From positions 372,001-436,000 of the forward strand of contig NW_026570222.1 of the NCBI RefSeq assembly GCF_019649055.1: a stretch of 64,000 bases of DNA. The letters run 5' to 3'. The notes below the pieces were generated by a model. It did not search any database, was not told the DNA's origin, and was given only the letters and a program-made list of their open reading frames with translations. The DNA comes from Paramacrobiotus metropolitanus. Its lineage: Eukaryota > Tardigrada > Eutardigrada > Parachela > Macrobiotidae. A program made the translations under genes and the position numbers. Of this stretch, positions 1 through 64,000 are shown piece by piece. Numbering within the stretch: the first letter of the stretch is position 1; each line of letters starts with the position of its first letter.

Positions 1-3000
1 CGGGATATGTTGCAGAAGCTGATTGACAAGGAAGATTACGTTGCTGCATACTTCTGTACGTAGATTCGGCACTGCATGATGCCAACAACCCACCTTATTT
101 TTGCAGTTATTGCAGGGAAGTTTTAACGCTAATACTCATTGATTTGTGATAGATACGGACGATACACCAGAATACGAAAAGATATTGGCCGAGCTCGAAA
201 ACATCGATGACGAGGCGCACGAATTCGGCATTCATTTTGTGCAGACACGTGATGTGCATTTCGGACGACGTTTTGGAGTCAAGAAATTTCCAGCCGTAGT
301 GTTTTTCCGCAATGGTCAACCGAATATTTACAAAGGAGACTTGCTGAAGGAAGAAGAACTGCTTGAATGGTTAACGGATGTCGATACTCTGGAAACCGCT
401 GATGAAATTGAAGACGTTAATGCCCCGCTGTTTAAAAAAATTATTAGTCAACAGGAAAATGTGGCTGCGCTGTTCTGTGAGTTTAACTCTTTCGTGATTT
501 CGTGGACGACTGTACAAAATTGTAAAGGCAACAGGTGCAGACCATAAATGCACAATGCTTTTTATTGCAGACAACGATAATGTTAAACAGTGCGAAAAGG
601 TCATCCAGGAGCTGGAAACCATCGATGACGAAGCACACCATTCGGACATTGACTTTGTGAAAATTAAAGACGATAAACTTGCCAAAAGCTACGGTGTCCA
701 TGCTTACCCGGCTCTAATTTATTTTAAAAACGGAGAGCCTACGATTTATGCCGGTAAAATGTCTTTTATGTTTTATACGTTTTTTGGCTTAAAAATCATA
801 CTGTGTGCAAAACTACGTGAAGTGTCTTGCGGACGGAGACTTTTTGTAGGCGATCTGCGTAAAGGGCCGGCAGTTCTGGAATGGTTATTGGACCAGAAAA
901 ATCCCGACGCTGATGATCAGATTGAAGAAATTAAGGGCGCTGAATTGGAAAAGTTAATTGAAACTTCTCCGAATGTTGCTGTGTATTTCTGTAAGAAATA
1001 CCAAGAATATTGTCGTCGTGGTGTCTTATTTTGAGGCTTGCTAATAACAGACTTTCATGCTTCCTTTAGATAGTCCTGACAGCAAGGATTCGATGACCGC
1101 GCTGAGTGAACTGGAAAATATCGACGATGACACGGATAATTTGGGTGTGGCCTTTGTTAAAACCTCCGACGTGAGCATTGCGCGCGATTACGGAGTGAAA
1201 TCGTTTCCGGCACTTATTTATTTCGAGGAGGGCGAACCAAGCGTTTATGATGGTATAATATATGGCTAATGATTTACATGTACAGAGTACATGGTTAATA
1301 ATTTACCTAATAATTATTATCTGTGCATTTTTTATGCATTGAACATAATTTTTGCGTTTAGGTGACCTTCAAGAAGAAAACGAAGTTTTACGGTGGTTGA
1401 CTCAGCAGAAAAACGAAGACACTATTGAGAACGTTAACCGTCAAATTTTGGAGAAGAAGATCGAGGACTCGGAATATTTGGCCGTATATTTTTGTGAGGA
1501 AGCGGTGTAGATTAGCGTTTCGTACAGTCTGAGATTTGATACAGAAGTTGTATCATAGGTTATTGTGTTATTGTTGTTGAATTTTTTTATTGCAGATAAA
1601 CCAAATAATAAAGATTGCGAGAAAATCCTGGAAGGCCTGGAAAATATTGACGATGATCTGGATGAATTCGGGGTTGATATTGTACGCGCCAACGATATTT
1701 TGATGGCCAAGCGATATGGAATAAAAGAGCCACCTGCCCTGGTTTATTTCCGGAATGGCAATCCACTAATTTACCCTGGTGAATAGAATATCATCAAACA
1801 ACTCAAAACAATAAATAATTACGCGACAAAATCCAACGAAGCGATCATAATTATAGTTACTGTGAATTTTTGTAGGCGATTTGAAGAAATCCGAAGATGT
1901 ACTAAATTGGTTGACCGATGACGATGTGCGTGAAATCGAAGGAGAAATTGAGCTGGTTAATGCCCGCCTCTTCAAAAAGATTCTTCATGACAGCGATTTT
2001 GTCCTGGCTCTCTTCTGTAAGCTATAAAATAAGTGAATATAGTATAAAGAGATGATATAATAACAATTGTATTCAGATGACGAGGATGATAAGGAGAGCG
2101 ATCACATTCTGCAGGAACTGGAAAATATTGATGATGAATGTGATCAATATGGTCAGGAAAAACTGTCGTAATACGCAATGGCTTCATCCAGGTATCTGAC
2201 CACCGTTTTCATAATTCACAGGAATTGACTTTGTCCGAATCCGTGACAGTGAGCTGGCCAAGAAGTACAAAGTGTTTGAATTGCCGGCTCTGGTTTACTT
2301 CCGCAAACAGAGACCAATTCCTTATGAAGGTGAGTTAACTTTTTGTCTTGGTATTTTTGTACGAGGACACAGTGGGTGCAAACAGTTACAAAGGATCAGT
2401 GCGCTTTCAGATGGTTGACGTGTACGTTAGTATAACTATATTCGAAAACGTTGGCTTGATTTCAAAGCAAATGCAGTAGATAAAAGTTTTCCGTAATTTC
2501 TGCCCTTTTTGGCAAGTTCTTTTGTATTTTTAAAATTTTGATTAAATCTTTTTGTTGTGGCATAAAAATGTTAAAGTGTATGGGTAGTGGAAGTGTACTT
2601 GACAGTTAGGGCACGATCTAATTAGCCGCCATATTTTAATCCTTTCGTTCGTTGGCATTTTTTGCACCCTTCCTCCGTTGAGTTGCCCGCTTGCACCCAC
2701 TGTTGACCTCGCCCGGCCTGCTTGTGGCTTAATTACGCCCTGCTGACGCTTTGGTGTGCGGTACGTGTAGGTGACCCCGCGGATGAGGATGCCGTGCTTA
2801 AATGGCTGACCAGTGAGGACACTCTGGACATTAAGGGTGAAATTGAGGATATTTCCCGTAAAATGCTGGAGAAAAAGCTCGAAGACACCGATTACATTGC
2901 GGTGTTATTCTGTAAGGGGACCGTGTTCTAAATGGTTTTGTCCGAGGGCTCTAGCACCAGCAGAGTACTATACTGCATTGTAGATGAGAAAAACTGCGAT

Positions 3001-3710
3001 GAGTGCGAAGAAGCACTGCGTGATTTAGAGGAGATCGATGAGCAGGCTCATGATCTGAAAATCAGCTTCGTAAAAATTGCCGATAGTCGACTGGCTCGCA
3101 AGTACGGTGTCCAAAAAGCCCCTGCCCTTGTGTATTTCCGCCGGAAGTACCCTGCGATATACCGAGGTAGACACTGGTTTTCAGTAATAAAAAATCTCTG
3201 TTACGCCCTCTTCTTGTCCATACACTCACTGCATGTCAAAGTTTTATCAGTTTTTTACTTGCAGTTAATAATCTGTTCTGCTTGTATAAATATGAATTAT
3301 AATGTGATCGCAACGCATGCCGTGTCAGTACTGGTTTACACTACTAAGCAGCGACACTGCTACACAAACTAAGTCTCGTGCAAACAGTAGATAATTATCC
3401 CGCAACTGTAAAAATTAGAGTGAGGAACAACCTATGAAAGATTTATATTTTATTTTTAAACTACCAATGTTTGAATGATTCTCTTGAATGAAGATACACA
3501 CACACAACGGTTAACTTAACACAACGGTTTTTGACAGGTTCACTGAAAGAAGAGCAACAAGTGCTCGACTGGCTGCGAAAGAACCGCTACAAGCATCCGG
3601 AACTAAGCTTCTTCATGTATGGAATAGGAGCAATCACCGGTGCATTTGTACTTTATACGATATTTTTCATGGTTTGTCTGAAAGACAAAAAGCATGAAAA
3701 GAAAGAATAA
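1..3710 (+). CDS. Multi-thioredoxin-module ER/membrane protein, 3' part (5' end outside window)
   Basis: Coding exons: 1-55, 153-476, 571-753, 850-990, 1070-1252, 1362-1493, 1596-1778, 1876-2016, 2077-2151, 2222-2329, 2771-2911, 2984-3166, 3538-3710. All phases agree and give 673 residues up to TAA. The product is a chain of thioredoxin-like modules. Each has an ELENIDDE-like helix, a strand ending in FVK, a YGV..(F/Y)PALVYF block with the cis-proline, and a WL...(D/E)EIE(D/E) tail. Most modules have lost the CxxC redox pair; only the last (exon 2984-3166) keeps it, as CDEC. The final exon adds a hydrophobic segment (FFMYGIGAITGAFVLYTIFF) and a lysine-rich tail ending KKHEKKE, so this is a C-terminally anchored protein with a short cytosolic tail. 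Known relatives are PDI, TMX3 and calsequestrin-type proteins; the lumenal ER location is inferred. The exact ortholog is not recognised. Confidence 0.85.
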
Positions 3711-5032
3711 TCCAGCTGCAGTTACTGATCAGTGATCATGGACCTGAAACGACTTCAGTGGACAACGGGAAGTCAACTGTCGTACGACTACATCTTTGCA
3801 AACAAAGCAAAATGCAAATTCTCGTTAACGATTGTACACCTTTCGTTCTGTGCCTTTGTGATTATTATTCCGGATGCTGCTTGGTGTTGCTGAATTTTAA
3901 TGCTGCAAAATTGATACTTTATTTGATATGTACCGTGGCATTTAAGAACCGTCCTTGAGTAAATTTTGTATATGGTTGGGTCTTCTCTGATTAGTATTTA
4001 CTTATGGTTAACTTAAAAAGGTAAACACGGGCTGATTGCGGTCAGTCTTACTGCTTGACTGCATTGATAACATTAAAAATATATTACGAACATCCAAAAA
4101 TCCTGAGTCTGTTTCGCGTAAGCGAAGGATCCAGAATAATTTTTGGCATGTGGTGCTGTACGTTTTTTCAAAAATCATCGTTTCCCTTAACCTTCGTTAT
4201 TCGACTATGACAAAATCAAAAAACAAAGGAATAGGTAGTCCATGGTATGTTAAGAATGTTATTCCACCAACCGGAAGCGCTTTCATTCCCACAATGAATG
4301 ACGAACGCTTTGGGCTGAAGGGATACCTGATACAGTATTATCATGGCTCAAGATTTATTATTTTATTTATTTACTATTTTAGAAATTTTTAGTACTGTGA
4401 TATACACATTACAGTCATCACTGTACCCGTGTACCGTAGGGCTGGGGAATTAAATCTGTAAGACTGCCAGTATTATTGCTTGTTCCCTGTGAAAAGGACA
4501 TGATTTACCTCATTTGACCGATCAAAGTGTCGGTGTCGGTGGCTGGATGCGAACAATGAAGGAGCCGTGGTCAATGAAATTACTGTAACCGCTAACTGCG
4601 AGATCGCGGCGTCTGTACAATGCGGCCGTGTCACGTGTGTACACTGTGCGGCCAGTCATCTGAAGCCGCACCTCGATGGAATCAAATGAAATCATGAGTG
4701 CCAAAATTCCTTTACAACAGCGAACATGTCGAACTACAAAAATTGTTTATGAATCGTGAGTAGCTTATTCGGTACTTACTTGAGAGCATGTAGGAGAGAA
4801 TTTTAAGACTTATAATACTTCTTTGTATTGCCTTGTCGCCTTTTGTATAGTTTTGTACGTGTAACAGTAACTAGGTGTATTTTTATCCTTGTTTTGTGGA
4901 AACTACAAGAAATGCCCGTGAAAGCCAAGCTGGTGCAGCATGCGAAGAGAGTGTTGATATTGTCTTAAAGATATCCGAAAAGAGTGCAGTGTCGATACGT
5001 TGATCGGGATTCGATCCTGCGAACGACCCAGC
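3711..5032. other. Intergenic region, no supported gene
   Basis: This stretch holds the 3' UTR of the thioredoxin-module gene and the upstream region of the OB-fold gene. An open frame at 4036-4392 has its first ATG at 4207, matches nothing I recognise and ends in low-complexity hydrophobic sequence. I see no tRNA, repeat array or second coding chain. Confidence 0.5.
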
Positions 5033-7143
5033 ATGGAAATCAGTGCGAGGTAAGCAGGACTGCTGATTCTGACTCTCCGCACAGGCAAATGCAGCGGACT
5101 GTGCTCAGGTGTGTTTACTGCTTTCGATTTCAGTCGAATCTGCGGTCCCGTTCTTGGTTGGGTGCCTCACGATTCGAAGGCTTACGTGTGTGTGCTGATG
5201 GGAGATCAGCATCAGTCTGCCATCGTCAACTTGCGTGAGAAGGTTGCAGTGAATGTTCTTGGAACCAAATCCAGTCGAGCTACGCCCAATGGCATGGTAA
5301 ACAGTTTTTGGTTTCTGGATTTTTGAGTTTTACCATTGTACGAGGACTCGCTTAAGGCGTTTCCGCTTTTTTGACGCATCGTACGTGCTTCCACTGCAGC
5401 GATTGCCATTATGTCATGAATGCGTATATTGTAAGATGAGCTTTTTAGCTTCTTTGTAATAACTGTTAATGGAAATCATTAGTTCAACAGTATCAGTATC
5501 AAAAATTATGCAGATATTTTAATTTACGTTAACGTTGATTGAATGAGAGAATAATTTACGTAATGTCATATCACTCATATGTTTCAATATTATTTGATTA
5601 GACATGAGTAACGTCATTGTTTGATTGTTGCCACTGTGAATGTACGGATGTCGTCGTTTTATCTGCAAACCTGTCGCTTTGCAGCGTGCCACGGTGTACC
5701 TGGACGCTTTCAGTAAGCCCAGTTCGAAGCAGTATGATCACATTGAGGAAACTCTCCAAAGATGGGCCAGCAACATTATTTTGACTCCTTCAAACAATTC
5801 AGAGATGTTTTCCATGTCGTTGTACCTGTCCGCTTTATCCTTGAAAACCCCTACGCTAAAAGAATTGTTGAAAAAGATTGACAAAAATGAAGGCTTAGCA
5901 GGTAAGATGTAATACGAGTACGATACTCTTAGCTCTGTGTCCTGTCTGCGCCCTGGACAATAGACATCCCAAATTTTCTTGGTTTTTAAGTCATGCGCTT
6001 GTGCCAACTTGTTGTACGACTTTCTGTTTGATGGACAGATATATTGGCTCGCGTGGAACGCATCGAACAGTATTCGCACGACGAGAGGATTTCTGCCATA
6101 ATTTCCGATGACACCGATACACTGAAGTTTACCATTTGGCCGGATCACAGGCAACGGTTCCCGGAATACATTCAAGAAGGGATGATTTTCTACCTGAAAA
6201 ACGTCCGTTTTAAATATGGAACTTATTTTGCAACAGCCTGGAATACTTTTGTGTTTACGGATCTGGAAAATACACGAACTCAATCCCTTAAAAGAACATT
6301 TGCTGCTGGCGGAGCCTCCGCGCCGGGCACCCCAGTGAAGTCGGGAGCAAAACAGAACAACAATGGTATAAGTAAACTCCAGTATTTAGTGGTCATCTAG
6401 AGCCATACAGTACTGGAAGCACTGGTTTAGGTTTAGTTAAAAAATGTCTGTACTGGAGGTATATTTGATCAGATAGAATTTCTGGCATTCGGTTATGAAT
6501 TACATGACTGATTATATCGTAGAAAACCTACTCACATTGGAAGATGTCGTAGAAAAAGCGACTGGATTTTCTCCCGTATCTGTTTCTTGCCAGATAAAAG
6601 AAATTCTGCCTGATGGATCAGGATATACTTATCAAGGTTGCCAAAAATGCAATCGCAGACTGCAAGTTTCGGCGGAACAGCAGTTTACTTGTTATGCTTG
6701 TAAGGTTTCGCAGGCGCTTCCAAAGCATCGATACAAGGTTAGGGTAAGTGAGGTATAACTGGTACGTGGTTAAACGGACAGAGATATCTTTAAATTTTTG
6801 CACGGTTGTTTTAAATACTTTTATGCAAGAGCTGTTCGTGCGGCAGGTTGTGCTAACGGACGCAACCCCTTTGGTGGAAGTTGCGGCATTCCTAGATAAC
6901 GAAGTTACAAAATCTCTTTTGGGTATGGCGCCGGACGAACTGTTTGGAAGGAGCGAACCTGAACAGTTAGCTTTACTAGAAAACGCATTGATCAACCCTC
7001 GAAAATGGTTTACAATGTGCATCAGTGCTCCAGAGGACCTTGCCAAGGGGCCCACCAAGTACCGTGTTCTCTCTGCGAAGGAAAATGCTACTGCTATCGT
7101 TCCTGTTGAGGTGCGCAATCAAGATGACATTCATTTAGCGTAG
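5033..7143 (+). CDS. RPA1-like OB-fold protein with zinc ribbon (SHLD2- or MEIOB-like)
   Basis: Exons 5033-5049, 5134-5296, 5685-5901, 6039-6365, 6523-6743 and 6847-7143 join in phase to 413 residues. The start is the ATG just before the strong GTAAGC donor at 5050. The middle part (about residues 130-215) reads as an OB fold, with LKFTIWPDH, a GMIFYLKNVRF strand and YFATAWNTFVF. The C-terminal part has a four-cysteine zinc ribbon (GCQKC...FTCYAC) followed by a second OB-like half (YKVRVVLTDATPLVEVAAF). This layout is that of the RPA70 C-terminal domain and its paralogs SHLD2 (shieldin) and MEIOB. Spacing after the ribbon, with LP..Y then VVLTD, leans to SHLD2, while the length is closer to MEIOB. 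A single-strand DNA-binding role in repair or meiosis is inferred. The first 120 residues are not recognised. Confidence 0.65.
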
Positions 7144-7168
7144 CATAAAATGCAGTTGTGTGATAATT

Positions 7169-7441
7169 TCACACATCTGTATCCTTTATTATAGTTGAGA
7201 AAGTTTTTCCGGTTTTCTGCCGTGACTGAGATATGCTAACCGTGTTGTTAGTTTCGAAATGTGTTTTATCGGCTTCGTGAAAATCGGGTTTGTAATATTT
7301 GTTACTTTTTAGCAGCCCGTACCCTTTCTCGTCGAAGAAGTATACGACGTAGAAATGAGCGGCGACACATTTGCAAGTGCCTTCAAAATGGCTGTCATAG
7401 AGGCTGAGAAAGTATATTTTCATGTTGCTTGACAGTGTCAT
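7169..7441 (-). CDS. Possible small opposite-strand ORF, 90 aa
   Basis: A continuous frame on the minus strand lies in the 370-bp gap between two plus-strand genes. It runs from ATG at 7441 to TGA at 7169. The frame stays open upstream to about 7507, so this could also be the last exon of a spliced gene. Codons often end in C or G (for example TTC TAC GTC GTA TAC TTC TTC GAC GAG), unlike the AT-rich intergenic DNA nearby. The product is aromatic-rich, with FYVVYFFDEKGYG and NKYYKPDF. No signal peptide or known domain is seen. It could equally be chance within the 3' UTR of the preceding gene. Confidence 0.25.
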   Translation of the reverse strand: MTLSSNMKIYFLSLYDSHFEGTCKCVAAHFYVVYFFDEKGYGLLKSNKYYKPDFHEADKTHFETNNTVSISQSRQKTGKTFSTIIKDTDV

Positions 7442-7513
7442 TTCGTGATCGTAGCTATTCTTTAATATTTCGTGGTTTGCATACAGACTGTTGGCAACAT
7501 CCAGCAAGTGGGA

Positions 7514-10110
7514 ATGGCAGAAAACTCATCGCGGAATGCAGCCAACCGTCAAGATGCCCAATTTTCTGAAAATGGCATGCCAGGCAGTTCTCAAGATTAT
7601 TGCTTAACAATGGAATTTTCGCGTAAGAAATATTGACTTTATGGATATGCTGTCGAAAATTCAGTTCGGATGAAGTTTCCCTTGTATTCCCGTATTCTTA
7701 AAAACGATAATATGTCATTCAGACCGTGCCATATAACTATGCATTGTATGCATCCTTGAAATTCTCTAATAATGCATGTTGCACTGCAGCTAGCAAGCGC
7801 AAGCGTCGCAACAGTGGTGATCAAAACCGCGCTAGACAACCATCGCCGGAAATCCCGTATTATCCCAGATTGAACGAAGGCCTTCGACCGCGAAATCCTC
7901 AAATCGGTCGAAACTACACAGGTGAAAGGCCTATATTATTTTGGAGTCAGTTTTCTTTTTTATCGACCGTACTCATGTTAGGAGCCTTTCGCTCGTTAGT
8001 CAGTGATACAAATAATATTAATTATTTATTATAAATATTTGGTTGTGCGATAGTGGTTTTTCATCTGAATGTATTTAGATGTATGCGAATCGTCTGATGA
8101 CGAAACGATGTCACCCCGAAAGAAGCGCAGCTTGGGAAGGCGAGCTAGCGCGTTGGATTCGGATACCTCTGATTCCGACAATGAGGAGAAACGGAAGTTG
8201 GACAAGCTTGCTCAACAAAAGTCTTTTATTGCAGGTGACCTGCTGACTTACATTTTCGCCATAAACTTGGTTGGTTTGGAGCTTGCATTGAATAATTCAG
8301 TGCGTGTCTTGCATTAGGTCATTATACGTTGGCGAAATATGGCAGTGCTTATTATCCGGCAGTAATTAGTCGTGTTCCTACGGCCAGAGTGGGGTAAGTA
8401 CCGTTGGCAGACACAGTGTGTTTAATGTTTAAGTTTTTCTTTGCGGTGGTGTTGAATAGACATTATTTGGTGGAGTTTTTGGACTCTGGCCGAATCGAAG
8501 AAATTTCGGAACGTGATTTACTTCGTCCCTCCGTGTGGTTGAAGGAGCATGAGGAGGTATGGCTGTTTACGCATAGCGACAGATCGATTGTCCGGGCGCC
8601 GGAACATTACGAATCGGGAGTATTACTGGAACAACTAGACAGAACTGGACAGCCGCCACTCTTTAAGGTCGAAATTACTCGCGTTAAGAAAGGGAAAGGA
8701 AGGTTCAAGAAGATCTGCAGGTATATTGGCAATTTGGCACATCTTATTGTTAGCTGATTATAACACTGGATATATCTACAGTAGTAACAGTGCCAGTGTA
8801 GTAGTGCAAGTTTTCCTAAAGCTGTATATAAAGTGAAATGACATTTTTGCGTTTACTTCCATGATCTTACTTGTTAGAGCAAGGTTTCGAGACGTTGCGA
8901 TCAACTATGACCAGTACTTGGTTGCAATTAATCGACCCACAAATGCTTCAATTGGCGCTGAACCCGATTTGGACAATTCTGACGTTGACAGTGACTATCC
9001 GAGTGAAACCTCGGTTTTATCAGACGAAGAGCCAGCTAATAGTGATTTGGATGGAGGCGGCGAATCAGATGGTGAAATCGAATTTATCAATGACCGTCCT
9101 CTGGAGGATCCTGTCCCATCCAGTTGCACCAGCAGCGGAGTGGCTACCGTGTATTCTGAAGACAGCGACGAAGAGAGTGAAGGTGAAGATGATCAGCTGG
9201 AAGAGAACGATATCGCGTACGGAAATAGTGACGAGGAAGAAGATGATGTGGTTGATCAACCCGATTTCAAGAGCGGTAAAATTTAATAACTTGGTTCTAT
9301 TTCTTTTGAATGCTGCTCTGTTCCGCGTACGCGGAATCCCTGTTGTATTATGGAGCTTCGGTTGGTCTGATTACAAGCCTAGGCGTTTTCATTTTTTACG
9401 TATGCAGTAAGTCAGCGGCTGACATTCATGACAAAATCGTCGTCTATCCGATAAATCCCGACCTATCGTAGGTGATTGCGTTTTCGCCGAATGGACAGAC
9501 CAGTGCTATCATGCTGGAGTGATCGTTACCGGCTTTGATGTTCAAGAAGCTGAAGACGCTGGCAACAGTACTGAACAAGGGAATGAACACGAAAACACGG
9601 AATACAGTGAAAATCTGGAAGTTGAAGGCGTTGCAGATACAGGCGAAAGCCTTGAAGATCAGGTGGAAAAAGATGCAAACGTTTACAATGTGCTCTTTAC
9701 CGGAGAATCCGAGCCAAGAAAGTTGCACACCGATTGCATATTTCCTCTGACAGAAGTTTTGAAAGGTGGTCGGGAAATTTTCTATTACGGTGGTAACGAT
9801 AAAGCGATGATAGATGGAACCATAGATAAAGTTTCTGGAGAAGGATCTGACACCAAAATACGGATCAAATTCAAAAATGGCAAACGCGAAACGTAAGCGC
9901 ATTTTTGTGACCTATAATGATGCGTGCTGTTGTTATTTCTGGAACATAATAATTGTCTGGTTATAACATTCATGCTCATGGTGATTTGCTTGTTGAATTA
10001 CAAAGGCTTCGTAGTTCGTACTGACCTTTGACACATTGTTTTTGTTTAGGTATCCACTTGAAGAACTTTGCTTCACAGAAGAGGTTATTTCTAAATACCT
10101 TCGTTCTTGA
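7514..10110 (+). CDS. Tudor-like domain protein with acidic linkers (unassigned)
   Basis: Exons 7514-7622, 7790-7921, 8079-8234, 8318-8393, 8460-8720, 8884-9275, 9472-9892 and 10050-10110 join in phase to 535 residues. The N-terminal third is basic and serine-rich, with SKRKRRNSG and SPRKKRSLGRR motifs that look like nuclear localisation signals. Residues about 135-240 read as paired Tudor-like barrels: YGSAYYPAVISRV, YLVEFLDSGRIEEISERDLL, then a second unit ending KVEITRV. A long acidic linker rich in Asp, Glu and Ser follows. A further barrel-like unit near the C-terminus starts CVFAEWTDQCYHAGVI and ends IRIKFKNGKRETYPLEEL. Such barrels usually bind methylated histone or protein lysines, so a chromatin reader is inferred. 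The tandem arrangement recalls the 53BP1 Tudor pair, but no BRCT domains are present and I do not assign a family. Confidence 0.6.
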
Positions 10111-11963
10111 GTTCCATAATTGATTGTGACAGATTCCAAGCATTTTCTGTAGATAGTTTATCGTTTATGTTCTGAATCATGCTTGCGGTTACGCGTTATT
10201 TTTGGTAACACGATCACTGCCTGTGCGCACATTTTGTTGAGTTACATTTTACGAAGTTGAAACGAGTTTAAGAGATTTGAAATTTTCAATAGATTTTTAC
10301 CGTTATATCCTCTGTTGGCTAACGATTGTTTTTTCGAATTTCTTATAAGCTGGATTTCATTTGTCCGTTGTGATTTTGCCTGTTACGCTGATTAAATTCG
10401 CAGAAGCTTGGTCGCTGCATCTCTGTAGCTTGCGCGCTACAATAGCAGTGTTTTGGAGCCTCGCTTACCTGTAGTGTTTAGACATTTCATAAAGTTTGCG
10501 ACGTCGAAAAATTTCGAAGGCGTTAATATGTTTGCTTGCTTGTTGCAGTAATTCTAGAAAGTCTGCTGTCGTGCTTTTAAGTGTGTTATTAATCAATCAG
10601 GTGATAATGGTCAGTCTATCAGGCGATAAACTTAATACTTACTTGTTAATAATAAACGTTACAGTATTTCGTCACGGTTCCGTATTTTTGTAGTGTACTG
10701 TGTACGTAAGGTACACAACTTAAGTACGGCTGCTGTATGGAAATTTTATTTACAATTAGTATTTACTATATTTTAACCAGGTGCGTATCAGGTTTGATTG
10801 CAAATGAAATGAAATTAAGGATAAGGGCTTGTTTCATAAGAGAAAGAAGGCAATAACTTGATGACAAAAGCGGTCGTATAGTTCTACTGTTCTGTAATAT
10901 GTTGTAAAGGTCACAATATCGCCATGAATTTAATAATTAGTTAATTATCACTAATTACTAGAGTACGGTACCTTAGAGTACAGTAAAACCAATAATAATT
11001 TATTGTTTTACTAAAAGCATACGTGCACCGATACGAATCATACGATTTCCTGCTTTGTTGAGTTTGTTCTAATTCCTTTTAATTTAACCTATCGGGCAAA
11101 ACGGGCAACTACCGCCTACCGGTACGTACTGTAATTAACGATTAAATATTAATTTTTTGTAAAGCCCCAGAATGGCACGCGCAGTGTGCACCGCAGTACT
11201 ACTCGTACTTCGTAGTATGTGTTTAAAGTTTAAATAGTGAGCCTGCGGTACAAGGTACGTGAGTTCGTGAGGCTTATAAAGCGGAACCGTACCAATCATA
11301 CACATTAACATCATGGCGCTGCACCGATTAGTACGAGTAGTCTGATTCCAATACTACTGCGACTTGTGTGATTAACCATATTAACGGTAACGAAACAGAA
11401 AAAGGATGAAAATGTACAGTACGAAGAAGTACCTCTTTTTGTTGTCATTCCTCTTCAAACCAAACGGAAACTATTTGTTCTAGCAGCTCGAATTAATCCA
11501 GATTTAAATGTATGTCTCTTCCAGATATCTTTGTGTAAACCATACGGTGAAAAATTGAAGGGCAAAGCAGTCTGGCTGATGGTAGTGGTCCCGTTTGTTT
11601 GAGCGGTCGTATTGCTTTACGGCAAATTTGAGACTGGTATGTGTGATTTCGCGAATGCTTAGACGATCACTAATGGGTTCCAGAAAAATAGCGCATAATA
11701 CAGATCAGCGATTGGGAGTTTCTTGAGAGACCCAAACACTAATAACAACGATGATCAAAGTTGGGAAATCTTTGCGACGTTCCGTAGTGTTGCACAGATG
11801 CTGCACTTGCAGAGTGCAATTGGGCTAATTCAGTTGTTTAGTTGATTTTCCACTGGAATAGTTTTTACAGTTCATCTGGCCGTTATCTGATTATACGTTT
11901 TGCTTAGAGCGATTGTTTGGCTCGTCAGAAGTGGCCGCGTTGTGGAAACCCATCCAGAGTAAA
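10111..11963. other. Intergenic/5' region of the RSK gene, no gene seen
   Basis: About 1.85 kb of AT-rich DNA with frequent stops in all frames. It separates the Tudor-like gene from the RSK start codon and presumably holds the RSK promoter and 5' UTR. I see no ORF, RNA gene or repeat array of note. Confidence 0.5.
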
Positions 11964-17892
<5,929 letters not shown>

Positions 17893-18779
17893 AGGAAAAT
17901 GTCCATTAAGGAATGTGTGACCACAGTCGAACTGAGTGCCCTGTGAACCCTGCGCCAAGGTGATAAGGATTCCTTGTAGTTGGAGTCTCTTACAGTTTTA
18001 TTGTTGTACAGAATGGGAAAAATTAACCGTTGGTCTTAACAGAAAATTTCGTTGTTATATGCACTGCGTATTCGGTTCTGTGGTATTCCTCTCCATTTTT
18101 AAGAATTTTACTTTTCTAATTTGTTATTTTATGGATACCGTTTTGATGCGTTGGTAACTAAAGCGTAATTGTAGTCTATGAATGTTCAATGAAGGAAATT
18201 TTTCGTGTAGAATTCTTCAGAAAAAGGTATAGTTTATGGGTAACACGAACAACCAGCTGTAGTGCAATGAAGTATGTCAGTTGATATACATATTGAACGG
18301 TGATATTACCGCAAAGATTAGTTGTGACCGCTACTGCAACTGTTGTGTGTTTTCAAATGAAAAATTGCCACATCTGGCAACGTAATCCAGTTGAGAACAA
18401 TTCCGGATGTTTTTGCACCGTAGTCGCTTCATCACTGCAAAAGAGTTTACCGAAAGGTGTATATCAGAAATACCAAAGGGTTTATCGGGATTTCCTAGTT
18501 CGTCACAATATTATTGCATGTACGGAGTACTACAGGATCCACTTGATAGCGGATTCCAGCGGAAGTTGAATTTTAATTCACGTTATTTCATCTTTGTGCC
18601 TCTCCAGATTGACGCAGTTAGCGACTGCGTCAAAAATGTTGACCTACACTGTATTTCTAACGTAGGGTATCGGATATTAACGTACAAACTTCTATATAAT
18701 AATTATTTGCGCGGCGATAATACAGCAAGATTATCTGCTTCTTGAAAGCGATCTTAATATTGCAAAAACAAGACCGACA
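17893..18779. other. RSK 3' UTR and intergenic DNA
   Basis: No supported gene. Open frames at 18300-18569 and 18407-18745 overlap in different frames, lack splice-supported continuations and resemble no family. Confidence 0.5.
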
Positions 18780-20015
18780 ATGTTGCGCTGGATGTTTATC
18801 ACGGCCGCAACGTGTGTATCGTTGCTGATTCCCATGCAGATTTCGGCGCTGTGGACATACCCGGGTTTTATCACCACGTCCGACTCTGATTCCGTGAAGC
18901 AAGCTATCCTCAACTTGGTCCACTTTGTTCCGAAATCCGATCCGCAGTTTATCGTACAAAAATTTCTTTATTCTGACCCAGAACGCACTCAGGTCACGGT
19001 AGGTGACTCTGACCTTACAAACATCCAAAAGGTGACCAAGTCTAAGCGAGCTGAACGCCAGCCCTTAGTGATCGAAGCTCTCGAAAGTGGTGCCGGAAGT
19101 CTGGCACTCGGAGATTCGGGCGCATTTGGTATGGAAAAGCATTCAAAATTGTCCTTGGTTGCTATATTGTTTTGCTAACTTCTTAAAGTATAGAAAGCGA
19201 ACATTTTCAGGGTTATACGTAGATGTATCATGTAATAAGTTCATAAACTTCATATGCATTAATCTCTTATGAACGTTTGAACGCCTTCCTTAATGATTTT
19301 TTTTAGAAATAGCGTCACGCATGCTGTACAGACTTCCCGGGTAAAACAGTGTGTCAAAAAACGTTAATTGAACGGGTAATTACCGCTAGGTGAACGGATG
19401 TACCCCAATTTTGACCTTTAACTAACGTTTAACTAAATTGTTTTAAAGCTGCTTTCTTTTAAAGCTGTCTAGACCTTGTGATGCCGGATGGGTAATAAGT
19501 TTATTTACATATTATCACTTTCTGCATAGTTTTTAACTGCATAAATAAATACATCTTTTATATAAAACCTGCAAATTATAGCATACGGTTTTTACAAAGG
19601 TAACGTGCGTGAATTTTGAATCGCATGCGTTTGCAATTTTTTCAGACTGCCATCCGAATGATGAGTCTGTAACAAAAGCTACATGTCCAACGCTGGATAG
19701 AAGGGGACGGTGAGTGACATTTACCAGGTTACGTATATGTTTTTGTTTGCCATGGACATAAGAGTTTTTGTCGTTTTCACTTAAAATTAAACAGAAACAG
19801 TACAGTGACACCATAAAAGCTGTTTGCCTTATAGAAGCAGTTTTGCAGGTATCGCTGTATTACTAGTAGCATGCTTTGCGATGGGAAGCGTCACTGTCCA
19901 AATGGCGAAGACGAAAACGACGTTAGTGCTGCCGATTGAACGAAAAAATCTACAAATTACCATCTCACACATTTCTTTGTTTATTTTTTTTACAGCTGAT
20001 GTGTATGTTTTATAA
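18780..20015 (+). CDS. Small predicted type I membrane protein, unknown family
   Basis: ATG at 18780 opens with a clear signal peptide: MLRWMF, then a hydrophobic stretch ending near MQISALW. Exon 18780-19128 ends TTT G before a GT, and 19849-20015 begins after TTTTGCAG. The phase fits and puts GIAVLLVACFAMGSVTVQMA directly after the exon-1 sequence. That stretch is a good transmembrane helix, followed by a basic stop-transfer (AKTKTT). The full two-exon frame gives 171 residues. A possible extra intron (GTTAGT near 19920 to TTTTACAG near 19995) would shorten the tail to a few residues. The ectodomain of about 90 residues is rich in Asp, Ser and Lys, has no cysteine pairs and matches no family I know. 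Without exon 2 the first exon would encode a 132-residue secreted protein. Confidence 0.45.
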
Positions 20016-21872
20016 GCTGGTAAGGCTACAGTGTCCTACTCGGTAAACATCCTGGAATGTATTAAATTCTATACGTACATGCATGTTATATATTAACAAT
20101 ACAAAATTCTTTCTTCGCACTCTCGTGCAATATGCATTATTTCGTGCAATATGCATTATACACGTATTTACCTACTTTCATGGTCAAATGCGTATTAACG
20201 TTTTTCAGACGATGCACTACATCGGGACCTACGGACAAGCAATAACAAAACTAGTTTTGCCAAGAATGAATCATTTTCGTTAACCAAATAAATTTGTGTA
20301 TGATAACCTACAACGATAGACTGTATCTGCTAGTTGTACTTACCACCGGCAGTAGCAATGAAAATAAGTAATCATGCTAACAATAAATTGTATAACCTCC
20401 GAATACGAAAAAAATAACTACTTCTATGCCATTTAGAAAAAGATGAAAGCATTACTTACACATCAGCTCATTTATATGCCGAAGAATTATTTTAATGTCA
20501 AGTTCAGTTTTGGCGACGGCTTATTCTGCGCTTTAATTTTCAGACAATGTGTATCGACTTCCGTACATAGATATATGTTTAATTGTTTACGCATTTAAGG
20601 AACGTTTAATACGTTCGTACTTACAGTAATTCGGAAAGTTTGTTTTAAAAATCTGAATGTGCATGAGGCCACTAACAATAAATTAAATTCACTGTTCCAC
20701 TGAAAAAAAAACACTAGTCCTCTAAATAAATAAAAAAAGAAGTTTTACCATGCATACTGTAAATTTAAGTGCTGTTGTTTTAACTGAAACTGATCAATAA
20801 ATATTGTACGTGCAATTCACCACCACTTATGTTTTGTGCGTACAGAAAATGCACTGTACGAGTGCCGTCCAATTCCATAAGTATGTACAATAACAATTAT
20901 TAAGTAATAAACTGCACAGCATACAACAACTATATAATATTACATGCACGTTCGACCTACTGCATGGCCGTGGTCATTCATTATTAAGTATGTACGTGCG
21001 GCACCGCACCCCCGTTCTACCTTCGTACCGGAAATGCTTTTAACGCTACGAACGGATCGTCTTAAGCCACGTTTATGCTATGTGAACTTTCGCAAACGGA
21101 CCAATTTAGCGAAAAAGGCAACAGCACGGCGCAAAACTGGTTACAGAGGCGCTCGTAGCCAAACATATAGAATATATATGTCACCTCGAACGCGCTTATA
21201 CAGTGCAACCTGTCTAACAGGGATCACGCAATTGAGTATAATAAGTCTATTTAGGAAGAAAGCTTTCTAAACTTTCACCTTGAAAACACCCATTTAATGG
21301 TGTTGAGGAGTAAGTCAACCTTCCGCGCACTTAAATACCACTTTACACATACAACAATGTCACAATCGAACGCACGATGTGCTGCCGACAACGGTTTCGT
21401 ACCATCGACAACTCACTCCGTCCGCAGCAGTCAGGACACCTTGAAAAGTATTCTATAGTAACTTCCTGATGTTTCCTAATCCATGGCAGACATGAAATCT
21501 GTACTGAAGAGATTTTCTTGAAAATGCCTCTATCGGCTGTTTCGAGGAAACTGCACTTCCATATGTTCCCTATCCATACGCATATATGATGCGAATCGCT
21601 TCGCCAGATTCGCCACACCCATCTGCTTGTCAGTTTCTTCCGCATGGAATTTTCGACAAACAGTTTACCGACCAGATGCACTTATAATCATAATCTTGCA
21701 GTTTTAGTGTCGCAGTTGTAGTGACAGCTTTTTATATGGGACGTCTGGACTCTAGTAGCATGTTCAAGTTTTTTTCTGCTTTTTGTTCATATAGTTGGGA
21801 TTCGTGACCACTGATGCCCTTTCCATATAACGTAATCACCTGTTCCATCGCGAATATTGTAGTTGTTTTTAT
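20016..21872. other. Intergenic DNA with unconvincing ORFs
   Basis: AT-rich spacer. It holds short near-duplicated words such as CGTGCAATATGCATTAT near 20130. A minus-strand frame has ATG at 21645 and stop at 21343. It gives 100 residues with several Trp and Cys but no recognisable family and no splice-supported partner exon. A plus-strand frame at 20944-21270 is highly basic and also unrecognised. I would not call either a gene. Confidence 0.4.
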
Positions 21873-24800
21873 ATGGAAAAAGCTGACAATAATTCTTTAA
21901 TGGATTACAACGGATCACCTGTCCGCATGCGTCGGTCTAATGTAACCGACGACCGAGCCACGAGATCACCACGAGCGTTAACCCGCAGTTTAACGCGGGA
22001 CGAAGCCCATCACGATTCCGGGCGTTCAGGTTATCCAAAGCAAGCTGACAGCGGCTTCCTAACAAATTCTTCGGAAGTGAGTTATGGTGTAACAGTAAGC
22101 GCTTTGAAAGTTTTTACTAAAGGTCATGCGATTCGATAGTCTGCTAGCTTATGGAGGTGGGTCTGTAAACTGCTAGTTTACGTGATAGTCCACCTATAAA
22201 GATTCTTTTTCTCTGCATTTATCTGAGAAAAGATCATCCTTATGACCTTCAGCATTCAATAGGAACTGTTAATTAAAGCCAGTTTTCAAAAGAATATTTT
22301 CCACCTAACCGCAGAGTCGCGACGAATCACCAACCAGAGATATGCTGAGAAAGCATCGTTCCCCGTTCTCCCCGATATCCGTTGACGATCGATCTTTACA
22401 AATCACCAACTCTCGATTCTATACGTAGCATTTCATTGTTGCACACATTTGAAGATCTGGAACACGAAAAATACCTTTTAAAAGATGAAAATCGAGACAT
22501 GAAGGATATGGTAAGAAAAACGCACAGTACGGACACTGTACGCGGTGTGTGGGTGACCTTTAATTTTAAAGCATTCATGGAAGCATAACCGCGGTTATTG
22601 ATTCAAGGTTCTACAACTGCAAAGTACCGTACGCCAATTGGAAACAGCGCGAACTCGAGATTCTGAAAGGTTCGATCTCCAAGAGCGAGAAATCGAAGCG
22701 CTTAAAACTCAGCTAAAATCCGAAAAGGAATCTCGGCAGACCACTATGGTAGCCATGGAAGAACTGCAGTCAGAAGCGGCACGGAAAAGTGAATTACTGT
22801 CTTTGTCCAATGACGAGCTCATCGATGCGCGCGAAAGGTTGCGAACCTTAGACAAACAGGTTAGATTTACAATGATTAGAGCTTTTGACGACATAGGCGA
22901 CATTTCGATACCACAGCCTCACAAGTCGTATTTTGCGTATGTCGTCTTGTTTTATTTAAATTTAGCTTACGGACGAAACAACCGCAAAATTACACACTGA
23001 ACGCATTGGCAGAGAATATCGCGAGGTCAGTTTTAAAAAGAAGCATTAACAGGCAACTGGATACAGGGGTTTTTGGGTATATTTCGATTTCTTGTTTCGC
23101 ATAGAAATTAGATGACCTTGTCAGCGAACTGGACATGGAAAGAAAGGTATCCAGGGCTTCACTTGATTCCTTGCGTGATACAAAAGACCAGCTGGCAAAA
23201 ACAAGAGACGAGGTAAAAAATAATGTGAAAAAAATTTATTAACTTTGAATCTTTAAATGTAATCAAAACGCTTTTGCCCTGAAACCTTATACCTACGGTA
23301 ATGAAAAATCACTGGAGAGTATGGAGAAACTCACACAACTAATACGTTTACCGAAAATGAAGCTCGTTAAACTCTGTGTTTTTTCTTACGATCGATGTTT
23401 CTTACAGTTATTTATGCTGCACGAAGCACTCAGAACGGTTAAGACTTCCGTTACATCATCTCCACCCCATCAAAATTTGTCCAGCCCTCGGTTAACAGTC
23501 GTTAACAAGGAAGCCAGCAACCATTTGCGAGACATTATTAATGCACACAATCAACTGTCTCAACAGCTCACCGACGTCCAATCACTTCACGCTAAGGCGA
23601 CAACAGACGCTTCCGATTTGTCCGATCAAATTAACAATGTCGCACGTATCCTGCGCTCGGAAACCGCGGTACGTTGTACTCACGAAGTAATTCGCATAAT
23701 AATCATACTAATAAATTACGTGTACACGTTTAAGATACCGACTAGTATAACCAGGGAAGCAATAATAAACACAAGTACCCGCACGGTCCGTACGAGGCGC
23801 AGTTTATAACAGTTTCCAACTTTCCGCCCATTTGGACGAAGTACTTTGTATTGGCTACGCAGCCTACAAATATTGGTGTAAATATTTAAGGCTCTACATA
23901 ACCACTGCATGCCATGCTACTACGTTATGATAAGAGTAGCGCTGCACATGCTTTCAGTAAATTTTTTTTGTTTGACCTTTTAATTTAGGTTTCATCTACA
24001 TTTCTTTCTAGTGCGTTTTATGTTGCGCTTTTTGGCAGACTGAGATTGTGGGGAACACCCTGATGAACGATAGGCCACTGAGAGACCAGATTAGTTTACT
24101 GGATGGTTTACGAACAAGTGCCCCGTTGGATCCGCTGGCAAAAAGCATAATCACCCTTCTGGATTTCGAAGTGTGAAGAAACGGAAGGTAGCGCGTGACG
24201 CCATTGAAAACAGCCTTAAGAAGTTCAGCTGGAAAGGCGAAAATCTCAATAACACTCGTAAGAAATGCCTCTGCGCTGCACTCACAAATCCCGCTTAAGA
24301 AAAGTATAAATTGTAGAACTTATTCCGCTTATGAATGCCATCTTGATTGCGTGGTCAAACACACGTAGCCAGATTGGCCAGATATCCAGACGCCTCGTTT
24401 CGATGCGTGGACAAATGAACAGCATTCGGAAATTTACCTTAGATATGCAGAATGCTGTACAGACGATGACGGTGAACTTTAAAAAAGATACACTGCTGGG
24501 AAGTAAATACCGACTGGAAGGAGCCGTTATCAGTTTCAGCGACATGGCGCGCTCGCGACACGACGCCATTCGTCGATTTTTGGAAGCCGCCCATCATCTG
24601 CAAATGGCTGGTGAAATTAACAGAGTGCGTTCGGAAGAACAAGCGATCCGAGACAGAGCGGTGGGAGTGGAAAAAAATGTTGTCAAGAAGCACGCCGATC
24701 GAATCACCGAATTGGAAGAGGTGCCACAACCATTGTCATTTTATTCTTATGTGAATTTTAATCGTTTAATTTTATGTGAATTTTAATCGTTTTATGGAAA

Positions 24801-27023
24801 TTCATCTACAGATACTCAAACATGTTTGACAAAATATTTCGGTTTACTACCAAGCGAACTACTTTTCAGATTATTGCTTTGAAGGAAGGCGATCTGCAGA
24901 AAACACAAACTGAACTACGAGATGCCGAGAGTAAACTGTTCAGAAAAATCGAGGAGGCAAAAAAGTCTCAGGTAGAGTTACAAGTCGCGGCTCACAGCTC
25001 ATTAGAGCATTGACATTTCCTTGTGTTGTTTTATTTGCTGCAGCAGCCGCTTAAATAATGATAATGTGGTTTCGATGCAGTAAACGGCGTTTTGGTTTTT
25101 TGTTTCAGAAGGAACACAACAGCACTTTGGACACAGTAAACAAAAAACATACCGAGGAGAAGCAAAATTTGCAAAGCGCGTCCTCACAAATACAGCACCA
25201 GCTGGAAAACGATATTGCGAGATTAAAGCGTGAAATCCAGCAACGAATAAAATCTATCGCGCTTTTGGATGAAACAGTTATGGCCAAGGACAACAAGATT
25301 TCTCAACTACAGACGTCGCTGAGAGAACAGGAAATGAAAATTGACGGTAAAGGCTACTTTACTCAAGTTCATAAAAACCATTGAAATGACTGGACCACAA
25401 TAGATCTTCGACGACAACTCGAAATCGAAAAAGATCCATCACGTCACCAGAAACTTCACGCTGCTATCAAAGGTTACGAGTAAGTATGGCAGTACTTGCT
25501 GTTGTGTGACTTTCTCATTTCGGCATTAACATGCTGTCTTAAAAAGCCTCTGCCTCCGTTATGTAGCTTTGTTTCAGGCGGGAAGCAATCGACCTTCGAG
25601 CCAAAATTTCGGAGCGAGACACCCTGATTACCCATCTTAAACGGCGAGTAGATGAAGCACTGAATCGTGGCCAGAAGAAAGTTAACGAAACCAATGAGCG
25701 AAGCCGCGCAGAGCTCCAGGCCAAAGACACGAAACTAGCGGTATTTAAGAAAAGGATTCTACGAGCAAAAAATAATAGGTGGCTTAGGTAGGCGGGTTAG
25801 TGTCAGGGTTAAATCGTAATGACTTGACAGGAACGAGAACGTGAACTAGAGAAAGTCCAGGAGCAGCTGACGCGACTGACCAGGGTTGCCGCCAAAGGAA
25901 CTAACAGGTACCGTTCGTGTCAGTGTCATACGGTCACATTATAAAGTGTATTATGAGTGCTCGTAATATTAATATTACACAATACGAATCTTTCACGATA
26001 AAAATCTGATGAAGTGCCAAGGTTTTAGTTTTCGACATTCCTTGTAATTTGTAAATGGCTGTTCTCAATTTGTAGTCGTCGTAGCCGCGAAACCACCCTG
26101 GCAGCGGATCCCGATGTAAAGAACGTACTGAATGTGAGAAGCGTATCCGGCAGCGACGGTATCACATTTCCACCAATTATTCCGGCCGCTGGAATCGTCG
26201 GAGGTGACCCTAACAGCAACGGACAGGTAACACACGACAAGACACGTGCATTATTTTTCCAGCACTGAATTGATTTCGTGTTCAGTTTTACAGTTGTTTC
26301 GTCAGACTGCCTTTTCATTACTGTAACTATCATCAGTAAATACGTAGTACAGAGTACAAGCCCATCTCACGGTAGAGTCACTATACTGCGACCGTGCTTG
26401 ACATCTCGCATCCGGTTAGAGCTTCACACTTAATATCCAATACTAAACAGCATTTTTGTTTGCTACTTTTACGTGACCGTAAAATAATATTATCGGAGAA
26501 TCGTATTGCAGCCGGCATAACTGTAAACTGAATAGTGTTATTATAACGGGAAAAATAAGGAATGCTGTAGGCTTTAGCAGAGCCTTACTCAAGGGCTTTA
26601 TTAAGTATTACTACATACAGAAAGACCTATGTGCCTATGTAATACAAAAAGCCCTTATGAAGTGAAACAGTTTGAGCCTACAAAATTTACTGCTCGTTGT
26701 TCGACCACGCACGGGATATTAAATATGCATGTAATCAACAATCTATAAAAGTAGCCATTACTGTGCATTACCCTCATGCACAATGATGCTGTCAGGCATA
26801 CTGCTGTTTATAATTTTTCTTGGTGAATTAACCATGAATCTAATCGTGGGACGGGTTTGTACTGTGTGTTGTTAAACGACATCTGCATATAACTAGTACT
26901 TTTAAAAAGTAATCAATATTGTGTGAAATTGCCTTGCAGTTAACCAGACGTACCACTGCTCGATCAGAAAATCGAGCTCAACCGACCAGAAGACTGGTTC
27001 GCACGCAATCGGGAATGCGATGA
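21873..27023 (+). CDS. Long coiled-coil protein, unknown; two frame junctions unresolved
   Basis: Splice-supported coding segments: 21873-22076, 22315-about 22510, 22608-22859, 22966-23025, 23105-23212, 23408-23668, 24039-about 24170, about 24180-24257, 24317-24720, 24870-24971, 25109-25346, 25404-25479, 25578-25740, 25831-25907, 26076-26226, 26940-27023. The N-terminus is Ser/Arg-rich with SPR repeats. The rest is mostly heptad coiled coil, for example blocks at 22608-22859, 24870-25346 and 25578-25907, with a non-coiled helical block in 24317-24720. The C-terminus is basic and disordered (TRRTTARSEN...). Total length is roughly 650-700 residues. This composition is typical of centrosomal, ciliary or cytoskeletal scaffold proteins, but I recognise no specific family. 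Inside 22315-22510 the frame entering from exon 1 stops at TAG 22426, and the continuing frame is a different one. A similar shift occurs near 24171. Confidence 0.7.
26591..26656. repeat. Imperfect inverted repeat in last intron of coiled-coil gene
   Basis: AAGGGCTTTATTAAGTATTA at 26591-26610 has an imperfect inverted partner ending at AAAGCCCTT (to 26656), giving a stem-loop of about 66 bp in the 713-bp intron. It could be an old short element or chance. Confidence 0.35.
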
Positions 27024-27946
27024 CCTCGGAGATGCGATGCCGAAGGGAACCACGATACTTCGTATGAATCCGCCTGCGTCTACCTCCATACGTGCTTTGC
27101 TTCACAAGCCACAAACTTAGCTTTCCTGCAAATATTGATTGAATTGAATATAGATACTTTATACACATGTTTAACAAATACTGACCTGTTAAAGCTGTTT
27201 CTAATTACTGTATATATATCTATATATATAAAATTTATGGCTAAAGGGTAGAACTTGTATAAAAGTATATTATACGAGTATTTGCTTGAGTATTTGCTTG
27301 TATCTCTGCAGTACGATACTAGGTTTGACTTGTCGCTCGTTTCTTATTTTTCTTTTTGGTGTGATCGAGTGTAAAATGCTCGGAATTACCGTACAATACA
27401 TATTGACGAAAAAAGTAAGTACATGCCGACTTCGTTTCACATGTAGTACGTATGAGTTTCCGCCGATTTTGTCAGTGGCAGCGTCTTGTTCCTGTTGGCG
27501 TTGATGTCATATAGTATTCATTATTGTAGTAGCACTTGAAGTACGGTTATAGTAAATTTCAAATTTACGTTGGATCAACTTCCCCGAACTTAATAACGAC
27601 CCAAAAAATATAAGTATGAAGCTAGACATACAAGCATCAAGTTACAAAGTGCAACTAGGATAACACAATACGAGTATCATTAATGAAACGTGTCTCTGTA
27701 ACTGACCAAAACGTAGAAGCAATGTAATTAACGTAATTTAATTAACCGGCGGCAAATAGAATTCTTATGCAGATACCAAAGTCATCAAAACTCCTGGGTA
27801 AAATACGTGTGCTGTCCAAAGCTTCCAGAACGAAATTTCTCACCCACCTGTAAGTTTGTGCAGAAACGGGAAAAGAACTGATCATCTGTGGGAAAAGCTT
27901 CTCGTTGATCTCCGGACGTTTTGGTAGGTTACGAAATACAGTAATC

Positions 27947-28145
27947 ATCCATAAATTACGTACGCAGTACCACGGTTTTTAGTACCCTCCCTTGTAGCGG
28001 TCCGTCATTTTGCTTGACCCCTCCTGGTCCGCTCAATCGTAACACATGGCTGCCCACCACCTCCCCTGGGTTCCTTGGGGCCGTCAGCTTGTCACGTTTT
28101 TGGACCCCGTCCCTCCCTGGTTCGCTGCGTACGTAATTTATGGAT
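27947..28145. mobile_element. MITE-like element with 21-bp terminal inverted repeats
   Basis: The left end (27947-27967, core CCATAAATTACGTACGC) and right end (28125-28145, core GCGTACGTAATTTATGG) are perfect 21-bp inverted repeats. They bound about 199 bp of unusually GC-rich, C-runny DNA between the coiled-coil gene and SRSF10. The element has no coding capacity. TAATC stands directly before the left end (27942-27946) and again at 28152-28156, six bases beyond the right repeat, so it may be a target duplication with an uneven right border. This is the structure of a non-autonomous DNA transposon; the superfamily cannot be set from one copy. Confidence 0.75.
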
Positions 28146-28511
28146 CCCCCCTAATCTCTACTATGTACTAGTATGTAGTACGAGTACCGATTGTGAGTAG
28201 ATCGAGGCATCGAGCACTGCTGGTCTACTGCTGTGTATATTAACTCGAAAGTCTCGAATCTACTGTAATGTTGGCGTATAGGGCGGCTACTACGTGAAAT
28301 TTAATCATGCGCCCACTGTGGCACTACGTTTGCAGTTTAAATTAATGTGAATTCCAATTTTCTGGCTTCTGGTAATTCTCATTTCTGATTTCCCCCACAG
28401 ACTAATCTGAAGAAATTGGAGAATTTGAGTAACACAAGCAAGGTTCCAGTTGTTCTTTGTGGCTGGCGATACTGTAGTTTTTTTGAGAAATTTGCGCCAC
28501 CGTTTACTGGA

Positions 28512-30367
<1,856 letters not shown>

Positions 30368-32708
30368 AATGTGCAACTTAAAGGAAGGTTGAGATTTCAC
30401 AATCGTATGCAGTTGCATTTTGAGTGCTTTATTGCTTATCAGTTATTGTTATTGATTTTTGTTGATAGTTCGTTGTAGTGGCACGTTATATGTACTTAAT
30501 ATAATACGTAGGTTCATGAAATCGTCAAGTATCTGCGGGCTGTAGCATGCTGAGATTGTGCATTTGTCTTTATCCTTAACGGCGCATTGTTTTGCGAACC
30601 TGCTTAAATACTGTTATTGTTATCCCGTTTTGAATAAATTTGGGAAGTTGGGAGTCTCAAAAGAAGACTATTGAAATTTTGTATTGCCAGAAAAAACTGA
30701 ATGTATGGGAGTTCATTGTGTAGCGTAAGCAGTATTGCAATCGTAGAACTTGAAACATGTACAAATGATTTCCGTGGAGTATTTCAGCATTTGATGCGAT
30801 CAACAATAAACTGGTCACTGGGGTTATCTTGACCTGAGCCATCGAACCGTGAAAGCAGCTCTAATCATTGTAATTCCCAGGAATTTGCTTGCACTTGGTT
30901 GCTTGCGGTAAATGTTATAGCCTTGTACAGCCAACTGTGTACCTACGAGTACCGTAACAGAAGCTTTATACGGTATTTTATGCATTCTTTCGTATTGTTC
31001 ATCAAAGAATACAGTTTTAGCACCCGTACTACTTAGTACTTACATTTAGCTAGAACGGTTGCACGATATATACTCTGTGTTAACGTAATAATAACTGTTA
31101 TCTGTTCTGTCCGCTCAGTGTTCGTAAAATTGAATGCAAACGTAAAGCAGTCTAATATGGTACCAACTTTATTCTACTGCTGGGTAGTAATACCATGATT
31201 TACCGTGGACGCTACCTTGTCAGATTATCCACAGCAAAAACATTTGCGGCTTTTGTTATAATTCTGTTATCCCTCGAATACGGTATGTACAGCCCGCCGC
31301 TATCTGGTTATGACCGTTCGAGAGCAGACTCTTAAAGTTTTAAAAGCTGTAAGGTTGTACAGAAGCAACAAAAATTTTGAAGACTGAAGATTTGGTTGTT
31401 ATTAGTTTTAGGGTTCCGGTGCTGGTGCGAGAATATAATCGGATGTGGAAAAAGAACAGATATTCAATGTCGACAATCGGAATTAACAGCCGGTGCCAGT
31501 TGCCTTATGATCATACGGGCCGGAGGTTCGTATAAACGAAGATAAATATAAATAAAATATTATAGAACAAAAAAATATGATTATGTACACATGCAATATA
31601 TCAAAACATAATTATGTGCCAAAGAAGAAAAGATACTGTGTACGCAGTTGAAGAGCAAAGATGATGAAAATTTCCAGTTTCGTTGAAAGCAAGGAACGTG
31701 CAAGTTTGCGATGCGATGCCGTACTGGTCTCGCGCATGCGCGAGACCAGTAATGCGAATACCAGCCCATAATGTAAAAAAATATTTTTAGTTGTTTTAGT
31801 TTTGTTTAATTTACAGGCGATACGATAAGAGCATGTGGAGGATCAAGAATGCCTGATCTGTAAGCGATTGCCAGTCTTGTAATCCGAAAAATGCTGCAAT
31901 GTTCTGATGAAACACCCAATATCTGTCTGACTGCGATTTAGTCAATATTCTATATACAAAATGCAAGTACGTAATTATCAACCAAAAGTAAGAAAAAACA
32001 TCACCGGGTGCAGCACTTAGGTAGTTGAATTAATATTTTCTAGACGCAGCCATTGTAGCATGATTTCGATCAGATCTTTTTAATTATACAGTACCATACT
32101 CATTTATAATTTCTTTGTCTTGCCTAAAATGTTTAGGTGTTTCCATAGCACACTGACCGAAACAACAACATGCTCCTGTAGCACGGAATTCTGTAATCAA
32201 GCTCCACGTTCACTGGTCCCTTTACCACTGTATATCATGCTTACTTGTACATCAGTACTTACGATGCTTGAAAACTTCTTGCCATCAAACGTTTTATGGC
32301 ATACGAAAGGAGGATGAATATAACCGATTCAACCGAATGCAACTATGCTACCGCGCTACAAAGAATTTTTGATAACTGACAAACTAAGTTCACCGAAAAG
32401 CAAATCCAAAATTGGTACGGCACAAACAAAAACAATAAAAACATTAACTCAAAAACACAGTAATTATCGTAATTATAAATTACACAAGCATTGTGAACTG
32501 CGAAAAGAACCGTACGAGAATGTGAAACTGAAACGTTAAAAACAAATGAAACCTTTCCAGTGAACCATTACTGTATCAACAAATTAAGCCAGCAATCTGC
32601 ATGCATATTTGAGCATTGAATTATACTTGTATATCACTTAAACCGCGCCGGAATACCCACTTCACATATTAATGACCAGCAAACGCATAACGGATGGCTG
32701 CGATCACC
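30368..32708. other. Convergent intergenic region between SRSF10 and SLC25A11
   Basis: Both flanking genes point into this 2.3-kb stretch, so it holds two 3' UTRs and spacer. AATAAATTTG near 30633 is a plausible SRSF10 polyadenylation signal. The only notable structure is the palindrome at 31722-31751. The small ORFs are unsupported. Confidence 0.5.
31722..31751. repeat. 30-bp perfect palindrome centred on GCGCATGCGC
   Basis: Positions 31722-31751 read identically on both strands, with the core TCGCGCATGCGCGA flanked by CTGGTC and GACCAG arms. The core fits the published NRF1 recognition consensus (YGCGCAYGCGCR). The arms make the perfect symmetry longer than an NRF1 site needs, so it could also be a hairpin or a fold-back remnant. 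Confidence 0.7.
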
Positions 32709-35700
32709 TCACAGCATATGTAGTTTGTATAATCGCGTCATTTGCTCCAGAAAAATAAAGGTCAATACGGTATGTGGCCCTGAAAAATAACAATATTTTC
32801 GAAGAGTACGTACTCTAGTATTTTAAAACGATGCAGACGTGAGTATCTTCATACCGATTCGCATATAGTAAGGGGTAAACCCTTTCCAAAGGGCTATAAA
32901 TCCTTCGTTTCTCACTACTCGGCTCATTACGTCCAAAGCCCCAGTATATTCCGGTTTACCATTTATTATCTTCATGTTCTGAATTCTAAAAGTCAAAGTA
33001 ACGTGAAGATAGAGAATCTCAGAAACGCTTTCTCAGCAAACCTTGTTTTAGCGATATCCACCTAAAAAGTACAAAATGAAGGAAAGAAATGAAGGAAAGC
33101 AAAATAGGAAAGACTTAAAAATATGACCAGAATGTGATAATTTAATGAAAATTTAAACGAAACACGAAATTACCGGCATGGAGGCAGCAGTTGTGACAAG
33201 ACCACTGATCATGCTAGCTGTAAAGTGGCAGGGTAATCCGTCCTTAAAATAGCCTAAATAAATTATTTCAAATAATAATATTTTCGCTATTTCCGACTTC
33301 GATTCAGTGAATTTGAGTTCGATACAGTTAATTTCGTTCATACCAGATTCAATCAAAATTTCTTTGGACTGGGAATACGATACTAATTGTGCCAAGTTGA
33401 CCACCATTGCTCTGCTAACGGTAGGAATATAACCCTAAAACGAGCAAAACTCCCTGCTGAATGAAGGTGTACACTTTCAAGTAGATATATAAATATATTA
33501 TAGTAAGTATGCAGTATTGAGCCAATAAGACCAGGTAGAATAATGAAATTCAAAGTTACCCTCCACAGTTTCAGTACGCCCTCCTCGCGCGCTATTCTAA
33601 TTAAAGCGTCAAAGACATTTTTGTATCCTCGTCGCTGTTCGGGAGGTAACCTGAAAATCAACATAACTTTGTCATTCGGCTTAACTTTGTCATTCGGAAT
33701 AGCAGGCGATATCCTTCCCTAATATCTGTATACTATACGCAATCACATTTTTTTACCGAAGAGCATCATTTGACATTTCCTGTTAACTTGGGTTAACTAA
33801 ATGCATGCAATATTGTGATTACGTGAATGGTCACTTAAATTAAATCATATTTGTGTTTATGGATATCTGCAATGCACAGACTTTTGTGCGAACTATGGAT
33901 GTTTGTGTCAAACTGCACGGGATATTTGTGCCATTTGTTTAGTAACAGCGGATCCATGATTTCTAACTGTCACGTTTCTGGTTCAAATATTAAACGAGAT
34001 TTTTTTCCACAAAAAAACGGCTCAATCGCAGGTTTTCCCTGGCAGGCATTCACTTCTGGCATCATGCCGATCTGTAAACCAGGTCGATCAAACCATATAG
34101 TTCTGGTTAGTTCGAAGTTCGACTGACTCATTACCTCCCGGACAATAAGTTGTCTGCCACAAAAATTACGCAATACAAGGTAACTGAAAGCGTTGTTGAA
34201 ATCTGCAGACTGTTTTGCACCTCCATTACCCCATATCTGTACACTGTGTACATACAAGAAACGATCCAGTTAATGCTGACCGGTGAGCAGGAAATTTTAG
34301 CACTCGCAGTCAGCAACAGATTCAGCATCAAACAGCCTACGAACAATTTTTATATCAAAACATCCGGCATACTACCACCGTTACCTGCCATCAGCTGTCA
34401 TTCGGATCATTGTTAATTCGGCCGGTGTTCCTATGGTGGCAGCTATACTCCCGGCGGTGAGAGCAATTCCTGCCTTGGTCAAAACTCCAGGCGGCTGCCC
34501 TTCTGGCCTTCACGACGAAAACAACAGTTTCCAAAATATTGATAAGATCGCGATCCATCATTTTTTATATGCACGTGCCGCACTAGCACAGTGGCACGTG
34601 TGATATGCATCACCTACCCCGAAAACTTTTCGAACAGCCATGTGTAAACACCTAAGCGTGTCGTTGTGTAGGTAGCTTGTCGGAGTAGTCCGGCGGAAAG
34701 ACTGCGATAAGATAAGCAGACCGCAAATGAGATCGAGGCACGTAAACAACAGGTCTGCAGCCATGCTATACAATTTATCTACTGCGAACACTGCAAATAA
34801 CCCAAAAGTAATCTGCCAGTTTAGCATTTCACTAAAACTAAAATTCGCATCATCGGCGATCTGGCAACGCAATGAAAAAAACTCAACTACCAACGATATA
34901 AACTTATTATGAGAAGAAGAATAAATACAGTCTTATCCCAAAGCATCCAAAAAACAAAATTAATGGGCAATATACCGGAATTTTCACAACCATTCACGAT
35001 TAATTTGAAAAGATCTCTCGAAGTAGAGCATTACGTGCAAAAATTCCGGAAAACCAATTCTTCAGAAAAACAGCTTACAAGCAGTCAACACGAAAAAATT
35101 CATTCTACGATAATTATATGCGACTCGGTCGAGAATGCAAAACGGCAATCAAAAGGTTGCAAAATCGTTTAATTACTGTAACATTACCCGGCATATAATC
35201 CCAAAACTCCCTCTTTTCGAGCGATATTTCCGATTGCTAATTGGAAGGCATACAAATCGATCGTGAGCACCAATCGATGAATGATAAGATGGAGTGACAC
35301 AAACCATGAAAACTTGTCTTGTGCTCCCGTGCTGCACCACCCTCCCCTGCAATAACATACACGATACATGCATAACTGGTTAACTGCACAACCTAACATT
35401 TTTTATAATTATTAAGCAACACTTTTTCGGTAGTTATTACTTACCGCTCAATTGCATTCGGTTTTTTACCAGATCCAGCGGATGGACAACCTTGAAGCGA
35501 ACAGAAGAAGCAGTGCAAATAACAATAAGCGCGGAACCATAAAACCAGCGAACCGACTGCAAAAGCTTACCAGAGTGGCCATACACCTACAAACGAAATT
35601 CGCATGTAAAGAACAATTGGAATATCCTCTAACTACTCGTTTTAAACGATACAATAAAAATAAATCCCCTGCAATCAAAGCGAAAAGCGTTTGCCAGCAA

Positions 35701-35950
35701 TGCAGAACGTGACTTCAAAAACATAAGTAGCTGCAAATTCAAAGTTTTTCTGCACAAACCCAGACAATCCACCCAGCAAAAACTTGACGGGGTTGGGAAC
35801 TTGTTTGGGTTTGGCTTTCGCTTCCGGAGGTGGCGGCACAGCAGCCTTCTGAGCTGGCGGCGCACCGGGAGGATGGGGATCGTAAGTGGGGATTGTTTTC
35901 ACCATATCCTCCGTGTCGACTGGAGCAACCACGACGGTAGATATAGACAT
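32709..35950 (-). CDS. SLC25A11: Mitochondrial 2-oxoglutarate/malate carrier
   Basis: Twelve minus-strand exons join in phase to 351 residues: 35950-35723, 35490-35445, 35346-35305, 35236-35188, 34701-34618, 34507-34385, 33650-33560, 33434-33344, 33253-33174, 33061-33042, 32985-32855, 32779-32709. The three carrier signatures are present: PLDLVKNR, PAELTMIR and PVDIAKTR. So are OGC hallmarks such as LLRQATYTTTRLG, RRGYKNVFDALIRI, SMISGLVTTAASMPV and KGFTPYY. The protein exchanges 2-oxoglutarate for malate across the inner mitochondrial membrane in the malate-aspartate shuttle. ATG 35950 is chosen because the upstream in-frame codon is GTG. Two oddities stand out. A proline- and alanine-rich N-terminal extension of about 50 residues precedes KFLLGG. 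About seven extra residues (within FVQKNFEFA) sit in the first helix, between GGLSG and ATYVVHPLDL. Exon 33061-33042 is a 20-nt microexon encoding VDIAKT. Confidence 0.94.
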
Positions 35951-37188
35951 CCTCAAGCACACTGGACAACTTGAAGCGATTAAAACTCCTGTGATAACAA
36001 CGTCAACTTATTGTTAGCCGCAAGGTAAGCACTGACAGCTGATGCAGGCATAGATCAGTCCAAAGAAACTATTCTGTATTTGCTGGATGAATACAAAACC
36101 ACCAAGAGAATTGTTAAATTGTGGAATCTTAAACTTTGGCTGGAAAGTGTGTTTACAATTATGGAGTCCAGCTGATCAGAACAGTTCACAGCCGACAGGT
36201 CCAACTTGCAAGACAAGCCAGCTGTACTACTGTACTCTACCAGACACCAACACAAGCAGACAAGCTTTAGCAATTTGTACTTCCTACTTCCCGTTGTACG
36301 GTATTTATGCCAAACAAAGCTTCAGTTTTTTATCTCGGCTTACTTGCAAAGTGCAAACCTTTTCCTTGAATCAACTTCCAAATTAAAACAATCCGAAATG
36401 ACAGTAATCCAGAAGTGGTTTTATATTCAAACCGCAGTTCACAAAAATGGCTCAAAATTTCGCATGCCGGCCGGATAGGATGAGTTACCAGCGTATTCTG
36501 CCGTCAGTTGCTGATATTTGCTTCCGGCGGTACCGCTGTAGAATTATTTACCACGTGCGGTAATGCGGCACTTTTACAAAAAATAACGAGAAAAGTCTGG
36601 CCTCAGTCGATCGTTCACATCGACACACCTCCGAATTACATAATTCTTACACTTTTTATTGCGAATAGTTGAAAACCGTGGCCTGCATTGTGCTGTTGGC
36701 GCATAAATCGGCGGCACCGATGATTCCTGGAAACTCCAGCACAACTTTTTAATGATCCTTGCCGCGATGCTTATGCACTTGCTACAAGAACTTAATTTTG
36801 AGTTAATCTCGTTTTGGTTGATATTATTCACATAAATGTTTTGTATAAACGCAGCATCTGTAAGTTGGACGAGAATCATTTCGGCTACTTTAGGGGTTAA
36901 TAAAAGTAGAAAAAACAGTCATCACAAAACTGAAACAAATTTAATTCTGATTTGAATTAAGAGCGCTTCCTTAGTTTCGTCCAGTTAATACAATGGTTCC
37001 TTCGTCCCCTGGTCTAGATTCTGCATTTTGCGCTACTCTAATGTATTTGCAGATTAGAAAAAATTACATCGAATACTTCTATACTTCTCGTAGATAAGTT
37101 AGTGGCATCGCGCTATAACTTTTCTGTCATCCATCTTGCGGTACTTGTACTTCTGTAGTAACTGTCAGTACCCACCAAATTATACGAG
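35951..37188. other. Upstream region of SLC25A11, no gene seen
   Basis: This is the likely promoter and 5' UTR of the minus-strand carrier gene plus spacer. Overlapping ORFs at 36055-36478 and 36574-36879 lie in several frames and show no family signature. Confidence 0.45.
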
Positions 37189-37964
37189 GGTGTAATTACC
37201 TCGTACTTTGAAATTAAAAGCTATGGAGTGCAATGCAATTTAAGTAACACTAATTAAAGGGGAGTTTACTTTAATTGGATTATTCACATTAACATAGGTT
37301 AAAAGCAAAATTACGCAGTTCATCATTTCAACACATAATACACTTCGTCCAGTCTCTTACCGATACAAAACGTTTCCTGAACACAAGCAGCGTTACCTCG
37401 CATTAAAGCAACACTGATTCTCTGCTTCAGAAACTGAGTGGACCGTTTCTCCTGTGTCCTCTCAAAAAGCATCTTACCGAGTGTAGACATCTTACATTTC
37501 GATTCTTTACCCACACCCATTGTTTCAAAAACCAAAGCAGAGAAATTAAAATTATCGCGTAAATATCCGTGCTTATGGTTTTTCTTCGCCTCCGCCATGG
37601 TGGCGGCAGCGCCGGCTTCCTGGGATGTTTTGGCGATGTAGCTGGTGGCCATGGTATCCGTGCAGGTGACATCCCACACCCAGGATTTTCCTTGGCTGAA
37701 GGGAACTGAGGTCATGCCATCCGGTCTTTTCTGGGTATCGCGGTAAAGGCCTGGTGGCTCGAGAACGGAAGGGATACTGGCTGAAGCAGTCTTAACGTCC
37801 GATACTGGAAAAACGCGCTTCTTTAAGCTTCGCTTTTAGAGAGTAATTACCTCGTGCTTCGAAATTAAAAGCTATGGAGTGCAATGCATTTCATAGGCAC
37901 TAATTAAAGCAGTCTTAACGTCCGATACTGGAAAAACGCGCTTCTTTAAGCTGCGCTTTTAGAG
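37189..37964. mobile_element. Retroelement remnant with duplicated segments
   Basis: The retroelement ORF fragment (minus strand, 37323-37836) is bracketed by repeated pieces. Segment A at 37192-37259 recurs at 37843-37909, with the shared word AAAGCTATGGAGTGCAATGC. Segment B at 37784-37841 recurs at 37907-37964 with one mismatch, an offset of exactly 123 bp. Read on the minus strand the order is B', A', B, ORF, A. This looks like a full remnant preceded by an internally deleted copy in which B runs straight into A. Confidence 0.7.
37323..37836 (-). pseudogene. Retroelement reverse-transcriptase ORF, C-terminal fragment
   Basis: A minus-strand frame runs without stops from about 37836 to TGA at 37323, roughly 170 codons. 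It carries the signature block of a widespread class of metazoan retroelement polyproteins: VSDVKTA, LEPPGLYRD, KRPDGMT, then GKSWVWDVTCTDT, ATSY, EAGAAA and QFLKQRISVALMRGNAA. These residues belong to the region after the reverse transcriptase. No reverse-transcriptase core (FADD or YADD) lies upstream, where a TAA closes the frame, so the element is truncated at its 5' end and not mobile by itself. Confidence 0.7.
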
Positions 37965-38880
37965 GGCAGTTTTGGGAAACTGCAGCACTGCAACATAAAT
38001 CGCGGGATCACCGATTTCTGCGCCATCTACCGGAAGTAATGTTGTCCACGAGCACTGAACATACAGAGTGAACATCTCCAATCCTATACACACTGTACGT
38101 ACGCTGAACAGCCGTCATCTGGCGAGGCACATTTGGGAGGCTTCTGATTTCACGGTTTCGATATTTTCACCAGTGTAGCTTGCGAGGTTTCTGCTTTCCA
38201 TAAAGTTTCCTGGTTTTAATCTCGGGTAAGTGCATGTGTTAAATTTGAAAAAAGCTTGCGAAACTGTAGCTTTTGTCTGTAGATTGGTTGGTATCCATGA
38301 ATTTTTCCTAATACGGCTCATAGATGATGGAATCAGGATTTATGTGGTGGCCTTGAAATTAGCAATAAAGCGTAATACGACTGAAATGTGTGGTATTTCC
38401 CATCCCCGACATCCTGCAAGATGAATTAAAACGATGCTAACAATTGTTATACGAAGTAAAAATGCTTATTAAATTGTTCTATTGTTTGCTTTATGCGAAT
38501 TAAAAAGTTTTTTATACCGACATGCGTAATAATTTTGAAATAGTTTGCCGAAAGCTTCGTTCTTCCTGTTAAATTGCAGTCGTAGTGGTTGAACAGCTGA
38601 TGAAATTCAAACCAGTACTTACTGTCAGCTACAGTAAATAATATTATGGTCACCGGTATGGGTGTGTCTTAGTGTGACGTTAGATGTAAACTGAAAATTT
38701 GAAATGTTTAAAATCACATTGTTCAAGTTAAAATATACATAAAACTCGTTTAGATAAAAGAGTGGATGGCAAACTACTGCTAATTCTATGGATGCATAAT
38801 CTGGTAGTAATAAGTCGGAGCAAACCTTTCGCTCGTATATATTTGGACTTTTTCAGGATAACGTCAGATCAGCAAAAATC
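37965..38880. other. Upstream region of GAPDH
   Basis: No gene supported. The stretch ends at the GAPDH start codon and probably holds its promoter and 5' UTR. Short ORFs are unremarkable. Confidence 0.45.
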
Positions 38881-41346
<2,466 letters not shown>

Positions 41347-43549
41347 GATCGGCGGATCCTCCATGTGCCATTTTAATCAAAAGCATGTTTGTTTTGTTTC
41401 TTTGGCTGCTGGTGGCTGGAGATTAGTTGCTAATCTGTTTCATTTGGCTAATTTGCTTGGCTTGTTGATCCCAGGAGATGCGTTTATTGGTGATTTGGTT
41501 ATCGAGTTCTGTGCTCATTGTGTAGTTGGAGTGGCTTTGCAAAATTATATGTAATACGCCCTGATTCAGCCAGAGAAGCCCTATGTTTCATAACCCAAAC
41601 TGGGTTGAGAAGTGAATAGATGGTACTTCCGCTGAGTGATTTGTCTTCTAAACGGTTCAGAATTAAAGCATTCTCGTGTGCCGAGAGGTTGCGAAGTTTA
41701 TCTGCGCAAGTGGTCTGCCTGTCTGACATTGCTTATGTAAAACGCGGAAAATACCGTAAATATTAGTAATTTTGATTTTGGCATGGACGTCGACGCCGTC
41801 GATATACGCTTCCAAACAGAACGAAGCATCTTCGAGGTCAAGTTATCGCCTGTGTAGTGATTGCGTTATATAAAAAAATCGTACGGAAAAGACACTTTCC
41901 AATGTCCAGTCGTACCACACATCTGCTATTTGGTGTTGCGACTGCATGTAGGCAGTCCGTAGTACGATCGATACTTCACTGCATCTGCATGCATCCGAAG
42001 TCGTATAGTTAAAATAATGATAGTAACTCATCTGTACTGTATTATTTTTCTGTCGAATATGAAAATATCACTACTCGTATCCATGAGACCCTTGACGATG
42101 TAAAACCAAGCTACACAAATGCATAAAGCATAAGTAAGTACAGTACTTCATTGATCAGCACTCTCAGCCCTGCGGGCAGTGTATCTTGCCTCCTCGCTAC
42201 AAGGAATTGTCGGTTATCTTGCATACCGGGATCAAGCGGGTTTTATTTTGTAGCGGCTTGCAGATTTTTGACAGCATAAAAACTCATTATTGTGCAAAAA
42301 TTGCATACTGTCCAATGTCCATCAATCTCGTACACAACACAGAACGTACGGTAATAAATGCATAAAATAAAAAAAAACATTAAGCCCCGTTACTGCAAGT
42401 TGTACCACCAACGTAAAATTAATATATAAACTCCGAGCAAAATAATTTATTACGGATAAATGTATAATAATAATGTAAGAATATGCCGCGTATTATTCTT
42501 TTTACCATCGTATAAATGAGTTGAATGCAAATAACGTCGTTTGCCGGATAACTGTGATATTAAACGGAAAGCCCAAAAGTCATTTTACTGGGAATGAAGT
42601 TGGCTTTGTGGATAATTTAATGAATTCAGCTGCGAGGTACCTATCCATGGGAACAACATTTAAGGGATGATAAAGGAGCCGACGCGATGATGCAGTGGAC
42701 TGTAACGAAATCGATTTTGCCGGGTTTTGTCGCGCATCGTGATTTAGGGTTCGCATGACCAATTAAAATCCACGGGGGAATGCTGCTCACTTGAGAAAAA
42801 CGTGTCCACAGTGAACAGAATGCGACATTTCCTATAACGTAAATAAAATTGTAGAGCACAGTAAATGAATACGCGTATGCTTATTTAATAGGAGATAAAT
42901 CGTACACATCCGCCTGCTTGTCGATAGAAAGTGCGCTTACTGCACGGATGCCCCTAATTACAGCTGCGTGAATGCCGGCGCTGCCTCGTACAGACTCTGT
43001 GCTGACTTTAATAGCCCCAAAAAGTAAATTTAAAATAAACCCGAACAAAACCTTAGTATGATATGAAACATGTCTTACAAAGGTTAAGAATATTCGTGCC
43101 CAACCAACGGCAGCTGCACCTAATAAACGTACGCCTAATATACAGTTGTCTACTGGGTGAGTATCCCGTAGTGATCAGATCGCGTGACCCCGATGTATTC
43201 CTGACTAACAATAAGTCCTACTTTATTAATATGTTATTTGATTTGTATTTGCACAATACTATTTATGTGCATACTATTACATGTGATAATAAAGCATGGC
43301 ATATGTAAGTCTTCGCCGATCACGGCCACTTTGATAAATGAGTTTTATTGATGAATTTTCATTATTTGCATTGTTGTTTGCATAACGAGTCTAAGGGATT
43401 GTCTGCATTTCTCGAAGACGTTCCCAAAAGAGCGACGTCACCTTACTAAAGTGACACACAAGCGGGGACGAAAATATGTTGATAATGTTTAGAATGAATG
43501 TGTATCGGCAGTCAAAAGTCCACTTACAATTCAGAGCTGTAACAGCCAC
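41347..43549. other. Intergenic region, no supported gene
   Basis: GAPDH and the minus-strand peptide gene converge here. ATTAATATATAAA-type AT-rich words are common. The minus-strand frames at 42580-42859 overlap each other and look non-coding. I see no RNA gene or repeat array. Confidence 0.45.
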
Positions 43550-44585
43550 TTATCTTCGGCGTCCACTCTTATGCAGTCCTTGGCTCAGCTTCCGCAGATT
43601 TTGTAGACTAACGTTCATTGAAAAAGGGAGTGAGACCCGTGACGACTTTGGTTGGTGGAATGCTATTACATCAGGGATTTCAATCCCCACTGGAAAATAA
43701 AACAGTTAAATCGCTGTCACACATGCAGTGAACTTTACCATTCTTCCGTCTAAAAGATGTACATAAAAATAATCAGATGCGGATAAGGTCAATCACTCTC
43801 CATGTAATATTGCCGTTGGAGAAGAATCACTTTTTCCATCGCTGCATTCGCAGCACTTCTTAACCCAAACCTTCGTATCGTACAGTTTTTCTTAAATTAA
43901 TTTTATTCCCTTTGGAACACTGTCTAGAAGAGCTTGATGAGATATGGTTTTGACTGAACGGACACATTTATGGCTATTTCCATGACCTCCGTCTTAACTA
44001 ATTACTCCATAAAAAGCTAACAGAAAAAAGCAAATATGCCCCACCGTACGTCGCATCTACAAGACGAATTTATTGTACGCTAATTAAAACCCCAAAAATT
44101 AAAACTTTTTAACTCCCTAAGTGTCTGTTAGATTTTTAGCCTTGTTAATTTTGCTAATTCGGTACTGCGGAATAAGGAATGTTAAAGTGTGTCTGGTGTC
44201 TACCATACTTACGAACTCTTTTGCGCCGAACAGGATCATCGGATGTTCGGAACCATGCCGGCATGGATGGAAGAGAGGGAGTGGACAGAAGAGGAATAAG
44301 TGTGTCAGCGTTAACGTTGATTCGGTTTTCCAACGAAGAGTCCCATAAGGAAGTGCCGGCTTCGAGGTTGTCGTGATCTGCGTCGGCTTCAATCGGCACT
44401 GATTCCAGGTCGCCGGCATTGTTCTCACGGCGTGGCACTAATTGACTGGCCAGCGTGTAAGGCACAATCGGCAGTGCAGAGGGCTTCCAGGATATGGCCC
44501 ACACCTTCGCCGATGGGAATAGTGCGGCACACCATAATATCCATATCGTGAAGAGGACTTTTGTACTCCACATATTCCCACCCAT
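43550..44585 (-). CDS. Neuropeptide precursor, CRF/DH44-like candidate, amidated
   Basis: Exon 44585-44213 ends GTT C before GTAAGT, and exon 43689-43550 follows TTTTCCAG. The phase fits and gives 170 residues. The N-terminus has a signal peptide (MWSTKVLFTIWILWCAALF, then SAKVWA). A spacer rich in Asp, Glu and Asn leads to the tetrabasic site RRKR at the end of exon 1. Exon 2 then encodes exactly one 43-residue peptide followed by GRRR and stop, a perfect amidation and cleavage tail. The peptide begins VLGIEIPDVIAFHQ and contains PFSMNVSLQNLRKL. This aligns by eye with the N-terminal LSI..P.DVL of insect DH44 or with the PISIDLSLELLRK core of sauvagine. The length and C-terminal amide fit that hormone family. 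A parathyroid-like or another class-B receptor ligand remains possible. Release from neurosecretory cells is inferred. The start may be ATG 44585 or 44573. Confidence 0.7.
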
Positions 44586-47500
44586 CTTCCATACAAGGCC
44601 CAGAGCAGCAGCGACTCTGGACGACAAAGGAGTGTTGTCTTTCAGACCTGCAAAATAAACTTACTCTAGCAACTAATCACACATTAAAATACCGTGACTA
44701 TTTCTGATGACGATAGATCCACAATGCATGGCGCGTATTATTGCTGTCCGTGCGCACGTACTCCTGTTTTTAGCCAATAATATAATTTCTAAGCGGAGCA
44801 AAGGCTTGGCAGTTACGCCAGTAGTAATAGCTCGCTACAATTGCAAGCGCAGTGTAATTATGATTTAACAAATTAAAAATAAACATCACAATAAACAGAA
44901 CAAAATTATTTGCCAATATTAAGGTAGTTCCGCTGACTTCCGCACAAAAATTAGGTGATGAATAGCATTCATTTTTAGAAAATCATGACATTTAAATGCA
45001 AATCGTAAATGCCTGTAAAAGGTATACTGTTCTGTGGCTATTTGCACGCTGTTTTGATCGCTTAATGTTCCATAAATGATTATAGTACTTACTACGTATA
45101 TACCAGCTGACTTTTATTACACATGCTTTATATTATATTAGTTATTCGAAATGGATTGAGTACCTGAAAGTTTTATTATATGAATAAATTTGCTTCGAAA
45201 AGGATATTGTGTAGTTTAGTCCATGTGCAAATGTTTTTCATACCCTTTCTAACAATAAGGAGTACACGCTAATTTACGCTGAAGTCCATCGTATTCCAAG
45301 GAGAAAAAGAAAGATGTATTAATTTGCACGAGATTTGCACGAGTCCATCGTATTCCAAGGAGAAAAAAAGAAAGATATATTGATTACGGCACAGCATTTC
45401 ACGGTCTAAATCTGTCAATTAAAATGTTCATGTGCAGATATGTAAGTAAGTGGTGTACTCTTGCCAGATCATCTTATATAACCAGTGTACGCACGAGTGT
45501 ATTGATAATTCTCAGCTGATTTCCCAAGAGATCCTCAATTTCATAAGTACTTGTTTTTGTCCCTTTGCCTGCCCACATATTTTTCTTTAATAGTCTTTGT
45601 TTTGATAATGGGATATCAGCGAGCACTGTCGAGCCTGACCTTTAGTACATTTTACGATTCGCCGGTATCATGCCTGGAATATATTGAACATGCCCAATTA
45701 GCGATCGTAATAGCGCAAGGATTTATGCAAAGAGTAAGTATTTTTGTCGGGTCATGCGATATCTACGCAGGCATGCACATGCCTGTTCTGCGTAAATCCA
45801 GCTTCTTTTGATGTTTACACGTTCAGTCCTTAAAGTTCTAACAAACGCGAAAAGCGTCAGTGCTGTGCATTCACCAAAGGGAATGAAAGATAAAAATTTC
45901 CAAAAATATATGGATGCCTATCTGCAGACTTGCGTCATATCGCTTATTTGAAATGTCCGAATTTGTTGTTGCACAATTAAAGGAACTGTGTTACGATCTG
46001 AGTCCCAAAATGTTAACAGGCCGCAGGAATCACACATCTTAATTTTAAATCCTGTAAATTCGAGATATTGAATTTACAAAACATATATGTAGGTTTTGCG
46101 CCGGGTTCTGTCTAATTGATACTAATCATCCGGCGGCATCAGGATTTCGCATTTAGTAGAATACAAAATCATATAATATTGCACTTACAAAACTGGTATG
46201 GGCACTGGTGCATGTAATTACTAAACTGCGATTAAAAGAGTGAGTGCTATTTGTAACGGCAATCCGTTGCACTGAATATACATTAGAACACGATAAGCCT
46301 AGGAACAGCGAATCTGGATACTTCTACTGATTGCGAAGACAATCAGGTATACATACAGTACGTAGAATACAGGCCGTGTAAAAATAACAACAATTAAAAT
46401 CCTTACCTTGTTCTGGTAGTAGCAAGTGAGCAAGAGCGGCTACCGGCTATCACTCCCGTTTGATGTTAAGCTGCAACTGTAAAACAAAACATTGTTTGAA
46501 AGTAGTTGTTTATTATTGCGTGAAACTGCATGCCCCTTTCCCACATATTTGATTGGGAGAGACAGTGCGAACGCCCGCAATGAGATATATCTAAAAGTTA
46601 TGAGTTTCATGGTTACAAGAAACAGAATAATACCTTCGAAAATAAATAAGTACCGAATCTTAGACCGATCAGCTGTGGGATAATCGATGGTCAAGCGATA
46701 ATATTTGTATTCAAGTTCCGGATAAATAGTCTGTTGTGTGCTCCATTTATTGATAGTGTATTAGAAAATTGCAACTATCGATGAAGCAAGACAACCGGAT
46801 ATCGTTTCGATGGTGTACGATACAAAATAATTCTGATATTAATGCCGGTACTGGAACACAGTTCTACCGGCCTGAATATTTATATACTTTTGTGCCGATT
46901 GGTTCGAAGACGTTTGTGTACTGGTGCTAGCGAAGGGATGAACGCCAACTGCCGGGTGACAAGCCTATTGGAATTAGACGGATTCGCGGTAACGAATCCT
47001 TAGAAGTATATGTAACAGATCTCAGATAGCGGTTTCACCCGATGGTAACAGGGAAAACGTCCCAACTTTCCACCACGGTTGATTCATACTGTACCAGATG
47101 CATGAACAACCCGGATTGGCTGGTTTCTGGCTATGTTGGACGTCGACTTGTCACCGGAAATTCGAGGATACTGAGAGGCCAAATAAACAATTCAGCACTC
47201 TTTCGCTCCTTACGCCACAGAAAGTACTGCTGCTGCGCAAATTAGGTTCTCAACTTCCTCCAAGTGCGAGCAAAATATGTCACAGGTCATTTGATCCAGA
47301 CCTTGCGGCAACATAAAACGCTCATTAATTACTAACTACCATCAGAGGCTGTACCGGATATTTGCGCCTTGTATATTGCGCATTGTTCACGTCACACGTA
47401 TATACAAAGTAGGTATTTACGTGTGGACTATCATCCGATGCTGGAAACTCCTGCCACTTTCCTGGGTGCTTATTAATATATAACTGCTCATATGCCGCAT

Positions 47501-49791
47501 ATCACCGGTGTCAAGGGGATTTAAAGATGCTGTCTCACACCTGGATGTGCCTTGTAAAATTATTTAAAAGACACCATTAAAAATGTAAAAAAAGCCATCC
47601 AATCAACCCTCTTATATAAAAAGCTAAGCTTTTCTCCACATAATTTAAAACATACGGAGGCGCGTCCGTATTTTTTTCAAATACTTCCGCATTATTAGCC
47701 GCATGCAAAATGACGGAGGCACCGGCCATCAACTACATTTCTTATACAGACTGTACACCACCGAGGCACCAACTTACAATAATTAGAAAAAGCAATTGAA
47801 AAACCGTGATCACCTATGCGCATATGCTTCGGATAGTTTTGATAAATAAATAAATAAACAGATTGAGGAGGATTTCAGCACCTTTGATAACATAAACTTC
47901 CTTATTGGATCAAAAGTAAAAATCTGAAAATCGTAAGTGCACTGCATTCTTCACAATTTAAAATTTTTAATTAATTTAATTAAGTTTTTAAAAACTTTTA
48001 TAGAAATTTAATATCATATTTGTGTGTGTATTGGTACATTTGTCCCATGCGTACGTACCTGCATGGGTACGTTCGTGTTTTGCGATGACTGAATTCGGCG
48101 CAGTTCTGGGCACCCGAAAAAATGCTTTATTGAAAATCTACGAGCATATACTCGTACTATTTTAAGAGATAAAATAAAAATGTTCTGAAGTCAGGCTCAA
48201 GAAATACCTCCAAAAGTCAAAACAATACGGGTATGCAAGAGATCTAGAACTCCAAACATGCAAAAACAAATCCCTACTTAGCGCTATTGCCATCGAGTGC
48301 TATACGGTTAACTATTTAATTTCTTGGGATCAGTTTGTTATGAAAACGTACTAATGTTGCATACAGTGATGACCTTTATGGAATAAGAACATGAAGAGCA
48401 TAAAAAAGGTCCTTACAATGATTACCGGTGCCCTCCCCTCTCGCGAGTACTGCTGCGCTACTTTGTTATTGCAAGGTGACAGCTCTTAATTTGACAAACC
48501 TGTTTTGCGCTTCCCAGTTTCACTGATTTTTCGATTTGGACACCACTCCCGTAAGAACTGGATCATCCGTATTTTCTTCTTTTGTTGTGCAGGCCATTCA
48601 GTAAAATATCAAAATCATTTACGCGTCCTTAAAATACTGGAAGTGTAATTTCAGGGTGGGGGTTAAGTATTGTTGGTGGGTTTGAAACTTGAACACGTGC
48701 ATTTGTTAATACGCTACTCACTGTCCGCCGTTAATACGCTACTTCAGTGAGAAGTAAGTCCATAGCAATGTTTGCTGCTGCCTGCTGCCATGCAGTACCC
48801 CCTACCCAGCTACTGGGACATAATTAACGAAAGGATCTTGATTTTTGGGCTTTCACGATCGCATTGCAGTTCTCGGTTTGGATTATTTGAAGATCTTTCT
48901 TCGCCACCCATTTCACATTGTTTCAGTCAGATTTTTTGAATGTCCATTTACGTTTGATCTGACGATCTTGTCATCCCTGTACGATGTTGTTTCAGCTTGT
49001 GAATGTGTAAGCAGAATGCCTGATAACGAACATTCCGGAAGGTGGTCCCAGCCAAGTCTTCTTTACTTTTGAAAAGAAAACCTGGCTTGGATGAATACCG
49101 CAAGCCAGGTTTGCTGCAAACCTGTCTCGTGGTGAGATAGATGCTCCGCATGTTTGTTTCGGGAGTGCGAAATTGCAGTGTATGAAGCACAGGCCTTTTT
49201 GCATGGAATTCCAGTCAAATGCTGCAAAGAATTCTTATAAAATCTGTAGAAACCACGAAATGTTTTACAGTTTGCTGCATTCGTTTACATTATGTTGTTG
49301 GCAGGTCTGGAAGAGCACGCACATGGAATCCATATTCTGCCAGGAGCGAGGAGTAGGCAAACACTGGACGGTAACTTTTGTAATTATTGCTGTTAGTTAG
49401 TTGGTTTTACTGATTATTATTGCCGTTCATTAAGTTAATAATTCACGAGCTGTTTAGTCGATTAGATAGTCAATGCACAAGAGTTATATCAGCAATATGT
49501 CCAAGTCACTCCAATCCTAATGTAAAGGGTTGTGATAAGATAAAGCATTGTGTCGCTGTGCTTTTCCCGTCTCTGTGTCTCGACTTGAACAAACTGAATT
49601 GTGTGAGCAGTTGAAGTTCTGGGAATGTTTTGGAACATACTTTCTATTTGATCGCGTCATTTGACGGAATGTAGGCAAACAGTTTCGGTAGTCAGCAGTA
49701 GTCTTTTAACAGCTGTTGTTAGCGACGCATATGTCAACATTGGCCAGTCTTATCATCTGCGCCACACACTGCCAGATTGTTCTCCCGTTCC
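44586..49791. other. 5.2-kb divergent intergenic region, mostly featureless
   Basis: This separates the minus-strand peptide gene from plus-strand RABGAP1. A minus-strand CAAG/GTAAGG donor at about 46407 and the TTTTGCAG acceptor at about 44648, just upstream of the peptide start, could mark a 5' UTR exon and intron. That is inference only. Near 49771-49791 a likely RABGAP1 5' UTR exon ends at GTGAGT. ORFs at 45551-45811, 46440-46694, 47042-47316 and 48845-49400 have no recognisable content. Confidence 0.4.
45284..45375. repeat. Local direct duplication of about 33 bp
   Basis: AGTCCATCGTATTCCAAGGA followed by an A/G-rich run and GAAAGAT occurs at about 45282-45315 and again at about 45341-45375, separated by TTTGCACGAGA-type repeats. 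It is a simple tandem-like duplication in spacer DNA. Confidence 0.7.
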
Positions 49792-49900
49792 GTGAGTGTT
49801 TTTTGCCGCGCACACTGGATTGCCAGAGTGATGCGTCATGCGTGTTGTGTCGGATACGCAATAAAATAACCTTAAGCAAATAACGTTATTTCCTTTACAG
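49792..49900 (+). other. Likely 5' UTR intron of RABGAP1
   Basis: GTGAGTG at 49792 and TCCTTTACAG ending at 49900 form a good donor and acceptor pair, 44 bp before the start codon. No coding role. Confidence 0.45.
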
Positions 49901-49943
49901 ATTTAATTACCGTCGTCGTCAATTCCTTTCGAAAGCGCTAGCG

Positions 49944-52900
49944 ATGGATACTCCGAATGAAGGAAAAGATGTTTCAGTCGACGCACAGAAAAGTAATCTC
50001 AATGGACAGCAGAATACCGTTGTCGATGGAAACCTTCCCATTGCGCATTCCGATGGTGCACCGTTCGATGGTGCACCGTCGTTACCGGCAGAAAATGGAC
50101 AAAATAATGAAGCGAAATCAGAATCCGGTGTTTCGGACATGGAAAGAAAATCCTCCATCGAGTCAGTTTCCGATGGGCCGCGTGTATCCCGACCCTCGGA
50201 GGAAGATGCGCTCTCCCAAACGGCGGAAACAGAAGACCACGTGCTGTTTACCGGTATTACCTACCTGGGAGCATCTGCGTTACGATCGCCGCGCAATGAG
50301 CCGGAAATCATTAAAAACATTGTGAGCATGAACGCGGAGAATCGCACTCCGGCAGAGGTGGATTTATTGGTGCCGCGCGTTCCCCAGGGTATGGTGGTAT
50401 TGTATGAGCCTGGGACGGAGGACGAGATCACGAAATATCCCGTTTTTCGGATAATATTTTGTGTACGGGGAGGAAGACCACCGGATCCGCTGTCGTTGTG
50501 CTTTGCGTTTACGTTCGGTCACGGTAGCAACGATGAAGCGATATTCCTGTGCCATGTTTTTCGATGCCAAAATGCCGAGCAGGTGTCAAAAATTATCATG
50601 TGCTTCGCCAGTGCATTCCGCAAGCCGGTCGCTAGTCAGTTGCCGCAGGGAGAGTCAGTATTTGTTTTTGATGTGAGCATGGAAGTTAGAGAAGATGATG
50701 GGAAGGGCAGCTTCCAAGTTTGTCCTAGGGAAAGCCGCGATTGTTTCAAGGTACACATATTCTAACGCAATTGGTTGCTGCAATTTTTTCAATGTGTTCA
50801 GCCACGCACGTATTTAGAAAATATTTTTGGTGATGGTGCGTTCGTTTCGTATTTAGCTTATGTGTGTGGAATAATGATTCGTTACAGTTGTAAACTTCTG
50901 TCGGCTTGTTCAATTTTGCTAATGTAATGTGTTATGGACCAAACGTACGACTGCATTTTATTTGCTTTCCTTTTGCTGTTTAAAATTCTGCAGAGATCGG
51001 AAGTTGCATTTTTCAGAAAAGGCTTTGTTTGCAGCACGTGCGGGATAGTAAACGTACAAAATCTATGGCACAATTTCCGTGCATAGTTAACAGTTGAGCG
51101 TGCATTTCATTGCAAAATTATTACGGTTTAATGCTTGATGTTCTCCGGCAGCACATAATTTTATTGTATTAAAAATGGTGATATCTTTTGTGACTAATCT
51201 TTCTGGTGTTTTGTAGTTTCGGGTTAATATTCCCAAATTTCTACAATTCTCAGTTCTGCAAGTCAGCCCAGAAAACCCGCATTTGTCGTTAGGTAAGTTG
51301 TAAAATCATGCAACCACAGCAGTTTAAACACATTACGCCGCGCTGATTGCTGTGAAAACAAGTTAACGCTAGACTCTTGTTAAAACACTCTTGTCTGATT
51401 TTTTGTGGTGGATCCTTATTCCTTTATTGTAACTACAACCTGTAACAACCATAATGAATCATTATAGTACGTTGTGATTCAACAGTACTTCGAAGTATCG
51501 TAGGTCTTACTTTTATCAATTGCTGTTGTAGAGAAATGTACTGGAATATGGCTTGCTGCGGGTAAAAATGTTACTCGCTCTGATTTTCATTTTCTTCCCG
51601 TCGAAACGTTTGGAAATAATGGAAAACAGTTCAATGCGACGTGTCGGTTTGATCCGTATCTCCACCCTTTGCTCAACACCGAAACCCCTGGAGAACACCG
51701 CTCTCACATTACATTGATTCTGGATGTCGGTGTGGCAGGATTTACGGAAGCATTGTCTTTCGTCTTGACAGCGAGAGCGCGAATCTTCCCTCAGACTGAA
51801 AAATTCTGGATGCCTGGTCGACGGCAGTTACAAGAAACCTTCTTTTTAAAGCTCCTTTGGAAGCCTTTCGAGGCTGGGAGCTCGCAGAAAGGTTATTACA
51901 GCATGATAAGCCTGGAAAGCCAATCGCAAAAGGAAGGGAAAAGCCCAACGATTGCTAGCCTGCTGGAAGGACCATCCTCTTCGGATGAAAATGATAGTGA
52001 ACAGATTGAAGAAGAACCCCTTCCTAGCGGCTACGGACCGGTGAGTAAAGAGTGTACCCCGGAAGAACTGAAGGAATGGTCGGATGTTTTGCTAAAGTGG
52101 CGTCCGAATCTCCACCAGCGACCGAAAACCTTGGCGGGTTTAGTAAGAAAGAGTGGTATACCACAGTCTCTGCGCTGCGAAGTTTGGCAATTGCTGAGTG
52201 GATGTTTCGATTGTGAGGAGTTGCTCGAAAATTACAAGGGATTGAGTGTACAGGAATCCGTATGGGATAGTGCAATCAGCAAAGATATTACGCGCACTTT
52301 TCCCGCCCATGAGTACTTTCGAACAAAAGGCAGTGAAGGCCAGGATCAGCTGTACCGGGTCATTAAGGCGTACGCCAATCGAGACCAGGAAACGGGATAC
52401 TGTCAGAGTCTGACATTCATTGCGGCGACGTTGCTGCTGCATATGCCGGAAGAACAAGCGTTTTGTTTGCTGGTGAAAATAATGGAGAATTATGGAATGC
52501 GAGATTTGATGAAGTGTGATTTCGAAGGATTACGATTGGCGTTTTACTTGTTAGAGCGATTGTTGGAGGAGAAGCTGCCAGATGTTTTTTATCACTTGAA
52601 AGACGCCGGCGTGGAAATGCATATGTTTGCCTCGCAGTGGTTCCTTACATTGTTTACTGCGAAATTCCCATTGTTTTGCGTATTTCGGATTGTTGATTTG
52701 TTTCTGTGCGATGGACACTTGGTACTGTACCAGGTGGCGTTATCACTTCTCCGAGTGGCAAAACAGGATTTGCTGCAGTTGGATTTCGAAGGAGTCCTGA
52801 AGTATTTCCGTGTTAATTTACCGAAACGATATACTAACGAAGACACAGTATGTCTGATGCTGTATCACGCCGTCAATGAAAAAATACCACCGAAAAAGTT

Positions 52901-53729
52901 TCAACAACTGACCAAAGATTACCAGCAAATGAAACAGCAGTTAGAGTCCCATGAAACACCGGTTGAGAGATTGCAGCGGGAATCACGGGAACATATGGCA
53001 GCCATCATGCGTTTGGACCAAGAGAACGACGAATTGGCTTATGAAATGATCAGCGGAAAAGTACAGCTGCGAAATCAGCTTGACACGGCCGAAGATCAAA
53101 TTGACTTGCATCAAAAGGACATCGCACGATTAAGTGCGCTCTTAGTGGAGAACGATGATGAAATCAAACGGCTCCGAGAAGAGGGTGCTATGGTCAAGGA
53201 AGTTTGTCGAAAAATAGAACAGGAAAACAAACAGAATATCGGAATCGTAGCTGAATATAGGCGAATCAGCGCCCAGTTGGAGGAGCGTCTGCAGAAAATG
53301 GAAACGAAGTGGACAGCGGCGCAGGATATCGTCTGCGAAAACTGTAGAAACATTTTTGTAGAAAAACAAGACGGTGATGTCGCGAAAAAAACTGTTCAGT
53401 CTCCGGAGGAAGATCGCATTCGCGAACTGGAATTAGAGCTGGCTAAGACAAAATTGGCGCTTGTGGAGAAGGAATGCCAGATTCAAGAAATGGTCCACGA
53501 ATTAGCCAGGAGCGCCAGCGATGGACAGCAACAGCAAAATAATTTGCAGAGCTCGTGGCTGTCCAAGGCTGTTAGTTCTATAAAAGCTCAAGCGGTAAAT
53601 GTAAGCGCCAGCAGTTCTGGGACAAACATGTCGCAGGGAAGTGTGCGCGGCCGGAAGCAAAGCAGGGAGCGACAACCTATTCCAGCGTTTCCGAAGAACA
53701 GCAGCTTGGACGGCGCTGTAAATAATTGA
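49944..53729 (+). CDS. RABGAP1: Rab GTPase-activating protein 1 (PTB, DUF3694 and TBC domains, coiled coil)
   Basis: Only three coding exons: 49944-50750, 51217-51292 and 51532-53729, 1026 residues, close to human RABGAP1. A disordered N-terminus is followed by a PTB domain (about residues 95-245: LFTGITYLGASAL, VFRIIFCVRG, HVFRCQNAEQ). Next comes the kinesin-like DUF3694 region across exons 2-3 and an acidic spacer. The TBC domain (about 460-680) has arginine finger SKDITRTFPAHEYF and glutamine finger GYCQS, both catalytic residues intact. ASQWFLTLFTAKFPL and FRVNLPKRY are strongly RABGAP1-like. The last 250 residues are coiled coil ending with a WLSKAVSSIKAQA helix. It stimulates GTP hydrolysis by Rabs such as Rab6 and Rab4 on Golgi or endosomes (known for the family). 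The very long 2.2-kb exon is unusual for this window. Confidence 0.95.
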
Positions 53730-54498
53730 TGCTCGCACAGTTTTGATTGTAATTTATTCCTAACTCGGGTTGTGTATATTTCCAATTACAGAGTAGTGAT
53801 TGAATTGGATTCTCCGTATTGGTTCCCGGTATTCAAAATAGAGCAATTCTTTAGAATTTTTGTTGGTCTTTTATAATTTAATATGCTTTGTGATGGACTT
53901 TTGTTGTGTCATATTGTTGTGCATCTACGCATCTTTGTGGCTATACACGATCCATTTCTGCGTGTCCTTTTTTCGCAGATGTTTGTAAAAAAGCATTAAA
54001 TAACGAAATGGTAAAATATCAAACTTACCAGAGGCTCAAGATCATGCCACTGTACTGGTAGCAAGCAACCCCCCCCCCTTTTAAATTAGTGGATATTCAG
54101 TTGCTAGTTTGATGGCTGAATGGCATTTTGATGGCTGAATGGCAGTTACTTTAGCGAAAATTCTCACATCAATTAGAATGTCCACGTTCCAGACTTACGA
54201 CTTCCAAATAAATAATTGTAAATAAATAAATAATTCCAAATAAATAATTGTAGCTTTCAGTCAGTTTTATTTTTAAGGCACATTATGGTAGTCTCTGATT
54301 TTTATTTCTAAAATTAAGAACATTTCACGGGATGTGCAAATGATCCCTGTTTGATGTATGCAGCTAAATATCGTGTACAGATCGGTACAAGTTTGATACG
54401 TTAAAGGAAACTCGAAAGCGTTGATTCTCGCGTTTTGGAAGACATCTGCTCTTTGCTTCTTGCCTGACTCTCGTAGATTTTGATACGGCTCTTAAAAT
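53730..54498. other. Spacer between RABGAP1 and OLA1
   Basis: It holds the RABGAP1 3' UTR, a run of 10 C (about 54069-54078), and short tandem words. TTTGATGGCTGAATGGCA occurs twice near 54108-54144, and AAATAAATAATT-type units repeat at 54206-54251. No gene. Confidence 0.55.
54108..54251. repeat. Short tandem duplications (TTTGATGGCTGAATGGC; CCAAATAAATAATTGTA)
   Basis: Two adjacent low-complexity duplications. A 21-bp unit containing TTTGATGGCTGAATGGC appears twice in a row. CCAAATAAATAATTGTA appears at about 54206 and 54236 with an AAATAAATAAATAA bridge between the copies. These look like replication-slippage products. Confidence 0.7.
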
Positions 54499-56670
54499 AT
54501 GGCACCAAAAGGCAAAGGAGATGAAAAAGCGCCGCCACCTCTAATCGGTCGTGTGGGAACTACGTTGAAATCGGGAATTGTTGGCTTGCCGAATGTTGGG
54601 TACGTCCGTAGTGCGATCACGTCAAAGGTTCCAGCGTTGCAGGTTTTCCTGAAATATAACCGGTTTTTTGCAGTAAATCTTCCTTCTTCAACGTTCTGAC
54701 GAAAAGCTCTGTCCCCGCGGAGAATTTCCCGTTTTGCACGATTGATCCAAATGAAAGTAAGTCAGCAGACTAAGAAAAGCATTGGGAACTGTGCAGCACT
54801 ATATAATAACTAGTTTCAGTAACTCGTATACTAGAGTCATAGGTCCGTCACAGATTCGCATGTTGTCATAACTGTATTCTGACACTATAGTGATGATTGT
54901 GACGAGCTAGAAATTTGAGCTTGATTATACCGTATTAGCGACTTGTGTAATGACTGCAAAAATATTGATAAAATTTTTTTTTGCAGGTAGAGTAGCGGTT
55001 CCCGATGAACGGTTTGAGTTTTTAGTGAAATATCACAAACCGGCTAGGTAAGAGGAAAACTGTTTGTAATGGACGCGAATTTCACGCAGAGTTGAGCTTG
55101 AGGAGATTTTATCGGTTTATGCGTACTTTTCGTACTTGAGCATTTTTCTTTCCTGAAACACTGTTGGTATTATTCCTTACTTTATAGCAAAGTGCCGGCT
55201 TTCCTGAGCATCGTGGATATCGCTGGCTTAGTGAAAGGAGCTGCAGAAGGACAGGGATTAGGGAATGCATTTTTATCCCACATCAGCGCTTGTGATGCGA
55301 TTTTTCTTATGCTCAGTACGCACCTTTCTATTTCCTTGTGCAGTTGCATCCATTCGGCCTGAAAATAAGCATGCGCTTTTTTAATAATTCTGATTTACGT
55401 TACCAGGAGCATTTGAGAGCGAAGACATCACCCACGTGGAAGGGGATGTTAACCCAGTGCGTGATATCGATATTATTCTGGAGGAGCTGCGCTTAAAAGA
55501 TGAAGAAAACTTGAAATCGGTCGTGGATAAACTGGAACGAGCCTGTGTTCGTGGCGGAGATAAAAAGCTCAAACCCGAATATGATGCCTTAGTTAAAGTT
55601 CAGAAGCTGGTGGTCGAGGATAAAAAGCATATCCGATTTAGCGAGTGGAGCGAGCATGAGGTGAGATTCCGTTAGAATATTGTGTTTTTTTAAAAGTTTA
55701 CTTAAAAAAATTTAATGCGCAGGAAGTTGTGAAAGATGTTATTTTTATTTTTTGCTTAAACATGGAAGTACTACTTAAACGTTTTTTTTTTCAGATCGAA
55801 GCTCTGAATAAGCATCTGTATTTGACTGCTAAGCCCATTATTTACCTGGTCAATCTGTCAGAGGAAGACTTTATAAAAAAGAAGAACAAATGGTGAGGTG
55901 TGGAAGTACAGCTGGCCGTCAAGTATTTCCCGCGGGAGTATTATGTGTCGTATTTCTACAACGGGTTTGCGTTTGCAGGTTGCCAAAAATTAAGGAATGG
56001 GTCGACAAAAATGACCCCGGTGCCAGTATAATTCCGTTGAGTGTGGCATTCGAGTGTAAGATCATCGACATGCCGGATGACGAACGGCAGGCATACTGCG
56101 AGCAGAATAAAGTCCACGGCGCGCTGGATAAAATCGTTACAACTGGTTTCCGGGCGCTTCAACTGCAGTACTTTTTCACTGCCGGGGAAGATGAGGTCAA
56201 AGCATGGACAATTCAGGTGAACGGTGTTTTTGTGAGCGCTTGTGATTTTTGAGTGCATCTCATTTATCGTTTCAGAAAGGCACAAAAGCTCCCCAAGCCG
56301 CTGGAAGAATTCACACCGATTTTGAGAAGGGATTTATTATGGCTGAAGTTATGAAGTTTGATGATTTTAAAGAACTGGGATCCGAATCTGCATGCAGAGT
56401 GCGTTTTACTGATTTTGGAGTATAGGGAGTATTTCTATCGTTGCGATCTTTGCAGGCAGCTGGGAAATACCGACAGCAAGGACGAAATTATGTGGTGGAA
56501 GGTAAAAACGTATAAATCGAGGTCTTTGAACTGCGAAAATGTTATGCAACAACGATGCATTAAAACATTTATCTCAATCGAAAACGTTATAAACGTAAAT
56601 CTTTGCAGATGGGGACATAATATTTTTCAAGTTTAACGCTGGAGCCGGACTTCAGACGAAAAAGAAATAA
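54499..56670 (+). CDS. OLA1: Obg-like ATPase 1
   Basis: Ten exons in phase: 54499-54599, 54674-54756, 54987-55047, 55188-55315, 55407-55660, 55795-55892, 55979-56216, 56276-56398, 56456-56501, 56609-56670, giving 397 residues (human OLA1 is 396). G1 is [15 protein letters not shown], and G3 is [16 protein letters not shown]. The G4 position reads NLSE instead of NKxD, the known change that makes OLA1 prefer ATP over GTP. A coiled-coil insertion ([16 protein letters not shown]) and a TGS domain ([17 protein letters not shown] to [10 protein letters not shown]) follow, ending QTKKK. It is a cytosolic translation- and stress-linked ATPase. The tail has [11 protein letters not shown] in place of the vertebrate NTPQQPKKK. 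Confidence 0.97.
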
Positions 56671-59032
56671 TCCTTTTTTTTGCGTTCTGATTTTTCATGA
56701 TATGTCATTTTTTATCATGAATTGGATTTCTAAACTGCTTAACAGAAATGTAACAGGATGATTTTATAACCCTCTTGTCGTAACACGATTTGGTTTGGTC
56801 TTTGTGGTTTGATGAAGGGTGATCATACTTCAACTTTTGTCCGAACGCCGATAAAGTACTTACTGTACCGTACATACTGTACAAGCATTACAGCATACCT
56901 AGCACCTGTTGGTTGCGCATCGCCATGAAAGCGCATGTTACAGTAGGCGCATGTAGTGTAGAAATCTGTTTCTGAATTGTGCGGAGGCAACAAGTCAAAC
57001 AACATACTAAACTAGTGAAGACATGAAGTTATTCAAGTTAATATGATTTTCGCATTTCAAACACGACAAACCGAATCTCAAATCTGTTCATTAATTGTTT
57101 GAAATTTTGTTTCCTGGAGCGGCCGGCGGCGGCGAAGCTGTTCAGTTGAGTTTCTGGCGCAAATTTTAAAGCCTCTGTACGTACTTCGTGTAACATTCAA
57201 ATGAACTGAAGCTGCTGAATCGATCTGCGGCATACCGGTCATTGTGACTCATTGCACTGCACATGTCAAGGTCCGACCTCCTGACGCACGTATCGTCGTA
57301 TCCATCCTCACGAGTCGCTTGACGCGATATGGCTCCACATGAAGCCAACCTCCATTTTGTATTAACCGCGCCTCTGTGTTTTTGAAACTACTCCCATCGG
57401 AATTTTTGTGGTATTATTGACATTTTTGGACTATTGTTTCATCCATCTATTCATCTGGAATAATAGGTAAGGCAGAGGCTGATTAAAAACAAAGTAGGAT
57501 TACATTATAATATCGGAGATATACATTCTCTTCTAACTTATATGAGCGAAATATGCCAGCTGGCAAATCTTGGTCGAAGACTCGAAATTTTAGTTGGCAA
57601 AAAATAAAAATATTAAACTGGATCCGTTTACATCTGTCTGCTAATTGAAATTGTGGGGATATTTTAAATGTTGTTGAATCGTTCAGTCTGATTGCGCAAA
57701 TTTTGGGGTGTGATTATAGCAGTGGGCACGATCAGTTGAACAACGAAAGGCGGTGATTGTGGTCTTCTTCTTGGGACCCAATACCAGCACAGCGCTCAGC
57801 GCAAATCGTGCTGATCATCACTTTACTGCACCTCCCCATATCTTGGGTTCTTCCCTTTTCTGGGTTGTCTTTGTTCAAGGCCATCCCTCGGTGGTATTGG
57901 CGTGGTCAGTGTTGGCTGTTGCATTGCCTCATCAGTAGAAATTTTTGAGTGACGAAAATTTTTATTGCTTTTGTATTTTTATTATGTAAACAGTAAATCT
58001 TATGCATTCTAAACATGCATGCTTAATGCATGCTCTTGCATTCTAAACAGTGATTACAGTCCACTGGATTGGGTCAAAAGAGTTGAACAAAAATGCACAA
58101 AAATCACTGAAATTCTCAACAGCGAAGCCGCGCACTGGAAAGTATTTAAGATATGTTGTGCTATATATTTAAGATTTAAGATATATTGTGCTTTGTTTAT
58201 TAGATGCGTTGATACATATTACCGTTACGTTTATAATCGTATATATATTACGCAATGTTATCATATCCAGGGACCAGGGATAATTAAGTACAATACTTTC
58301 GGATCAAGCGTGATACAGATTCAGGAATTTGACAAGTCACAAGCGTGAACGAATGACATTAGAAATTGAAAAAAAAAATAAAACTGGAACAACTTTTATG
58401 TATAGGAAACAGAAAAGCATTGTTAATCTGTGTGAATACAGAATAGCTGAAGAAATTGGGTTTATAACTTTATACTGTCAAAGCAACGGATAACCGGAAG
58501 CAGATTGCTTGCTGCGTTCTTATTAATTTATGTAAAGCAGAAAAAAGCTATTTTATTGTTTGGTTGACTACGGTGAATCGTGGATGTTTGCCGGTCAGGA
58601 AGAAGTTTTGTATTAAATGCGACATCGTAATAATATTATCGTACTCGGATGAAACATTGTTATTCTCAATGAAATGAATGAATCCACAAGCACACAGGCG
58701 ATGCTCTTATCGCCGATGGGCAGCTGTGTTGCGAGCATTCTGTAAAATGCCGAAAAACTGTAGTAGACAATAAGTGAAGTCTTACATACTTTATACCACT
58801 TTTACCAGTCAGGCCTTGGATTTGAGAATCAGTATAATATTAACAAAATAGAATTATGTGCTGCCAACGTTTGTTTTATTGCAGGAGATATTTAGGCAGC
58901 TGTATCCTGCGCCAGCTGTTGTCGGTGCTCTTATTTTGTACCTCGACCATGCCTCCCGCGGCCGGGTGACCTCGTGTTCTGGTTTGTGTTGCAACTTGCA
59001 TTATCTGATTGTCCTGATTGTGAGTGCCCACA
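56671..59032. other. Upstream region of the Sp-family gene with likely 5' UTR intron
   Basis: No coding gene supported. A short GC-rich spot (GCGGCCGGCGGCGGCGAAG, about 57120) contrasts with AT-rich surroundings and may mark a promoter. GGTAAGG at 57467 and TTTATTGCAG ending at 58884 could be the borders of a 1.4-kb 5' UTR intron leading to the exon that holds the Sp start codon. Local word repeats around 58005-58050 and 58143-58200 are low complexity. Confidence 0.4.
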
Positions 59033-61321
59033 ATGACAAAAACAGCAAATGCAGTGACCGTTAAGACGGAGCCTGGAACATTCACAGGCCAAGTGATCCA
59101 GCTAAACCCTCAGACATTAGCCGCGCTCCAGAGCGCCGGTGTTCAGCCCATTCAGATTGACAGCGCCACCGCCGGCAGTTTGTTGGCCGGCCAGCAAATC
59201 TCACAAATAATCCAGATCCCTCAGAACATCTCCCAAGCGGCGCTGCTTAGCTCGCTGCAGGCAGCCGCAGGACCGGGCCAAAAAATCATTGTGCAGTCGA
59301 TTACGCCGACGTCCTCTCCTGCGGCACAGACAACGACAGCGGCCACGGTGCCGCAGATCGTCCAGGCCCTGCCCGTACAGACTACGGTCTCCTCCTCCCA
59401 ATCCAATAGCAGCGGCGTCCCCGTGCAGATCGCCGTCAACCAGCCCAACGGGCAGGTCTCCTACCAGACCATTCATATTCCCTGGTCTGTTCTGCAGACG
59501 GGTGGCACGTCCTCCGTCAACGTCGTGACGTCCAACAGTAGCCCCGCCCCGGTGGTGCCGGCGCCTTCCACAGCGTCGACGAGCAGTGTGGCGTCTAGTG
59601 CGTCGTCGACGGTGTCTTCCTCCACGGGTAGTCAGAATAACCCGACCAAATCGACAGTCTCCACCACGACCAGTGCTTCCACTCCGCAGATCATTACACT
59701 GAAAGCGGACGACGTCGCTAACGGTGTGCTGTCGGGGGCACAGTTGACCACCGTGTCTGCCAATCAGCTGACACCCATCCTCATTCAGCACAATGGGCAA
59801 CTGATGCAGGCGTATAATGTGACCGGTGCCATTCGCGGCGGGAATTTGCAGATACAAGGCCTTACCGGTGGACAAGGCACGATCCAGGTCCGTAAAAGCT
59901 AATGCAGAGGGCCCTTGAAGTCCAGAAGGGCAACCAATGTGTTTTATTGTGTTTTTTTATGGATATATAACTAATGTAAGCAGTGGGTTTCGTTAGTCGC
60001 CAGAAGCTTGTAAAGTAACAAATAATAAATAATTTATTTGTCCAACAACTTTTGATAAATAAATAAATCGGCGTCTATTGCGTCCAACTGAGTACGAATA
60101 GCAGCTACCGGAAATAGTTTTCTGTGTGCCGGTAGTTAACATAATTCACTTACCGTTACTGCTATGAAGTTTTGCGCATAGCTGATAGTTTCTTCTCTGT
60201 AGGTTATTCCTCAGGGATCGACAACAATTAGTTTGGGGTCGGGCTCTACACAGAATACCACCCAGATTACCGGAGGTGCGGTCGTCATTTTCCATATCTA
60301 CGAGTACAAATTGTGGTTGATAAATTCTGTAAACGATCGTTTTCGTTGCAGCCGGTGGGGCAAAGCTGGAGGTGGTGTCAGTAGTTCCGCTAAGTTCTTC
60401 GCAGGGGATCCAACTGCTGAGTGGGAGCCAGTCTAGCTTGGATTCATCCGGAAACTCTTCGAAGCGGCAAAAACGAGTAGCCTGTGATTGTCCAAATTGC
60501 CGGCGGAATGATGGTGCTCGGTAAGTGCGAAATGAGCCGCGTTGACGGTTCGGGATCTGTGGTTATGTGCTTACTTTTTCTGGTTTGCAGAACGCCGGAT
60601 AGAAAGAAACAGCACATTTGCCATTATCCAAACTGTAACAAAATCTATGGCAAAACCTCTCATTTGCGCGCCCATTTAAGATGGCATTCCGGTGAACGGC
60701 CATTTGGATGTACTTGGATGTTCTGTGGCAAACGGTAACATCAAATGGCAGTTATTCCAAATTATTATTTAACGCACCATACGTGACAGAAATTTATTAT
60801 TTCTGTTTTTTTTCATAGATTTACCAGATCCGATGAGTTACAGCGTCACATCAGAACTCACACAGGTATTCAACATAGTGACCCATAGTTTCATACGAGC
60901 TGTCCACATTTGACGTGTGATTGAATTGAAGAAAATTATATTTGTCAACGTTTTTGCTTTTCTGTGCATCCAGCCATAATGTGACTGTTTGATCGAATTC
61001 TGCAGGAGAAAAAAGGTTCGCTTGTGGGGATTGTGGAAAGAGATTTATGAGATCTGACCATTTGAGTAAACATATTAAGTAAGTCGCAGGTTTGCATAAA
61101 AATTATTTTCTTGTTGTACAAATGATTTGCTGCCGGTGTTCGTCATTTCACTTGTTGAATACCCAATGTTCCCGTCCGTCATGGATTATACTTATAATGT
61201 TTTCGGTTACATTTGCAGAACGCATTCAAAAAAGAAAAGCGATAAAGGAGACAAATCCGAGACAACGATAATGACTGCGGACAAGATCGAACTTATACCA
61301 GCAACTGTAGTGCCGGTATAG
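59033..61321 (+). CDS. Sp1/Sp4-like transcription factor (Q/S/T-rich activator, Btd box, three C2H2 fingers)
   Basis: Seven exons in phase: 59033-59887, 60203-60275, 60352-60520, 60591-60734, 60819-60865, 61006-61078, 61219-61321, giving 487 residues. ATG 59033 is used because the upstream in-frame codon is GTG. The first exon encodes a glutamine-, serine- and threonine-rich activation region ([31 protein letters not shown]), as in Sp1, Sp3 and Sp4. The Buttonhead box reads RVACDCPNC. Three fingers follow with DNA-contact helices [16 protein letters not shown] and RSDHLSKH, identical to the Sp/KLF GC-box readers. The C-terminus is a short basic tail plus [10 protein letters not shown]. It binds GC/GT boxes in promoters. 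Which Sp paralog group it represents cannot be settled here. The first exon is clearly more GC-rich than the rest of the window. Confidence 0.95.
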
Positions 61322-64000
61322 TCAAGATATTTACTTGAATGGTTGGTAGTTTTATGTTTTATTATGTTTTGGCAGACTTGTCGGGCTACCTTTTGTAATA
61401 TTTGTACAGTTTTGTTACCTTGTTAGTTTTCCATTTAATGGAAGTTATTATGGTAACTGATATTACTGCTTGCTTTCACTCTTGGCCTGGCCGGTTCAGG
61501 TGGAAGAACTGGAGGTCCGAGAAATTTCATCGTTTTATCGGTTAACGTTCAGCTGGTGTTACCGTGCTGTTTTTGAGTATTCATGTGGTATTACTGATAC
61601 GGTACTAGTATCTTCGTTGGTGCTCGTACGGTTTGTAGCCGTTATATATGGCTGCTATTCGCCCATTTGTGTATACGTGTAGAGTAAATTATGAAGAACC
61701 TGGTTGCTTTGCTCTCCAGTCTCTTTGTCTCATAGGCTTTAAAATTTTGGTAATTAATTATTTTGTACAGCCTTAATAATTAGGTGGGATTTGAGTAATC
61801 GACTTCGAGGGAGCGCAGTTGGCGAAATACAGAAATACTAACAAACTACAATTCCATCTTGGGTTTGATTACGTACTGGAAGCTCGGATAGTAAAGCGCT
61901 GAAGAGTAAGTGCATACGTAAATTGATACGTATAGGTTGCCATAGCTTGTGCTCCTCAACCGCGACCATTTCGTCCTACACTAATTGTAATAAAATTACT
62001 TATTTATTGCATGCTTTTTACTAAAAAAACAGTTTTGCAATTTGCATTACGTGAGATCATACTTACATAGAACCGTAGAACTACAAGGATATAAGTACAG
62101 TATCTATATGTATTTTAATACAAAACAATACGCCTTTAAACTCAGAGTACATATAATTTCGTTATAAGGGTGTACGTACGGTCAATCTGTCTTCCCCGGG
62201 CATTTCATATCCGGTGGGGCTTATTAACCGTCTGCCATATCCATCATGAGCTCAAGTGCCATAACCGGCGACTAAGTGATTTCTGTAAGGAAACTGACCA
62301 GCGGTCAAATCCATTAGCGTGGCGGAAATGGAGATGCTTATCCCGGCAGATGGCGCGAAAAACACGGAAACGACAGCTACTTGCCATTTAATTTGATCAG
62401 ACAAGAAAGAGTTCGCTCTGATCGTCAGTCTCGGAAAAGTAGCCTGAATCAACCGGACTTCATCTGCGGTAGATATGTATGTATGCACTACAGTCTACAG
62501 ATACACGCTACTGTCTCAATACTGGGACATATAAATGAAATGCATACAGAATATGTACGCAAATGCAGAGACCATGCAGCAGTGATCTGTAATTCTGTGA
62601 CAGACAGGCATGACAACAATAATATGCGACGTAGAAGACGGTAACCGCCTGCGGCAGATTCGGCAGATTCAGGGCCGTTTGACCACATCGCAGTGTAGTA
62701 CGTATATGTGCGCTGCATCTGGGAAACCTACACCCATGACTGGTCTGGCAGAGTAAAATTTATATGTTGACAGAATGCGAAATGGCCGTGCTACCTATTG
62801 TAAATATCTTCAAATCTGATGGAAGACGCTCTTCGTTTCTGCATGCCATGGTTTTATTATCATTGCTTTTTGTTGACATTTTCCTGTGCAATAGCGTAAC
62901 TGAATTTTCCTGGATTTAAACGCTAAGCGTCCCAGTTCATGCATATGGTGGGTCAGTTTATTTAAGCTGCCGGTGTACAGTTTGAAGGACCCCGTTCTTA
63001 AGTATACAAACTGAAAATGGACCATCTGTGTTTGAAATACCTTACAACTGCCGTTTATACGTAGGTTTACATACAATCCGAATGTTTTCTTCGTGATGGC
63101 AGCTACTAACGTGATTTGAAATGTTTGAGCGTCGATTCCGAGCATCAAATAGATCCTTGACCGCTGTGACAGGTTTAAATACTTGGGACTGCTCGTATGC
63201 GATCGTGATGGAGCGCGCAAACAATTTCGACAGTTTGCATTCATAAGAAAATCGCCAAATGTATGCGAAGAAACTTTGGATTACACATGCATGAAAAAAT
63301 TATTGAGATTCGAAAGTCATTTTGTTGGTGTGATTCGGATTGTATCGTTTCCGGCGGACCAATTAATTAACTTGGACATATTCAGCAAGCTTTTACGCCA
63401 CCGTATCGGTTTTCACTGTTGAAGGTTGATACATGGATGATCATTTTCCGATTAGCAAGTAATACAGCATATATGTAAGTGGTTAATAAATTGCTTTATC
63501 TTGCAACAAAATTTACGATTAGGATAATAGGTTGCAAATACTGACGCTGATCGTACAATCGAGAGCAGCTGTGCCTAATTGCTAGGTTGGGTTAAAAATG
63601 TAATGTACAGATAGAAGAACTACCAAATATTATATGGTTTACTGGCCATTCTTGAAATACAAATTTCTCGTATAGTTTTTCCTGGTTTACACGTGCTGAA
63701 AAATTATTACACTGCTTTCGCACATATGTAGTTCCAATAAATGTAGGACAGATCCTTATGTTATTCTGTCTTCAGTCAACAAGGTCATTGAGTAATTTTA
63801 GAAGTTGTTCGATGTCCCTATTAACCAATGGAACTTCTTCAAAAAATTCACGGTCATAGACAACTGATTTCGTTCTTTCGGTAGAGCGGCGCAAATTTCA
63901 CATAGATTATTGCAGGGCTTCTAGAACAAAATTTTAGAATAGGTCCAGCTAGATATTCGTCTGCAGTTTTACTTTTCTGAACGCTCGTTTTCTGTTGGTG
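61322..64000. other. 3' spacer, no supported gene
   Basis: About 2.7 kb of AT-rich DNA after the Sp gene. The longest frame is on the minus strand at 62810-63244 (144 codons from ATG). It has several Cys and basic residues but no signal peptide, domain or splice partner, so I treat it as doubtful. No RNA gene is seen. Confidence 0.4.

Follow-up and report, generated by a model that had tools for sequence, protein, structure and literature searches.

Does a locus on the minus strand of the window (the whole 64,000-nucleotide stretch analyzed here) encode a secreted, amidated neuropeptide, and does that peptide belong to the CRF/DH44 family, whose hormones serve stress responses and water balance, as the initial annotation proposed? 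Judged from its sequence, the locus is probably a two-exon gene for the precursor of a secreted orphan amidated neuropeptide. The evidence for this assignment, and the alternatives against which it must be weighed, are presented below.

Organization of the candidate gene

The coordinates originally given for both exons proved exact when read against the sequence (Table 1). Exon 1 contributes 124 codons from an ATG at 44585 on the minus strand, which lies in good context (A at -3, G at +4); an in-frame ATG at 44573 offers a second possible start. The encoded N terminus is hydrophobic (VLFTIWILWCAALFPSA) and is followed by a cleavage-like VWA site, both features being read directly from the sequence. 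An acidic propeptide then runs to RRKR-V, one base before the donor. This donor, GTAAGT, starts at 44212, and the acceptor, TGTTTTATTTTCCAG, ends at 43690. The 140-base second exon lies behind a strong acceptor (TTTTATTTTCCAG), rebuilds the split codon as C+TG and is free of stops in the phase used but interrupted in both other frames. The resulting spliced ORF of 170 codons (170 aa) comprises the signal peptide, the propeptide, the convertase site RRKR, the 43-aa VLGIEIPDVIAFHQPKSSRVSLPFSMNVSLQNLRKLSQGLHKS, and GRRR followed directly by a stop. The amidated-neuropeptide grammar initially described, in which a signal-peptide exon ending in RRKR precedes one 43-residue peptide, GRRR and a stop, is therefore correct in the spliced ORF.

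Unspliced read-through of exon 1 would yield a VRKY-GR end; we rejected this product because VRKY-GR is largely a translation of the GTAAGT donor. A perfect GTAAGT donor is also present on the minus strand at window positions 43522-43527, approximately 22 bases past the exon 2 stop, and may indicate an intron in the 3' UTR.

The gene is single-copy in the 170-Mb genome, and a search of that genome for paralogues returned none. The assembly searched comprises 169.8 Mb in 533 contigs from one species. It contains at least 10 CAHS loci, with 37-71% identity to a Hypsibius CAHS probe (best E=3e-69); CAHS proteins are not known outside eutardigrades, so the animal is a eutardigrade.

Table 1. Features of the candidate gene (window coordinates) and canonical DH44 genes of the same genome (locus coordinates)
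Feature	Position	Strand	Basis
Exon 1, coding part: start codon, signal peptide MGGNMWSTKVLFTIWILWCAALFPSAKVWA, propeptide, RRKR, V, first base of next codon	44213..44585	-	Translation, ORF, hydrophobic N terminus, single copy in genome
Intron, 523 bases, phase 1, GTAAGT...TTTTCCAG	43690..44212	-	Sequence; joint-best acceptor
Exon 2, coding part: predicted mature peptide LGIEIPDVIAFHQPKSSRVSLPFSMNVSLQNLRKLSQGLHKS, then GRRR (amidation and cleavage), TAA	43550..43689	-	Sequence; AlphaFold2 helix over MNVSLQNLRKLSQGLHK
AATAAA, possible poly(A) signal, ~200 bases past stop	43344..43349	-	Consensus match only
DH44 gene L001, ...SGLTLSITSPLEVLREKIRIDNQKFKLKQLSRKNKSNARFLKDL-GR-stop	C112, 871-1632 of L001		Above Pfam cut-off
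DH44 gene L002, ...SGLTLSIMSPLDVLRDKMKQQMALRRLMQKSRTASDNAKLMKEF-G-stop	C66, 1495-2001 of L002	minus	Above Pfam cut-off
DH44 gene L003, ...VDLSLSIMAPLSVLQEKMELEARRREGLMQRQVRIGYNQRKLKKL-G-stop	C22, 1156-1632 of L003		Below Pfam cut-off

Expected frequency of the two-exon arrangement

A scan of both strands required an ORF that opens with a signal peptide and carries a basic site close to a GTRAGT donor, a strong acceptor to which it connects in phase, and a following exon whose frame closes with glycine, basic residues and a stop. The real 64-kb window contains exactly one such case, the candidate. Across 6691 order-3 Markov windows of 64 kb, the mean was 0.0016 cases per window, with at least one case in 0.13% of windows. 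Among the ten best acceptors by pyrimidine score within approximately 3.7 kb, that of the candidate ties for best (score 12), and it is the only one of the ten to give an amidated end. Codon usage in exon 1 falls at the 97th percentile of random frames and is coding-like; that of exon 2, at the 67th percentile, is neutral and uninformative.

These results bear on the explanation that a signal-peptide-like ORF merely lies upstream of an unrelated frame ending in GRRR, the two being either not spliced together or not expressed. The rarity is persuasive without being decisive: scaled to 170 Mb, the Markov null predicts about four chance cases genome-wide, and the neutral codon usage of exon 2 and the lack of a visible homologue in the Pfam and genome searches likewise favor coincidence. 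However, the probability per window is low, and the convertase site, the phase, the strong donor and the strong acceptor all agree. We thus consider it unlikely that the structure is a product of chance, with transcription and splicing of the gene being predicted from its sequence.

Relationship to CRF/DH44 and other class-B ligands

The Pfam CRF model (PF00473) identifies three canonical DH44/CRF precursor genes in the genome. In each of them a continuous frame, apparently a single coding exon, spans the signal peptide, the convertase site and the peptide. The lowest-placed of these, L003, scores 19.6 bits against a Pfam cut-off of 22.1, and 29.8 bits when held out of our own CRF/DH44 profile. 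The candidate is absent from the PF00473 matches in the genome, and hmmscan of the candidate against Pfam returned nothing at E<=10. On our own profile it scores 2.0 bits, a value reached by 54 of 2000 of its own shuffles (2.7%), versus 8-33 bits for held-out genuine members (~30-33 for the genome's own DH44s, 16 for urocortin 3 and 8 for the aberrant Manduca DH30). Pairwise comparison with reference peptides of eleven families detected no similarity to the genome's DH44 paralogues above that of shuffled sequences (p=0.70).

Because the profile score lies within the shuffle range and the long C-terminal helix is absent, we have not filed the candidate as a CRF/DH44 member; on these sequence comparisons, the membership initially suggested is not supported. 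The length of 43 residues does match DH44/CRF peptides but is misleading as a sign of family, since the activation-like motif is reached only at about residue 23, with nine residues after it, whereas in CRF/DH44 peptides the motif comes first and 17-30 residues follow. No equivalent of the LGIEIPDV stretch, previously likened to DH44/CRF peptides, occurs in the DH44 peptides compared, and its family matches span only 6-7 residues at chance level. Like members of the CRF/DH44/urocortin/sauvagine family (PF00473), the candidate is a predicted secreted precursor in which a basic site precedes a single amidated peptide, and it shows a short in-register motif resemblance; unlike them, it carries the motif-like stretch well inside the peptide, and an intron interrupts its gene immediately ahead of the peptide. 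It shares with the genome's DH44 genes the signal peptide, convertase site, amidated end and some N-terminal residues ahead of the motif, but those genes encode full-length peptides. The family is not reshaped by the candidate, as three conventional genes represent it already.

The sole positive sign is that RVSLPFSMNVSLQNLRKL shares the register of the CRF activation motif (candidate PFSMNVSLQNLRKL, sauvagine PISIDLSLELLRKM), but the resemblance is weak. Sauvagine, the best partner, aligns over 14 residues with a score of 37 (single-peptide p=0.003; family p=0.006, uncorrected over 11 families). FSMNVSLQNLRKL fits the motif spacing S-[ILV]-x-x-[PST]-[LFV]-x-x-L-[RQ], with p values of ~0.003-0.012 before correction for the families tested. 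Scored with a motif PSSM, the candidate reaches p=0.003 when compared with random 43-mers and p=0.012 when compared with its own shuffles. One explanation would be a divergent CRF/DH44 paralogue in which the N-terminal receptor-activating motif persisted, while an extension was added at the N terminus and most of the ectodomain-binding C-terminal helix disappeared; such a peptide might partially activate a DH44-type receptor or modulate it. This history is consistent with the in-register match to S-[ILM]-x-x-[ST]-[LF]-x-x-L-R, with the ~6-17 residues that also precede the motif in the genome's own DH44 precursors, and with the two CRF-receptor-type loci described below. It is difficult to reconcile with a profile score in the shuffle range when the held-out DH44s of the same genome reach 30-33 bits, with the absence of above-chance similarity to those paralogues, and with a gene structure that differs from their single-exon arrangement. 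Moreover, only nine residues (KLSQGLHKS) follow LR where a helix of 17-30 residues was sought, and five other frames or places in the window outscore the candidate on the motif PSSM. We therefore regard descent from a DH44 gene as improbable. A more radical version, in which the gene specifies a new tardigrade hormone with a CRF activation motif near its C terminus and an N-terminal extension in place of the ectodomain-binding helix, forming a rearranged class-B ligand beside three ordinary DH44s, appears quite improbable.

The genome encodes about a dozen or more class-B receptor loci, and its many class-B receptor exons fit the reading of the candidate as an orphan peptide ligand. Presence of a DH44-type receptor, proposed earlier as a check, is supported by two CRF-receptor-type loci (C127 and C67), assigned by best match among solved structures; these could include a PDF receptor, because the list of structures compared contains none from the PDF receptors, their sister group. 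The conventional DH44 system appears complete without the candidate, so that the presence of these receptors gives no support to a CRF/DH44 assignment. A locus at C6:751-755k (L067, G000:C6:751000-757500) has PTH receptors as its best match among solved structures, and one on C89 (L068, G000:C89:111000-117500) has a similar hormone-receptor domain. Three others (C10, C188 and C6:682k) are calcitonin/DH31-like, by eye only.

Given the PTH-receptor-type loci, the candidate might serve the iPTH (PXXXamide/QSGamide) system of tardigrades as its ligand, or bind a different class-B receptor, such as that for PDF or DH31. As in the candidate, iPTH/PXXXamide peptides are amidated via GRR and cannot be recognized by homology to vertebrate PTH, and a receptor of their type exists in this genome. 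Tardigrade PDFs are divergent. A search of the genome with PF06324 (PDF) found nothing above cut-off, and this model is therefore unusable as a positive control. Pairwise comparisons with PDF, DH31, PTH and calcitonin were at or near chance, and the Pfam search, as noted, was empty; the PTH and calcitonin families, which the initial annotation had named for comparison, thus provide no match. Tardigrade PDF derives, like the candidate, from a two-exon gene, and it is one short peptide acting on a cAMP-coupled class-B receptor (PMC11879619). However, PDFs have 18 residues versus 43 in the candidate, and in place of an 18-residue N-x-E-L-I-N-type peptide we found a best alignment to known PDFs that is local and out of register (family p=0.039, uncorrected). 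The iPTH peptides carry a conserved SD near the N terminus and a mildly conserved Pro at -4 (PMC7224569), neither of which occurs in the candidate. Taken together, these comparisons make an iPTH, PDF or other known class-B identity very unlikely.

Predicted maturation and signaling

If the locus encodes an orphan amidated precursor, signal peptidase would cut after ...KVWA, and prohormone convertase would cut after RRKR and at RRR. Carboxypeptidase would trim the arginines, and PHM/PAL would convert the exposed glycine to a C-terminal amide, giving VLGIEIPDVIAFHQPKSSRVSLPFSMNVSLQNLRKLSQGLHKS-NH2. Given only the exon 2 peptide, AlphaFold2 places a single helix over MNVSLQNLRKLSQGLHK and leaves the N-terminal half disordered; with a mean pLDDT of 71 and ~84 in the best helix block, this single-sequence model is indicative only. 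The mature peptide would then combine a flexible N-terminal half with a short amphipathic C-terminal helix. An amide together with such a helix is a common design among peptide ligands of G-protein-coupled receptors. We infer that the gene is transcribed, spliced and processed, and that its product signals as an orphan ligand, most likely through a receptor of this kind. From the helix and the amide, a class-B receptor would be the most natural guess, and it is possible that the peptide is a ligand of one.

A sequence search of the PDB with the peptide returned only a chance match (E=1.2), and the sequence was not found in the open literature on tardigrade precursors. The main tardigrade neuropeptide survey, Koziol 2018, lay outside that literature search and reportedly describes four novel families; the candidate gene may already be one of them. 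If real, the gene adds an orphan amidated peptide to the neuropeptide set of a phylum in which few peptide systems have been functionally tested, and supplies the class-B receptors of this genome, those of PTH type among them, with a candidate ligand. It also illustrates how a short exon behind an intron can evade ORF-based annotation.

Elsewhere in the window, at 18780-19178 on the plus strand, lies an ORF present once in the genome, whose product looks secreted (MLRWMFITAATCVSLLIPMQISALW...) and carries a KSKR site; it has no Pfam match and is possibly another peptide precursor or a secreted protein.
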